Of a stretch of DNA of 64,000 bases, positions 1 to 64,000 are shown piece after piece (position 1 is the stretch's first letter; every line of letters begins with the position of its first letter). A model generated the notes under the pieces. It did no database searches. It saw only the letters and a list, made by a program, of their open reading frames with translations, and was not told where the DNA came from. The stretch spans positions 1-64,000 of the forward strand of contig JAFGFG010000006.1 in the NCBI GenBank assembly GCA_016931255.1, read 5' to 3'. The DNA is from Candidatus Aenigmatarchaeota archaeon. Lineage in GTDB: Archaea; Aenigmatarchaeota; Aenigmatarchaeia; QMZP01; JAFGSV01. The position numbers and the translations under genes are program-made.

Positions 1-2
1 AA

Positions 3-3000
3 GGTGAAAAGACATGCACTGTCACGGATGATTACCAGAATGGCATGTGCCATGTATGCGGTGATGGAATAAATGACGCAGTTGAGACGAGCGAGAACTG
101 TTGCCAGGACGCAGGATGCACCGGAAACATGTATTGCGATGATGCGTCAAAGAAATGCCTTGAGCCTAACTGCAAGAATGGTAATTGCGAGCCGACAGAG
201 GATTCATCATCCTGCGCATACGACTGCTGGGCAACGGAAGGAAAAACATGCCAGGACACTCCATTTGATGCAACATACTATTATGATGGAAAGGGTTCAT
301 GCATAAAGGCTGTATGCCCGAATAACATATGCGAATGGGAAGCGGGTGAAAACGCTGAAACATGCTGCTCTGACTGCAAAGTGGAATATCCGTGTCCGGA
401 AGGACAGTACTGTAATGTGACTAAAAGTCTTCCAAAGGGAAGATGCACAGATGCAGAATGCGGGAATAGTGTCTGCGAAACAGAAGGCGGTGAAACTTAT
501 GAAAGCTGCTGCGATGACTGCGCCTGCCCTGTTGACAGCAAGCTGAATGTCCTGATGGAGTGCGATGGAATATGCCACCTTTGCGGAAACAGCAAAGTGG
601 AAATACTTTATGAGAACGAAGGGAACTGCTGTGTTGACACCGGATGCAGCGAGGAGGGAGACTTCTGCTCGACAAAAGCTTCATGTGAGCACAAAACAGA
701 AATGGAGATGTCTGTATCCATAATACCTTCACAAATAGACTGCACGCTTGCAGACAGTGTTCCTCAGGTAAAATTCACACCTGTCTCAATGCCATACAAG
801 ACATTCCTTAATTCTTATGAAAAGGTGACGTACACATACGGCGGGGGTCTTTACAGACTTGATAACTGCAAAAAGGAGGGTGATGCGTATGTTTGCGATT
901 TCCCTCTTTCTTTTCAGGGATGCTTTGAAGAGCCCGGAGTAAAGAATGTTGATTTCACAATCACCGTCAAATATTTCGAAGATGAGCCAGGCATGAGGAT
1001 TGGTGAACTGAAATATAATGACATCAGCGCATCACTTGGTGTTGATGTCATCAAGACAAAGCAAAGGGTATGCGTAAAGGACGGCGCATGCAATACCGCA
1101 ATAGGAGAGAACGTTGATGTATGCTGCTGGGACTGCGGATGCAGCGGTGATGACACATGCACATCCGGTGGATGCAAGGATGAAAGCTTGGTAACACTTT
1201 ACACTACGCCTGATTACCTTCCTGCCGGAAAGATAGACTGCCGTCCGAAGGACGGACACCAGACAGTGGACACATTCACTTTCACAGCGAAAATCGAGAA
1301 CCTTCCGGAAAGCAGCAAATATGGTTTCCGCATACTATCAAAGAAGATTGAATACAACGGAAAGAACTACACAGCCAGCAATATGCCAGGATTCGACTGC
1401 ACAGCCTTGACTGCGCAGGCTGATGGTGTGACATACCACACAGGGGAAGTCGAGTGCACAGTGCCTGTGGCATATTTCCCCGCATGCCCTGACCCAATTG
1501 CATCAGGCGACGACGGCGCTCCCATAAAGCTTCACCTTAATGTACTTGGAGGCGGACTCAGGATGCATTACAATACAATAGAAGGCAAGACACTGAGCAC
1601 GGACACATTCTACATCGACTACATTCAGGGAAATCCAAAATGCGGTGACGGAGTGAAAGACCCAAGCCTTGGAGAGAGCCAGAATACATGCTGTCAGGAC
1701 TTCGGATGCGAGGGCTTCGGTGGCGATTACGACAATGAATATGTCTGCACATCCGCAGGATGCAAGATGATTGTTGATATCGCAATAGATGCTTCAATAG
1801 ACCCGAAAATTAACTGCGCAGGTGATGATGAACTGGATGAAACAGCAAAAACCGTATCACTTACACTTGAAATGAATTACTATCCTTTCTCACCTGAGAC
1901 AAACGGGGTCATACTCGGTCAGGATGTTTACATAAGCGGCCACAGAATAGGAGAGATGGGCGGCCAGTGCATACCAACAACAGATAACGGCTGGTATGAA
2001 TGGACATGCACAATCCCGACAAACAACTTCAATCCGTTCTGCTGGGAGGCCGGGCCTGCTAATGAAACAGTGTGGACGAGCCTCAAATGGAAGGAAAGGG
2101 ATAGCAGCAGTTATGTTAATATAGTCCGTGACTCAGACATATCATTCGAAATAAACCCTGCGCGGGACAGAAAATGCAACCATGCGAATGGATGTGAGTC
2201 AAATCTTGGAGAAGATACCCTGAACTGCTGCACTGACTGCGGTTGCAAGGGAACCGACCAGATATGCACAATAGACAACAAATGCGTGGATGAGAATGCA
2301 GTAGACATAACTGTCACGTCAGTCAAGCCTGCAACGGGAATAGACTGCAGCTCACCTGCAACAGACGACAACAATGTTGAATTCTTCGTGGAAATAAACA
2401 ACGAGCCCGATGACGTCCAGCTCATAAGATGGTACATTGATTACAAAGGCGAGACCTACAATGAGCAGTATTTCACGTGCAAGCAGGAACTGGATTACTT
2501 CGGCCAGCCCAGCGGAGGATATGTATGCACAATGCCTGTATATCACTTCCCTGGATGCGCAGAAGATGATGACAGCGATGTAAACCTCGCAATAAACGCA
2601 TACATTAGGGTACTGGATAAAGGACAGAGTAGTACAATGAACGCTAATAAAGATTTCACTGTCCATGTCAGCAAGGGCGGTACTCCCATGTGCGGAGATT
2701 CCAGTTGTCAAGAGGAGCTTGGGGAAACAACGGACAACTGCTGCCAGGACTGCGGATGCGGACCTTCAGGCGACATATGCGTTGTGGGAAGAAAGTGTGT
2801 TTCCCAGTCAGAGCTTACATTGGAGATAAGGTCATCGGAAACAGAGAACGCCAGATGCCAGCTTATTCCAGGAAAAGTGGAGGATTACGTCATCAAGAAT
2901 TACGGTTGTGAGTTTGATGAACCTCTACAACTTGAAGCAGAACTCATGATAAGAGAAACCAATGAACACGTTAAGCCCGTCAATGCACAGATAAGCAAGA

Positions 3001-4676
3001 ACAAATACAGGTGGACATACACGCTTGATGACAACGGCCAAATGAAAGACAAATCAGAAAGACCCCAAAACACAATGGTGATAACTGAATCAGCATTCGG
3101 ATGGACCATTGACATAAGGCCAAATCCGGGACTGACATACATTGTTGATAGAACGAAAGCAAATGCGAATCCGGCGACTGACACGTTCATACTGGATGAT
3201 TTCCAGCTTACAATACAGTCCAGCACGCCAAGAGGCTACAGCAATGAATTCACTGTGACCAGCGGAACCGGCCAGAATGACAAGGTTGTGCTTAATGTCG
3301 ACCTTCAGAAGAATGACGACCTTCTTGAATACGAGAAGGTCTTCAAGGACATAAAGGATGCAATAGACAAAGCCAACAAGAAGGTGTGCAATATAGTGTT
3401 CGTGCTAGCCACATGCGTCATGTGCAGCCTCATGGCAGGCGGAGTGGATGCGGACACTGCAAAAGGTCTTGACAAGCTTGGGGATAAAACACCGGGAGAG
3501 ATAGCCGGCCAGGACTCGTCATTATCTGACATATTTGTTGACCCGAATGACAAGGAAGCAAGCAAGGGTATAAGCATTCCTTATGCAGGCGGCGGTGGAT
3601 TCGGAAACATACACCCCCAGATGTTCCAGAAGATAATGGGAACACTCAGCGATTCGGGTGATGCTGCGAGTGCAATTATTTCGGGAGGAATAGCGCTTGT
3701 AGGTTTCGGGCTTGTTGCAAATCAGATGCTCGACTGCTCAGATGGATATTTCGCCAAGCTTGCAGGCGCTGCTGTATTTTGTGGTGCACTTCTATACGCT
3801 TCACCGAACACACTTGTCAGAATAACAAAGATGTGCGATGCGCTTGCGACTGCTGTGAAGCTCATAGACATGCTTTCCACGCTGCAGAGGGACACGCTTG
3901 ATTATCAGGTATGCATGATGAGTGCGGAAACTGCAATGGCAAGGAGCCAGTCGACATCAACAAACGGATACGATGTTGCAAATATGGCAAGCAGGTACTA
4001 TCAGATGCAGTCAGCATGCCACAAGGGCATGAGCCAGAACATGCAGCAACTGATGTACCAGTATGACCAGTTCTCATACCAGATGAGTGCATCAACAAAC
4101 TGGGCTGGGTCCGGCTACACTGTTTACCCGCAGCCAATAGACGGGAGCCATATATTCAAATATCCTATTGCCGAAGGTCTTGACAAGAAGATTGTGGTAC
4201 AGTACAATATTCCGCAGTCAACAGGCACTTCAATGCCCACGTCATCAAGCTACAATCCATGGGGATACAGCAGCTCCAGATACAGTAGTACCATGTATCC
4301 AAGCTACTACTCCAGCAGCAATTACTACCCCAGCAACAACTATTACGGTAGCAGCTATTACAACAGCAACCAGATGTATTATCCCTCTATCTCGGTGATA
4401 TTCGCTTACAATTACTACAACGGGGAGCAGCCTGTCCTTTCAACCAGTGTCACGAAGAGGCAGTCATTCTCCCTTTCAGGAGGCAACGGCCAGATTTCGT
4501 GCACCATGACGGAACTGGGTCCAATGTGCAGCGGCGCAGGGCAGACAAGCACCAGCAATCCTCTTGTGCCGAATGCATGCCCTGCAGGCAAGACATGCAG
4601 CTCACTCAAGGGTGACATAATCATAGAAACCAGCAGCAACGGGGTCATAGCGTCGTACATGTTTGAGTCTGCTTGA
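3..4676 (+). CDS. Giant Cys-rich repeat surface/secreted protein, 5'-truncated by window edge and 3'-interrupted by a frameshift
   Basis: Open frame runs from base 3 (GEKTCTVTDDYQNG before the listed Met at 45). Repeated C-G-[DN]-x-x-C...GE...CC.DCGC modules alternate with beta-rich segments. Hydrophobic segments near the end, then an N/S/Y-rich tail. Confidence 0.85.
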   Translation, partial: GEKTCTVTDDYQNGMCHVCGDGINDAVETSENCCQDAGCTGNMYCDDASKKCLEPNCKNGNCEPTEDSSSCAYDCWATEGKTCQDTPFDATYYYDGKGSCIKAVCPNNICEWEAGENAETCCSDCKVEYPCPEGQYCNVTKSLPKGRCTDAECGNSVCETEGGETYESCCDDCACPVDSKLNVLMECDGICHLCGNSKVEILYENEGNCCVDTGCSEEGDFCSTKASCEHKTEMEMSVSIIPSQIDCTLADSVPQVKFTPVSMPYKTFLNSYEKVTYTYGGGLYRLDNCKKEGDAYVCDFPLSFQGCFEEPGVKNVDFTITVKYFEDEPGMRIGELKYNDISASLGVDVIKTKQRVCVKDGACNTAIGENVDVCCWDCGCSGDDTCTSGGCKDESLVTLYTTPDYLPAGKIDCRPKDGHQTVDTFTFTAKIENLPESSKYGFRILSKKIEYNGKNYTASNMPGFDCTALTAQADGVTYHTGEVECTVPVAYFPACPDPIASGDDGAPIKLHLNVLGGGLRMHYNTIEGKTLSTDTFYIDYIQGNPKCGDGVKDPSLGESQNTCCQDFGCEGFGGDYDNEYVCTSAGCKMIVDIAIDASIDPKINCAGDDELDETAKTVSLTLEMNYYPFSPETNGVILGQDVYISGHRIGEMGGQCIPTTDNGWYEWTCTIPTNNFNPFCWEAGPANETVWTSLKWKERDSSSYVNIVRDSDISFEINPARDRKCNHANGCESNLGEDTLNCCTDCGCKGTDQICTIDNKCVDENAVDITVTSVKPATGIDCSSPATDDNNVEFFVEINNEPDDVQLIRWYIDYKGETYNEQYFTCKQELDYFGQPSGGYVCTMPVYHFPGCAEDDDSDVNLAINAYIRVLDKGQSSTMNANKDFTVHVSKGGTPMCGDSSCQEELGETTDNCCQDCGCGPSGDICVVGRKCVSQSELTLEIRSSETENARCQLIPGKVEDYVIKNYGCEFDEPLQLEAELMIRETNEHVKPVNAQISKNKYRWTYTLDDNGQMKDKSERPQNTMVITESAFGWTIDIRPNPGLTYIVDRTKANANPATDTFILDDFQLTIQSSTPRGYSNEFTVTSGTGQNDKVVLNVDLQKNDDLLEYEKVFKDIKDAIDKANKKVCNIVFVLATCVMCSLMAGGVDADTAKGLDKLGDKTPGEIAGQDSSLSDIFVDPNDKEASKGISIPYAGGGGFGNIHPQMFQKIMGTLSDSGDAASAIISGGIALVGFGLVANQMLDCSDGYFAKLAGAAVFCGALLYASPNTLVRITKMCDALATAVKLIDMLSTLQRDTLDYQVCMMSAETAMARSQSTSTNGYDVANMASRYYQMQSACHKGMSQNMQQLMYQYDQFSYQMSASTNWAGSGYTVYPQPIDGSHIFKYPIAEGLDKKIVVQYNIPQSTGTSMPTSSSYNPWGYSSSRYSSTMYPSYYSSSNYYPSNNYYGSSYYNSNQMYYPSISVIFAYNYYNGEQPVLSTSVTKRQSFSLSGGNGQISCTMTELGPMCSGAGQTSTSNPLVPNACPAGKTCSSLKGDIIIETSSNGVIASYMFESA

Positions 4677-4682
4677 GTCTGC
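4663..4682 (+). repeat. Perfect 10-bp tandem duplication TTGAGTCTGC x2
   Basis: Direct reading: TTGAGTCTGC TTGAGTCTGC; creates the in-frame TGA at 4674-4676. Confidence 0.95.
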
Positions 4683-5130
4683 TGAAGGGAATTATGCATC
4701 CGCAGCTACAGATGTTAATACTAATGGCGGCTTCACCAAATCAGTGGGTGCTAGTGCGGAAAGGGCAATCGGACTCACAAGGGTTGAGGGCACTTTGCCT
4801 TCGGTTTGCCCAGCTCCAACAGTATCATGCAACACCGTTGACAACCCGACGATGATTCCGATGGTCATGCAGATTGACGGAAATTCGTTCTACTTCAATA
4901 TGGATGTTACCAATTTCGGTGGTAATCCTTCAAGCACACTGCCTGTGCATTGCTCACTTCAGTGCAATAATGCTGTCTCTGACACAATAGACATAACACT
5001 GCTGGGAAGTGCGGATAATATACTTTCTTCAGGCCCGTGTTTCACACAAAATACAAATCAAGCAAATTGCGAACTTTACAAGGAAGGAACATGCGGATAT
5101 AACCCTTCTTTAGGGCTTTGCTTGGCTTAG
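4663..5130 (+). CDS. 3' continuation of the giant Cys-rich protein in a shifted frame
   Basis: Removing one copy of the 10-bp tandem repeat at 4663-4682 fuses ...SYMFESA to ...EGNYASAATDVN in one frame. Confidence 0.7.
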   Translation: MSLLESAEGNYASAATDVNTNGGFTKSVGASAERAIGLTRVEGTLPSVCPAPTVSCNTVDNPTMIPMVMQIDGNSFYFNMDVTNFGGNPSSTLPVHCSLQCNNAVSDTIDITLLGSADNILSSGPCFTQNTNQANCELYKEGTCGYNPSLGLCLA

Positions 5131-5170
5131 CTGAGTTAATTTTAATTAATCCAGACGACAAATTAAATTC

Positions 5171-6499
5171 ATGAAACGAGTTTTTCTGCTTGTTGCACTT
5201 GCTGTACTTCTTTCTCCCAGCGTGCAGGCTGCGCAGCTCTTTGCAATGAAGCCGGGAAGCGAGGTCTGCACGACCATAAGATTCGGCGATGACGGAAGAG
5301 GTGAATACGTACTGGCAATAGACGACCCCGGAATGCCAAATGAGCCATGGGTAGACAATCACTACACCAGATACATATCGAGCGAAAGCAACAAGATAAC
5401 TATTCCTATATGCTTCAGCACCATAGGTCATTCAATCGGAGAGGAGATTCTTTTAACAGCTGAACTGGACACCCCGAAAGGCGAAAAGACATTCGAGTAC
5501 GGCATATGCACAGCCGAATATGAAGACATAGACTTCGTAAGCAGTATTAAAGGAAGCGTATGCGAGGCCATAGGGCAGCATACTGACATAATGTCTGCTT
5601 CATTCAGCGAGCCAAAAAAATATGCAGTACCGAATGCTGACGTCACTTTTGCTCTCATAGTGGATTCCAACTTTGAGACAGGCGCATCCATATCCAAGGC
5701 ATCAGGTGATATGCAGCTGACTGCAAGCAAAAGCACCATAAATCTGGGAAACGATCCTGTGAGTGTTGAGATAAGAATGAAGGCTCCATCCGAAGAAGGT
5801 GATTATCCGTTCAGTGTCATTGTTTCATTACCGGGATGTGAAGTAGACGACTGCAGAAGAGAAGTTGCAGGGGTTCTCAGCGTCAGCGAAGCGTCAGGAC
5901 AGCCTCAGGCAGGATTCATGGCATGGCTGACTCCTGAAAACAAGAATGCGGAAAGGGAAAAAACAGTCCAGCTGTCTTTCCTTGTGAGGAACTATGGCAC
6001 AGGCCAGGAAGTCACGCTTTCTGTTGCACCTGACGAAGGTGTGACAACAAACTTTGTTTCTTACAGTACATTCATAGGGAAAGGTGACAGTGAAAATATG
6101 CCTGTATCAGTCAGGGTAACTGCAAAAGACGGTGAGCAGTTCGAAGTACGCGCAACTGCAACCGGAAAGGACGGGACATCAAGGACCGCAAGCAGCTGGC
6201 TTACTGTGAATGAAATGAAGAATGACGCTCAGGCTTCCGGAAACAATGAAATCGCAGAAAAGGCTGATGACGACGATGTCACGCTTGATGAATGGGACGG
6301 ATTCAAAAGCAAGCTTGAAGGCAGTGACTACAATGATGACGATTTCGTTTCAGTTACAGGCTCAGCACCTCCTAATTATACGCTTTACGTAGCAATCATT
6401 GTCATAGTTGCACTGGTCGCTGTTTCCGGGTTCTACATTTACAGGAAAAGCCAGTCTCAGCAGGAAGGCGGTCCCACGTGGGAAAGCCTCGGAGTCTAG
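5171..6499 (+). CDS. Secreted, C-terminally membrane-anchored beta-sandwich protein
   Basis: N-terminal signal peptide (MKRVFLLVALAVLLSPSVQA), repeated adhesion-like beta segments, C-terminal TM helix plus short basic tail. Confidence 0.75.
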   Translation: MKRVFLLVALAVLLSPSVQAAQLFAMKPGSEVCTTIRFGDDGRGEYVLAIDDPGMPNEPWVDNHYTRYISSESNKITIPICFSTIGHSIGEEILLTAELDTPKGEKTFEYGICTAEYEDIDFVSSIKGSVCEAIGQHTDIMSASFSEPKKYAVPNADVTFALIVDSNFETGASISKASGDMQLTASKSTINLGNDPVSVEIRMKAPSEEGDYPFSVIVSLPGCEVDDCRREVAGVLSVSEASGQPQAGFMAWLTPENKNAEREKTVQLSFLVRNYGTGQEVTLSVAPDEGVTTNFVSYSTFIGKGDSENMPVSVRVTAKDGEQFEVRATATGKDGTSRTASSWLTVNEMKNDAQASGNNEIAEKADDDDVTLDEWDGFKSKLEGSDYNDDDFVSVTGSAPPNYTLYVAIIVIVALVAVSGFYIYRKSQSQQEGGPTWESLGV

Positions 6500-7497
6500 T
6501 ACTCAAGACGGAAACGCAGAAGGCCCGCTATTCCTCCGATATGAAGGAACTGCTCCCCTGTCTCGTGGTCTGCTGTAATCATTTTAACTGAGCCTTTCAT
6601 CTTCTCGCAGAGTGCCATAAGCTCCTCGTATTCGTTAATCTTCTCACGGGACACCACAAGTGTCTCCACAGCCCCCATTTCCAGTGCTTTTCTCGTCTCT
6701 TCCTTTCCATAGGCGATAAGACCGTCCATCTTTATTCTTGCCAGAATATCGCCCACAATCATGCTCTCGCGGCCTATGCGCGTATCCCTCAGCACCCTGT
6801 CTGCAGAACGTTTTATGACCTCGTTTATGCCATTAGGTCCTGTATGCGACGCCCCTTCGAGAACGGGCTTCACTTCAGGATACGCATTCTTCATCACTTT
6901 CACAACATTTCCTGCCTCAAAACCTGGTCCTGCCACAATCATGACATCGTATCCATCCTGACCAGCCAGGAACTTGGCAACTTCTTTCCTGTAAGGCTCC
7001 TTGTCCTCAGGGTTTTCACTGTCTATATGGGCTATATTGTGTATTCCTGTTCCCTTCAGCATCGCTATGTCTGCCTCATCCCTGTCAAGAACGCATATGA
7101 GTATGCTCGGCTGCCTCTCTGCGGACTCCCTAATCCGGTCGAAGTCAGATGAATGCCAGTGACTCTTTGTTACTGTTATCACGTTTCCGGGCTCTATCTC
7201 CATGGTATGATATGAGCTCAGCTTGGTGTCTTCAGGCCCTTCTGTTATCTTTCCCGCCACACGGAGGGCGCCTGTCGTGGCGTCAAATGACATCTTTTCC
7301 ATCTCAACTGCAAGCACCATGGGCTTCTTCTCGCTCATTTTATACTCGCCACCGGCTTTCACGGAGACCTTCCGCATGGTCCTTGTCTTTATCATATCAC
7401 CTGGCCTGAGTATGCGCTCAAGGTGCCAGAGGTCTTCAGGTGTTTCCATCTTCAGCACGACCAGTCCGTTTCTCAGGTCCTTCTTCACAGTCTTCAT
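6496..7497 (-). CDS. pelA: mRNA surveillance protein pelota (Dom34 family)
   Basis: N-terminus typical of pelota (LRNGLVVLKMETPEDLWHLERILRPGDMIKTRTMRKV); eRF1-like domains and C-terminal GIAGLLRF. Confidence 0.93.
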   Translation of the reverse strand: MKTVKKDLRNGLVVLKMETPEDLWHLERILRPGDMIKTRTMRKVSVKAGGEYKMSEKKPMVLAVEMEKMSFDATTGALRVAGKITEGPEDTKLSSYHTMEIEPGNVITVTKSHWHSSDFDRIRESAERQPSILICVLDRDEADIAMLKGTGIHNIAHIDSENPEDKEPYRKEVAKFLAGQDGYDVMIVAGPGFEAGNVVKVMKNAYPEVKPVLEGASHTGPNGINEVIKRSADRVLRDTRIGRESMIVGDILARIKMDGLIAYGKEETRKALEMGAVETLVVSREKINEYEELMALCEKMKGSVKMITADHETGEQFLHIGGIAGLLRFRLEY

Positions 7498-7541
7498 AAA
7501 AATACAACTCGCTTTTTAATAGATTTCGGAGAATATTTAAT

Positions 7542-8663
7542 ATGGATGATTTCATTCTGGCCCTGATAGCAGTGTTCGTAATCCTCGGAATACTGCTCAC
7601 AGCATCGGCATGGTTTCCGTATTATCCGGAAGGTGTTCCGGAAGAGGAAAGGGTCATACACACATTCTCAGCAGGCACAGTAGGCTACACGCAGAATTAC
7701 GTTTCGAGTGTTCAGGAATTCGGCGACTTCAGCGTGGGCGTCCCCCAAGATGAGATACTGAAGAGCGCGCCCGCACTTGAAATAACAGCCGGAGTGTTCG
7801 GCGGGGAGAGCGAGGAATTCAATATCATAGTGCCTGATTATGTTATGGAATGGCTCCTCGGTGGAGAGATATCATTCACAGTTGAGGACACCAACCAGCT
7901 CGGAAACCTTGTCATAGAATGGAACGGCGCAGAGTTATTCAGCAAGAAGGCCTATTCAGGAGTCCACTCCATAGACATCAGGCCAGAACAGATAAAGAGC
8001 CAAAACACTCTGAAAATATACTCTCAGGGACCTGGATTCATGTTCTGGGCGGCTTCTGTTTACAAGATATCGGATTTCAGCGCAGTCGCTCATTACGGAC
8101 CTGCAAAGTTCATTGACTTCACAGCCACGAACGACGAGCTGGAGACACTTGAAACATTCGAGCTTGCATGGTACACAGCAAGCAGGAGGGGAAACATCTC
8201 CGTGAAAATCAATGGGGATGAATTGTATTACGGGGTTCCTGAAAGGGATATGAGCATAGAGTTCACTGAGAAAGACCTTGACGGAGCGCAGATAAGACCC
8301 GGGAACAACAGGATAACATTCTCCCCGGTTGACGGCGCTGTCTTCGAGTTTCAGGACGTGCTGCTCAACACGCATGTCTCCACAAGCAAGAAGGTCGTGA
8401 GAGAGAGATTTGACCTCTACGGAGAAGACATCGTGAAGGCAAAAGCCAACGGCGTGACGCTGAAAATGTACGTGGAATACACAGACAGGGCAGGAGCTTT
8501 CAATGTCAAGCTCAACGAGGCGACTGCGGGGACAGCCACAGGCAGGGACGGATGGAACAACATAGAGCTGGATGCAAGCCTGCTCGAGGAAGGAAGCAAC
8601 TGGATAGAGATAAGCAGCTCAGGCGCATTCGATGTCGGTCAGGCTAGTTTAGAATTTGCGTAA
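7542..8663 (+). CDS. Membrane-anchored extracytoplasmic protein of unknown function
   Basis: Single N-terminal TM helix (FILALIAVFVILGILLTASAW) followed by beta-rich sequence. Confidence 0.7.
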   Translation: MDDFILALIAVFVILGILLTASAWFPYYPEGVPEEERVIHTFSAGTVGYTQNYVSSVQEFGDFSVGVPQDEILKSAPALEITAGVFGGESEEFNIIVPDYVMEWLLGGEISFTVEDTNQLGNLVIEWNGAELFSKKAYSGVHSIDIRPEQIKSQNTLKIYSQGPGFMFWAASVYKISDFSAVAHYGPAKFIDFTATNDELETLETFELAWYTASRRGNISVKINGDELYYGVPERDMSIEFTEKDLDGAQIRPGNNRITFSPVDGAVFEFQDVLLNTHVSTSKKVVRERFDLYGEDIVKAKANGVTLKMYVEYTDRAGAFNVKLNEATAGTATGRDGWNNIELDASLLEEGSNWIEISSSGAFDVGQASLEFA

Positions 8664-8727
8664 TATCGTATCTACTTTTTAGTCGTTAAAAATAAAGGTT
8701 TATAAAATTTTAGTACAAAAACATGGC

Positions 8728-9261
8728 ATGGAAAGCGACATAAAAAAATATATAGACAACTTATTTGTTATCAGGCATGGTTCATACTCGATGAGAGACT
8801 ACCCTGAATGCAAGCTCAGTGAAAGGGGCATTTTGCAAATGGAAAGACTGGGAAAGGCCATGAAAGAGATTTTGAATGACGAAAATGTCACAATTCTGAC
8901 AACAACAGCAACGCGAGGTATGGAAAGCGTTAATGTTTTGAAAGACTTTGTAAACATAAAAATAGTCGGTTTGCCTTTTCTTTATAGTGATAGACTGAAA
9001 GAAAGTTATGGATTTTGTGAGGAACCTGATAAAAAGATGATTAATATTTTGAAGGATGTATCAAAGAGTTCAAGGAACATAGGTATATTAAGTCACTTTG
9101 AATTATTGGAAAACTTTCCTGCTTTTTTTTCAGAGTCAGTTCTTGGTAAACCATTCGATGGTAATTATAAAAATACTATAGGAAAGGCCGCGTATTTCGA
9201 CATAAAGAATAGCCGTTATCAAATTCTTCCCGATGTATATTCAGGCACAATGAACATCTAA
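8728..9261 (+). CDS. Histidine phosphatase superfamily (phosphoglycerate mutase-like) protein
   Basis: FVIRHGSYSMRDYPECKLSERGILQMERLG: RHG catalytic motif plus L(S/T)..G...A pattern. Confidence 0.75.
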   Translation: MESDIKKYIDNLFVIRHGSYSMRDYPECKLSERGILQMERLGKAMKEILNDENVTILTTTATRGMESVNVLKDFVNIKIVGLPFLYSDRLKESYGFCEEPDKKMINILKDVSKSSRNIGILSHFELLENFPAFFSESVLGKPFDGNYKNTIGKAAYFDIKNSRYQILPDVYSGTMNI

Positions 9262-9314
9262 CCAAGAAAGAATTTAATAAATTTCTGAGACCTTATTAAC
9301 CATAAAGTGATTTT

Positions 9315-10712
9315 ATGGTTTCTACTATTGTCGTTCAGGCAGCCAGCGGGCACACTGTTTTGATATCTTCGATGGTATTAGAACACATAAAAGGCCAGCA
9401 TGCTGTATCTGGCAAGGGTTCTGTATTTGCCAGAGTTCCGGATGTGAATGAATTTATGAAAGCCGTACAGTCATTGGACATAACAAAGCCTGATGCAGAC
9501 GGGCTCTACGAAGTAAAGATAAAGGGAATCGGTTATGACCTCGTGAGGGACATAAAGAAAGCACGCGGTCTCAAGGGAGCACGAGAGCGTACTGCAATAA
9601 AAGAAGAAATGGGTGGACAAGTGTCTGTTCCCGCGATAAAAACATCTCTTCCGATGAAAGAATTCATGACAGATGTTTCAACACTTGTCATAAGACCGAC
9701 ACCGGCGGAGTACATACCTGAAGATGTCAAAAATGATGAAATGCTTGGTTTAGCAGCTAGAGGTCGTATATATTCAGTTTTGACAATGTGGCCAGGAAGA
9801 GCCACGATAAACGGTGAGGCTGTTCCGCCTGCAAGCCAGTGGAAGGGAAAATACGCGGTTATAATACCAATGAATGATGAACTTTCTGAGTTGTTCGAAA
9901 AATCAAAAGAAAATGGTGGTGTGCCTATCACACTTTTTGATCACGGAAAGCCTGTTGATGCGTACATTAAGATAATAAGAAACATTGAACAAGGTGTAAT
10001 GATAAAATTCAGTAATGGTCAGATATTCACAATAAAGAAAGTTCTTGGGCAAGGAAGAACAACAAGAGTAGTTACTGTAAAAGAAAGTGAATATGAGAAC
10101 TGGGCAGTCAGACTGAATATGAAGACGAATCCTGAATACATAAACGAGATGCTTGAAAGAGAGCCTGAGCTGAACCAACTAGGAAAAAATATTGTCAGAT
10201 TGGATGAACGCAGAAGTCTCAAAAATGAATATTGTTTAGTGGAAATCCTCAAAATCGAATTTGAACTTCACGACTATCTCAGTGATTATTGTAATCTAGG
10301 GTCTGATGAAATTGACAATTACATAATCGAATTTGCTAAAGTTTCTGCTCGTTTTTCGTTCATAGGAGATTTCAAGAGTAAACAGCTGGCTTTTGTAAAG
10401 GGACGTGGATGGGTACTTGTGGATTATACACAAGGTAATAGATACGCATCGCGTGTGAATGACTCTACTCTTTTTGATGGTGTTTTTGATGAATTCGTAT
10501 ATCCTGAATACAAAGAATCCATGGGAAATAAATGGGAAGAACTCAAAAATAAAATTAATGAGGTGATTCACAGAGAGAGGATGAAGTACTTTGTAAGTGT
10601 AAACAGTGAGATGATCGATGAGGAAGTTTCAGAGCGGATAAAAGAAGCCGCGAGAGCTGATTATGACACAATACGAAAGAAAATCAGAAAAGACGCCGAG
10701 AAGGCTGCGTGA
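9315..10712 (+). CDS. Hypothetical protein, no recognised family
   Basis: Continuous 465-codon ORF with no strong antisense competitor; no family motif recognised. Confidence 0.65.
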   Translation: MVSTIVVQAASGHTVLISSMVLEHIKGQHAVSGKGSVFARVPDVNEFMKAVQSLDITKPDADGLYEVKIKGIGYDLVRDIKKARGLKGARERTAIKEEMGGQVSVPAIKTSLPMKEFMTDVSTLVIRPTPAEYIPEDVKNDEMLGLAARGRIYSVLTMWPGRATINGEAVPPASQWKGKYAVIIPMNDELSELFEKSKENGGVPITLFDHGKPVDAYIKIIRNIEQGVMIKFSNGQIFTIKKVLGQGRTTRVVTVKESEYENWAVRLNMKTNPEYINEMLEREPELNQLGKNIVRLDERRSLKNEYCLVEILKIEFELHDYLSDYCNLGSDEIDNYIIEFAKVSARFSFIGDFKSKQLAFVKGRGWVLVDYTQGNRYASRVNDSTLFDGVFDEFVYPEYKESMGNKWEELKNKINEVIHRERMKYFVSVNSEMIDEEVSERIKEAARADYDTIRKKIRKDAEKAA

Positions 10713-10749
10713 TTTCAAAAATATATACATTGCGGCTTAATAGTTTATT

Positions 10750-13700
10750 ATGGCCCAAAGTCCTGGATGCCCACTCTGCGGAGAAGTACTGAAGCTTCGC
10801 GGAAAAGGCCTCTACAGATGTAAGAACAGCAACTGCCCTCTTTTCAGGACTGTCAAAAGGGCTGCAACTGAAGAAGAGCTCGAAGGATTCGCAAGGGAAT
10901 TCAGGGAAGAACAGCGAAAGTATTCTGCGGAGAAGAGTGCCAAATCGTCTTCAGATGGCGGTGGCTCGTCAGGAAAGACTATTTATGCGTTTGACATAAA
11001 CGACAACAGGCAATATCAGGTAACGAAAGTATCAACTGAAAGCGGCCAGGAGAAGATGCTGAAAGGCCTTACATGCCCCCACTGCGGCGGCGCTGTCATA
11101 CAGAACACGAACGTGAAGACAAGGACTGACGACCCGTACCCTAAAAGGAACATCTACTTATGCGGGAACTGCAATCACCAGTTCATATATGCTCAATTGG
11201 CTTTGCCGTCAGGTCCTGAACCTCGGCATTCATTACCACCTCATAAACCTCAGTTGGTACTGCCACCCCATGAGCAACTTGAATTACCTCCACATGAAGA
11301 TGAACCGGAGCCTGTTGAGCACGGAAAAGAAAAATACAGATGCCCGCGATGCTCGGACGGGCTTGATTACGACATAGGGAAGTACATACCACTTAACAGG
11401 CATAGCGATTGGATAGGAATATATACACAGGTTGGAATACTAGGTGAGAGGAGCTATGACTGGGGAATAGATTACGGACACTGCAAGCAGCCTTTCATAA
11501 TAATAAGCGAAACAAGGAGGGAACACACCAAGACGGAAGACGGAACCATAAGTATAATAAAGATTTCGATTGGAGGTCCTGTCACGCTGAGGCGTCCAAA
11601 TTCTGATGAATATCTCATGATACAAAAGCAGATGGCCAGAGTTGACACCAAGTCTAAATTGAAAGGGCTTCAATCAGCGCTTACAACGGCTGGAACTCCA
11701 CAAGAAAGAAGTGAAATACGAAGTAGAATAAAGGACGTTGGAAAAAAATATAGTACACACTGGGGAGGCATCAATTATGACCAAATAACTGGTGCACTCA
11801 TTAGTTTTGGCAGGAAGCAGGGATTCAAGGAAGACGCTTATCAGAGGATGAAAGCAGTTCTGCGTGAGTCTGGGGTGTCAAGCAACGACATAAATGACAT
11901 AGTGAGAAAGTCAACGAACGCAGGCGAGTTCGAGCATCTCGCATCCAGAAGAATTCTGGGAAGAGGAAGGAGGGCATTCAAACAGAGAACAGATGAAGGA
12001 CTCGCAAAGCTCGCCGAGAGGCACGGCCTCTCAGATGATGAATACAATAAACTCAGAAAGCGGGCGCAGGAACGCTCAAGCGGTGACCTCGGATTCTTTG
12101 CAAAGATTGGCCAGAAAGGCGGGGACACGAGCAAAAGGATGGTCCTGGCACTCGGCCTTATCATAGTCGGTGTCATACTCGCAGCATTCATGCAGGAGCA
12201 GATGTTCCTGTGGGGATTCCTTGTTTTTGCATTCTACTCCATACTTCCGAATCCGGAGAACATGGAATACACAGATGACATAACAGACGAAGTTCTAAAG
12301 GGACTGAAAAATGCTGATAAATCCGATAACACGATGTCTGAGGGCGGGACGAGAAGGATGCAGCTTCTGGCGCCGCTGATGCCTGTACTGATGTACACGA
12401 AGGCGATGAGATACAGCCGCGAGAATCGTTACAATACCGGAATAGCAACTCTCAGGGTCATACTCCGTGTGCTTGGCATAGTACTCATAGGACTTGGGCT
12501 TTACCAAAGCGCTATCCCGATGGCAGGATTCGTATACATGATTTTCGTGTTCGCATCATATTACTCCCTTCCAATAAGGTATGATATAGACAAACCTGAC
12601 GAGTTCATGGGCTCCATATTCAGATTCCTTCTTGGATTCTTCGTGCCTCTGTCGCTTCTCGGGCTCTTCGGAGAGGGAAGCGGCGTTCTGTTCTGGATAA
12701 CACTGGCGTTCCTTCTTGTATTTCCTGTTGCGCATGCTAAGTCAGAAGCCAATGCACTTAACATGGCTGCAACAGCAGGCGAATCACAGAGAGAGATGCT
12801 TGACAAGATGCTGTTTGTAGGCATAATGGTTTTCGCTGTTCTCGTGTTCATGGGTCTGTTCAACATGGGAGACCTCGGTTTCGAGGGAACATCAGCAACA
12901 GTGTTCTGGGCGTCATGGGGTATAGGGCTGTTCGCAGGTGTTCTCTCTCCTGCTGAAACAAGGCCTTATACAGGCATGCTGGTGATAGCCGTAGTGTTCT
13001 TCCTATTCATGACAGGACCCGGCCAGCAGGCTGTGGGTTCAGCCTTCCTTGGCCAGTGGTGGCCGTTGTTCCATAATACAATGAACTCTTTCACAGAGCC
13101 TTTCGGAGGACTTTTCGAGACACTGGAGGGCACATTCGGCCAGACATTCACGCTGCTGACCAATCCTGTAGGCTATGCCAATCAGGTCATGGAAGGTACA
13201 TATCAGAAGAACCCGACAGGCGCGACAGGCGCTTACGGAGTTGAAATAGAATCGATAAACATCCCCCCGATATTCCCTAATAGTCCGGCTATAGCAACAT
13301 TCAATGTGAAGAATGTCGGCCCTGTAAGGGCATCGAATGTTATGCTGTTCATTGAAGTTCCCAGTGAATTTGACTTTATTAAATTCAGTTCCGGAAACAT
13401 GGAGCCATTTTCCATTAAAACAAGTGATGATAAGGACAATATCAGATACGCTGTGACATATGATTATTTCAACATGGACCTGAATGAGGTAACACCTTTC
13501 ATGTTTGTCATGAGCGTGGATTGTGATACCGTGAACAGAATGGAGCCGATACGTATTGAACAGTATAAAATAAGGGACCATTTCATACCGGTGAAGCTTA
13601 TTGCCCAGTATGAGTACAGTGTTGAAAGCACTCATACAGTGGAATTCATAAGCAACGAAAAATGGAAAACAATGTCAGCAGAAGGCACATTCGTCCCTCA

Positions 13701-14160
13701 GAAGATGATGTCATTCATCTCAACGTCACCTGCAAAGCTTTCAGTGGGCTCTTTTGACCAGCCGATTGTTGAGAGCACGCCGTTCTACATCGGCTTCAAT
13801 CTTTCATCAGCCGAGGGCGCTGATTCTGAGATATTGTGGAACTGGATTGAACCTGTTCCGGGAAGAACTGTTCTCACAGTCGATGTACCGGAAGACATTC
13901 GGCCAACAATGGACTCATGCATACCAGAAGGTCGTTCCATTGGAGACAAATTCGTGTGGGAAGGCAATGATTTGAAGAATGCGATTTTCTGCTATAATCA
14001 GCTTGGCCTCGACCTGAGCCCGGGTATCAACACAATAAGCCCTCCGTCCAAGACATTCCTGATAACAGCAAATTCGACATTCAGGTTCAGCAGGTGGCAT
14101 GACAAGGAGACAAGATTCGAGTTCAGCGACGTGTGCAATATAACAAATATCGGTAACTGA
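10750..14160 (+). CDS. Large polytopic membrane protein with N-terminal zinc ribbons and C-terminal extracytoplasmic CARDB/NEW3-like beta domain
   Basis: CPLCG...CKNSNC and CPHCG...CGNC zinc ribbons, Pro/His-rich linker, many hydrophobic helices, then IPPIFPNSPAIATFNVKNVGPVRASNVML. Confidence 0.8.
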   Translation: MAQSPGCPLCGEVLKLRGKGLYRCKNSNCPLFRTVKRAATEEELEGFAREFREEQRKYSAEKSAKSSSDGGGSSGKTIYAFDINDNRQYQVTKVSTESGQEKMLKGLTCPHCGGAVIQNTNVKTRTDDPYPKRNIYLCGNCNHQFIYAQLALPSGPEPRHSLPPHKPQLVLPPHEQLELPPHEDEPEPVEHGKEKYRCPRCSDGLDYDIGKYIPLNRHSDWIGIYTQVGILGERSYDWGIDYGHCKQPFIIISETRREHTKTEDGTISIIKISIGGPVTLRRPNSDEYLMIQKQMARVDTKSKLKGLQSALTTAGTPQERSEIRSRIKDVGKKYSTHWGGINYDQITGALISFGRKQGFKEDAYQRMKAVLRESGVSSNDINDIVRKSTNAGEFEHLASRRILGRGRRAFKQRTDEGLAKLAERHGLSDDEYNKLRKRAQERSSGDLGFFAKIGQKGGDTSKRMVLALGLIIVGVILAAFMQEQMFLWGFLVFAFYSILPNPENMEYTDDITDEVLKGLKNADKSDNTMSEGGTRRMQLLAPLMPVLMYTKAMRYSRENRYNTGIATLRVILRVLGIVLIGLGLYQSAIPMAGFVYMIFVFASYYSLPIRYDIDKPDEFMGSIFRFLLGFFVPLSLLGLFGEGSGVLFWITLAFLLVFPVAHAKSEANALNMAATAGESQREMLDKMLFVGIMVFAVLVFMGLFNMGDLGFEGTSATVFWASWGIGLFAGVLSPAETRPYTGMLVIAVVFFLFMTGPGQQAVGSAFLGQWWPLFHNTMNSFTEPFGGLFETLEGTFGQTFTLLTNPVGYANQVMEGTYQKNPTGATGAYGVEIESINIPPIFPNSPAIATFNVKNVGPVRASNVMLFIEVPSEFDFIKFSSGNMEPFSIKTSDDKDNIRYAVTYDYFNMDLNEVTPFMFVMSVDCDTVNRMEPIRIEQYKIRDHFIPVKLIAQYEYSVESTHTVEFISNEKWKTMSAEGTFVPQKMMSFISTSPAKLSVGSFDQPIVESTPFYIGFNLSSAEGADSEILWNWIEPVPGRTVLTVDVPEDIRPTMDSCIPEGRSIGDKFVWEGNDLKNAIFCYNQLGLDLSPGINTISPPSKTFLITANSTFRFSRWHDKETRFEFSDVCNITNIGN

Positions 14161-14163
14161 AAA

Positions 14164-15138
14164 TCACACGCCTACCATGAGCCTGACGAGATTTCTGGCT
14201 GCAGGGGCTGCGCCAAGCACGAACACCGCAAGCTTTAGGAACCTGTTGAGGTCCTTATTTTCAGAGAAACGGTCTATGTACCAGAGCACCGGCACGACAA
14301 CAACGAACTTCAGGAGGAACATCACACCCGGTCCGAGATACGGCATCATCCATCGGGAAAGGAAATGCTGCTCAGTATAACCCTGCCCTCCCAGTGTTGT
14401 GAACATCGCTATCGCAAAGAATGTCGCAGTGGCATCGAAGAAGTGCGCTGACAGCACCATTGAATTTGTTCTGGTGAATATTTCTTTCATGCTTTCAGAG
14501 ATTTTTTTCCCGAAGCGGGTGAACATGTTCCTCCCGGAAGCGTATGTTATCCCGAAGAAGATGCATGTCCACGCTAATGTCACGCTTCCTATGTAAGCCA
14601 GCGGAAGGAGTGTGTTCACAGGGAGCAGTGATGCATTTGTCACGAAGAAAATCATGCCCATGAAGAACATCGTCTTCCAGCAGTCTATCTTTGCATAGTG
14701 CCTTACTGCCAGTGATACGGATAGTGAAAAAAGCGCAAGCATGAATGTTATGAGGTAGGAGCCTGGTGTCGGGAACCATGCTATGATGTATGAGTCTATG
14801 GCTGCTACGAATGTATTTCCTGTCACACCATATATGTAATCATAAGCAGTACCCTGCATTGATGACATGTATCCTGTGAATGATGAAAGGAAGCCCGGTT
14901 GCCCGGATGCGCTGTAGTATATGTAATCCCTCAATGTCCTGGTTACACCAGCGAATGCGATGAATGGTGTGAATGCTATGAACAGCCCATTGTTCACCTT
15001 CACGTCAACCTTCTTCAGGAGCGTGAACACAGCCCATATGCCTACTACCAAGCCTATGCCGTAGGCAACGCTGTTGACTGGGTTGAACCAGCCGTTGCGC
15101 ATCAGGGGAACAATAAAATATTCGTAGAGTATATCCAT
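14164..15138 (-). CDS. DUF63 family archaeal membrane protein
   Basis: Polytopic; FNPVNSVAYGIGLVVGIWAVF...AFTPFIAFAGVTRTLRDY typical of DUF63. Confidence 0.8.
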   Translation of the reverse strand: MDILYEYFIVPLMRNGWFNPVNSVAYGIGLVVGIWAVFTLLKKVDVKVNNGLFIAFTPFIAFAGVTRTLRDYIYYSASGQPGFLSSFTGYMSSMQGTAYDYIYGVTGNTFVAAIDSYIIAWFPTPGSYLITFMLALFSLSVSLAVRHYAKIDCWKTMFFMGMIFFVTNASLLPVNTLLPLAYIGSVTLAWTCIFFGITYASGRNMFTRFGKKISESMKEIFTRTNSMVLSAHFFDATATFFAIAMFTTLGGQGYTEQHFLSRWMMPYLGPGVMFLLKFVVVVPVLWYIDRFSENKDLNRFLKLAVFVLGAAPAARNLVRLMVGV

Positions 15139-15189
15139 ATCAAATACACTGAAGGCAAATTTATATTTGTTCCACAGTCAATATTAACT

Positions 15190-16146
15190 ATGAAGAAGTT
15201 TCTTCCTGTTGCGCTCGTTCTTGTTGTTTTCAGCTCCGGTTGTACAATTCCGGGTCTTGACGGTATAAACATACCGTTCCTTACAGGAGGGCAGGTTGTG
15301 CAGTACGAGCACGATGTCATAGTCATAAAAAGTCTTGAGGCAGTGCCCAGTGAGATAGATGCCGGGCAGTCAACGAAGATAATAGCATACGTCCAGAATA
15401 TCGGCGACAGAACCATTCCGATACAGGGTGTGCAGAATACACAAAACGGGATAATAGTTGAACTGTATGATTACTGCAAAGGATTGTTTAGCATAGCCTC
15501 AACATCATGTAAAGGTGTAGCAAGCAATGGCGTATGCACCATAGACAATATTCTTCCCGGAGAAATTGTTCCTGTTACATGGACAATAGAACAGAACAGA
15601 AACAGTGACATATCACTGAAAACCGTCTGCCCTCAGGATGGAATGAAGGTGCTTGTAAAGTACCCTTACAAAACAAACGCCCTTGCTGACGTGTCATTTG
15701 TAAGCAAGGAAGAACTCGAAAGGTCTATAGAGCAGAGAGACTATCTTGCGGTTGGCGATTACCTTGTCACAGGGCAGGGACCGCTCAAGCCTTACATAAC
15801 AATTGAAGACAAGCAGCCAATACCTGTATTCACCGGTGCGCGTACAGTGCTTGGGTTCCAGTTCAAAAACATGGGTCAGGGATACGCAACTGAGATAAAA
15901 GCACCTGAAATATCAGGACTGGATGGAATAGGCACTTACGCAGGCGAATGTGAGATAGCCACAATGTCAGGGCTTCAAAGCGTTACAATAATAGGCAAAG
16001 AGTCGCCGAAGTATTTGTGCAAGCTTGAAATAAGCAACATGAATTTTGAAAGACGGGCTACAAGAGTTGTCGAGGCGTCAATAGAATACATGTACACATT
16101 CACCAAAAATGTACAGGTGACAGTTAATCCCAAAATAGCTATTTAA
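15190..16146 (+). CDS. Lipoprotein, member 1 of a three-gene paralogous set
   Basis: Start placed at ATG 15190 (signal peptide MKKFLPVALVLVVFSSGC with lipobox); upstream extension of the listed ORF overlaps the DUF63 gene. Confidence 0.8.
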   Translation: MKKFLPVALVLVVFSSGCTIPGLDGINIPFLTGGQVVQYEHDVIVIKSLEAVPSEIDAGQSTKIIAYVQNIGDRTIPIQGVQNTQNGIIVELYDYCKGLFSIASTSCKGVASNGVCTIDNILPGEIVPVTWTIEQNRNSDISLKTVCPQDGMKVLVKYPYKTNALADVSFVSKEELERSIEQRDYLAVGDYLVTGQGPLKPYITIEDKQPIPVFTGARTVLGFQFKNMGQGYATEIKAPEISGLDGIGTYAGECEIATMSGLQSVTIIGKESPKYLCKLEISNMNFERRATRVVEASIEYMYTFTKNVQVTVNPKIAI

Positions 16147-16216
16147 TGGCTGGATTGTTGCCGAAAACATGTATTAAAATTTATAAACTTACCCCCCTAA
16201 GTAATAAAGGATTACA

Positions 16217-17185
16217 ATGGCTACAACAAGTTCAACTAAAAGTCTAGCAATCCTGTTAATTCTACCAATGCTGGTTCTTTTGGCATCAGGATGCACCGTA
16301 CCTGGACTTGGTGGAGGAACATCTATGTCAGGCAACGGCGTTGCGATAACGCAGTTCGCTTCAAGCCTTTCTGCGCTTGAATCAGATGATGAGGTGAATC
16401 TCCATCTCGAGGTCCAGAACATGGGAGGTGTTATTGGAGTCGTAGCTGCTCAGCTTATTGGAATATACCCTGGTGATTGGGGAATGCCAAACACCGAATA
16501 TTTCATTGGTGAGCTTCTTCCTGCAGATGCAGATATGGGAACTGAAGGACAGTTAGGAATAGCTGACTGGTATCTCAGGGCACCTGACCTTCAGAGGGGA
16601 GACAAGAGAGACTACAATCCAATAGCAAGGGTTTTCTACTCTTACGAGACAAGAGTAACGAAGCCCATAACATTCCTGACATCAGAAGAAACTAAGAGGG
16701 CAGTTCAGAACGGAGAATCTCTTCCGGCTGAAATAGCTACAGTAAGTGGCGGTCCTCTTTCAGTAACCGTACAAACAGGCGAATTTATCAGAACAAAGGA
16801 TGACTGGACACAGTCTTACTTTCCAATTGAAATAACAATAACAAACACGGGTGGTGGTCTGCTGGCCGGTGAGAACTATCCAATAGGAATTGATATAATA
16901 AATCCGCCAGGAACCATGTTCAGAGGTGATTGTCCAAGGGACTCCCAGACTGAATGGGTCGCATTCGATACAACAATACTACCAGCAGGACTCATACGTC
17001 CACCAGCAACTCAGGTAATAAACATGTGGAACGGTAGGGAAACAAAGGTGACATGCGAACTCAAGGTCGTGAACCCACCAGAATACAGGGAAACAAGGGA
17101 CCTTCAGATCACACTGAAATACGTATATTATCAGGATGAAACACTACCTTTAACTGTTACAGGAACCCGGGAATGGGGATACTGA
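16217..17185 (+). CDS. Lipoprotein, member 2 of the paralogous set
   Basis: Lipobox LASGCTVPGL; shares T-(K/S)-(P/S)-(I/V)-T-(F/L)-L and (I/V)-T-I-(T/E)-NTGGG motifs with the next gene. Confidence 0.8.
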   Translation: MATTSSTKSLAILLILPMLVLLASGCTVPGLGGGTSMSGNGVAITQFASSLSALESDDEVNLHLEVQNMGGVIGVVAAQLIGIYPGDWGMPNTEYFIGELLPADADMGTEGQLGIADWYLRAPDLQRGDKRDYNPIARVFYSYETRVTKPITFLTSEETKRAVQNGESLPAEIATVSGGPLSVTVQTGEFIRTKDDWTQSYFPIEITITNTGGGLLAGENYPIGIDIINPPGTMFRGDCPRDSQTEWVAFDTTILPAGLIRPPATQVINMWNGRETKVTCELKVVNPPEYRETRDLQITLKYVYYQDETLPLTVTGTREWGY

Positions 17186-17237
17186 TTCCCGGTCCTTTTT
17201 GTTATTAAATTAATAAGCGTTAGCTATAATTATTATT

Positions 17238-18113
17238 ATGAAAGGGCTTTACGCAGTGTTGCTCGTGTTTTCTGTTATTTTCGTGTCAGGATGCACCGTA
17301 CCTGGTTTGATTCCCGCTGGTAATGTCGGCTCAGGCGGAGGTGTCATAATCACTGATTTTGTATCAGAGCTCAATTCAGTGTATTCAGGGGAATCCGTTC
17401 AGTTTGAGCTTAAGCTGAAAAACACAGGCTCATTTGAGGCAGACGGGACTGTTGACATAGATTTAGGTCATCAGGAGTGGCAGTGCACTTCAAAATCATT
17501 TGGAGGCCAGTCTTTCACCGACCTGATAGCTCCTTCTGAGGAAAGGGGTACAGAGGGTGAAGAATTCACAGTTGCATGGAGTTGCAGGGCACCTGAAATA
17601 GATGAAGGTATGAGAATCAGCTACAATGCAAGAGCTGAAATTGAATATGCATACAAATCGCTTATATCTAAATCCGTAACACTCCTTCCGACGAATGAAC
17701 TCATTGCATTAAGGGATTCCGGACAGACTCTTCCATCAGAGTTGATAAGCCGCTCTAATTCACCTGTAAGCATAGACATACAGATTGAAGGGCCTATACG
17801 AATAAGGGATGATGTAAGAGCAGTTGAATTTCCTGTCAACATAATAATAGAAAATACAGGCGGAGGAATTGTAAAAGACAGTAAAGTGAATCTCTTTGTT
17901 GAAGGAATGGGCGGACTGACAAAAAGAGACTGCGACCATAATGACCTTGCACTTTGGAAGGGGCAGTCGCAGACAATAACATGCAGGATGAGCGCCAACA
18001 ACGTGGATGCGCTAACACAGTCCAGAATAGTCGGCCAGATAGATTATGTTTACATAACATCAGCGACTGCGACAGTTGAAGTCGAGGGCACAGACAGATT
18101 CGGCAGCTTCTAG
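17238..18113 (+). CDS. Lipoprotein, member 3 of the paralogous set
   Basis: Lipobox FVSGCTVPGL; segments clearly alignable with 16217-17185. Confidence 0.8.
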   Translation: MKGLYAVLLVFSVIFVSGCTVPGLIPAGNVGSGGGVIITDFVSELNSVYSGESVQFELKLKNTGSFEADGTVDIDLGHQEWQCTSKSFGGQSFTDLIAPSEERGTEGEEFTVAWSCRAPEIDEGMRISYNARAEIEYAYKSLISKSVTLLPTNELIALRDSGQTLPSELISRSNSPVSIDIQIEGPIRIRDDVRAVEFPVNIIIENTGGGIVKDSKVNLFVEGMGGLTKRDCDHNDLALWKGQSQTITCRMSANNVDALTQSRIVGQIDYVYITSATATVEVEGTDRFGSF

Positions 18114-19315
18114 GCATTCAGCTTTCCGTAAACACCGTCATATCCTGGTTCGACTTTCATGTTTCCGCTTCTCATCATTGCTATTATATTAGCGGTTTTC
18201 CTGTCTGATGATTTTTCTATTTCATGTTCATCTGCATCAAGGAGAACACTGAATTCAGAGCCGAATCTCTTTATGAGACGATTGTAAGCAGACCACAGTT
18301 TCTTTGACTGCATCTGGCCTGTTCCCATGGAAACGGACAGTATCTCTGTGAGCGGAAGCATTTTACGGAAAGGCACTGAATTTTTCGGGACGTAGCCCTC
18401 CTTCCTGTCGGCAAGCTCCTCAATGCGGCTTAGCACGCCTATTGTCAGCGGCTTCCCGCATTTCGGGCATTTTCCGCGCTTTTTCAGGCTTTCCGATGGT
18501 GAGAGGCATACACCGCAGCCCCTGTGGCCGTCAAAATGGTACTTTCCGTACGAAGGGTCCACCTCAACCGTGCATGTGAAAGTCTTCGGGTTTTTCTCAT
18601 TTATTGCACTCATTACAGAACCGTAGGACACGTCATTCAGGCTGAACACATTCGCCTCGCGGCCTATCCTCCACGGCCAGTATGAATGCGCATCCGAATT
18701 GGACACGAGGGCATACCCGTCCAGCGACGACACCCTCCAGTTCATCTCAGGGTCGCTCGACAGACCAGTCTCTATTGCAAATATGTGTTTGGACTGGTCC
18801 TGAAAGCATTCCTCTATGCTGTCAAATCCTGACTTGGAGCCGAGCACACCGAACCAGGGAGTCCATACATGCGCAGGTATGACTGCAATCTTCTGGTTTA
18901 TTTCCATCAGCGATTCAACCAGCTCTGTGCACGGCATCTTCCCGAATATCGGCCTGCCGTCTGATGCCAGCTTCCCTTTCCTTCCGAGGAGCTCATTTAT
19001 CTGGCCAACTGTATCTAAGTCAGGCGATAATATGACGTTGTGCACTTTCCTCAGCTTACCGCCCTGACTGTATATGTTGGCGACCTCTCCTGAAAGCATG
19101 AAGCTGAATCCGCTGCTGCTCTTCAGGACGCCGGTGCCGTCCTCTGTGAGTGATTTTTTCAGTGTTTCGAGCCATTTTGGATGGGTGAAGTCGCCTGTTC
19201 CTATTATGTCAAGTCCTTTCATTCTGGCATACTTTTCGAGCAGCTCAGGCGATGTATTTTTGCTCGTAGCACGGGAATAAGGCCCGTGTATGTGCAAATC
19301 AGCTATGACTCTCAT
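18110..19315 (-). CDS. Endonuclease Q-like PHP-domain DNA repair nuclease
   Basis: ADLHIHGPYSRATSKNTSPELLEKYARMKGLDIIGTGDFTHPKW PHP signature; VIPAHVWTPWFGVLGSKSGFDSIEECF; zinc-binding CGVC...CPKCGKPLTIGV. Confidence 0.85.
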   Translation of the reverse strand: MRVIADLHIHGPYSRATSKNTSPELLEKYARMKGLDIIGTGDFTHPKWLETLKKSLTEDGTGVLKSSSGFSFMLSGEVANIYSQGGKLRKVHNVILSPDLDTVGQINELLGRKGKLASDGRPIFGKMPCTELVESLMEINQKIAVIPAHVWTPWFGVLGSKSGFDSIEECFQDQSKHIFAIETGLSSDPEMNWRVSSLDGYALVSNSDAHSYWPWRIGREANVFSLNDVSYGSVMSAINEKNPKTFTCTVEVDPSYGKYHFDGHRGCGVCLSPSESLKKRGKCPKCGKPLTIGVLSRIEELADRKEGYVPKNSVPFRKMLPLTEILSVSMGTGQMQSKKLWSAYNRLIKRFGSEFSVLLDADEHEIEKSSDRKTANIIAMMRSGNMKVEPGYDGVYGKLNA

Positions 19316-19362
19316 TAAATATTCTTTGCCTAATGATTAAAATGGGAATGGGCCCGGAGGGA

Positions 19363-19483
19363 TTTTCAGAACCCTTTCCGCACGCATGCGCGGAAAGCGC
19401 TCCCGGAAGTCCGCTCACGCGTTTTTAGTTGCGCTTATTTTCCGGTGCGCGCTTTAGCATGTTTACTTGTGCTAAAGGGTGCT
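19363..19483 (-). other. Predicted tRNA intron 2 (T-loop, between 59 and 60, 121 nt)
   Basis: BHB: outer helix GAGGG/CCCTC, 3-nt bulge AAT, 4-bp helix TTCA/TGAA, 3-nt bulge AAA, inner helix ACCCTTT/AAAGGGT. Cleavage after the second bulge nucleotide leaves the 7-nt T-loop TTCAAAT. Confidence 0.8.
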
Positions 19484-19504
19484 TTTGAACCCTCGACCTT
19501 CAGC

Positions 19505-19534
19505 TTCTACGCTCAGGGCAAACCCCTGACAGCC
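19505..19534 (-). other. Predicted tRNA intron 1 (anticodon loop, 30 nt; boundary may shift by 1 nt)
   Basis: 6-bp hairpin TCAGGG-GTTTG-CCCTGA; relaxed bulge-helix-bulge with TTAT/GTAG helix and AAG bulges. Confidence 0.6.
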
Positions 19535-19640
19535 TTATAAGACTGGCGCTCTAGCCAAGCTGAGCTACGGGCCCGGTGTTTCAATTGTTCTTGTTGTAGA
19601 ATTTAATTGTTTAGCTTTTTTAAAGATGTTGAGGATGCAC

Positions 19641-19660
19641 AGGAAAAGCTTATAAATAAA
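19641..19660 (+). promoter_or_regulatory. BRE/TATA promoter of the thermosome gene
   Basis: AGGAAAAGCTTATAAATAAA, about 70 bp upstream of the start codon. Confidence 0.6.
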
Positions 19661-19726
19661 CTATTATTATTACTCTTACGAGCAGCATAGATCATAATAA
19701 TTATATAATTAAGGAAGGGTGATTTA

Positions 19727-21382
19727 ATGAACGGAAATATAGGACAGGGCGGCTATCAGCCGATTTTCATACTACCGGAGGGTACAGGAAGGACAAAGGG
19801 CAGAGACGCCCAGACCAATAACATAGCTGCAGCGAAGCTTGTTGCAGACACTGTAAAGACAACACTCGGACCAAAGGGAATGGACAAGATGCTTGTTGAT
19901 TCTCTCGGCGACATAACCATAACGAATGACGGCGTCACAATTCTTGAGGAGATGCAGATAGAGCATCCAGCAGCAAAGATGATGGTTGAGGTGGCAAAGG
20001 CGCAGAATGAGGCTGTTGGCGACGGAACCACAACCGCGGTTGTGCTTGCTGGTGAACTGCTGAAGAAGGCTGGTGAACTGCTCGAGCAGGATATCCATCC
20101 CATAATGATAACAAAGGGCTTCAAGCTTGCAAAAGAAAGGGCAGTAGAGGTTCTTGAGAAGTACGGCGTCGATGTCACCATGAAGGACGAGAAAGCGCTT
20201 GCGCAGATTGCAAACACGGCAATGACAGGAAAATCAGCAGAAAGAGCATCAGATTATCTTTCAAATTTATGCGTTCAGGCAGCCAAGAAGGTCTCAGAGA
20301 CCGAGAACGGCAGAATAATCGTGGACACTGACAACATCAAGATAGAGAAGAAGCACGGCGGCTCAATATCCGACACGATGCTGATAGACGGGATACTCAT
20401 AGACAAGGAAGTCGTGCATTCGGGTATGCCTAAAATGCTCAGGGACGCCAGGATAGCGCTCATTGACGCGGCAATGGAGGTCAAGGAACTTGAAGGTGAT
20501 GCGAAGATAAGCATCGACTCGCCTGAGAAGATGCAGGCATTCATGAACGAAGAGGAGAATATGATCAAGAAAATCGTGAGTGACGTGGCCAATTCAGGTG
20601 CAAATGTGGTGCTCTGCCAGAAAGGCATAGACGACATGGTTCAGCACTTCCTTTCCAAGAAAGGCGTGATGGCAGCAAGAAGGGTAAAGAAATCCGATAT
20701 GGAGAAGCTTGCCATGGCAACAGGCGCGAAGATCGTAAGCAACATATCAGAGCTCTCGAAGACAGACCTGGGAGCAGCAGGGAACGTTGAAGAAAGGAAA
20801 GTGGGCACAGACAGGATGATATTCGTGGAGAAATGCAAGCAGCCGAAAGCTGTGACCATACTCATAAGAGGCGGCACAGAGCATGTTGTCGATGAGGTCG
20901 AAAGGGCTCTGGAAGACGCAATAAGGGATATAGCGGCAACACTTGAACTCGGAAAGCTCGTGCCGGGAGGCGGCGCATCAGAGATAGAGATTTCAAGGGC
21001 GCTCAGAAAGTATGCTGAATCATTCAGCGGAAGGGAACAGCTCGCAGTACTGGCATTCGCTGATGCAATAGAGGTGATACCAAGGGTGCTTGCCGAGAAC
21101 TCAGGTCTCGACCCCATAGACAAGCTGGCCATGCTCAGGGCTGAGCACGAGAAAGGCAAGAAGTCATCGGGACTGAATGTTTTCACAGGGAGGGTAATTG
21201 ACATGCACAGCGAAGGTGTAGTAGAGCCGCTGAAGATAAAGCTTCAGGCTGTGAAATCCGCCACAGAGGCTGCTGAGATGATACTGAGGATAGATGACAT
21301 AATAGCATCCAGTGGCGGTTCCGGTGGCGCCGGTGGCATGCCACCGATGCCGCCTGGCGGCGGAATGCCCGGCATGATGTAA
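19727..21382 (+). CDS. thsA: Thermosome (group II chaperonin) subunit
   Basis: [46 protein letters not shown]-terminal GGM-rich tail. Confidence 0.97.
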
Positions 21383-21443
21383 CCCTTACTTGACACCGTT
21401 TTTCTGGAAAATATTTATATGGGAATTAGTTCAATTAATATAC

Positions 21444-21917
21444 ATGAGTAGCGAAGAGTATGAGGTAATTCCGACTTCTCCCATCAGAAGGCTTGAGAAG
21501 AGGATGGAAAAGATGGAAGACACCTCATCCACGTCGCAGGTACAGAAGCTCATGGAGCAGGTAATAGAGCTCATCAAGAGCAACCAGAGGATAATAGACG
21601 ATGTTGTCAAGGCTAATGCTGAACTAAGGGACGAACTTTCTGCTATTCCCGTCAAGGTCGACAAGCTGCTGGATGCCATGCACGAATTCATGGAGCTTCT
21701 GAGAGAGGCATCAGAGCAGGAGGAAAAAGGCAGTGGTATAGGACCGGAGGCCATGAAGCCGATGGTCGACAAGCTGACAGAGATGGTAAATCAGAATAAG
21801 ATGTCCCTTGAGGCCAACCAGACGATGCTCACGGCCATGGAAACCATAGACAAGCGGCTTAAGAGGCTCTACATGGGCTTTGCCAATACATATGGCGGCG
21901 GGGCTGTTAGAAGGTAA
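21444..21917 (+). CDS. Coiled-coil protein preceding the pilus-type locus
   Basis: Start placed at ATG 21444; heptad-rich sequence; TATA-like AATATTTATATG upstream. Confidence 0.65.
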   Translation: MSSEEYEVIPTSPIRRLEKRMEKMEDTSSTSQVQKLMEQVIELIKSNQRIIDDVVKANAELRDELSAIPVKVDKLLDAMHEFMELLREASEQEEKGSGIGPEAMKPMVDKLTEMVNQNKMSLEANQTMLTAMETIDKRLKRLYMGFANTYGGGAVRR

Positions 21918-21944
21918 TATTCGCGTGAAATATGGAGGAATAAT

Positions 21945-22352
21945 ATGAAAAAAGGTATAACGCCAATTATCGCCATAATAGTGCTTCTGCTTATAACAGT
22001 TGCTCTTGCGGGCGCGGCATGGACTTACCTTAGCGGCTACATGACAGGTCTTACTGGAAAAAGCTATGACATCAGGGACGCTTTCTGCGTTCAGGGTGAC
22101 ACAGGCGTGATAATGCTGTCCAATACAGGCACACTCAACATATCTGTTTCGGAGATATCGGTCATAGATATCGAAACCGGACTGGAGGTAAGTGGCGCAA
22201 CATGGACGCTCACAGATGGTGCAACTAGCACAAGTGTGATACCGGTTAATGGCATGGCACGATGGTCTGACGGCGGTACCTGCGGAACGTCATGCTCTTA
22301 CAGGGTAGTCGGCGGCACAGCGAGGGCGCAGGTGGCCAACATAAACTGCTAA
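21945..22352 (+). CDS. Archaeal type IV pilin-like protein
   Basis: MKKGITPIIAIIVLLLITVALAGAAWTYL: class III signal-type N-terminus. Confidence 0.8.
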   Translation: MKKGITPIIAIIVLLLITVALAGAAWTYLSGYMTGLTGKSYDIRDAFCVQGDTGVIMLSNTGTLNISVSEISVIDIETGLEVSGATWTLTDGATSTSVIPVNGMARWSDGGTCGTSCSYRVVGGTARAQVANINC

Positions 22353-22397
22353 GCAATTTCTTTTTTATTTTACTCATTCTAATTCTATTATATCGGA

Positions 22398-23054
22398 GTG
22401 TTAGCTATGCTTGCAAGAAAGGCCCAGGTACAGGCAATAACGATGGTTCTCATGGCAGGTGTAGTGATTTCACTTGTTGGTGCCGCATGGTTCTGGGGGA
22501 AGCCGCTGATTGAAAAAAGGAGCACTGCCACTGAAATTGCAACAGCGGAGGAGTTCATTATTGAGCTTGACAGGCAGATAGTCGAGGTCGCGCGTTCAGG
22601 AGGAAGCAAATCTGTCAGGATACCCTCGATTGCAGGCGCATCGCTCTATGTGAATGACACGCAGCTGGCTGCGTTCGGCAATGAGGTCACGTTCTCATTC
22701 ACAACAGATCAGGCAATGATTGAAATGGGCGGGGACAGTGCATCTGTCCCAGTAGAGACATTCGACGAGAACCATGTCGGTTCATATGGAGGCTCGCCGA
22801 GAATAATAACGCTTGACGGCAACGAACTATCTAACAGTCAGTTCAGGATGACGCTGAGGCTCAGGTACAGGCAGCTCGATGATACAACATCAGACAGGGG
22901 ATATCAGATAGTCCTCAATGACGGCGGAAGGGTCACCGACAGGGCGGCAAGCATGGTGACAGTCACTTTCCTTGGAACAGAGACAATAAGCGGTGACTGC
23001 TGCAGCGGAGCCGGAGACACGCTTGAAACCAAAATCAATGTATCGATATCCTAA
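22398..23054 (+). CDS. Pilin-like/secreted protein of the pilus locus
   Basis: N-terminal hydrophobic helix after basic residues, beta-rich remainder; start may be GTG 22398 or ATG 22407. Confidence 0.65.
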   Translation: MLAMLARKAQVQAITMVLMAGVVISLVGAAWFWGKPLIEKRSTATEIATAEEFIIELDRQIVEVARSGGSKSVRIPSIAGASLYVNDTQLAAFGNEVTFSFTTDQAMIEMGGDSASVPVETFDENHVGSYGGSPRIITLDGNELSNSQFRMTLRLRYRQLDDTTSDRGYQIVLNDGGRVTDRAASMVTVTFLGTETISGDCCSGAGDTLETKINVSIS

Positions 23055-23084
23055 AGATTAAAATCACTCAGTGAATATATTCTT

Positions 23085-23498
23085 ATGAAAGGACAAAGCC
23101 GCGTCTTCGAGCAGGTTCTTCTTTTCGGCATCGGTGTTGCAATATTCGTCTCCAGCTTTGCAATATTCCAGATGTACCAGACGGAATACACACTCACAGC
23201 GTCAGATGACCAGATAAGGGGGATAAGGGACCTTGTGTACAACCATATAACAGAGATGACCATAAACGAAGACCTCAATTCAAGCATAGTGATAAAAATA
23301 CCGAAGCAGATAGGAGGAGAAGGGTATAGTATATCAGTTGACGATGACGACCTTACAGTAAGAATGGAAAAGAGCGGGAAGCTCGCATCAACTGAAATGA
23401 CATCACTGAGCATGTTATATTCTTTCTCCGGAGAAACAAGAAGCAGCGGCGGCGAAATTATAATTTATAAGAGGGATTATAATATTATTATAGAGTAA
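23085..23498 (+). CDS. Pilin-like protein
   Basis: MKGQSRVFEQVLLFGIGVAIFVSSFAIF: pilin-like N-terminus within the locus. Confidence 0.65.
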   Translation: MKGQSRVFEQVLLFGIGVAIFVSSFAIFQMYQTEYTLTASDDQIRGIRDLVYNHITEMTINEDLNSSIVIKIPKQIGGEGYSISVDDDDLTVRMEKSGKLASTEMTSLSMLYSFSGETRSSGGEIIIYKRDYNIIIE

Positions 23499-23542
23499 CA
23501 GGCATGGATTGGGGCGCGCTGATTCCATGCTGTTGTGATTTT

Positions 23543-25360
23543 ATGAAACTCAGGCTTCCGAAGGTTAAAAAGAAGGTCACAAGCGATACCAAGCCCAGTC
23601 CGAGGAACATTGCAAAACGTCTTCTTATGGGTTATAAATCCAAAAACATGAAGAGGCCAGGCAAGCGGAGACCGCAGGAGTTTCCTGAGGGATACGGGCC
23701 GCCGCTTCCGATAACGCAGAAACTTAACATAGAGCTTGAGCAGAAGGCTGCGCGCGAAGACAAGGGACTTTTCGAGGAGATAAAATCCAATGAAGGCATA
23801 ATGCTTCCAACAGGAAAAAATATACTTCCGGGGGCCAAATTCGACATACTGAATGATTCAGAGGAACTGCGTTCCATAAACATGAAGTACCCTCTCATAC
23901 CACAGCAGCCCACGGAAAATGAACAGGTGATGGCATATGCAAATATCCGCTGGGACAATAACTTAGGGTCGCTGCTGTATAATGTTGTGGAGCCGAAACT
24001 TTCACCGGAAGACATGAAACTCGTTGAGGAGATAAAGAAGGATATAGAGGACAGGCTTGATGTTGATTTCTCAAAGCTTGGTGATGTCAGGGCAAAGAAG
24101 CTTCTGAGCGATGAAATAAAAAACACGCTTGCGAATTTTCCTTCTGTGAGCATGTCCAAGGTACCTGCCATACAATACAATATAGAGAAGGAAATATTCG
24201 GTCTTGGTGTCATAGAGCCGCTGATGAAGGATCCTGAAATAGAGGACATTTCATGCGATGGTGTTAACATACCGATATACATATACCACAGGAATCCGAA
24301 GTTCGGCCCGCTCAGGACAACACTCAGCTTCAGTGATTCAACTGAACTTGACAGGTTCATACTAAAGCTTGCACAGAAATGCGGAAAATCAATATCAGTC
24401 GCAGACCCGCTGCTGGATGCAGCGCTTCCGGATGGTTCCAGGGTGCAGTGCACAATGGGAACAGACATAGCCAGAAGGGGTTCGAACTTCACTATAAGAA
24501 AATTCACGTCATATCCCCTGACGCCGACACACATGATGCATTACAAGGCTGTGGACAGCATGCAGCTTGCCTACCTGTGGTTGGCCATAGAGAATGGGAA
24601 GTCCATACTTATTTCAGGAGGGACAGCAACCGGAAAGACGTCAATGCTCAATGCGCTCTCGCTTTTCATACGGCCAAACCTGAAGATACTGTCAATAGAG
24701 GATACGCCTGAGCTGAGGCTGCCACATACACACTGGATTCCGGAGGTGGCGCGTTCACCTCTCTCGGTAAAGGGCAAGCTTGGAGAAGTCACGCTTTTCG
24801 ACCTGCTTAAATCAAGCCTCAGGCAGAGGCCGGACTATCTGGTTGTCGGCGAGGTGCGGGGAAAAGAGGCCTTCGTGCTGTTCCAGCAGATGGCCACAGG
24901 GCACCCATCGCTTGCCACGATACACGCAGCGTCGCTGACGCAGCTCATAGACAGGCTGGTCACACCTCCAATATCGCTTCCGCCGGCACTCATAGAGAAT
25001 GTTGACATAATCATATTCCTCCAGAGAGTGAAAGTCAATGGAAAGAGCACACGGAGAGCCACGGAGATAATCGAAATAATAGGATTCGAGAAGGACAGGC
25101 CCATCAGCGCAAAGATATTCGAATGGACCGCAGCAAAGGACAAATTCATATCCGAAAGCAGGTCGAAGGTGCTGCAGTCCGTGGCGAGGATGTCAGGTCT
25201 TGAGGAAAACACAGTGCAGGCGGAAATACTAAGAAGGAAAAAGGTTCTTGAATGGATGCTCCAGAGCGAGGTTTATGATTATAATGAGGTTGGGCGGATA
25301 GTGAGTGAATATTACCTTAATCCTGAAAAATTGATGACACTCATAGAAGATTCCGCCTAG
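23543..25360 (+). CDS. Type II/IV secretion (archaeal pilus/Tad-like) ATPase
   Basis: Walker A GGTATGKTSMLNAL, Asp box EDTPELRLPHTHW, RQRPDYLVVGEVRGKEAFVLFQQMATGHPSLATIHA. Confidence 0.92.
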   Translation: MKLRLPKVKKKVTSDTKPSPRNIAKRLLMGYKSKNMKRPGKRRPQEFPEGYGPPLPITQKLNIELEQKAAREDKGLFEEIKSNEGIMLPTGKNILPGAKFDILNDSEELRSINMKYPLIPQQPTENEQVMAYANIRWDNNLGSLLYNVVEPKLSPEDMKLVEEIKKDIEDRLDVDFSKLGDVRAKKLLSDEIKNTLANFPSVSMSKVPAIQYNIEKEIFGLGVIEPLMKDPEIEDISCDGVNIPIYIYHRNPKFGPLRTTLSFSDSTELDRFILKLAQKCGKSISVADPLLDAALPDGSRVQCTMGTDIARRGSNFTIRKFTSYPLTPTHMMHYKAVDSMQLAYLWLAIENGKSILISGGTATGKTSMLNALSLFIRPNLKILSIEDTPELRLPHTHWIPEVARSPLSVKGKLGEVTLFDLLKSSLRQRPDYLVVGEVRGKEAFVLFQQMATGHPSLATIHAASLTQLIDRLVTPPISLPPALIENVDIIIFLQRVKVNGKSTRRATEIIEIIGFEKDRPISAKIFEWTAAKDKFISESRSKVLQSVARMSGLEENTVQAEILRRKKVLEWMLQSEVYDYNEVGRIVSEYYLNPEKLMTLIEDSA

Positions 25361-26214
25361 TGATCAGTATGTTCAAGGACTTGTCAGTTAAGATTTTCGG
25401 AGGGGTGATTGCGCCTTACATGGACTCTTTTGAGCCACTGGAAGTCAAAATCAGGAGTGCCCAGCTGAAATACACGCTGAAAGAGTACCTTTCGATAACG
25501 CTGTTCTCAACACTCATATTATTCATGTGCGCTATGCTTGCTGGTTCTTTCTTTGTCACATTCGTGACAGGCGGTGCACTTTTCTCGTACACTTTCTCAA
25601 TAATCATATCTTTTCTGGTTTCAGGCGTGACATTCATAGCATTTTACTGGTACCCGAACATAAGGTCCAAGAGCATTGAATCTGAGGTGGAAAGGGACAT
25701 CCCATTCGCAGTGGCATCAATGGCTGCAGCGTCAAGCGCGGGAACCCATCCTGCTGAGATATTCAAGATGCTTTCGATAAGAGAGAGCGTCATCGGGGAG
25801 GATGCAAAGAGAATATACAGGGATGTGAAGATGTTCGGAACTGACATATCATCAGCCCTTGCAAAGGTTGCAAACAGGACGCCTTCACTTGCGTGGTCGG
25901 AGATTCTCTGGGGGCTTGTCACAACAATAACAACCGGCGGTGACACATACAAGTACCTTCAGGACAAGACGCACGACAGCATGCAGCAGTACAGGCGGAT
26001 GCTCGAATCATATTCAAACCAGATAAACTTCTATACAGAGATTTACATAACAATGATAATAGTCGGAACGCTGTTTTTCATAGTGCTTTCATCTGTGATG
26101 TCTCCTCTTGTCGGAGGTGACATTCTCCTTGTCCAGACATTCCTTGTGTTCTTCTTCGTTCCGCTTACATCAATAGGTTTTATTGTACTGCTTAAGGGAC
26201 TTTCACCGCTTTGA
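25360..26214 (+). CDS. Type II secretion system F family membrane protein (first of two)
   Basis: T2SSF-like helices and ERDIPFAVASMAAASSAGTHPAEIFKMLS. Confidence 0.8.
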   Translation: MISMFKDLSVKIFGGVIAPYMDSFEPLEVKIRSAQLKYTLKEYLSITLFSTLILFMCAMLAGSFFVTFVTGGALFSYTFSIIISFLVSGVTFIAFYWYPNIRSKSIESEVERDIPFAVASMAAASSAGTHPAEIFKMLSIRESVIGEDAKRIYRDVKMFGTDISSALAKVANRTPSLAWSEILWGLVTTITTGGDTYKYLQDKTHDSMQQYRRMLESYSNQINFYTEIYITMIIVGTLFFIVLSSVMSPLVGGDILLVQTFLVFFFVPLTSIGFIVLLKGLSPL

Positions 26215-26223
26215 GGGATTGAT

Positions 26224-27168
26224 ATGGAATTTGACATAAAGGAAAAGGTAACTGTTCTGCCCGGTGCGATAGGCGTGATTATAGTAATGCTTGCAATATT
26301 ATTTGCAGGTGATTCAGCTGTGATAGGAAATATGCTGATAATAGGTATATTCATATCAGTTGTGCCTTATTTCATATACCGTTATTCGAGGTATGCATGG
26401 CTTAAGGGAATAGAACGCCAGTTCCCGAATTTCATAAGAGACCTTGCTGACTCGAAGCGTTCAGGCATGACGCTTGAGAACGCAATAAAGATGGCATCAA
26501 AGACAAATTACGGGAAACTCACAGCTGAAATACAGACCATGTCCAACAAGCTTTCATGGGGAGTTCCATTCCTGAGGGTGCTTGAGATTTTTGAAAAGAA
26601 AATCAAGGGATCCATAAGCATAACCGAGGTGCTTCACATACTGAAGGAATCATACAAGTCCGGCGGCAATGTCGTTGCAACACTGGACTCAGCAGCAGCG
26701 AACATGAACATGCTCAGGGAAGCAGAGGAGGAAAGAAGGAACGTCACAAGCCAGCATGTCATGGTGACATACGGCATATTCCTTCTTTTTCTTGGCATAG
26801 TGGTCGTGATAATATACATATTTGTTCCGATGATGACAACTGTGTCCCTTGGCGACAGCGGCAGCATGGGAAGCGATGAATTCTCAGCGTCTTTCAGCAA
26901 CCCGTGCGCTGATACGATTCTGCCATTCCCATGCGGCCTTTTCGAGCTGACGTGCACAATGTTTGAGGTTGACCCTTACGGAGTCGGATGCTACTATGTC
27001 TCGCTGTTCTTTTACGTCCTTCTTATACAGGGAATATGTTCAGGCCTTATTGCAGGTCAGCTTGGTGAAAACTCGCCTGTTGCAGGAGCAAAACACTCGC
27101 TGATAATGGTCTCCATCGTGTTGTTCATATTCATATTCCTGGCGAAACTGGGCACATTCCCTTCATGA
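26224..27168 (+). CDS. Type II secretion system F family membrane protein (second of two)
   Basis: FPNFIRDLADSKRSGMTLENAIKMASKTNYGKL T2SSF motif. Confidence 0.85.
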   Translation: MEFDIKEKVTVLPGAIGVIIVMLAILFAGDSAVIGNMLIIGIFISVVPYFIYRYSRYAWLKGIERQFPNFIRDLADSKRSGMTLENAIKMASKTNYGKLTAEIQTMSNKLSWGVPFLRVLEIFEKKIKGSISITEVLHILKESYKSGGNVVATLDSAAANMNMLREAEEERRNVTSQHVMVTYGIFLLFLGIVVVIIYIFVPMMTTVSLGDSGSMGSDEFSASFSNPCADTILPFPCGLFELTCTMFEVDPYGVGCYYVSLFFYVLLIQGICSGLIAGQLGENSPVAGAKHSLIMVSIVLFIFIFLAKLGTFPS

Positions 27169-27644
27169 TGAAAAGAAAGAAAGGTCAGGTGGTGTTTGAA
27201 TTCATAATAGCCGCGCTTATACTGTTCGCGCTGATATTCTACAGCATCAATTATGTGTCAAGGGACTTTGATTCACGTCACGCACGCTTCTCCACCGATG
27301 CGCTTGAGAGCAGGGTTCTCAGGGTTTCCGAGTACATAATGAGCAGCGGAAACGGTATAATCGGGGAATGGCCTTTCCTTAGCAGCGGCATGATGGCAAC
27401 GCTTGACAATGACTGCAGCAGTGATTACGAACTGTTCCTTGAAAGCATAAACCTCAGGCAGACGTTCCCATATGAAAAATATACCCACATAAACATCATG
27501 GTGACAACCACGGAAAGCGATGCTATTCTCCTTTCATGCGGAAGGACGCCTCCCGACAGAGGCGGTTCAGCAACAGTCACAAGATACGTGCTTGACCCCG
27601 GAAGCGGTGAAATCGCAAGAGTGGACATAACGATATGGGAATGA
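27165..27644 (+). CDS. Pilin-like protein with class III signal peptide
   Basis: MMKRKKG|QVVFEFIIAALILFALIFY, with Glu at +5. Confidence 0.75.
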   Translation: MMKRKKGQVVFEFIIAALILFALIFYSINYVSRDFDSRHARFSTDALESRVLRVSEYIMSSGNGIIGEWPFLSSGMMATLDNDCSSDYELFLESINLRQTFPYEKYTHINIMVTTTESDAILLSCGRTPPDRGGSATVTRYVLDPGSGEIARVDITIWE

Positions 27645-27679
27645 TGCTTTTATTGGGATTAAAACAATAATAACATATT

Positions 27680-29623
27680 ATGTTTCTGAAAACAGTTGCA
27701 TTTTCATGCACACTGGCGCTGATAGCAGTTCTTGTGCTCATACGCTTCACCAGGAAAGCGCCTGACGGCACAGATGAAATGAAGAGATTCTCAGGCCTCA
27801 TACACCACGGAGCCATAACATACCTGAACACGCAGTACAGGGTACTGATAATATTAGTGGCGGTAGTGGCAGTTGTACTTGCCTTTGCCATAGGCATGCA
27901 GTCTGCTGTTGTCTTCGTGGCAGGTGCCCTGTGCTCCATGCTTGCGGGAAACATAGGACTCAGGGTCGCGACAAGGAGCAATGCCAAGACAACAAATGCC
28001 TGTAGGAAAAGTGTTGAAAGTGGGCTGCATGTGGCATTTTCAGCGGGTTCTGTCATGGGACTGCTTGTGGTCATAGTAGGGCTTGTGGGTGTTTCTTTCT
28101 TTTACACGGTTTTTGGGAATGTCAACATACTGTTCAGCTTCGGTTTCGGCGCAAGCCTTGTGGCTCTGTTCAGCAGGGTCGGCGGAGGCATATACACAAA
28201 GGCTGCTGATGTCGGGGCGGACATGGTCGGAAAGGTGGAGCACAGGATACCTGAGGATGACCCAAGAAACCCTGCGGTTATAGCAGATAATGTCGGTGAC
28301 AACGTAGGCGACATTGCCGGCATGGGCGCTGACCTTTTTGAAAGCTATGTTGACGCAATAATCGCGGCAATGGCTGTTGCAATGCTGTTCAGCGGGCCTT
28401 ACATACAGCTGCCACTCATACTCGCAAGCGCCGGGATAGTTTCTTCCATAGCAGGCATAATATTCATTCTCTCCGGAAAGGGAAATATAGAAAAGCTCCT
28501 GAACCGCGGAATCTTCCTTTCAACAGGAATAATGATAATCGCATCGTACTTCATAATAGATTATCTCGGGATTGACATAACGATTGTCTACTGCATAACA
28601 GCGGGACTCATTTCCGGTGTGGTTATAGGGCTGAGCGCTGAGTATTACACATCCAGGGAAAAAGAGCCGGTAAGACGGATTGCGGAATCATCCGAAACAG
28701 GTCCGGCGACAGTTATAATATCAGGGCTTTCCGTAGGCATGGTGTCAACATTCATACCAGCGCTGTCTGTCTGCACGGCCATTCTGATATCATATTATTT
28801 CATGGGGCTCTACGGCGTCTCAATAGCAGCTGTCGGCATGCTGTCAACCCTCGGCATAATACTCGCAACAGATTCTTACGGCCCGATAGCTGACAATGCG
28901 GCAGGCATAGCTGAGATGGCAAAATCCGGGAAAAAAGTCAGGGAAAACGCTGAGACACTCGATGCTGTGGGAAACACAACTGCGGCAATAAACAAGGGAT
29001 TCGCAATAGGCTCAGCTGCACTGACAACACTTGCGCTGTTCTCTGTGTACGGAACCACTGTAGGGCTGACTGTGATAAGCATAATGGACCCGTTTGTCAT
29101 TGTCGGCCTTATACTCGGAGGACTTCTTCCTTTCCTTTTTTCTGCATACACAATGAACGCAGTAGGGAAGACAGCTGTACAGATGGTGAAGGAAGTCAGG
29201 AAGCAGTTCAAAAAGAAGGGCGTCATAGAGGGAACTGTAGCTCCGGATTACGACAGCCCTATCAGGATATCAACACAGGCCGCTATAAGGGAGATGATAA
29301 AGCCCGGGATTCTTGCTGTGGCTGCTCCCTTGCTTGTCGGCCTGCTTCTGGGTGTCGAAGCACTCGGGGGGCTTCTTGCAGGAGCCATACTCACAGGCTT
29401 CCTTCTCTCGCTCATGATGGCCAATTCAGGGGGAGCATGGGACAATGCCAAGAAATACATAGAGGAAGGCAATCTCGGCGGAAAGGGTTCTGAAGCGCAT
29501 GCTGCGGCAGTGGTTGGCGACACAATAGGCGACCCGTTCAAGGACACATCCGGTCCATCCCTGAACATACTCATAAAACTCATGACAATAGTTGCGCTGG
29601 TCTTCGTGCCGCTTTTTCTTTGA
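27680..29623 (+). CDS. hppA: Membrane-bound ion-translocating pyrophosphatase
   Basis: FGFGASLVALFSRVGGGIYTKAADVGADMVGKVE, NPAVIADNVGDNVGD, DNAAGIAEM, AVGNTTAAINKGFAIGSAALT. Confidence 0.95.
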   Translation: MFLKTVAFSCTLALIAVLVLIRFTRKAPDGTDEMKRFSGLIHHGAITYLNTQYRVLIILVAVVAVVLAFAIGMQSAVVFVAGALCSMLAGNIGLRVATRSNAKTTNACRKSVESGLHVAFSAGSVMGLLVVIVGLVGVSFFYTVFGNVNILFSFGFGASLVALFSRVGGGIYTKAADVGADMVGKVEHRIPEDDPRNPAVIADNVGDNVGDIAGMGADLFESYVDAIIAAMAVAMLFSGPYIQLPLILASAGIVSSIAGIIFILSGKGNIEKLLNRGIFLSTGIMIIASYFIIDYLGIDITIVYCITAGLISGVVIGLSAEYYTSREKEPVRRIAESSETGPATVIISGLSVGMVSTFIPALSVCTAILISYYFMGLYGVSIAAVGMLSTLGIILATDSYGPIADNAAGIAEMAKSGKKVRENAETLDAVGNTTAAINKGFAIGSAALTTLALFSVYGTTVGLTVISIMDPFVIVGLILGGLLPFLFSAYTMNAVGKTAVQMVKEVRKQFKKKGVIEGTVAPDYDSPIRISTQAAIREMIKPGILAVAAPLLVGLLLGVEALGGLLAGAILTGFLLSLMMANSGGAWDNAKKYIEEGNLGGKGSEAHAAAVVGDTIGDPFKDTSGPSLNILIKLMTIVALVFVPLFL

Positions 29624-29654
29624 ATTTTTAAAACAAGAAGTCAATTAACGAACT

Positions 29655-30383
29655 ATGAATAAGGCTGTCGACGAATTTGAGCTCCAGAAAGAGCACCTAA
29701 TGAAGAACATCATAGGAGAGATAGCAGTTTCGAGCGACCCCAATAAAGCCATCAAAAAATGGCGCTCTCTCTTCAGGGTTTCCCAGAAGAAATTATCAAA
29801 GAACATGGGTGTGACTTCATCGGTGATATCAGACTATGAATCAGGGAGAAGGAAATCCCCCGGCATAATGTTCCTGAAGAGGTATGTGGAGGCTCTCATA
29901 AGGATGGATGAAAAGAGCGGGGGGGAAGTCCTCAGGGTCTTCATAGGCACAGACGAGGATAAGCCTGTTTCCGCTGCAATACTCGATATCAAGGAGTTCG
30001 ATGATGGAATGTGTGTTGATGTCTTCTGCAGAAAAATAGGCGCAAAAATACTCACAGGCGCAACCACAGACCGGAACATATACGGGTACACTCTCATAGA
30101 CTCTGTCAAGGCCATAACCGAGCTTTCATTCACAGAGCTCAAGAAACTGTACGGGGTGACTGCGCAGAGGGCGCTTGTATTCACGAACATAACAACAGGA
30201 AAGGGACCCATGATTGCCATAAAAGTCGCCAACCTCAAGCCTGCGCTTATACTCCTTCACAACATAAATGAGGGAGACGTGAGTTCAGTCGCAAAGAACA
30301 TCGCTGATGTCGAGGGTGTTCCCCTTGCGATAAGCAGCAGTAATATTGATGTCTTTATAGAAAAACTCAGAAATGTGGCCTAA
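29655..30383 (+). CDS. HTH (XRE-type) transcriptional regulator, archaeal COG1709-like
   Basis: WRSLFRVSQKKLSKNMGVTSSVISDYESGRRKSPG helix-turn-helix plus conserved C-terminal domain. Confidence 0.8.
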   Translation: MNKAVDEFELQKEHLMKNIIGEIAVSSDPNKAIKKWRSLFRVSQKKLSKNMGVTSSVISDYESGRRKSPGIMFLKRYVEALIRMDEKSGGEVLRVFIGTDEDKPVSAAILDIKEFDDGMCVDVFCRKIGAKILTGATTDRNIYGYTLIDSVKAITELSFTELKKLYGVTAQRALVFTNITTGKGPMIAIKVANLKPALILLHNINEGDVSSVAKNIADVEGVPLAISSSNIDVFIEKLRNVA

Positions 30384-31054
30384 ACTGCTTTCAGTGTTTC
30401 GCAATAAACATTGCTGCCTTCTACGGTAACTATTCCGTAATATCCTGAATAAGCTGGTCCGGGATAAAATATGGTTGTCTTTCCTATCATGTCAACACCC
30501 CTGTTTTCATGTATATGAGCGGAAATGTTAAGAATGGGTGTTTTTTTCTCTATAACCTTTGCGATTTCAGCGGAACCGACGTGTTTCTTTTCCAGCTTGT
30601 CGAGCGATGTTCCCTTAGGGGGGGCATGTGTGATGAAAATCCACGGTTTTTTGATATCCTTTAACAGTACATCAAGAGCTTCTTTTGTGTCATCATCAGT
30701 TGGCTCAAATAGTGTATTGAAGGGTGTTTCAGCGCCGCCCCACCCAACGAATGTTATGCCGCCAAAAACAGATACCTTGTGGTGAGCGTTGACTCCGTAC
30801 TCTTCAAATATATCCAGTATCTCAAATGGGTCGTGGTTGCCGGGGACGCAAAGCACCGGCTTCTTTGGTATCATAAGTTTCTGTATTACAACATCCGCTA
30901 TCTCAAGCTGTGTGAAATCCACTGTTATATCAAACATGTCCGTGAAATCACCCTGGGATACTATAATATCATAATCCTTATTTTCCAGATCATTTATTAT
31001 CTTCTGGAGCTTTCCTATCTTTCCATGTATGTCACCTATAACAGCTATTCTCAT
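30380..31054 (-). CDS. Calcineurin-like metallophosphoesterase
   Basis: MRIAVIGDIHGK, VSQGDFTD, VPGNHDPFE, ISAHIHENRG; internal start at 31054 preferred. Confidence 0.85.
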   Translation of the reverse strand: MRIAVIGDIHGKIGKLQKIINDLENKDYDIIVSQGDFTDMFDITVDFTQLEIADVVIQKLMIPKKPVLCVPGNHDPFEILDIFEEYGVNAHHKVSVFGGITFVGWGGAETPFNTLFEPTDDDTKEALDVLLKDIKKPWIFITHAPPKGTSLDKLEKKHVGSAEIAKVIEKKTPILNISAHIHENRGVDMIGKTTIFYPGPAYSGYYGIVTVEGSNVYCETLKAV

Positions 31055-31116
31055 CAAACCACCGAATACTTTTATTAGTGCAACAAAGGATAAAAACGTT
31101 TGTTTAAAAACACCAA

Positions 31117-31336
31117 ACACCCACACGCTTGTTTCCTGTGGAGTTTCTGAAATAAAATTTATGACTTATTATATTATATATTATATTATAACATAGTTAT
31201 ATATACTTATAATAGCGGTTTTACTTCCAAAAAAATCTCCATACGAAACAGAGGGGTGGTGTTGTTCTCTTGTTTATTTTTTATTAAAAACATAAAAAAG
31301 TTCCACATGAAATAATTTTCCACAGGAAACGGAAAG
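31117..31336. promoter_or_regulatory. Candidate replication origin: ORB-like elements around an AT-rich tract upstream of orc1/cdc6
   Basis: CTCCACAGGAAACAAGCGTGTGGGTGT (minus, 31117-31143), CTCCATACGAAACAGAGGGGTGG (31237-31259), TTCCACATGAAAT (31301-31313), TTTTCCACAGGAAACGGAAAGC (31316-31337). AT-rich DUE-like tract ~31150-31215. Confidence 0.72.
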
Positions 31337-31344
31337 CTTATAAA
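31331..31344 (+). promoter_or_regulatory. orc1/cdc6 BRE/TATA element abutting an ORB-like site
   Basis: GGAAAGCTTATAAA directly after TTTTCCACAGGAAAC. Confidence 0.55.
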
Positions 31345-31376
31345 GTTCTTGTCTTTATTATAATTCCAGTGATTTT

Positions 31377-32600
31377 ATGGCCCAGTCATCCCTTAGTGAA
31401 ATATTCGAATCCTACACCAATACAGTAGGTCTTTTCAAAGACAAGGGAGCGCTTTCGTCTGACTTCAGTCCTTCCAATATACCCCACAGGGAAAAGAAGA
31501 TAGAGGAGCTCGCGTATATGCTGGCACCTGTTCTCAGGAATGAAAAGCCCTCAAACATTTTTATCTACGGAAAGACAGGCACAGGAAAAAGCCTGTGTAT
31601 AAAGAAGGTGACGGATTCACTGGAGGAGGCAGCTGAGAAAAGCGGCCGGAACGTCAAGATAATGTACATAAACTGCAAGATGGGGAAGGTTGTCGACACA
31701 CAGTACCGGCTCCTTGTAAAGATACTTTCAATGCTTGGTGAGAACGTGCCTTTTACAGGTCTTCCAACAAACACCCTACACAAGAAGCTCAATGAGAAGC
31801 TTGCTGAAAGGGGAGGCAACATAATAATGGTCCTTGATGAGATAGACGCTCTTCTGGAGAAAATAGGCGATGACATACTCTATAACATAACAAGGATAAG
31901 CCAGGATGTCCCGAACACGCAGATAACCATTGTCGGCATATCCAACAAACCGACATTCGTGGACAGCCTTGACCCGAGGATAAGGTCATCGCTGTCAGAA
32001 GAGGAGATGGTTTTTCCTCCTTACAATGCAAATGAAATAAAAGACATTCTTCAGGCAAGGGTGGAAACCGCTTTCAATGAGAATGCAGTTGATTATGGTG
32101 CCATAACCAAGTGCTCCGCGCTCGCAGCGCAGGAAAACGGCGACGCAAGAAGGGCGCTTGATCTTCTAAGGGTTGCCGCAGAATTGTGCGAGAGGGAGAA
32201 ATGCAAAAAAGTCAGCGAGCGGTTCGTCAACAGCGCGCAGGAGAAACTTGACAAGGACAGGCTGATAGAAATAATAAAAGCGCAGCCGAAACAGTCAAAA
32301 CTTGTGATAATATCAATGCTTAATCTCTACAAGCTGGAAAAGAAGGCCGTGCAGACAGGTGATGTTTACAACCTATATGAAAAGCTCGCGCACGCCAACG
32401 GGCTCAAGGCACTTACGCAGAGAAGGGTTTCCGACCTGATATCAGAACTTGACATGCTTGGTGTCATAAACGCCTCAGTTGTGTCCAAGGGAAGATACGG
32501 AAGGACGCGAAAGATAAACATACAGCTGAACAAGAGCCTTGTCTCTGTTCTAAAGAATACACTCGCAGGCGAATTTACTGAGGATTTTATTAATTTTTAA
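31377..32600 (+). CDS. Orc1/Cdc6 replication initiator
   Basis: IFIYGKTGTGKSLCIKKV Walker A, IIMVLDEIDALLEK Walker B, C-terminal winged helix. Confidence 0.95.
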   Translation: MAQSSLSEIFESYTNTVGLFKDKGALSSDFSPSNIPHREKKIEELAYMLAPVLRNEKPSNIFIYGKTGTGKSLCIKKVTDSLEEAAEKSGRNVKIMYINCKMGKVVDTQYRLLVKILSMLGENVPFTGLPTNTLHKKLNEKLAERGGNIIMVLDEIDALLEKIGDDILYNITRISQDVPNTQITIVGISNKPTFVDSLDPRIRSSLSEEEMVFPPYNANEIKDILQARVETAFNENAVDYGAITKCSALAAQENGDARRALDLLRVAAELCEREKCKKVSERFVNSAQEKLDKDRLIEIIKAQPKQSKLVIISMLNLYKLEKKAVQTGDVYNLYEKLAHANGLKALTQRRVSDLISELDMLGVINASVVSKGRYGRTRKINIQLNKSLVSVLKNTLAGEFTEDFINF

Positions 32601-32614
32601 CATACTTCTTTTAC

Positions 32615-33550
32615 ATGGAAAAACAGACCATTATCCGTGAACTGATGGCAAAAGGCATAATGGTGACGCCTGATATACTTGAAATGGCCCTCAGGGATGG
32701 CATTGATCGTGTCGTTTCAAGCAGGCATGATGTGGTGATGTCATCAGTGAGGACAACCGAAAGGACAACAAATGTATTAGAACCAATAAAATGCTCTTCA
32801 CTTCTTTCTGAATTCAAGAAGGAATATACAATTGAAGACGCTGTCAAAAGCAACTACATTAGGTATGAGTCACTGAGACGCATGCTTCTGCGGAAAGCAG
32901 ACGCGGTTTCCATAAAAAACATAACGAACGCAAAAAGCCGCATAACAGTCGTGGGTATGGTGAAGGAAAAGAAGGATTTCGGCTTTGTGCTTGAGGACAG
33001 CACAGGGGAGGCAACTGTCAAGAGTGATGCCAGTGTGGAAACAGACGATGTCATAGGTGTTAACGGCTGGGTCAGAAACGGTGTTTTTACAGCAGATGAT
33101 GTGTTTTACCCTGACATTCCAATGGACCGTGTGATCGGCACCATCGAAGGAATGCTTCTTCTGAAGAACACAGGCAGCAACCCTGACGTGAATGCTGATG
33201 TTACTGTAACCCCTGATTCATTCATCACAGGGAAAAAAGAGTCAATGACATGCACACCCAATATAATCACAATGGAAAGGGACGGAAAGAAAGTGATGTT
33301 AGCTGTGTATAAAACAGACGACCCTGTGAACAAAAATGATGCCATCAAATGGCTGAGAAGGCGCTATATGCCAAGTAATGGAAGATTTTTTGGCAGGGGG
33401 TATGTCCTCGACCCGGTGCCTGACATCTTATGGATATCGTCCAAGAACGATTACTGGTTTGATAATTACAAGGGCACCACAATGGTGTCTTTCGGTTACG
33501 GAAGGAGTGCTCTTGTGGATATGAAAACACGTGGTATAAAACAACTCTGA
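32615..33550 (+). CDS. Short DNA polymerase D small-subunit (DP1)-like protein, phosphodiesterase motifs absent
   Basis: OB-fold segment SRITVVGMVKEKKDFGFVLEDSTGEATVKS and C-terminal VPDILWISSKNDYWFDNYKGTTMVSFG alignable by eye to DP1 VPDVFHTGHVH...Y.G...N.G; only 311 aa. Confidence 0.7.
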   Translation: MEKQTIIRELMAKGIMVTPDILEMALRDGIDRVVSSRHDVVMSSVRTTERTTNVLEPIKCSSLLSEFKKEYTIEDAVKSNYIRYESLRRMLLRKADAVSIKNITNAKSRITVVGMVKEKKDFGFVLEDSTGEATVKSDASVETDDVIGVNGWVRNGVFTADDVFYPDIPMDRVIGTIEGMLLLKNTGSNPDVNADVTVTPDSFITGKKESMTCTPNIITMERDGKKVMLAVYKTDDPVNKNDAIKWLRRRYMPSNGRFFGRGYVLDPVPDILWISSKNDYWFDNYKGTTMVSFGYGRSALVDMKTRGIKQL

Positions 33551-34776
33551 TGTTTCTGGAAATATTACTGTCTGCTTTATTAGGGTTTTCATTAGGCCTT
33601 ATTGCAGGACTCGTACCCGGAATACATCCAAATACCGTCATGGTTGTCGTTGGCTCGTCGGCCATCTTATCCGGCACAGCCAGCACAGATTGTGTCCTTG
33701 CGTTTGTTGCGTCCCTTTCAGTGACCAATAGCATAGTCAACTTCATACCATCAGTTCTCACAGGCGCGCCTGAATCTGATACATGCCTTTCTGTGTTGCC
33801 CGCCCACAGGTTCCTTATGTCAGGACGCGGCTATGAGGCGCTGTATTTAACAGTTGCCGGCGGGTTTTTCGTCACGCTTCTCACAGTTGTTTCCCTTCCA
33901 TTCCTCCTCTGGGCGGTTCCGGGAATCTACAGCCTGATATCAGGCTATATGCACTGGCTGCTCATTGCGGTTCTTTTGGTTCTCCTGTTTAATACGCGCT
34001 CCAGGCGTGCGCTTTCCCTTTTTGTTTTCCTTATCACAGGGATTTCCGGGTTGCTGCTGCTTTCATCCTTTCATCAGGAAACAGTGCTGTTTCCCTCGCT
34101 TACAGGGCTGTTTGCAGTGCCTGTCCTTGCTCTGAGCGCAGGGACATTCAGCTTTCCGAAGCAGAAGATACGGACACCGAAGAACATAAGCATGAAAGGA
34201 GGCTTCTCAGGATGGCTGTCAGGCATATTCGTTGGCATGCTTCCTGGCTTAGGCTCAGCCCAGGCAGCAGTCCTCTCCAATAGTATAGTAAGGGGCAATG
34301 AACGGGATTTCATGATGTCCATGGGAGGCATAAACACGTCAAATGTCATGTTTTCATTCATAATGATGTTTACACTCTCCAAGACAAGAACCGGGGCAGC
34401 AGCATTCATATCAGGCATTTCAGGGGCCATAGACATTTACGGACTTTCTCTTCTCATGGCAGTGTCCGTGCTGTCGTGCATGCTTGCAGCTGTTTTCACT
34501 CTCTACGCAGGAAGGCTGTTCACGAGAAACATACACAGGGTTAACTACAGGAAGATGAACTTCACAATAGTTGCATTCCTTGTAGTCATCACATTCATCA
34601 TAACAGGAATATACGGCCTCTTGATAATGGTCTTATGTTCACTTATCGGCGTGTGCAGTTCATATATGGGTGTAAAGCGCATGTATATGATGGGATTTCT
34701 CATGCTGCCGACAATAATATATTTCTCCGGTTTAGGGGATGCGGCCAGTTTATTCAGTCTCTTGATTCCGATTTGA
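33550..34776 (+). CDS. TctA/DUF112-like membrane permease
   Basis: LLGFSLGLIAGLVPGIHPNT and GWLSGIFVGMLPGLGSAQAA: paired glycine-rich G-x-x-x-G-x-x-P-G motifs. Confidence 0.8.
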   Translation: MFLEILLSALLGFSLGLIAGLVPGIHPNTVMVVVGSSAILSGTASTDCVLAFVASLSVTNSIVNFIPSVLTGAPESDTCLSVLPAHRFLMSGRGYEALYLTVAGGFFVTLLTVVSLPFLLWAVPGIYSLISGYMHWLLIAVLLVLLFNTRSRRALSLFVFLITGISGLLLLSSFHQETVLFPSLTGLFAVPVLALSAGTFSFPKQKIRTPKNISMKGGFSGWLSGIFVGMLPGLGSAQAAVLSNSIVRGNERDFMMSMGGINTSNVMFSFIMMFTLSKTRTGAAAFISGISGAIDIYGLSLLMAVSVLSCMLAAVFTLYAGRLFTRNIHRVNYRKMNFTIVAFLVVITFIITGIYGLLIMVLCSLIGVCSSYMGVKRMYMMGFLMLPTIIYFSGLGDAASLFSLLIPI

Positions 34777-34825
34777 GGAAAAAGCGCGAAGTTAACGCAT
34801 AGGAGCTTAACTTCATATGACGATG

Positions 34826-35001
34826 TTACCCCTCTGTTTCCACTGGAAACCTCTTGATTTTATAGAAAACGATACCAATAAGGCCTTTGTGAACAACACA
34901 TGAACAAAAACACCACAAGAGTGTTCAGACCCCCCTATTTCATATGGAAATTCACGGGCAATATATGCATATTCATTTCATCTGGAAATTTTCATGGAAA
35001 A
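34826..35001. promoter_or_regulatory. Second cluster of ORB-like elements between tctA-like gene and polB
   Basis: Minus-strand GTTTCCAGTGGAAACAGAGGGGTAACA (34824-34850), GAATTTCCATATGAAATAGGGGGGTCTG (34926-34953), and TTTCATCTGGAAA / TTTCATGGAAAACC (34976-35002). Confidence 0.7.
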
Positions 35002-35032
35002 CCGGCAACATTAGAGCATGTGTGAAGATGAA

Positions 35033-37684
35033 TTAACTGACTGCCACTGAAACGGGCCCCTCCGGTGTGGAAAATTTTAAAGACCCCCCGCATGAGCACT
35101 TTCCTGAGAGAGGCGGCCTTGCTGTCTTCATTCCGCAGGACATGCATATAAAGCCGTTTACATCAGACAGTTTGCCCTTTGTCACAGGCTCTGCACATAT
35201 ATTCTTGCTGTTGCTTATGACTTCAAAAAGTCCCATCTGCTTTCCCGCGCCGAGAAGCTCGTCCCTGCTTATGCCTATTGCAGTGAAAATCCTTTCAAGA
35301 GGCGGAAGCAGCTGATTGTCTATGTAATACTTCGAGTCAATCGAAAGCCCGTTTTCCCTGACAAAATTCGGGTCCTCTGCTCTCTTGGAAAGCAGCTCCA
35401 TTCCCTTGACTATCACATATCCTATCCTGTCGCCGACACCCGGAAGGTCCATATCATTTCGTTTTTCCATTTTTTTCACAACCTCGACGTGCGGCTGGAC
35501 ACCGGCGTATTTTTCAGGCCTTCTGGTGAGTGTTTTCGTTATGACAAGCTTCTCAAGGTCAACATCCCCGTCAAGAAGTCCCTTCACCACGTCCTTGAAA
35601 TACGAGACAGCCGCCTTGGTGTCGTTTTTCTTGAGTATGATTTCTATTATCTCTTTCATTGTCTCTCCTGTAAGCTCGCACCAGTCACGCCGCACAGTTT
35701 CTATACCCTTCATCACAATGTCGTCCTTCCATTCACCTGTTTTGTCCCTGAACATGGACCATCCCATGTAACGTTTCTTGGTCAGTGGGAGGAAGCGCTT
35801 GAACAGCTTTTCGAATTCCAGTTCCATTATGCCGGGAAGCCGTTCAGTCATCTTCTTCCCGATGTCCTTCCCGATTTTCTCCGCCTCTTCCATGCTTTCC
35901 GTAGGAACCTTTATCATTACGGAATCAGTGTCACCATAGACTACCTCATATCCGAAATCCTCTTCCATGGCCTTGACTGTACTGTGTATGGTTTCACGCC
36001 CGAAAGCTGTGACAGAACTGGCTATAGCGACATTGTAAATCTTTGCCCTCGTGTAGCCGAAATAGCCGTAGAAAGCATTAGCCAGCGTCTTTATCGCGAA
36101 CTGCTTCAGGTCGAGCATCTTTCTGGTCTTCTCATCAGCGTTCCTGACCATCTTCTTGACCTTGCTTCTCTCTTCCATAAGGTTCTCGAGTATACTCGGT
36201 ATTACGCCGCGTCTGACACCGGGCTTGACGAACATTGAGCCGTTTGGCGTGGTTATGTGTTCCACATTCTCATTTCCAATAAGAAGCGTGGTCGGGCATA
36301 TATTATATGTTCGTATAAGTGAAGGATACATGGACTTGAAGTCAAGCACAAGCACCATTGAATGGAGACCTTTCTTTGGCTCTATGACGAAGCCGCCTTT
36401 AAGGTCCTTGCTTTCATCATCACCGTTACCATTGGTTCTCTCTGCTATCTGCTCATTGTTCTTGGATGGTATGATAAAGCCTTCCTTGTTGAATACCTTC
36501 AAGTAGTAGTTTTCTATTCTCTGGCTTTCTCCTCCTTCCAGTACATCATTCAGGAGTGAGCCTGATATTTTTGAAAGCGCGATGTACTTGTCCATGAGGT
36601 CAAGCTTCGTGAGCAGCTTGAGTGCAAGTATGCTGTCCTGAAGGCAGTAATCAGCGAGTATCTGGTATTTTTCCTGAGACCCCCTCCAGAACTTTCCTAT
36701 CTCTGACTTCTTGACGTCCTTCTTCTCCTCTCCTATGAGGGCTTTCGAAACAAAGTCCAGTCCGTATCTTTTCAGGTTCCAGCCCTTCTTTATCATTGAG
36801 AATGAATCCGCAATTATGCGGCCCGTTATCGTTATCTTGTGGCGCCCCGCGAAGACATCGTCCCTAACTGACTTGGTTTTGCATCTTCCGAATACAGGCC
36901 GTATATTGTTCTTCTCCATCCTTTTCAGTATGTAGGGAAGGTCGTAACCGACAATGTTGAAGCCTGTCAGGACGTCAGCGTCGTATTCATTGATGATTTC
37001 CATGAAACGAATGAGCATGTCCTTTTCACTTGAGAGTGCTTCTATGCCATCTCCCGGCCTTGTGGAAAGTATAATTGATTTTGTTCTCCTGTAATCATCT
37101 GAGAATACAAGCGATATCAACGCAACAGGGTCTGTTTCGGAATCAGGCATAGAGCCCTCATTCTTTCCAACTGTCTCTATGTCGAAAGCGAGATACCTGA
37201 GCGGAGCATCCTCTTCGGTGTCAATTATTTCGAATTCCTTCATCTGGACAAGTCTCTGCGCTGATACACTCGTAGTGTTTATGCCATTGCTTTCTTTCGT
37301 GCTTATCCAGCGCATTCCGCCTATGTCCGAATCATTCATCCACCTGTACTTGAAAAGTATATCAGCCTCGTATGTGCTTATACCCTTCTTCTTCAGCGCC
37401 TCACGCACCTCGACTGTCTTGGCCGGATTCTTAAGTGTTATCTTCCAGACATCGCGCGGCTCCTGATATCCCATAGGAAGGGTTCTTTTCACTTTTTCAA
37501 CGCCGTGTATGCTCGGAAGTCCTTCAAGGCTTTCGTTTATGTCATCGCTTGCCGCATAGAAATAGGGAAGGAATCCCTCATAGAAACCGCAGACGCTTTT
37601 TCCTTCCATGTCCTTTCCGAATATACGCAGAACCGGTCGTTCATTGACCATTACATAGTCGACATCCAGTATCTGAAATTCCAT
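35033..37684 (-). CDS. polB: Family B DNA polymerase
   Basis: LAFDIETVG exonuclease I, DFKSMYPSLIRTYNICPTT, YGDTDSVMIK, C-terminal CMSC...CSCGG zinc motif. Confidence 0.97.
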   Translation of the reverse strand: MEFQILDVDYVMVNERPVLRIFGKDMEGKSVCGFYEGFLPYFYAASDDINESLEGLPSIHGVEKVKRTLPMGYQEPRDVWKITLKNPAKTVEVREALKKKGISTYEADILFKYRWMNDSDIGGMRWISTKESNGINTTSVSAQRLVQMKEFEIIDTEEDAPLRYLAFDIETVGKNEGSMPDSETDPVALISLVFSDDYRRTKSIILSTRPGDGIEALSSEKDMLIRFMEIINEYDADVLTGFNIVGYDLPYILKRMEKNNIRPVFGRCKTKSVRDDVFAGRHKITITGRIIADSFSMIKKGWNLKRYGLDFVSKALIGEEKKDVKKSEIGKFWRGSQEKYQILADYCLQDSILALKLLTKLDLMDKYIALSKISGSLLNDVLEGGESQRIENYYLKVFNKEGFIIPSKNNEQIAERTNGNGDDESKDLKGGFVIEPKKGLHSMVLVLDFKSMYPSLIRTYNICPTTLLIGNENVEHITTPNGSMFVKPGVRRGVIPSILENLMEERSKVKKMVRNADEKTRKMLDLKQFAIKTLANAFYGYFGYTRAKIYNVAIASSVTAFGRETIHSTVKAMEEDFGYEVVYGDTDSVMIKVPTESMEEAEKIGKDIGKKMTERLPGIMELEFEKLFKRFLPLTKKRYMGWSMFRDKTGEWKDDIVMKGIETVRRDWCELTGETMKEIIEIILKKNDTKAAVSYFKDVVKGLLDGDVDLEKLVITKTLTRRPEKYAGVQPHVEVVKKMEKRNDMDLPGVGDRIGYVIVKGMELLSKRAEDPNFVRENGLSIDSKYYIDNQLLPPLERIFTAIGISRDELLGAGKQMGLFEVISNSKNICAEPVTKGKLSDVNGFICMSCGMKTARPPLSGKCSCGGSLKFSTPEGPVSVAVS

Positions 37685-37814
37685 GAAAATTCACTTGGAT
37701 AAGAGATTGATTTTAACAAATAAAAACACCAATGTTCTTCGGTGGCTATAATGAAAAACCTAGGTTTGACAGTATGCTTGAAATATATTTAAAACGGCGG
37801 TGCATTTGTTTATT

Positions 37815-38135
37815 ATGAGAATAAATCCGAAGCAGCTTGAGCGTGCGATGAAGCAGATGGGAATGCAGACCAAACAGATAGAAGCGGAAGAAGTCATAAT
37901 CAGGACCGCTGAGAAAGACATAGTCATAAGCAACCCCAATGTCACGCTGATGAATGCCATGGGGCAGGAATCATACCAGATAGTGGGGGATGCTGAGGAA
38001 AGGCCAAGAAGCAGGTTTGTGAACGAAGACGTCAAGATGGTCATGGAAAAAACAGGCGCCACCGAGGAAAAGGCAAGGAAAGCCCTGGAAGATGCCGGGG
38101 ACATAGCAACTGCGATTCTCAGCCTCAAGAACTGA
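37815..38135 (+). CDS. nac: Nascent polypeptide-associated complex protein
   Basis: MRINPKQLERAMKQMGMQTKQIEAEEVIIRT with C-terminal UBA-like VMEKTGATEEKARKALEDAGDIATAILSLK. Confidence 0.93.
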   Translation: MRINPKQLERAMKQMGMQTKQIEAEEVIIRTAEKDIVISNPNVTLMNAMGQESYQIVGDAEERPRSRFVNEDVKMVMEKTGATEEKARKALEDAGDIATAILSLKN

Positions 38136-38176
38136 TTTCTTTTATAATTAATAGCCGGAAGTCTCAATAATTATTC

Positions 38177-40768
38177 ATGCGCGACGAGTGGGAACGACTA
38201 AAGCTGACATCTGCATACAAGAAGCTTGAAAGCGGGAAAGACGGCATAACCGGTGATGAAGCAGCCATGAGGCTCGCAAAGCACGGAAAGAATGAAATAA
38301 CATCCACGAGCCATACATCTCCTTTGAGAATAATGATCTCCCAGTTCACATCGCCCCTGATAGTGATACTTATAGTCGCGGGACTGGTGTCGCTCGGCAT
38401 AGCGCTTCTTCCTGGTTCTGAACACACAATCATAGATTCGGCGCTCATACTGCTCATAGTCTTGGCTGTCGGTATTTCCGGTTTCTTTCAGGACTGGAAA
38501 GCTGAAAAGGCCATAGATGCGCTCAAAAAGATGTCCAGCCCGACAGCCAAAGTAATCAGAGACGGGACCATAATTTCAGTAAAAGCTGTTGACCTTGTTC
38601 CCGGTGATGTTGTAATAATCGAACCCGGAGACATCGTGCCTGCTGACGGAAAGATAATAGAATCCATGGGCATGATGATAGACGAGTCCATACTCACAGG
38701 AGAATCAAAGACTGTAAGAAAAGCTGCCGGGGATGTAGCCAGAATGAGCACGAGCCTCACATCCGGCCGCGGGAAGCTGCTGATTTTCGGGACAGGATTA
38801 CATACAGAAGTCGGAAGGCTCGCTGAGAAGATGGAAGAGATTGGCGAGACCAGGACACCCTTCCAGAATGAGCTGTCAGCTTTCAGCAAGAAAATATTCT
38901 GGATGGTGGGGATAATAGCAGCTGTCATGATGGCTGTGGGATATTTCAAATACGGATTATACGATGCATTCCTCATTTCCATATCCCTTGCTGTTGCTGC
39001 GATACCTGAGGGGCTTCCTGCAGTCGTGACACTGGCGCTCGCGCTTGGCGCAAAGTCCATGGCCAGTAACAACGCGCTGATAAGGAAACTGGCTGTAGCC
39101 GAGTCTGTAGGCTCTGTGAACGTCATATGCACAGACAAGACAGGCACACTAACGAAAAACAGAATGTCTGTCACAAAAATGTATTTCGATGATGTTGTTT
39201 TCGATTCTGCGGCACTGAATGATTCTGATAAGGGGAGAATGGAGAAGCTCATGCTCTGCGGCACACTGTGCAATGATTCGCGCTTCATGCAGGGTGACGG
39301 CACTGAAAGGAAGATGACAGGAGACCAGACCGAGGTGGCGATAGCTGAATTCGCAATAAATAACGGTGTAGACTATGATGGATTGAGGGGAAAATACAAG
39401 AGAATAAATGAGATTTCATTCACATCGAAGCGGAAGATGATGAGTGTGCTTTGCAGGCATCAAAATGAGAACGTTGTATTCACCAAGGGAGCTCCTGAGG
39501 TTGTTCTGAATCACTGCACGCGTATGCTTTTTGGAGGAAAGATTGTAAAGCTGGACAGGAAAAGAAAGGAGAAGATACTCAAGCAGAACACGCAATTTGC
39601 ATCGCATGCCCTCAGGGTTCTTGCTTTTTCATACAAGAAAGCCAGCGGCAGCATTTCCGAGGAAGAAATGGAAAGCGATATGATATTCATAGGTCTTGAG
39701 GGCATGCTGGACCCACCAAGGGATGAGGTGAAGGATGCCCTTGCTGACTGCGCAACCGCAGGCATAAGAGTCGTCATGATAACCGGTGACAACATAGAGA
39801 CAGCGAAGGCGATAGCCAATGAGATAGGGCTCAGCAGCACCAGCGCGATATCCGGCGATGACATCGGGAAGATGAGCGATGCAGACCTTCGGAAGGTGCT
39901 TGATGCAGGTGCCAATATTTTTGCCAGGACATCGCCTTTTGACAAGCTGAGGATACTTGAGATACTCCAAAAGGATAATCGTGTCATAATGACAGGAGAC
40001 GGCGTGAACGATGTGCTGGCACTGAAGAAGGCCGATGTCGGCATTGCAATGGGTGAGAGGGGCACGGAAGTGGCCAAGGAGGCGAGCGACATCATACTCC
40101 TCGACGACAACTTCACGAGCATAAGAAATGCTGTCCGAGAAGGCAGGCGCATATTCGACAACATAAGGAAGTTCGTGAATTACCTCCTCAGCTGCAATCT
40201 CGCAGAGGTGTTCGTTATCTTCCTGGGGACAATGATTTTCTCAATGAATGACCCCATAATGCTTCCGGTTCATATACTCTGGATAAACCTGCTCACTGAC
40301 GGAATGCCTGCACTTGCGCTTGGAGTAGACCCTGCGCTTCCGAATACAATGAAAAGAAAGCCAAGGGAAATCGGCGACAGCATACTCGACAGGAAAACAT
40401 TCTACAATGTAATGGCAATGGGTCTCAACATGGGAATAATCCTTCTTCTCGTATTCACAATGACACTTTCATCAGGACTGGAGACCGCAAGGACAACACT
40501 TTTCATGGGTTTCGTGTTATACGAGTTCATGAGAATAGCTGTCATAAGGCACCAGGAAGAGCTGGGAATCTTTGACAATAAGATGATTTTGGTCACACTT
40601 ATGGTGTCCCTGATACTCCAGTTGACAGTAATATACAGCCCGCTGAATGCATACTTCTCACTGGTTCCTCTTGGGTTATACGAGTGGTCAGTACTTCTGG
40701 CATTCGCTGCTGTCGGATGGATGACATCCATTGGCTTATCTAGGATTGTGACCAGAAAAACCAAATAA
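38177..40768 (+). CDS. P-type ATPase, probably Ca2+-transporting (P2A-like)
   Basis: ICTDKTGTLTKN, TGDGVNDVLALKKADVGIAMG, AVAAIPEGLPAVVTLALALG, NLLTDGMPALALG. Confidence 0.92.
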   Translation: MRDEWERLKLTSAYKKLESGKDGITGDEAAMRLAKHGKNEITSTSHTSPLRIMISQFTSPLIVILIVAGLVSLGIALLPGSEHTIIDSALILLIVLAVGISGFFQDWKAEKAIDALKKMSSPTAKVIRDGTIISVKAVDLVPGDVVIIEPGDIVPADGKIIESMGMMIDESILTGESKTVRKAAGDVARMSTSLTSGRGKLLIFGTGLHTEVGRLAEKMEEIGETRTPFQNELSAFSKKIFWMVGIIAAVMMAVGYFKYGLYDAFLISISLAVAAIPEGLPAVVTLALALGAKSMASNNALIRKLAVAESVGSVNVICTDKTGTLTKNRMSVTKMYFDDVVFDSAALNDSDKGRMEKLMLCGTLCNDSRFMQGDGTERKMTGDQTEVAIAEFAINNGVDYDGLRGKYKRINEISFTSKRKMMSVLCRHQNENVVFTKGAPEVVLNHCTRMLFGGKIVKLDRKRKEKILKQNTQFASHALRVLAFSYKKASGSISEEEMESDMIFIGLEGMLDPPRDEVKDALADCATAGIRVVMITGDNIETAKAIANEIGLSSTSAISGDDIGKMSDADLRKVLDAGANIFARTSPFDKLRILEILQKDNRVIMTGDGVNDVLALKKADVGIAMGERGTEVAKEASDIILLDDNFTSIRNAVREGRRIFDNIRKFVNYLLSCNLAEVFVIFLGTMIFSMNDPIMLPVHILWINLLTDGMPALALGVDPALPNTMKRKPREIGDSILDRKTFYNVMAMGLNMGIILLLVFTMTLSSGLETARTTLFMGFVLYEFMRIAVIRHQEELGIFDNKMILVTLMVSLILQLTVIYSPLNAYFSLVPLGLYEWSVLLAFAAVGWMTSIGLSRIVTRKTK

Positions 40769-40792
40769 AAGAAACATTCACAATGATTACTT

Positions 40793-41725
40793 ATGGAGTT
40801 TACAACAGATTTTATATTTTTTGCAATAGGACTTCTTGTCCTTCTCAAAGGAGCTTCCATTTTCACAGACAATGCCTCAAGGATAGCCAAGAGCATAGGT
40901 GTTTCAGATATAGTGATAGGGCTGACGTTGGTTGCATTCACCACGTCGCTCCCTGAGCTTGCTGTCAGCGTGCTGTCGGCTTTCAGGGGAATTCCCGGCA
41001 TAGCACTTGGAAATGTAATAGGGTCTAATATAGCCAACATAGGGCTTGTCCTTGGGATTGCAGCGATAGTCACACCGGGCATAGCCACGAGAAAGAGCGA
41101 GCTCAGGCAGAGCTACATAATGATTATCGTCACCTTCATAGCTACACTGTTCCTTTTAGATGGACTGACACCGATAGACGGTATAATCCTTATCGCAGGG
41201 CTGTTCGGTTATGTCTACTATCTCTACAAGGACAAAGACCTTAAGGAAAACATAATAGAGAAAATCGTTGACAGAAGCAGCCTTCCAAAGGGGCTGACGC
41301 TATGCCTGATAGGTGCAGCGGGCGTCCTCATTGGAGCTGAACTGATGGTCAGCGCAAGTACAAGCATCGCATCAGGATTCGGAATAACCGAATCTGTAAT
41401 AGGGCTTACTATCATAGCAATAGGGACATCGCTCCCTGAGATGGCAACATCCATAACAGCAGCTTTCAAGAAGCTCGAGGGGATTGCCTTGGGCAACATC
41501 ATAGGAAGCAACATATTCAATCTCATGATGGTGATGGGTCTCTCGGCAATAGCAGGTACAATGCCTGCAGACTTCTCCATAATATCGCAGAGTGTTCCTG
41601 TTATGATAATGTTATCTGTAATACTGGTTATACTCATGAAGACTGAAAACAAGCTTGGCCGTGTTGAAGGAATAGCACTCCTCTCGATATATTCCTTCTT
41701 CATATACATGAAGTTCTTCCTCTGA
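40793..41725 (+). CDS. CaCA family Na+/Ca2+ (cation) antiporter
   Basis: Two alpha repeats: GLTLVAFTTSLPELAVSV and GLTIIAIGTSLPEMATSI, each followed by G-N-[VI]-I-G-S-N-I. Confidence 0.92.
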   Translation: MEFTTDFIFFAIGLLVLLKGASIFTDNASRIAKSIGVSDIVIGLTLVAFTTSLPELAVSVLSAFRGIPGIALGNVIGSNIANIGLVLGIAAIVTPGIATRKSELRQSYIMIIVTFIATLFLLDGLTPIDGIILIAGLFGYVYYLYKDKDLKENIIEKIVDRSSLPKGLTLCLIGAAGVLIGAELMVSASTSIASGFGITESVIGLTIIAIGTSLPEMATSITAAFKKLEGIALGNIIGSNIFNLMMVMGLSAIAGTMPADFSIISQSVPVMIMLSVILVILMKTENKLGRVEGIALLSIYSFFIYMKFFL

Positions 41726-41764
41726 GATTACAGATTTAAACCTCTGCTCCAGAATTTACATAAT

Positions 41765-43972
41765 ATGAATCTGGACGATATTCTTATCAGGCTGGGCCTA
41801 AAGGAGGAATCGAAGGCCAAGTCCGCCATGAATTTTGTTATCAAGAACTGGTGGGTATGGTGTCTCATAGCCATAACAGTGTTCTCGTTCTGGACAAGGA
41901 TGATACCTGCGAAGTACGGCGAGCTCCAGGCGCTTGACCCATTCTACGCATACAGAATAAACGAGCTGATGCTTCAAAACAACCTTCAGGTGCCTGAATT
42001 CGACCCGATAAGGTACTGGCCTGATGGTGTCCCGATTGAGAAATACGGGCCGCTGATGTACTTCTATGTGCCTGTGATGCTGTACGTAGCCATGGGCTCA
42101 GTAGGCATCACTATGACATACCTGAACTTCGCCATAATGTATCCCGCTCTCATGGGTGCTCTTTCCGTATTAATAATGTTCTTCCTCGCAAGGGAGATAT
42201 TCGATGACAAAAACGCAGGCCTCTTCAGTGCATTCTTCCTTGCGACTGTTCCGGGATACATTGCCCGTACATCAGCAGGATTCTTCGACAAGGAAGCAAC
42301 AGGAGGGACATTCCTGCTTCTTGCTATCCTCTTGTTTGTGCTGGCATACAAGAGGAACTCATGGAAATACGGTGCACTTTCCGCAATAGCAGTCTTTGTT
42401 TCAATGGGCTCATGGGGCGGCGCGCAGTTCATCATATACATAGTTTCGATTTTCGCCGTAGTCATGTTGCTGTTAAACAAGTTCAGCAGGAACATGATAC
42501 CATCGGTAATATTTGTGCTTCTTTCAGCAGTTGCCACACAGCGCCTTTTCCTAGGTCTTGACCTGACAATCGAGCAGATTATCGCGATTGTGACAATTTT
42601 AATGATTCTCATACGATATGCTGCAGAGCGTTATGAAATAATCAAAAAGGAACAGTTCATCTACATCGCGCCTGTGATAATTGTTTCAATCATACTCTTC
42701 ATGCTTGTCGGCTCCATGTTCTCAGACACCCTGTGGTACATGGTAAACAGGGCGATAGGCCTTGTTGTAATTTCAGAACAAGGTGTCATAGCAAGCACAG
42801 TTGCAGAGCAGATGCCAGGCTCATGGAGCGATATAACATCCAGGACTGACATAGGATTCGGGCTGAACATACTTCCGGCACTTGCGCCTTACAGCATGCT
42901 CCTGAGTGTGTGGTTCCTGATGATGCTTGGCATAATTTTTGCCGCATATACTGTCTACACTGAAAAGAACATGCTGATCATGATACCTGTCTTCTGGCTG
43001 CTGATGTCCGTGCAGACAGTGTTATACATGGTCAGGCTCGTCTTCTTCCTCGGGCCGCCTGCTGCGATAATGGCCGGCTACTGCGTGGCTCAGCTCATTA
43101 AGCTCCTGATGAAATACAACTTCACAGCGTCCGTAAAAGGCAAAGACATCAAGCTGCTGGCCATTCCGCTGGTGATTTTCGTCTCGCTTGTGATACTTTC
43201 CAATGCGGTCACAGGATACGTGTTCTGCAACTCTCTTGGCCCGTCCTACAACCAGTACTGGGATGAATCAATGACATTCATGAAGGAGAACACCGCAGCG
43301 AATGCGTCAATACTTTCATGGTGGGACTTCGGCTACTGGTTCCAGACAAGGGGAGAGCGCCCGAGCATAGCGGACGGCGGAAACATAAACGGCACTGTCA
43401 ATCACCAGATAGCTGAATGGTACATTGACAGGAGCGACAACTGGACATCTTACAGAAGCTGGCTGAAAAGCAAGCAGGTTGACTACATACTCATGGACTA
43501 TACGCTTCCGGGAAAATACGGCGCCATATCCAAGATAGGCACCCACGGGAAAACCATCATAGGAATGCTGCAGATGCAGTATACAGGCGAATATCCGCAG
43601 GAGAACAAGACAATAGCTGAATTCAAGTCCGGCCAGTATGTGGTGTGGCTGCCCATGGGCTCAGGCGGAAACGTGGTAGGGGCACCACTTTTCATGGTCA
43701 CGAACGGGGAGCAGTACCTTGGAAGGAGCTACATACAGGACATGTGCACCACCAATGGAATAATAAGGATACCTGTTGAGGACGAGTCGAGCATAATACC
43801 GGGATGCGTAACCATAACATCTTATGGACTCTTTTACATACCACCGGAAGCGGAGTTCTCGACATTCACGAACCTCATGTTCATGGACGGCTACGGCATA
43901 CCGGACGTGGAGAAGGTGTTCGACAACCAGCTGATAAAGATATACAGGCTTGAGATAAACGAGAGCATTTAA
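41765..43972 (+). CDS. aglB: Oligosaccharyltransferase (STT3/AglB)
   Basis: Polytopic N-terminus with RTSAGFFDKEATGG; catalytic WWDFGYWFQTRGERPSIADGG. Confidence 0.93.
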   Translation: MNLDDILIRLGLKEESKAKSAMNFVIKNWWVWCLIAITVFSFWTRMIPAKYGELQALDPFYAYRINELMLQNNLQVPEFDPIRYWPDGVPIEKYGPLMYFYVPVMLYVAMGSVGITMTYLNFAIMYPALMGALSVLIMFFLAREIFDDKNAGLFSAFFLATVPGYIARTSAGFFDKEATGGTFLLLAILLFVLAYKRNSWKYGALSAIAVFVSMGSWGGAQFIIYIVSIFAVVMLLLNKFSRNMIPSVIFVLLSAVATQRLFLGLDLTIEQIIAIVTILMILIRYAAERYEIIKKEQFIYIAPVIIVSIILFMLVGSMFSDTLWYMVNRAIGLVVISEQGVIASTVAEQMPGSWSDITSRTDIGFGLNILPALAPYSMLLSVWFLMMLGIIFAAYTVYTEKNMLIMIPVFWLLMSVQTVLYMVRLVFFLGPPAAIMAGYCVAQLIKLLMKYNFTASVKGKDIKLLAIPLVIFVSLVILSNAVTGYVFCNSLGPSYNQYWDESMTFMKENTAANASILSWWDFGYWFQTRGERPSIADGGNINGTVNHQIAEWYIDRSDNWTSYRSWLKSKQVDYILMDYTLPGKYGAISKIGTHGKTIIGMLQMQYTGEYPQENKTIAEFKSGQYVVWLPMGSGGNVVGAPLFMVTNGEQYLGRSYIQDMCTTNGIIRIPVEDESSIIPGCVTITSYGLFYIPPEAEFSTFTNLMFMDGYGIPDVEKVFDNQLIKIYRLEINESI

Positions 43973-44988
43973 CTGGACGGCGACCAGATTGACAGGGCTA
44001 TAAGCGCAAGCACAAACTCTGTGAGGAAGACCATAAGAACTACGTCCCTTTCATAGACCTTCTTTTTGAACACCTTCAGGAGCTTTATCATCAGGTGCGT
44101 GAAATCATAGACCTTTCCGTAAGGCATGTCAAGGCTTCCGTCCTTGTTCACCTTTCCGAAAGCTTCGATATTATTCACCTTGTCTATAAACCTGAATCTC
44201 ACGAACATGAGGACATCGAAAAAGAAGGGAATGAAAAGTATCAAAGCGAATTTCTCCATGTTTCCGAGAATTGCCACCACAGCTATTGTCGCGCCGACTG
44301 CATATGTCAGGCTGTCCCCCGGGAAGATACGTGCAGGGACCTTATTGAACCAGAGGAATGCAAGAAGCGAAAAAGCCACTATAAGAGCTATCATGCTGAC
44401 CCATCCTGCTCCGGACAGCCATGAAATCAGTGCCAGTGTCGAAAGTATTATTGCGCCTGTGCCGGCTTCCATTCCGTTGTACCCGGCGAGCATGTTATAT
44501 CCGTTGGTTGCCCCTATTATTCCCAGAGGCACCAGCAAAAGCGGGAAGAACATACCAAAGTCAACGAAACCGAGGAACGGTATGTTCATGATGGATTCTC
44601 CTGCATTCACAATTGCTAGCGGTATGGCTATGGGGATTGTCAGAAGGACTTTTGTCCGCTGCGTCATGCCGGACTTCCAACCGAGAATGTCATCTATGAA
44701 ACCGACGAATCCTGCAAGAAGTATGGTTGTCAGCGCAGCGAATATCTCAACAGCACCCACTTCTGATGAAAAATAGAATGTGTTCAGGAATATGTAAATC
44801 AGTATGCCTGAAACAGCGCCGGCGATTACCGTGACGCCGCCCGCCTCAGGAACTTTCCGCCTGTCATACTTGTTCATGTCCTTTCCCTCGAGTCCCATTC
44901 CCGTTGCCTTATTCATCCATCTGGGCACCAAAAGGAATGTCGTCAGGAATGACACGGAGAGGCATATGAAGAGTGTTAAATCAGCCAT
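43969..44988 (-). CDS. Glycosyltransferase family 4 (MraY/WecA-like) phospho-N-acetylhexosamine transferase
   Basis: GFIDDILGWKSG, GATNGYNMLAGYNGMEAGTGAI, FNKVPARIFPGDSLTYAVG. Confidence 0.9.
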   Translation of the reverse strand: MADLTLFICLSVSFLTTFLLVPRWMNKATGMGLEGKDMNKYDRRKVPEAGGVTVIAGAVSGILIYIFLNTFYFSSEVGAVEIFAALTTILLAGFVGFIDDILGWKSGMTQRTKVLLTIPIAIPLAIVNAGESIMNIPFLGFVDFGMFFPLLLVPLGIIGATNGYNMLAGYNGMEAGTGAIILSTLALISWLSGAGWVSMIALIVAFSLLAFLWFNKVPARIFPGDSLTYAVGATIAVVAILGNMEKFALILFIPFFFDVLMFVRFRFIDKVNNIEAFGKVNKDGSLDMPYGKVYDFTHLMIKLLKVFKKKVYERDVVLMVFLTEFVLALIALSIWSPSS

Positions 44989-45570
44989 TCAATCACCGCA
45001 CAGTAAGTATACATCTTCGGGTATTTCAAAAACCTTGCCGCATTTCACGCACTTCATGGCAACGTTTCTCCCTTTATTACTGCTCTTCTCGGCATCATTT
45101 CCGCATGAGCAGACAAAGCCTCTGACTTTCGCAGGATTGCCGTATACAAGCGCATTCTGCGGGACATCTCTTGTTACAACAGAGCCTGACCCTACCATGC
45201 AGTCGCTTCCAAGTGTGACACCGCACAGTATCGTGGAATTGGCGCCGATTGATGCCCCGTCCATTACAGTTGTCCTGACGATTTCCCATTTTCCTGCAGA
45301 CCTCGGCCTCTTGTCATTCGTGAATGCAACATGCGGACCTATGAAGCATCCGTTGCCTATCTCAACACCCTGGAATATGGAAGCCTTGTTGCCTATTTTA
45401 ACAGCATTTCCTATCTTTACATTCTGGTCTATGTATACGCAGTGCCCGATGTTGCAGTTCTTTCCTATCACAGCTGTTCCCCTGACATGGGAATAATGCC
45501 ATATGTTCGTGCCGCTGCCAATTATCGCGCCTTCGTCCACTGTCGCTGTTTCATGAGCATTCACAATCAT
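44989..45570 (-). CDS. Left-handed beta-helix (hexapeptide) N-acetyltransferase, WbpD-like
   Basis: Hexapeptide repeats; AFTNDKRPRS; GSGSVVTRDVPQNALVYGNPAKVRGFVCSCG. Confidence 0.88.
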   Translation of the reverse strand: MIVNAHETATVDEGAIIGSGTNIWHYSHVRGTAVIGKNCNIGHCVYIDQNVKIGNAVKIGNKASIFQGVEIGNGCFIGPHVAFTNDKRPRSAGKWEIVRTTVMDGASIGANSTILCGVTLGSDCMVGSGSVVTRDVPQNALVYGNPAKVRGFVCSCGNDAEKSSNKGRNVAMKCVKCGKVFEIPEDVYLLCGD

Positions 45571-46548
45571 TCATCCACCTTCTATTGATTTCATTACCCT
45601 TTCGATTATTTTAAGGACTTCCAGCCCGTCCTCGCCCGTGACAAGCGGCTTCCCGCCTTTTCTTATGGCGCTAATGAAGTTCTGAAGTTCAGCCTTGAGA
45701 GGCTCGTATTTCTTCACATCAACTGATATCTCTATGGAGTCGCCGAAGCGGAGAACGAAATCCCCGAACTCATCGTATGTCTTCTCATATACATTCTCAT
45801 GCAGCCTGAGTGCCTGTGTTATGTAATTGAGGCTCGCGTATCCCTTAGTGCCTGTCACATTCAGCATCCTTATCTTCACAGGCGTTATCCAGTTAACCTC
45901 TATGAAACCGTTCGTGCCGTTGTACTTCATGAATATGTCCGCATAGTCCTCGCGGTCGTTTATCAGCGCTTTCCCACCGGATGCATGGATGTCCTGCGGT
46001 TCCTTTCCTATGAGATACCTGAAAACATCTATATCATGAACAGCTATGTCGAGTATGACATTCGCGTCCTTTATCCTTGGCGGAAAGAGGCCGACCCTTC
46101 TTGCTATTATCGATGTGACCTTTCCGAGCTTTCCGCTGTCTATTATCTTCTTGAGTTCCTGCACAGCGGGGTTGAACCTTTCGATATGCCCGACAGCAAG
46201 TACGACACCTGCTTTTTCAGCAGCCTCTACAAGCTCTTTTGCTTTCTTCACGTTCTCTGCAAGCGGCTTTTCTATCAGAAGGTTTTTTCCATGCCTTATC
46301 ACTTCCATCCCAATCTCATAATGGAGCGATGTCGGCACGCATACGGAAACAGCATCTATGTCTCTGGAGAGAAGCTTTTTGTAATCCCTGAAATATCTGC
46401 ATTTGTGCTTTCCGGATATCTCCTTTCCTGTCTTCTCGTCCTTGTCGGATATGCCGACAAGCTCAACTGAGTCAAGTTCCGAGTATACCCTGGCATGGTT
46501 CTTTCCCATGGCACCTGTTCCTATAACACCGACTTTCATTGAAATCAT
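45571..46548 (-). CDS. Gfo/Idh/MocA family oxidoreductase (WbpB-like)
   Basis: KVGVIGTGAMGKNHARVYSELDSVELVGISD; LLIEKPLAENVKKAKELVEAA. Confidence 0.9.
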   Translation of the reverse strand: MISMKVGVIGTGAMGKNHARVYSELDSVELVGISDKDEKTGKEISGKHKCRYFRDYKKLLSRDIDAVSVCVPTSLHYEIGMEVIRHGKNLLIEKPLAENVKKAKELVEAAEKAGVVLAVGHIERFNPAVQELKKIIDSGKLGKVTSIIARRVGLFPPRIKDANVILDIAVHDIDVFRYLIGKEPQDIHASGGKALINDREDYADIFMKYNGTNGFIEVNWITPVKIRMLNVTGTKGYASLNYITQALRLHENVYEKTYDEFGDFVLRFGDSIEISVDVKKYEPLKAELQNFISAIRKGGKPLVTGEDGLEVLKIIERVMKSIEGG

Positions 46549-47630
46549 CTGAAACCTTTAACAACTTCCACTATTTTCCCTAGGTCAGCCTTTGTCAGAA
46601 GCGGATGCACAGGAAGGGATATCACACGCTTCGAGACAGACTCTGACACAGGGCATAAGCCTTCCTTATATCCAAGTTCCTGGTATGCAGGCTGCATATA
46701 CGAAGGTTTCGGATAATACACCCTTGCGCCTACCCCGTTCTTGTTGAGGTAGTCGAATAAGCTGTCCCGCAGCGCCCCGTCAACCTTCACTGTGTACTGA
46801 TGCCACACATGGGAGCATCCTTCTTCTGTGAACGGCACCTCAAGCCATTCAATGCCTTTCAGCTTTTCTGAAAGGTAAGAAGCGTTCTCACGCCTTTTTG
46901 CAGTCATCATGCGGAGCCTGCTGAACTGACCGAGTCCTATGGCTGCCTCGATGTTGGTCATGCGGTTGTTATAGCCTACCATGATATGGTCATACCTGTT
47001 TACCTGTCCCTGGTTTATTATGACGCGGGATTTTTCAGCTATGGCGTCATTGTCTGTCATTATCATGCCGCCCTCTCCTGTCACCATGTTCTTGGTTGCA
47101 TAGAATGAGAATGCGGACACATCACCAATTGAGCCGACTTTCTTTCCTTTGTATTCAGCCCCATGCGCCTGGGCGCAGTCCTCTATCAGTAAAAGGTCAT
47201 TATCATCGCATATCTTCCGTATCTCATTCATCCTGCACGGCTGGCCGTAAAGATGCACAACAAGCACAGCCTTTGTCTTGTCAGTTATCTTCGATACAAT
47301 GCTGACTGGGTCAATATTGAATGTCCTTTCATCTATGTCAGCGAAAACCACCTTTGCCCTGCTGTAAAGAATGGCATTGGATGAGGCTATGAATGTGAAA
47401 GGCGTTGTTATCACCTCGTCGCCGGGCCCTATGCCTGCAGCCTCAACAGCTGTTGTCAGCGCTGACGTTCCGGACGAGCACGATATCCCGTGCTTCGTGC
47501 CTATGAATGAAGCAAAATTCTCCTCGAACTTGCTGACATATGCTCCCTGTGTCAGCGCCCCTGATTTCAGGACTTCTGTAACTAACTCTATTTCTTTCCT
47601 TCTTATGTCGGGTTTTGCTATCTGTATCAT
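46545..47630 (-). CDS. DegT/DnrJ/EryC1/StrS aminotransferase (WbpE-like)
   Basis: TPFTFIASSNAILYSRAKVVFADID, LLIEDCAQAHGAEYKGKKVGSIGDVSAFSFYATKNMVTGEGGMI. Confidence 0.92.
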   Translation of the reverse strand: MIQIAKPDIRRKEIELVTEVLKSGALTQGAYVSKFEENFASFIGTKHGISCSSGTSALTTAVEAAGIGPGDEVITTPFTFIASSNAILYSRAKVVFADIDERTFNIDPVSIVSKITDKTKAVLVVHLYGQPCRMNEIRKICDDNDLLLIEDCAQAHGAEYKGKKVGSIGDVSAFSFYATKNMVTGEGGMIMTDNDAIAEKSRVIINQGQVNRYDHIMVGYNNRMTNIEAAIGLGQFSRLRMMTAKRRENASYLSEKLKGIEWLEVPFTEEGCSHVWHQYTVKVDGALRDSLFDYLNKNGVGARVYYPKPSYMQPAYQELGYKEGLCPVSESVSKRVISLPVHPLLTKADLGKIVEVVKGFR

Positions 47631-47781
47631 ACGCCTTACAAATAAAACATATCTTCCCTTTAAAAATGGATTTTCCCAAATTATGCCCATTTTGAGACAG
47701 TCTATCGTCGAACCTTTACTTTAACATTTAAAAAGCATGGACAGACGATTAATTAAAATCGCGTTTTGGACGTGCAGTGAT

Positions 47782-48822
47782 ATGAAAGCAGGAATAGTCG
47801 GTTACGGCGCATACATCCCGAGGCTGAGGATAAAATCAAGCAACATAGCCAAGGTATGGAGCGCTGACCCTGAACTCGAAGCGAAGATGATTAATGAGAA
47901 AACAGTTCCCAATATGGACGAGGACTGCGCAACAATGGCAGTTGAGGCAGCGAGAAGCGCAATCCTGAGAGCTGGCATAGATCCCATGAAGATAGGCGCT
48001 GTTTACATTGGCTCGGAATCCCATCCTTATGTTGTCAAGAGCACTTCATCAATAATTGGCGAAGCTGTCGGGGCAACACCCAATATGATGGCAGCTGACC
48101 TTGAATTCGCCTGCAAAGCAGGAACATCCGCAATCCAGATAGTGAACAGCCATGTCCTTGCTGGAAAGATAGAATACGGGCTTGCAGGAGGCTCTGACAC
48201 TGCGCAGGGAAGACCAGGTGACGCACTTGAATATACAGCAGCTGCAGGCGCTGCCATGTTTGTTGTTGGAAAGAAGGATGTTGTCGCAACCATTGACAGC
48301 ACATTATCATATGTCACGGACACACCTGATTTCTGGAGAAGGGAAGGGGAAGAGTTCCCAAGACACGGCGGAAGGTTCACTGGCGAGCCTGGGTATTTCA
48401 AGCACATACTCGGGGCAACTGAAGGCATACTATCTGAAACAGGCACAACTGTGAAGGACTACGATTATTTCGTGTTCCACCAGCCCAATGCCAAGTTCCC
48501 GCTTTCAGCTGCAAAAATGCTAGGGATACCGAAGGAGAAGGTCCTGACGGGTTTACTGTTCCCTAAAATAGGCAACACTTATTCAGCAGCATCCATACTC
48601 GGATTATGCAATGTGCTTGATACAGCCACGCCCGGCTCGAGGATACTCATGACATCATTCGGCTCCGGCGCAGGCTCTGACTCCTTCACAATGACAGTCA
48701 CTGACAAAATAGGGGATAGAAGAGACATGGCAGCTCCTGTGAGCCAGATGATAGAAAGGAAGGAGTACATAGACTATGCCACTTATGCGAGGTACAAGGA
48801 AAAGATAAAGGGTGTTTTATGA
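47782..48822 (+). CDS. Hydroxymethylglutaryl-CoA synthase
   Basis: MKAGIVGYGAYIPRLRI; ADLEFACKAGTSAIQI; YFVFHQPNAKFPLSAAKMLGIPKEK. Confidence 0.93.
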   Translation: MKAGIVGYGAYIPRLRIKSSNIAKVWSADPELEAKMINEKTVPNMDEDCATMAVEAARSAILRAGIDPMKIGAVYIGSESHPYVVKSTSSIIGEAVGATPNMMAADLEFACKAGTSAIQIVNSHVLAGKIEYGLAGGSDTAQGRPGDALEYTAAAGAAMFVVGKKDVVATIDSTLSYVTDTPDFWRREGEEFPRHGGRFTGEPGYFKHILGATEGILSETGTTVKDYDYFVFHQPNAKFPLSAAKMLGIPKEKVLTGLLFPKIGNTYSAASILGLCNVLDTATPGSRILMTSFGSGAGSDSFTMTVTDKIGDRRDMAAPVSQMIERKEYIDYATYARYKEKIKGVL

Positions 48823-49988
48823 TGAGGGATGTTGCAATAGTCGGGGTCGGAATGACCAAATTCGGCGAGCACTGGAAGAAGGGACTGCGGGAGCTCATAA
48901 GCGAAGCCGGCATAAAGGCAGTAGACGATGCAGGGATATCGGGAAAGGACATCCAGCTGATAGTCGGCGGAAGCATGTCTTCAGGCATATTCGCAGGTCA
49001 GGAGCATACAGGAGCACTTTTCACGGATTATCTCGGACTCAATCCCATACCGGCCATAAGAACCGAAGCTGCATGCGCATCATCATCTGTTGCGCTTTCA
49101 ACAGGTGTCATGGCTATTCAGTCAGGAAGATACAACTGCGTTGTCGTAGGCGGGGTGGAGAAGATGACTGATGTCTACGGAGGCCTTGCCACAACTGCGC
49201 TCGCAGGCGCAATGGACCGCGACAATGAAGCTCATTTCGGCCTTACGTTCCCGGGAGTCTATGCGCTCATGGCCAAGAGGCATATGCACCAGTACGGAAC
49301 AACAAGGGAGCAGATAGCAATGTCAGCTGTAAAGAACCATGAGAATGCCATGCATAATCCCAATGCGCAGTTCCACAGGAAGATAACTGTTGATGATGTT
49401 TTGAAGTCGCCGCTGGTGGCAGACCCACTAAGGCTTCTGGACTGCTCGCCCATTGCGGACGGCGCAGCCTCACTCATAATTGTTCCTGCTGACAAGGCGA
49501 AACAGTACACGGATACTCCCATCTACATAAGGGCTTCCTCGCAGGCCTCGGACACGCTGAGCCTTTACAGGAGATCTGACATAACAACCATCGGAGCCAC
49601 CATAACTGCTGCGCAGAATGCATACAAGCAGGCTGGCATGACAACAAAGGACATTCACTTCGCAGAGGTGCATGACTGCTTCACCATAAATGAGATAATA
49701 TCAACGGAGGACCTGGGTTTCGCCAGGAAGGGCGACGGAGGCCGCCTTCTACAGAGCGGGGAGACCATGATAGGCGGAAAGATACCTGTCAATACATCCG
49801 GCGGCCTTAAGGCAAAAGGGCATCCGGTCGGAGCCACAGGAGCAGCTCAGGTAATCGAGGCAGTGGAACAGCTCAGAGGCGATGCCGGAGGCAGGCAGGT
49901 AGACGGCGCTGAGAACGGGCTCACCCACAATGTCGGCGGCTCGGGCTCAACAGTTGTTGTCCATATATTTTCAAGGAACAGGAAGTGA
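48819..49988 (+). CDS. Acetyl-CoA acetyltransferase (thiolase)
   Basis: IRTEAACASSSVALSTGVMAIQSG; AEVHDCFTINEI; GGLKAKGHPVGATGAAQ. Confidence 0.93.
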   Translation: MMRDVAIVGVGMTKFGEHWKKGLRELISEAGIKAVDDAGISGKDIQLIVGGSMSSGIFAGQEHTGALFTDYLGLNPIPAIRTEAACASSSVALSTGVMAIQSGRYNCVVVGGVEKMTDVYGGLATTALAGAMDRDNEAHFGLTFPGVYALMAKRHMHQYGTTREQIAMSAVKNHENAMHNPNAQFHRKITVDDVLKSPLVADPLRLLDCSPIADGAASLIIVPADKAKQYTDTPIYIRASSQASDTLSLYRRSDITTIGATITAAQNAYKQAGMTTKDIHFAEVHDCFTINEIISTEDLGFARKGDGGRLLQSGETMIGGKIPVNTSGGLKAKGHPVGATGAAQVIEAVEQLRGDAGGRQVDGAENGLTHNVGGSGSTVVVHIFSRNRK

Positions 49989-49992
49989 TACA

Positions 49993-50400
49993 ATGCCTAC
50001 GGAAAAAGCAGTCGCACACCACTGGAGAAGGTTCTCAGAGAGGTACGGCCTCATAGGATCGAGATGCACGAGCTGCAAGCATTATTTTTACCCCACAAGC
50101 ATCATATGCCCGAAGTGCAGGAGGAAGGGGAAGATAGAGGAATTCAAATTCTCAGGGAAAGGAAATATATTTTCATACACAACAATCAGGATTGCTCCGG
50201 AGGGATTTGAAAAATACACTCCGTATGTAGTTGCGATTGTAGAACTTGAAGAGGGAGCAATGGTTGTTTCCCAGGTAGTTGACTGCAGCCCTGATGACGT
50301 GAGCATAGGAATGCCTGTTGAGTCAACCTTTAGGAAAATCAGGGAAGAAGGAAAATCAGGACTCATTCTTTACGGTTTCAAGTTCAGGCCGCTGAAGTGA
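49993..50400 (+). CDS. Zn-ribbon OB-fold (DUF35) protein
   Basis: GSRCTSCKHYFYPTSIICPKCRRKGKIEEFKFSGKGNIFSYTTI; start placed at ATG 49993. Confidence 0.92.
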   Translation: MPTEKAVAHHWRRFSERYGLIGSRCTSCKHYFYPTSIICPKCRRKGKIEEFKFSGKGNIFSYTTIRIAPEGFEKYTPYVVAIVELEEGAMVVSQVVDCSPDDVSIGMPVESTFRKIREEGKSGLILYGFKFRPLK

Positions 50401-50440
50401 CACCAAAAAGATTTAAAAGTAATCAAATACTGCTTAAATC

Positions 50441-51256
50441 ATGAAATTTGTTCTGGATTTCGACATGGCTGAAGAGATGGAGCTTGAATATCTGGAAGAT
50501 GATTACGAAGAGCCTAAAGGCAAGTCTGCACGCAGCAGATATGACGAGGACGAGGAAAAAGACAAAGAGTCATACAGGGCAAGGTTCCATCAGGACCTTT
50601 CAGGCGTGCATTTTGATGAGAATGACAAGACAATGAAAATAGAGTACGACCTTCTTTATGAGGAAATGGACCCACTTGTTGAGAAGAGCGAATATATTCA
50701 CGAACTTGAGAATCTGGAAAAAATCAATGTCACTGATGACATTATGCTTCTCCGTAACGAATTCGAGGAAAATACCACAGTCACAGAACCGTATCCTGCT
50801 GAAATGCTCGACGATGTAATGAGCATAGAGTATGAAGCACCCACATTCATAAACGGCCAGAAAACCTACCAGAGGATAGTATTCGAGGCTGATGTAGACG
50901 GTGAGAGTGTTTACGAGCTTACGCAGCGGAAATTCGGGAAAGCCGGGATAGATGCATCATCAGAATATGACAGCGAATTCAAGAGTGTCCTCTTCACCTC
51001 CATAGACGGCCACAGTGAAGGTGACGGGGGTAATTTCAATGAATTCTACCTCAACGGTGAAATAGGCGAGAATGCTGTTGACCTTCAGTCTGTCAAAAAG
51101 GGTGACATAATAGAGTGGAGATATGCGGAAGAGACGGACGGAAGCTGCGGCGGAGTACCGGACTTCTACTCAATACAGAATGCTCTTCAGTACAGCCTGA
51201 CTGCGCAGGCACAGGCCCAGACACTCGGCATACAGAAGCGTGCATACGGCTTATAG
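50441..51256 (+). CDS. Acidic protein with C-terminal DUF4430-like segment
   Basis: ESVYELTQRKFG...FNEFYLNGEIGENAVDLQSVKKGDIIEWRYAE resembles DUF4430; acidic N-terminus. Confidence 0.6.
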   Translation: MKFVLDFDMAEEMELEYLEDDYEEPKGKSARSRYDEDEEKDKESYRARFHQDLSGVHFDENDKTMKIEYDLLYEEMDPLVEKSEYIHELENLEKINVTDDIMLLRNEFEENTTVTEPYPAEMLDDVMSIEYEAPTFINGQKTYQRIVFEADVDGESVYELTQRKFGKAGIDASSEYDSEFKSVLFTSIDGHSEGDGGNFNEFYLNGEIGENAVDLQSVKKGDIIEWRYAEETDGSCGGVPDFYSIQNALQYSLTAQAQAQTLGIQKRAYGL

Positions 51257-52309
51257 CCTGCCTAATGCACTGGAGAACGGAAAATCAAAATCTATCCTCT
51301 CGCTTTCTTTTTTCAATGATTCCGCCCTGTCCATGAAAGATGTTATTGCGCTGAGGTCAAGGTCCCTGTATATCTCCCTGAGCATAAGCCCTGCGCTTAT
51401 GTCCTTTAACATTATTCTCTTCCATGCGGCCTCGTAAAGAGATAGCTTCGATGCGTCACCATTTCTGACGGCATTCGCTATTATCTCGGAAGCCTCTTTG
51501 GCTGCAAGGAAGCCGTAAGCAAGACCACCTCCTGACCACGGCTTTGTCTGCGATGCGGCATCTCCGACCAGTATCGCGCGGTTTTCATGTGTTTTCTTAA
51601 TGCCTATTGGTACAGGCGCGGCGCTCCTTTCCGAGGCATCGGAATGTTCCAGGCTGAAGAACTTCTCAAGTATTGGGAAGCTGAGCCTGTAACCTATGCA
51701 TCCGTATTCAGTTGTGCTCCCCCTCGGTATCTTCCAGAAGAAGCCGTCCTTCACAAGGCTCTTGTCAAACCACATTTCAACTGTGTCCGAGAAATCATCC
51801 TTTTTCTGGTGTATTATAAGACCATTCAGCACTTCAGGCGCATTGCCGCCTATCATCCTGGAAACAGCAGACCCCGCGCCGTCGCATCCTGCTGCAAAAC
51901 TGCTTTCAAAGTCATGCTTTGGCGTCCACAACCTGACTTTCTCCTGTGTCTGGTCAGCCCTCATGACCTTCTCCCCGAATCTTACATCAGCACCGCAGTC
52001 TGACGCATGCTCCGCCAGCATCCTGTCCATCAGGCCTCTGTTCACAACATACGCGGCTGTGTCATTCTTCCGGAATTCCAGCGTGGTGCCCATGAATGTT
52101 ATTTTAGCGCCTTTCACCTCATGATCGATTACAGCGCCTTTCACTTTTTTGGGTATCATTTCTATGAACCTTGGAGAAACAAGCCCTGAGCATGCCTTTC
52201 CACCTGCCCCGTCATGCTCCTCGAGAACAATAGTATCCATCCTTCCGGCGCACAGTGAAGCCAGATATGAACCAACAGGTCCGGCACCTACAACAGCCAG
52301 GTCATGCAT
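51251..52309 (-). CDS. Geranylgeranyl reductase family flavoprotein
   Basis: HDLAVVGAGPVGSYLASLCA FAD motif; GGKACSGLVSPR; ILVGDAASQTKPWSGGGLAYG. Confidence 0.88.
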   Translation of the reverse strand: MHDLAVVGAGPVGSYLASLCAGRMDTIVLEEHDGAGGKACSGLVSPRFIEMIPKKVKGAVIDHEVKGAKITFMGTTLEFRKNDTAAYVVNRGLMDRMLAEHASDCGADVRFGEKVMRADQTQEKVRLWTPKHDFESSFAAGCDGAGSAVSRMIGGNAPEVLNGLIIHQKKDDFSDTVEMWFDKSLVKDGFFWKIPRGSTTEYGCIGYRLSFPILEKFFSLEHSDASERSAAPVPIGIKKTHENRAILVGDAASQTKPWSGGGLAYGFLAAKEASEIIANAVRNGDASKLSLYEAAWKRIMLKDISAGLMLREIYRDLDLSAITSFMDRAESLKKESERIDFDFPFSSALGRL

Positions 52310-52360
52310 AATACTAATAAAAAGCATCATCATTAAATATACAAAATCAAATTGTGTTGA

Positions 52361-53257
52361 TTGGTGATTATTACGTCTAAAAGCTACAGGATGAATGTTA
52401 AAGGCATGGAGTTTGACTACAGGCTTCTGATGGCAATTCCCATAGTGCTGCTTCTCATATCAGCTGCAATCCTTGTAAACAAGTACAACACAACAGGTGA
52501 ATGGTTCGAGAGGAGCATAGAACTCAAGGGAGGAACACTCCTCAACATAAAGACCGGGAGCGATGTGTATGTTCCTGAGGTTGAGAGCATACTCGGCGAT
52601 GAATTCGGCTCGCTCGTCGTCAGAGGGCTGAGCGGCTTCGGGACGCATGGCATATCCATACAGATGGAAGACACTGCTGATTACGAAGCGGTTATAGACA
52701 AACTCGATGAGAACGGCGTCAATGTGATAGACTTCTCCCTGGAGAACGTGGGCTCGTCACTCAGCGATGTGTTCTGGTCCCAGGCACAGACAGGCATAAT
52801 AATAGCTTTCATAATGATGGGCATCATATCGTTCCTGGTTTTCAGGATATTTGTGCCTTCCCTGGCGATAATAATGTCCGCTGCATCTGATATCATAATA
52901 ACCCTTGCATTCATGCAGGTATTCGGCGTGGAATTCTCACTTGCTTCACTGGGCGCACTCCTCATGCTCATAGGTTATTCAGTTGACACGGACATAATGC
53001 TCACGAGCAGGCTCATCAGGGAGACGGACCATGACATGAAAATGAATGACAAGCTCAGGAATGCGCTCAAGACAGGACTCACGATGACATTCACGAGCAT
53101 AGGTGCTATGGCAGCAATTCTTATCGTGCCCCTTCCGGGAGTGCTCAACGACATAGCATCCGTCATACTTATCGGTCTTTCAGCTGACATAATCATGACA
53201 TGGCTGTTCAACTCCGTGATACTCAGGTGGTACTGCGAGTCAAGGGGGATGGGCTGA
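52361..53257 (+). CDS. secF: Protein translocase subunit SecF
   Basis: SIELKGGTLLNI; LMLIGYSVDTDIMLTSRLIRE; GLTMTFTSIGAMAAI. Confidence 0.92.
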   Translation: MVIITSKSYRMNVKGMEFDYRLLMAIPIVLLLISAAILVNKYNTTGEWFERSIELKGGTLLNIKTGSDVYVPEVESILGDEFGSLVVRGLSGFGTHGISIQMEDTADYEAVIDKLDENGVNVIDFSLENVGSSLSDVFWSQAQTGIIIAFIMMGIISFLVFRIFVPSLAIIMSAASDIIITLAFMQVFGVEFSLASLGALLMLIGYSVDTDIMLTSRLIRETDHDMKMNDKLRNALKTGLTMTFTSIGAMAAILIVPLPGVLNDIASVILIGLSADIIMTWLFNSVILRWYCESRGMG

Positions 53258-55071
53258 TGCTCAAATACTGGAGGATTCTCCTTCTCATGACAGTAGTCTT
53301 AGGAGCGCTGTTCTCAATAGGATTCACTGACAAGAGGAATGGCGTCGAGGTTGTTTATGTCACAAGGGAGTCACCTGCTTTTGGAGTGCTTGAGCAGGGA
53401 ATGGTACTGACGAGCCTTAACGGCGTTCCGGTCAAAAATTCCGGTGAATGGAATGCAATCATTGACGGATATTCAGGAAGCGCTACAATGACAACCAGCA
53501 CCGGCAAAATATATGATTTTATCTTCAATGAGACCACAGGAATCGAGGTGAAGGATGTGCAGAGGCTCAACCTGGACTTCGGACTTGACATCCAGGGAGG
53601 AACAAGGATAATACTCAAGCCGAAGACCAATGCCACAATGGACATGATAGAGCAGGTCAAGGGAACGCTGCAGACAAGGATGAATATCTACGGCCTGAAA
53701 GACATGCAGTTCACCACGCTTCAGTCATCTGACGGCAACTACATACAGATAGACGCAACAGGACTGAGCTCAGACATAGTCAATGACCTCCTGACATCCG
53801 AGGGCACATTCGTCGCGAAGATATCAAAGCCTGTTGAGATAAGCAATGGCAGGGGAACAATAGACCTCGGCGAGGGCAAGTACCCGATTGAGATAACGAA
53901 CAGCACAGTCACAGTCAACGGAGAGGAGATAGGTGATAACAGTACCTTCATGCTTGAGGGCATACTCTTCGAATACGTGAACACAACAGGCGGCTCAGCT
54001 CTTCTCACAGGAACAGTCTATGAAGGTAAGGACATAGAGCTGATATACACAGACCCCCAGCATTCAGGCATTGTCCCCGTAGGCAGCTTCTACAGGTTCT
54101 ATTTCACTGTCCTCGTCTCAAGCAACGGGGCCGAGAAGTTCGCAAAGGTCACGTCAGGGGTGCCAAGCCAGCTGGACCTTGACAGCGGTGACTACTACCT
54201 CAAGGACTGCATGATATATCTTTACCTTGACGGCAACCTCCAGTCATCACTTAGGATATCATCGACACTTGGAGGGCAGGCATATGCCACACCTCAGATA
54301 GAGGGAGGCAGGGATACAAGGGAGGATGCGACAGAGGAGAAGCTCAGGCTCCAGACAATACTGCGTTCAGGCTCGCTTCCAGTAAGCCTGGAAACATCAT
54401 CCATATCAATAATCTCCCCTACACTTGGCGCTAATTTCATACAGTCAGCGCTTCTCGCAGCACTGGCAGCGGGAATCGCTGTGATAACCATAATATTCAT
54501 AAGGTACAGGAGCCTCAGGGTGAGCATACCACTTGTGCTCACAGGACTCTCAGAGGCCGTGATAATACTGGGCATATCAGCATCCGGCGCGTATGATGCA
54601 GGCATATGGTCAATCGTGCTGCTCATAAACATCCTCATAATAGGCGGAGCCTGGTGGAAGCTTAAGGAATCCGATGCTTCGGCATGGCTTGGCGCGCTTC
54701 TCATACCAATGCTCGGATTAACCATGGGCTGGAACATAGACCTTCCTGCAATAGGCGGAATAATAGCAGCAATAGGAGTCGGCGTCGACCAGATGGTGGT
54801 CATAGCTGACGAAACACTTGGAGGCAGGAAGATAGCCAGGAAAATATACACGCTGAAAGACAGGATAGGCAAGGCGTTCTTCATAATATTCACAGCTGCT
54901 GCCACAACGATATCCGCGCTTCTTCCGCTCATGTTCGTGGCAGCCGGTGTGTTCATAAGAGGATTCGTGATAACCACAATAGTGGGAATACTGATAGGCA
55001 TATCAATAAGCAGGCCGGCATACGCAAAGGTGGTTGAACTCACTGCTGACCGTGTCAGAAAGGACGATTAA
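53257..55071 (+). CDS. secD: Protein translocase subunit SecD
   Basis: LDFGLDIQGGTRIILKPK; IGVGVDQMVVIADE; start ATG 53257 overlaps the secF stop codon. Confidence 0.92.
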   Translation: MLKYWRILLLMTVVLGALFSIGFTDKRNGVEVVYVTRESPAFGVLEQGMVLTSLNGVPVKNSGEWNAIIDGYSGSATMTTSTGKIYDFIFNETTGIEVKDVQRLNLDFGLDIQGGTRIILKPKTNATMDMIEQVKGTLQTRMNIYGLKDMQFTTLQSSDGNYIQIDATGLSSDIVNDLLTSEGTFVAKISKPVEISNGRGTIDLGEGKYPIEITNSTVTVNGEEIGDNSTFMLEGILFEYVNTTGGSALLTGTVYEGKDIELIYTDPQHSGIVPVGSFYRFYFTVLVSSNGAEKFAKVTSGVPSQLDLDSGDYYLKDCMIYLYLDGNLQSSLRISSTLGGQAYATPQIEGGRDTREDATEEKLRLQTILRSGSLPVSLETSSISIISPTLGANFIQSALLAALAAGIAVITIIFIRYRSLRVSIPLVLTGLSEAVIILGISASGAYDAGIWSIVLLINILIIGGAWWKLKESDASAWLGALLIPMLGLTMGWNIDLPAIGGIIAAIGVGVDQMVVIADETLGGRKIARKIYTLKDRIGKAFFIIFTAAATTISALLPLMFVAAGVFIRGFVITTIVGILIGISISRPAYAKVVELTADRVRKDD

Positions 55072-55646
55072 CCTATTGACCATTGCCCGTCTTTCACGCG
55101 GCTTACGTTTCCTTCAAGAACAAGACCCTCTGAAATGCTTACGCTTCCGGTGAAATCATATATCTCTATCTTATCGCCTTCAGCTGTTATGTTGGTGTTT
55201 TCGCTCATGACCATGTAATCGACATCCTCCAGTACAAGCTCGGGAATCTTCATGTATTCAATTGAATAATCTTCCATCCTGAGGTCCAGCCTGAGGTCGC
55301 TATCAGCAGGCATGAGCTGCGTCCTGTTGCTGTCGAAGTTAAATATAATAGTTCCCCTGAAATTTTCTATATCAGAATCAGGCGTGGTTATGTTTACCGC
55401 ATCACCGATGATGAGACTTACGCTTCCGGAGAGAAGCTTTATGGTCACGAAGTTGGTGATTTTCTTGGGTGTGCTGAAAAGCGTTCCGAATGGGGAACTT
55501 AACCAGTCACCTATGCTGCCTGTTGAATTCATGAATATGTCTTTAACGCCGGAGTTGCTCACTAGCGCTGAAGATGCGACTATTAGAACAGCGAATACAA
55601 TTGCCAGCAGTTTCCATTCAAAAAGACCTTTCATTTTAACCCTCAA
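55068..55646 (-). CDS. Membrane-anchored extracytoplasmic beta-rich protein of unknown function
   Basis: N-terminal hydrophobic segment KLLAIVFAVLIVASSALV; no recognised domain. Confidence 0.65.
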   Translation of the reverse strand: MRVKMKGLFEWKLLAIVFAVLIVASSALVSNSGVKDIFMNSTGSIGDWLSSPFGTLFSTPKKITNFVTIKLLSGSVSLIIGDAVNITTPDSDIENFRGTIIFNFDSNRTQLMPADSDLRLDLRMEDYSIEYMKIPELVLEDVDYMVMSENTNITAEGDKIEIYDFTGSVSISEGLVLEGNVSRVKDGQWSIG

Positions 55647-55716
55647 TAAACATTTGTACTTTCTAATTTAAACTTATATGACTCTAAATATATAATCTAA
55701 TTCATCAGGGGACATC

Positions 55717-56892
55717 ATGTATCTTAATATGCCATTCGGACTCGGAGACGGGGGTGACATAGTGTCATGGCTCGTATGGATAATATTCTTCATGGTATTC
55801 TTCATGTTCTACCCTAGGATAATGCTGTCACAAATAATGTGGAAGCTTGAGGCAAGCGCCAGGAAGCTTGAGGAACTTTCACTTAAATCCAAGAAGCTGC
55901 TGATAAATGAGATAAGCAGAAAGCCGACAAAGGAACTAAAAGATGATGTCAACAGATTCTTTGAGTTCTTCATGATAACACCTGTCAGCCTCGACCCAGC
56001 AGGCATTGTGAAGAAGTTCGACCACCTGATAAAAAACGAAAGGGAGCGGTTCAGGTACTTTACCGAACAGGTATGCCCGAAGATGGACGATGAGAGGAAA
56101 GCGAACATCCAGATGGGCTTTGCAGGCGGAATAGAGCTTTACACACTCGCCAAGATAGTGAGGCACTACATCGAGATGATAAAGAAGACAAAGTCATACC
56201 AGATAGCCATGATAATACAGATGCAGATTCCCATGATAGAGCGCATAGCCAAGGCACTTTTCGAGGGAACAAAGACGCTTGCAAGGGGAGAGCCGATAGG
56301 CGATGCGGTCGGCCCGTGGGTCGTTGCCAAGATGATTGACGGAAAGACAACAGAGATCGAGGAAGAAGTCGTGATGTTCAGGAAGAAGTCAGACGGGCGT
56401 AATCTTTTCCTTCTCAAGGCCAGAGGCCCCGGAGGCAGGATAGGATATCCCGGCAAGGCTGTTGAGAAACTGATAAAGAAGTACAAAATAGACAAGGTCG
56501 TCACAATAGACGCGGCAGCAAAGCTCGAGGGAGAGAAGACAGGATCCATAGCAGAAGGCGTCGGCATCGCAATGGGCGGTCCCGGCGTTGAAAGAACCTA
56601 CATCGAGGACGCTGTTGTCAGGGCAAACATACCAATGGACAGCATAGTTGTCAAGATGTCATCCGAGGAAGCCATAATGCCTCTCAGGAAGTCTATGATA
56701 AACGCACTTCCGTATGTCATGGATTCACTTCAAAGAAGCATCTCGCGCTCGAAGAAGGGCACTAACATAATAGTCGTCGGCGTTGGCAACACATCAGGCG
56801 TCGGAAACAGCAAAACAGATGCAGAGAAGACAGCCAAATGGGTAGAAAGCTACGAGAAGAAGCTTAAAGAAGCTAAGAAAAAGGCGAACTGA
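55717..56892 (+). CDS. DUF1512 family protein
   Basis: N-terminal TM, FFMFYPRIMLSQIMWKLEASARKLEEL; GDAVGPWVVAKM; TIDAAAKLEGEKTGSIAEGVGIAMGGPGVERTYIED. Confidence 0.85.
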   Translation: MYLNMPFGLGDGGDIVSWLVWIIFFMVFFMFYPRIMLSQIMWKLEASARKLEELSLKSKKLLINEISRKPTKELKDDVNRFFEFFMITPVSLDPAGIVKKFDHLIKNERERFRYFTEQVCPKMDDERKANIQMGFAGGIELYTLAKIVRHYIEMIKKTKSYQIAMIIQMQIPMIERIAKALFEGTKTLARGEPIGDAVGPWVVAKMIDGKTTEIEEEVVMFRKKSDGRNLFLLKARGPGGRIGYPGKAVEKLIKKYKIDKVVTIDAAAKLEGEKTGSIAEGVGIAMGGPGVERTYIEDAVVRANIPMDSIVVKMSSEEAIMPLRKSMINALPYVMDSLQRSISRSKKGTNIIVVGVGNTSGVGNSKTDAEKTAKWVESYEKKLKEAKKKAN

Positions 56893-59110
56893 AATCAATG
56901 GGAAGAACATCTTCCTCTGCGCTTTCCTGAGTATTTCTTGCGGGCTGAATGCTCATTCTTGACAGGGTCCTTCTGACATCATCAACCACGGCGGGCTCAA
57001 CACATATCACATCAACACCCTGCTTTACCAGCATCTCGATGTTCCAGTCTGTTATGTATTTCTGGCTGAGAGTCACCGAGCATACGGAACCTGTTTCAGC
57101 ACACCTCCCTTTCACAGACTTCACGAATTCAAGGACAGCATCATGTATGTTTTCATCAGGCTCTTTCAGTCCCATTGAAAGCTGTATGAGCGGGTCAATG
57201 TCGATGTTAACGAGAGTTGTGTCTTCATTTATTATTTCCCTGTTCTGGAATGCCATTGCAGGGGTCTTCACAGATATTCCGTATATGCATCCCGCAGGAA
57301 GCTGATGGCGCATGCTCCTGACATCCTCAACTCCCCTGACAACAGGTATCAGTATTCCGGCAGGAGTCCTGTTCTCTATGAACCGTCTTGCCAGGTCGGA
57401 TGCCCACTGCATTGACTGCTCGTTATTAGGGGATAACCATAATTCACCCGGAGATGTTGCAGGGGAAGAAAGCAAATCAGGCTCCGATGGTATGTTGTAG
57501 ATTATGCTGCCCTCAGCATTATGAACCCTTCCAACCATCTCGGGTCCTGTTTTTGCGAATATTTTCACATTTCTGGGAACAGATACAGCTTCACTGCCTG
57601 TTGCTGTCTCAACCAGCGGATTCTCAAATGGCATTGGAAGGGATTCTCCGGGATTATTTGCTTCTTCATACATCGCAGGGAAGTTGATGTCAGGTGGCGA
57701 TGGAGGCGCAAACGGGTCTTTTTCCTCTGTCTCCTGAGCAGGCTGGCTGAAGTCGCTATACATTTCATTATCGTCTTCCGAAGGGGTTGATTCTGCAAGT
57801 ACAGCCTTTACGACCTTTCCCTGGTCAGCTATGATTTTCACAGTGTCCCCTTCCTTTAGTATATGGGTCGCATTCTGGGTTGAGGAAAGCGCCGGCATGT
57901 TCATCTCCCTTGAAAGGATGCCGAAGTTGCACAGCCGGCTTCCTTCGTCCGTTATGGCAGCTGATGCGTTGATTGCCGCAATGACATTCTTCGGGTCCGA
58001 GTTCTTTGAAACAGCTATGCTTCCTGCTCCGAATGTTCCCATTGAACCATCCTCGGCAAGCAAGACAGAGCCCGTTGCCGTGCCTCTCGAGACGAACCTT
58101 CCTGTTACGAGCACCTCTTCGTGGGAATGCTCATCATGGTTCGGGCTTATCTCATAATTGCCGTCTTTTACGTCGTTTATTGAAATCTTGTTCCTTCCTA
58201 TGCACCAGTCTATAATCTTCTGGCTGTTCCCGGTGGAAATGCTCCTCGCGACCTCAAACAGCTTCTTCATCTCTGACTCCGAAACAACCTGGGCGTCCAT
58301 CCTGCTTCCGGGCACATGGTATCTCTCAGTGGCGCCTGTCATTTCATTCCTTTCAAACATCCACATCTTCTTCGATATGTTTTTCTCAATAAGATTTCCA
58401 TTGGCATCCAGAAGGTATTCATCAGGTGTTACTATGCCTGATGTTATGGCGCTTCCGAGTCCCCATGATGCCTCGATGAGCGTCTTGTCCCCTCCGAATC
58501 CTGTCATCATTATGCCGCTTTTCTCCGATGGCGCCATTTTCTGGACAATCACAGACACGCTACTCACGCCGCCTGTTTTTTCCTGGTATTTTTTCGTATG
58601 CGGAAAGAACAGCGACGCCCAGCACAGCTTCACATGCCTGATGAGGTCTTCTTCACCAGTGACATTCAGGAAACTGTCCAGAACACCCGCATAGCTTGAT
58701 GAACCGGTTCTCATGGCCGCACACCTCACAGCCACGATATCATAGGTCCTTCCTGCCTTTATCATACTCAGGGCCGCCTGCGCCGCCCTGACGTCATCTG
58801 ACACGGAGATGTCTGCGTAAGCGGTTGATATTTCCTTTCTCACTTCCTCTGGCATGAAAGCATTCGCAAATATTACCCTTATACTTTCCATGGCTTTCTT
58901 CATTTCATGGATGCTTCCGCCATGTGATGCAAGGATGTCCTCCAGCTTGTCCCTGAGCACGTTCCTTGTCAGAAATATCTCAAGCGCCTCAGGGCTTATG
59001 ACAAAACCCGACTGCACGGGATATCCGCCTTTTTTCAGCATGCAGAGAACTGATGATTTCGTTCCCATCTCATCATTCTCTCCGACATCATCAAGCCTGG
59101 TTATGTACAA
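56873..59110 (-). CDS. Divergent phosphoenolpyruvate synthase-like protein, probable pseudoenzyme
   Basis: ATP-grasp-like VIVQKMAPSEKSGIMMTG...EASWGLGSAITSGIVTPDEYLLD; phosphohistidine-domain equivalent reads TDEGSRLCNFGILSREMNMPAL (usual TSHAAI His replaced). Confidence 0.8.
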   Translation of the reverse strand: MYITRLDDVGENDEMGTKSSVLCMLKKGGYPVQSGFVISPEALEIFLTRNVLRDKLEDILASHGGSIHEMKKAMESIRVIFANAFMPEEVRKEISTAYADISVSDDVRAAQAALSMIKAGRTYDIVAVRCAAMRTGSSSYAGVLDSFLNVTGEEDLIRHVKLCWASLFFPHTKKYQEKTGGVSSVSVIVQKMAPSEKSGIMMTGFGGDKTLIEASWGLGSAITSGIVTPDEYLLDANGNLIEKNISKKMWMFERNEMTGATERYHVPGSRMDAQVVSESEMKKLFEVARSISTGNSQKIIDWCIGRNKISINDVKDGNYEISPNHDEHSHEEVLVTGRFVSRGTATGSVLLAEDGSMGTFGAGSIAVSKNSDPKNVIAAINASAAITDEGSRLCNFGILSREMNMPALSSTQNATHILKEGDTVKIIADQGKVVKAVLAESTPSEDDNEMYSDFSQPAQETEEKDPFAPPSPPDINFPAMYEEANNPGESLPMPFENPLVETATGSEAVSVPRNVKIFAKTGPEMVGRVHNAEGSIIYNIPSEPDLLSSPATSPGELWLSPNNEQSMQWASDLARRFIENRTPAGILIPVVRGVEDVRSMRHQLPAGCIYGISVKTPAMAFQNREIINEDTTLVNIDIDPLIQLSMGLKEPDENIHDAVLEFVKSVKGRCAETGSVCSVTLSQKYITDWNIEMLVKQGVDVICVEPAVVDDVRRTLSRMSIQPARNTQESAEEDVLPIDFSSPFS

Positions 59111-59176
59111 AAAAACACCCTGTAGATTATTGTTCTGACATGTTTATAATCTTTGGGAGATTCCCGCAGAATGCGG

Positions 59177-59692
59177 CTACTCGAACACTATAGAACACGG
59201 AGATGGTATCTTGGCTGATGCTATCTTAAGAGCTCTCTTGGCGACCTTCTCGCTTCCCGGAGCCACGCGGACTTCTATTATCTTCTGGCCACTCTTCACC
59301 TGTGCTGCTGTTGAGGTCGGCCTTCCGAATGAAAGCCGCATGCCGGTCTGGTACCTGTCGGCGCCTGCGCCTGTTGCTATGGGGTTGTCCCTGAGAACAT
59401 GATGCGGGAAAACCCTCACCTTCATGAAGTACATCCCGGTTCCTAGTAATGTTTCGAGCTTCTTGTTGGTTGATATCCTTGCTGCCTCGAGTGCATTGTG
59501 CCTTATCTGTACAGCCTCCTTGGTGACAAGGAAAGCCTTCACGCTGTACTCATCCTTAATCTTCCCCGACTCGAATGACCTTATCTTCGGGTACGGGACG
59601 CCTTTCACATAGGATTTCCTGGGCTTGTGCTTCGAAACCCTTGTATTCGGCCTTTTGAGCCTTGTGTAACATTTTGCCGGTCTTAATCCCAT
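59177..59692 (-). CDS. rpl10e: Ribosomal protein L10e (uL16)
   Basis: MGLRPAKCYTRLKRPNTRVSKHKPRKSYVKGVPYPKI; NPIATGAGADRYQTGMRLSFGRP. Confidence 0.96.
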   Translation of the reverse strand: MGLRPAKCYTRLKRPNTRVSKHKPRKSYVKGVPYPKIRSFESGKIKDEYSVKAFLVTKEAVQIRHNALEAARISTNKKLETLLGTGMYFMKVRVFPHHVLRDNPIATGAGADRYQTGMRLSFGRPTSTAAQVKSGQKIIEVRVAPGSEKVAKRALKIASAKIPSPCSIVFE

Positions 59693-59804
59693 TTCAACAC
59701 CAACTTCATAGAGTTAACTATTCTTGAAAGGTTTTTAAATACTTTTACCATTATTCATTCACCGTATATATATTTGTTACTGTCAGATGGGAAAAGTGAA
59801 AAAT

Positions 59805-60548
59805 ATGAAAGCAATCGTGCTTGCCGGCGGTTTTGCCAAAAGGCTGTGGCCGCTCACAAAGGATACACCAAAACCCCTTCTTCATGTAGGGGGAAAGCCC
59901 ATGATAGACCACATAATGGAAAAGCTCTCTGCTGTCAGCGAAATAGACGAAATCTACATTTCAACGAACAGTAAGTTCGAGCCGCATTTCAACAGGTGGA
60001 TATCATCATCCAGTTTCAGAAAGAACGTCAGCATCTTTGCTGAGGAGAGCCACTGCGAAGAGAAGAAGCTCGGAGCCATAGGCGCTCTTGGTGTTATTTT
60101 CAGGGAACTTGACATAAACGATGATGTCATAGTGGTCGCAGGCGACAACCTCTTCGAGTTCGATATCAATGATTTCCTCAGATGCGCACACGGGGAAGTG
60201 CCCAAGGTGGCGTTATACGACATGCGGGAAAAGGATGCTGTAAGGAACAGGTACGGCGTTGTCGTTCTCAACGAGAACAACATCATAAAGGAGTTCCATG
60301 AGAAGCCTGAAGACCCTGTGTCAACGATAATCAGCACAGGATGCTACTTCTTCCCTAAGGGCACTGCGCACAAGATACACGAATACATAGCTAACGGGAA
60401 AAACCCGGATGCCCCTGGTTTTTTCATAGAATGGCTGTCCAAGCAGACCGATGTGAGCGGATTCGTCCTCAGCGAGAACCACAGATGGTTCGACATAGGC
60501 TCCATAGAGAGCTATGAAGAGGCAAACAGGCTATATTCAAATGTTTAG
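59805..60548 (+). CDS. Sugar-phosphate nucleotidyltransferase
   Basis: MKAIVLAGGFAKRLWPLTKDTPKPLLHVGGKPMIDHIMEKL; DVIVVAGDNLFEFDI. Confidence 0.9.
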   Translation: MKAIVLAGGFAKRLWPLTKDTPKPLLHVGGKPMIDHIMEKLSAVSEIDEIYISTNSKFEPHFNRWISSSSFRKNVSIFAEESHCEEKKLGAIGALGVIFRELDINDDVIVVAGDNLFEFDINDFLRCAHGEVPKVALYDMREKDAVRNRYGVVVLNENNIIKEFHEKPEDPVSTIISTGCYFFPKGTAHKIHEYIANGKNPDAPGFFIEWLSKQTDVSGFVLSENHRWFDIGSIESYEEANRLYSNV

Positions 60549-60883
60549 TTCCTTTCACCGTACTTCTCGAAGACACAGACGAAAAGAAGGTCTTTCTTGC
60601 CAGTATTGAACACCTTGTGGAATGAGCCGTCAGGTATTATGACAATGTCGCCTTCTTTTACAGCGAACCTTTCATCGTCAAGCTGCATCTCTCCGGAGCC
60701 TTCCTCGAAGTTGTATACCTCTTCCGATCCTTCGTGCCTGTGCCCCGATGTCTCTTTTCCCGGATGCAGAACCGTGAGGGATACATTCATCTTATTCAGG
60801 ACAGAGACATCCGTCACAGTGTATGTGTCATTCTGCCTGACAATCTTTCCGGCTTTCCCGAATTCACTGATGGAGAACTTCAT
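60545..60883 (-). CDS. Small cupin-domain protein
   Basis: HPGKETSGHRHEGSEEVYNFEEGSGEMQLDDERFAVKEGDIVIIPDGSFHKVFNTG. Confidence 0.85.
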   Translation of the reverse strand: MKFSISEFGKAGKIVRQNDTYTVTDVSVLNKMNVSLTVLHPGKETSGHRHEGSEEVYNFEEGSGEMQLDDERFAVKEGDIVIIPDGSFHKVFNTGKKDLLFVCVFEKYGERN

Positions 60884-60917
60884 AAACTATTTATTTCATG
60901 CGCCGATTATAAAGGTT

Positions 60918-61838
60918 ATGAAACTGAAGGACAGCAGCATCGTAGTCACAGGTGGAGCGGGTTTCATAGGGTCCTGGATAGCTGAATATCTCCGCGCTGA
61001 CAACAATGTCACGGTCTTCGACAACCTCTCAACCGGAAAGAAGGGGAATGTGCCTAATGGCGTGGAGCTGATAAACGGCGACATCCGGCATGAAAACGAG
61101 CTCATAAAGGCTTTCAAGGGCGCTGATGTGGTTTTTCATCAGGCAGCCAATGTGCAGATACCGCTGTCCATTGAAAACCCCTCATTCGATTCGGATGTCA
61201 ACATGCGCGGGACGCTGAATGTTCTTGAGGCGTGCAGGAAGAATGATGTGAAAAGGGTTGTGTATGCCTCTTCCTCAGCACTTTACGGCAACCCGGAAAA
61301 GATCCCGACACCGGAGGACACCATACCGAATCCCCTTTCGCCTTACGGACTCAGCAAGCTGACAGGCGAGTATTACATGAAGATATATTCATCGCTCTAC
61401 GGGATTGAGACAGTGTCCCTGAGATACTTCAATGTTTACGGTCCAAGGCAGAATCCTGACAGTCCGTATTCAGGGGTGCTTTCAGTCTTCTCTAAGAATA
61501 TAAAGGAAAGCCGCGGACTGACAGTATTCGGCGACGGAAGGCAGCGAAGGGACTTCGTAAGCGTGAAGGATGTGGTTGAAGCTAATATACTTTCCGCAAC
61601 CAAAGACAATGTTTCCGGCCTCGCATTCAATATAGGTACAGGTATTGCGCTGTCACTCAATGACGTGATAAGTACACTGGGAAGAATAACAGGAAAAAAC
61701 CTTAATGTCATATACAGGGAACGCCGCCAGGGCGATGCCAAGAAATCCTGCGCGGACATCTCTTTAGCAAAGGAGAAACTCGGATTCACACCGAAGGTTG
61801 AGCTGGAAGAAGGACTCAGAGAGCTGCTGAAATCATAG
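60918..61838 (+). CDS. NAD-dependent epimerase/dehydratase (UDP-sugar 4-epimerase-like)
   Basis: IVVTGGAGFIGSWIAEYL; YASSSALYGNP; PLSPYGLSKLTGEYYM; start ATG 60918. Confidence 0.92.
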   Translation: MKLKDSSIVVTGGAGFIGSWIAEYLRADNNVTVFDNLSTGKKGNVPNGVELINGDIRHENELIKAFKGADVVFHQAANVQIPLSIENPSFDSDVNMRGTLNVLEACRKNDVKRVVYASSSALYGNPEKIPTPEDTIPNPLSPYGLSKLTGEYYMKIYSSLYGIETVSLRYFNVYGPRQNPDSPYSGVLSVFSKNIKESRGLTVFGDGRQRRDFVSVKDVVEANILSATKDNVSGLAFNIGTGIALSLNDVISTLGRITGKNLNVIYRERRQGDAKKSCADISLAKEKLGFTPKVELEEGLRELLKS

Positions 61839-62654
61839 CATTCTCATGGTCATTGAAATGTCCACTGATTTAACTGAATGCGTCAGAGCGCCAACTGAAA
61901 TCCAGTCAGCTCCAATCTCAACAAGCTCTTTCAGCCGCTTCTCGTCAACACCGCCTGAAATCTCGGTTATGGCTTTTTTTCCAATCAGCGAAACAGCCTT
62001 CTTCATTTCGCCTGTCTTCATGTTGTCAAGCATGATTATGTCAGCGCCCGCCTTCAGTGCCTCTTTGACCTGATCAATATTCGTAGCCTCGACTTCAATC
62101 CTTTTTCCAGTCTTCTTCGCTCTTGCAACAGCATATGTTATTCCGGCGACCTGTATGTGATTGTCCTTTATCAGCACCTGGTCGTATAGTCCCATCCGGT
62201 GATTGGTTCCTCCGCCGCATCTTACCGCATACTTCTCGAGTACTCTCAGTCCGGGGGTTGTCTTGCGCGTATCGAGTATCTTCGTTCCGCCGCCTCTGGC
62301 GATTTCCACCATCCTTCCTGTCTTCGTGGCTATTCCTGTCATCCTCTGGAGGAAGTTCAGTGCGGTTCTCTCTCCTGTAAGCATGGCTCTCGCATCACCC
62401 ATGACTTCAGCTATCACATCGCCGCGTACAGCTTTCTCACCGTCTTTTTTCAGGTATCTGAATTTAATACTGCCATCAAGTTGCCTGAAAATTTCCTCAG
62501 CCACATTCAGGCCTGAAACAATACAATTTTCCTTGACAATAATGGTTGATATCGATTTCAATTCTCTGGGTATGACAGCTTCTGTTGTTATGTCACCTGT
62601 TTTTATGTCCTCTTCAAGAGCATTTCTGACTATATCCCTTAATTCATTATTCAT
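61833..62654 (-). CDS. nadC: Quinolinate phosphoribosyltransferase (NadC)
   Basis: LEEDIKTGDITTEAVIP; LTGERTALNFLQRMTGIAT; ILDTRKTTPGLRVLEKYAVRCGGGTNHRMGLYDQVLIKDNHI. Confidence 0.95.
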   Translation of the reverse strand: MNNELRDIVRNALEEDIKTGDITTEAVIPRELKSISTIIVKENCIVSGLNVAEEIFRQLDGSIKFRYLKKDGEKAVRGDVIAEVMGDARAMLTGERTALNFLQRMTGIATKTGRMVEIARGGGTKILDTRKTTPGLRVLEKYAVRCGGGTNHRMGLYDQVLIKDNHIQVAGITYAVARAKKTGKRIEVEATNIDQVKEALKAGADIIMLDNMKTGEMKKAVSLIGKKAITEISGGVDEKRLKELVEIGADWISVGALTHSVKSVDISMTMRML

Positions 62655-62656
62655 AA

Positions 62657-63991
62657 TCAGTTACCTATCCAGCCGGCGTCACCGGCTACATGGTATTCTA
62701 TACAGGCCTTCCGGAAATCTATGTCCTTCCATATGTCGGTGTTGTCGAGTATGAGCCTGCATTTCTTCAGCGCGCCTATTATTGTATTGTGGGGCGTGAA
62801 CTTGTAGTGCTGGTGGTCAGCCACAATGAGTATGGCATCGAACTGCCCAAGGTCATCAGGGAACACGAATGAATCAGCGCCTGTCACCTTCTTTATTTCT
62901 TCAGGTGTGTAATAAGGGTCATTCACCTTGACAGACATGCCGAGTTCCCTTATTTTCTCGGCCATCTTTATCGTCGGTGAAAGTATGCATACCTTTATGT
63001 CACCCTTGTATGCAAGCCCGAGAATGCCTATGTTCTTCAATCCCCTCTTCTTGAGGCTTTCCGCAACAATCACAGGCTGCTCCCTGTCAGATTCTATGGT
63101 GCTTTTCAGTATGGTTATTTTTTCCGGATGCTTTGCGCCAAGCAGGACATACTGGCTCGACAGCGGTATGCAGTATCCTCCTATGCCGAATGATGGATGA
63201 AATGTGCCTATGTTCCATTTTGTCCCGACAAGCCTGAGCACCTCAGTCATGTTTATGTCAGGATACGCGTTTGACAGCTCATTCGCCAGCGCTATCTCCA
63301 TATGGCGGTAAGCATTCTCGATGCTCTTCACCATCTCTGCGTGCTTGTGGTCGGGCGCAGGAACGAGGTTATTGCATACGACTGAAAGTGCATCCCTCAT
63401 CATATCGGTTGTCTGGGGTGTGGTTCCCCCGAATACCCTCGGGAGGTTCTTGAGGCTCTTCTCAGGAGAGACGAACCAGTCCCTCCTCGGTGCCACGCCG
63501 TATAGTATGTCCTTTCCGACCTTTATACCGGCTTTTTTGAATATAGGCAGGACAACCTCATCACTCCTTCCGGGAGTGAGCGTTGATTCAACTATCACCA
63601 GTGGCGGCTTCTCATAGCCGACATCCTTGAGCTTGGTGAGCTTGTTTATGACATCAATAAGTATGTCATCATACGGCTCGCCGCCCATTTCAGTTGGTAT
63701 GCAAACAAAGTGAATGGCAATATCTTTTTTCAGCAGCCTGTTGTAATCATCAGTGGCTTCCAGCATTTTCCTTTCCGAAAGCTCCTTTATGTCAAAGCCG
63801 AGCCAGTATTCAAGATTGTCTATAGGTATCTCGCCTTTGTTTATAAGACCGACCTTCTTCTTGTCGACATCAAGGCCTATTGTCTTTATGCCGTTGAACG
63901 CCATGTATGCAATTGTAGTGAAGCCTATGAAACCGGAACCCCACACCGCTATTCTCTTGTCCCCGCTCAGAAGCTCTTCCTTGATTCCCAT
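62657..63991 (-). CDS. UDP-N-acetylglucosamine dehydrogenase-like nucleotide-sugar dehydrogenase (WbpA/WecC-like)
   Basis: VWGSGFIGFTTIAYMAFNGIKTIGLDVD; VIVESTLTPGRSDEVVLPIF; GTFHPSFGIGGYCIPLSSQYVL. Confidence 0.9.
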   Translation of the reverse strand: MGIKEELLSGDKRIAVWGSGFIGFTTIAYMAFNGIKTIGLDVDKKKVGLINKGEIPIDNLEYWLGFDIKELSERKMLEATDDYNRLLKKDIAIHFVCIPTEMGGEPYDDILIDVINKLTKLKDVGYEKPPLVIVESTLTPGRSDEVVLPIFKKAGIKVGKDILYGVAPRRDWFVSPEKSLKNLPRVFGGTTPQTTDMMRDALSVVCNNLVPAPDHKHAEMVKSIENAYRHMEIALANELSNAYPDINMTEVLRLVGTKWNIGTFHPSFGIGGYCIPLSSQYVLLGAKHPEKITILKSTIESDREQPVIVAESLKKRGLKNIGILGLAYKGDIKVCILSPTIKMAEKIRELGMSVKVNDPYYTPEEIKKVTGADSFVFPDDLGQFDAILIVADHQHYKFTPHNTIIGALKKCRLILDNTDIWKDIDFRKACIEYHVAGDAGWIGN

Positions 63992-64000
63992 GCTATCACC

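Follow-up and report, generated by a model that had tools for sequence, protein, structure and literature searches.

A twice-interrupted tRNA-Ile(UAU) gene in an Aenigmatarchaeota genome and the dispersed hairpin repeat carried by its T-loop intron

Introduction

The locus described here raises the question of whether a tRNA gene that is interrupted twice, once in the anticodon loop and once by 121 nt within the T loop, can be a working gene, and from where an intron of the second kind is derived. Position 59/60 of the T loop has already been reported as an intron position, with intron lengths of 11-129 nt (PMC4090602), and multi-intron tRNAs and intron transposition in the Thermoproteales (PMC4090602, PMC4033280) as well as intron-rich Asgard tRNAs (PMC11291895) have been published. 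We conclude that the gene is very likely a working AUA decoder with two spliced introns, and that the T-loop intron consists largely of copies of a class-wide repeat that has, by inference, entered tRNA genes repeatedly.

The locus lies in a 64,000-nt stretch of DNA, analysed as a whole and termed the window, between a gene at 18110-19315, which we take to encode a PHP-domain-type protein, and a gene at 19727-21382, which we take to encode a thermosome, both from a reading of the sequence. The closest matches to the PHP-type protein come from Candidatus Aenigmatarchaeota MAGs. Downstream of the PHP-type gene, at 14899-18113, three lipoprotein-like genes follow in a run and share a repeated N-terminal 'SGCT(V/I)PGL' motif.

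Architecture of the pre-tRNA-Ile(UAU) locus

Read on the minus strand (19574-19349), the locus presents an acceptor stem (GGGCCCG/CGGGCCC), a D stem and a T stem (GAGGG/CCCTC), and removal of both introns leaves a 75-nt tRNA-Ile(TAT) that ARAGORN accepts (Table 1). The unspliced 226-nt gene is not recognized by ARAGORN, and ARAGORN and Rfam at their thresholds report zero tRNA in the 64,000-nt window; in the genome-wide search with the Rfam tRNA model the locus scores 18.1 bits, under the 29-bit cut-off. Standard tRNA finders can thus miss an AUA-decoding tRNA in genomes of this kind. This anatomy is shown, while splicing is inferred, there being no RNA data.

Table 1. Features of the pre-tRNA-Ile(UAU) locus, in window coordinates
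Feature	Positions	Strand	Support or remark
Whole pre-tRNA-Ile(UAU) gene, 226 nt	19349..19574	-	Syntenic orthologue in same-genus genome G002
Exon 1 (positions 1-37, anticodon TAT)	19536..19574	-	
Anticodon-loop intron, 30 nt, canonical 37/38, relaxed BHB	19506..19535	-	Hairpin and flanks kept in G002
Exon 2 (positions 38-59; 3' end TTCAAA)	19484..19505	-	
T-loop intron, 59/60, 121 nt	19363..19483	-	Fold and covarying BHB
Central BHB helix, 5' side UUCA (54-57), partner UGAA	19486..19489	-	
Central BHB helix, 3' side UGAA	19365..19368	-	
Exon 3 (positions 60-73)	19349..19362	-	
Dispersed hairpin repeat, sense copy (GCACCCTTTAGCAC-AAGTAAAC-ATGCTAAAGCGCGCACCGGAAA)	19439..19482	-	53 bits, model R1
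Dispersed hairpin repeat, inverted copy, 3' part of T-loop intron	19369..19409	+	27.8 bits with R1; found by sequence too

The T-loop junction forms a bulge-helix-bulge (BHB) that is contained in the MFE fold of the whole 226-mer (GAGGGTTCA / TGAA-AAT-CCCTC, with 3-nt bulges on both sides), and the fold has z = -4.2 against dinucleotide shuffles, none of 200 being as low. The order of elements at the junction is T stem, a 3-nt bulge (AAU, divided AA-U), the helix UUCA/UGAA, a second 3-nt bulge (AAA, divided AA-A) and an outer helix, the last consisting of one G-C pair, a C.U mismatch and then seven pairs, ACCCTTT/AAAGGGT. At the anticodon intron no strict canonical BHB was found, only a relaxed one with the central helix UUAU/GUAG, the same in the same-genus genome, and the exact position of the 5' cut carries a one-A ambiguity. 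The mature tRNA retains a C27.A43 mismatch, which is also kept in the same-genus genome.

A first-pass annotation, made from the letters of the window alone, had already proposed a tRNA-Ile(UAU) gene with two introns, one at a non-37/38 position, and this interpretation is supported. Its coordinates, acceptor, D and T stems and intron lengths of 121 and 30 nt held as given; so did its T-loop BHB, which covaries across 33 T-loop introns as detailed below, and its claim that splicing restores a consensus loop and a 75-mer, the latter in silico (ARAGORN call tRNA-Ile(tat)). Its description of the outer helix as 'textbook' held only in part, for it had skipped the 'GC'/'TC' that forms the G-C pair and C.U mismatch. 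It had named an intact Ile(UAU) gene elsewhere as grounds for refutation, and none was found, the other Ile tRNA being Ile(GAU).

The need for an AUA-decoding tRNA

Ile(GAU) and Ile(UAU) are the only Ile tRNAs found in the genome. AUA can also be read by tRNA-Ile(CAU), for which TiaS makes agmatidine. A search for TiaS (PF08489) gave no match in this genome, four archaeal controls being positive, and AUA is the commonest Ile codon, accounting for 190 of 264 Ile codons (72%) in seven window ORFs; since TiaS is undetected and AUA so prevalent, the Ile(UAU) gene looks like an essential AUA decoder. It is the sole tRNA found here able to read AUA. The genome is 93% complete and a second Ile(UAU) gene or a TiaS gene could therefore lie in the missing part, and our genome-wide counts rest on searches, not on processing of the whole genome sequence.

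A survey of 167 archaeal genomes found a tRNA with a UAU anticodon in just two (PMC6000648). The tRNA-Ile(UAU) genes of Nanoarchaeum equitans and Korarchaeum cryptofilum, the latter with an intron, represent the same rare archaeal isoacceptor (PMC6000648); here, in contrast, a pattern search recovered Ile(UAU) from 38 of the 197 relatives searched, and all loci measured have an anticodon intron. That intron follows CTTATAA in 28 of 28 Ile(UAU) loci (a 29th, cut by a contig end, was left out), and the Ile(UAU) locus of G048 (L110) has an anticodon intron too. Class-wide, then, the anticodon intron is always kept where measured (L230-L257 and L110). This constancy is reminiscent of yeast tRNA-Ile(UAU), in which pseudouridylation of U34/U36 is intron-dependent (PMC9602550), and by that analogy the intron could possibly be functional.

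T-loop introns across tRNAs and covariation of the BHB

A scan of fetched loci identified at least eight tRNAs of the genome with a 59/60 intron: four Leu tRNAs (70, 48, 64 and 70 nt), Ser-GCU (131 nt), Gly-GCC (69 nt), Ser-UGA (69 nt) and Ile-UAU (121 nt). The tRNA at C2:220708 has an intron one position off 59/60. A second T-loop intron family (GCTTTTCCGGCAGCTGACGCCTGCACAAAAGCAGGC...) recurs nearly unchanged in two Leu tRNAs and one Gly tRNA of the genome (C2:2052-1850, C8:29646-29463 and C2:92127-92269) and in one Ser tRNA of G003 (C1:233576-233362).

Covariation was assessed with 33 distinct 59/60 introns from genomes of the same genus, order and class, chosen solely on their T stem, acceptor and D stem, the set then being narrowed by eye to clear 59/60 cases; BHB pairing was not a criterion. 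Pairing in the central helix reaches 98.5%, and the helix shows compensatory changes: the pair that position 57 forms with the intron is A-U in 18 introns, G-C in 11 and G-U in 3. Pairing in the outer helix is 74.5%, and each of its five pairs has two-sided changes. The covariation score of 0.493 was reached by none of 500 shuffles, and slid structures scored at most 0.173. Because the helix is almost fully paired in these introns, with compensatory change at position 57, the T-loop BHB is more than a chance pairing, and its covariation can be regarded as shown.

A dispersed hairpin repeat

The 121-nt T-loop intron carries two copies, one sense and one inverted, of a repeat whose unit is a hairpin, 5'-GARC-C-CUUUU...AAAAG-C-GYUC, followed by RCGGAAA, often with a conserved loop (AAGTAAAC). 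The first-pass annotation had described a single large T-loop intron and missed its membership in a dispersed repeat family; nor is the intron unique or the longest in the genome, that of Ser-GCU being longer. Pattern and BLAST searches revealed many copies; the sequence matches numbered 57 (53 after four unsound ones were dropped), nearly all from three same-genus genomes. Among 24 distinct copies, 91.9% of hairpin cells are paired and 40 cells are changed on both sides, compared with 11.1 in shuffles; the hairpin score is 0.368, and slid structures score at most 0.084. The outer pairs include GAAC/GTTC, GAGC/GCTC, TGAC/GTCA, TAAC/GTTA, TAGC/GCTA, CAGC/GCTG, CAAC/GTTG and AAAC/GTTT. We considered and rejected the possibility that the outer stem is a copied target site: at one and the same T-loop site it is GAAC in G019, AAGC in G041 and TAAC in G011, and by this variation the stem belongs to the element.

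The repeat model R1 gives 23 hits in the genome itself (G000), 57 in G002 and 23 in G003, and none in G001 or in G004. Order and class relatives also carry it (27 hits in G019, 19 in G011, 14 in G023 and 20 in G041), and at least one hit at E 0.01 is present in 22 of 31 related genomes. Within the window, the only convincing R1 hits are the sense and inverted copies of the T-loop intron. By cmscan, no Rfam family besides tRNA and rRNA was matched, and no ribozyme core of a group I or group II intron was matched.

Genomic sites of the repeat

Of the 20 own-genome copies, 16 are inside a tRNA gene or no more than 65 nt away from one, and tRNA genes together with their 100-nt flanks account for 1.4% of the genome; the searches for copies and for tRNAs were not fully independent, in that four tRNAs were noticed through a copy. 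Copies occupy T-loop, anticodon and D-loop introns, and short copies sit ~18 nt downstream of several tRNAs. Four own-genome copies are away from tRNAs, two of them between ORFs. Other families of the class also have their copies mostly in tRNA introns (T-loop, D-loop and anticodon), and one copy interrupts an archaeal 23S rRNA gene (L199, G023:C18:457-500, minus strand), where it is likely an rRNA intron. This dispersal is shown; mobility of the repeat is inferred, direct transposition not having been observed.

In five distinct cases, a repeat copy upstream of a tRNA is preceded by 15 nt that copy the tRNA 5' end, GGGCCYGTAGCTCAG. These GGGCCYGTAGCTCAG-plus-repeat units adjoin intact tRNA genes (Arg, Ile and others), lying just upstream of them, at L006/L191 (own C2:145257), L118 and L119 (G002), L131 (G003) and L139 (G002, tandem x2), and within the unit the 15-nt copy can pair with GAGTACRGGC at the 3' end. 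Two further arrangements were observed within anticodon-region introns: a tandem 40-nt array of repeat units inside the anticodon-loop intron of a G002 tRNA-Thr (L148, G002:C4:10430-10590), and an intron of >140 nt carrying the repeat antisense in a tRNA of the genome itself (L013, own C2:217547-217310).

Turnover of the T-loop intron in Ile(UAU)

The presence and absence of the T-loop intron between congeners is shown by the orthologous Ile(UAU) genes. The intron measures 121 nt in G000, 44 nt in G002 and 117 nt in G003, all congeners, and 50 nt in G004 and 64 nt in G005, which belong to the same family; it is thus present in five of six family genomes and absent from the congener G001, where the T loop of Ile(UAU) is uninterrupted, the anticodon intron is retained and R1 gives no hits. 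The introns of G004 and G005 have not been shown to carry the repeat, and locus L030 is not independent of G002. Upstream of the G002 Ile(UAU) gene sits an element with homology to the inner portion of the 121-nt intron. In the wider class the distribution is patchy, with a repeat-like T-loop intron in G088 and none in G012, G048 and G139. Repeated gain with possible loss is probably the simplest reading of this patchiness, although no tree stands behind it.

Predicted splicing machinery

The genome encodes a 398-aa protein whose whole length aligns with the ARMAN-2 epsilon2 endonuclease (4FZ2, E 5e-92) and which keeps the YK pair of the ARMAN-specific loop, a pair identified in PMC12397907, as well as a second endonuclease, a 187-aa alpha-type enzyme. 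The epsilon2-type and alpha-type genes lie at C2:196.9-198.2k (L114) and C1:13.6-14.2k (L113), respectively, and the genes for tRNA-Asn and tRNA-Phe are close to the alpha-type gene. Enzymes of the epsilon2 type have been reported to act on non-canonical motifs at a range of positions in tRNAs (PMC4033280). By homology, the genome is predicted to encode one or more endonucleases able to cut BHB introns, an activity inferred from sequence alone. The ARMAN-2 enzyme (PMC12397907, PDB 4FZ2) is alike in its three-unit type, its YK loop residues and its origin in a genome rich in non-canonical introns, but the genome studied here also encodes the alpha-type endonuclease.

Comparison with known systems

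Non-canonical archaeal BHB introns (PMC4090602, PMC8450103) resemble the T-loop intron in their junction BHB, their role as endonuclease substrates, the 59/60 position, the occurrence of several introns per gene and their length; they differ in that here the host is a DPANN class and the body of the intron is formed by a dispersed repeat, whose hairpin itself covaries and which also occurs outside tRNA introns. Near-identical introns in different tRNA isotypes and positions, the criterion for transposed introns of the Thermoproteales type, are present here, and for the Thermoproteales introns (Fujishima et al. 2010, per PMC4090602, PMC4033280) the mechanism of movement is likewise unknown. The Thermoproteales, however, are unrelated to DPANN, and unlike their introns the element described here can be searched by its consensus unit and also occurs next to tRNAs, in intergenic sites and in 23S rRNA, and one congener lacks the intron. 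The disrupted tRNA-Thr of Caldiarchaeum (PMC3293823) also combines an intron-bearing tRNA, preceded by a tRNA 5' fragment, with a repeat-linked disruption, but that element is 1.8 kb long with a recombinase gene, whereas the hairpin repeats here are tens of nt long without a gene of their own. In Cyanidioschyzon merolae, pre-tRNA-Ile(UAU) has both an anticodon intron and a T-arm intron (PMC9602550); this organism is a eukaryote, its T-arm intron is at 53/54 and there is an additional D-arm intron. We found no description of the repeat, or of Aenigmatarchaeota tRNA introns, in the literature searched, most subscription journals being outside its scope. The T-loop intron is real and of a known kind, but apparently stems from an undescribed, spreading intron family, a conclusion reached without RNA data.

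A proposed mechanism and its rivals

In the mechanism we propose, a class-wide hairpin repeat would enter tRNA genes many times, mostly at 59/60, where its 3' end (UGAA/UGGA/CGRA) would pair with T-loop nucleotides 54-57 to form a BHB. The ARMAN-2-type epsilon2 endonuclease, perhaps together with the alpha-type enzyme, would cut both BHB motifs, and a ligase would join the exons to yield a consensus UUCAAAU T loop. The insertion would be removed from the RNA and tolerated because the repeat end completes the BHB with 54-57. Counting against this explanation are the mismatch in the outer helix, the relaxed BHB of the anticodon intron, the C27.A43 mismatch and the lack of any enzyme found for movement. 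Two routes of movement were tried and rejected: an origin as REP/RAYT or IS200/IS605 palindromes, there being no Y1 transposase (PF01797) in G000-G005 while five controls were positive, and retro-mobility by an encoded reverse transcriptase, no PF00078 match being found in seven genomes.

A bolder reading, toward which the evidence inclines us only slightly, is that the repeats constitute a family of non-autonomous mobile elements whose main habitat is tRNA genes and which, on landing in a T loop, in a D or anticodon loop or in rRNA, turn into introns by completing a BHB.

The first rival holds that there is no moving element and that T-loop introns are copied between tRNAs by gene conversion of near-identical T arms. 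The dominance of the 59/60 site, the likeness of T arms and the near-identical 69-70-nt introns at the same site in two Leu tRNAs and one Gly tRNA speak for it. We nevertheless consider it unlikely, given copies in D-loop and anticodon introns, tRNA 5' and 3' flanks, intergenic sites, 23S rRNA and inverted or tandem arrays; T-arm homology cannot guide such copies.

A second rival views the repeat as a functional RNA element (such as a guide RNA or a hairpin for processing, stability or termination) kept in and next to tRNA genes by selection, with introns serving as hosts much as some tRNA-Trp introns host box C/D RNA. The strong covariation of the hairpin with its often conserved loop and the short copies downstream of several tRNAs fit this view, which we also doubt: copy number ranges from 0 to 57 between congeners, the copies are arranged in sense, inverted and tandem fashion with one in 23S rRNA, and none of the Rfam families matched besides tRNA and rRNA. 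A dead tRNA gene wrecked by insertions, with AUA read by another tRNA, would accord with the C27.A43 mismatch, the two insertions and the failure of general tools to find the gene, but is highly improbable, as no other AUA tRNA or TiaS was found for the commonest Ile codon and congeners keep an orthologue of the same architecture with compensatory BHB changes.

Implications for tRNA intron gain

The way in which archaeal tRNA genes acquire introns is a long-standing question, and transposition in the Thermoproteales has been inferred without a known unit or mechanism. The repeat family described here makes this question testable, for its unit is searchable, reaches as many as 57 model hits in a single genome and occurs both within tRNAs and elsewhere, 23S rRNA included, and at one orthologous tRNA some congeners have the intron and another lacks it. 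The tRNAs with T-loop introns would also represent natural substrates for the epsilon2 endonuclease. If the bolder reading of a non-autonomous mobile element family is true, the repeats would directly supply archaeal tRNA genes with introns throughout a DPANN class, and within a genus their gain and loss would still be under way.
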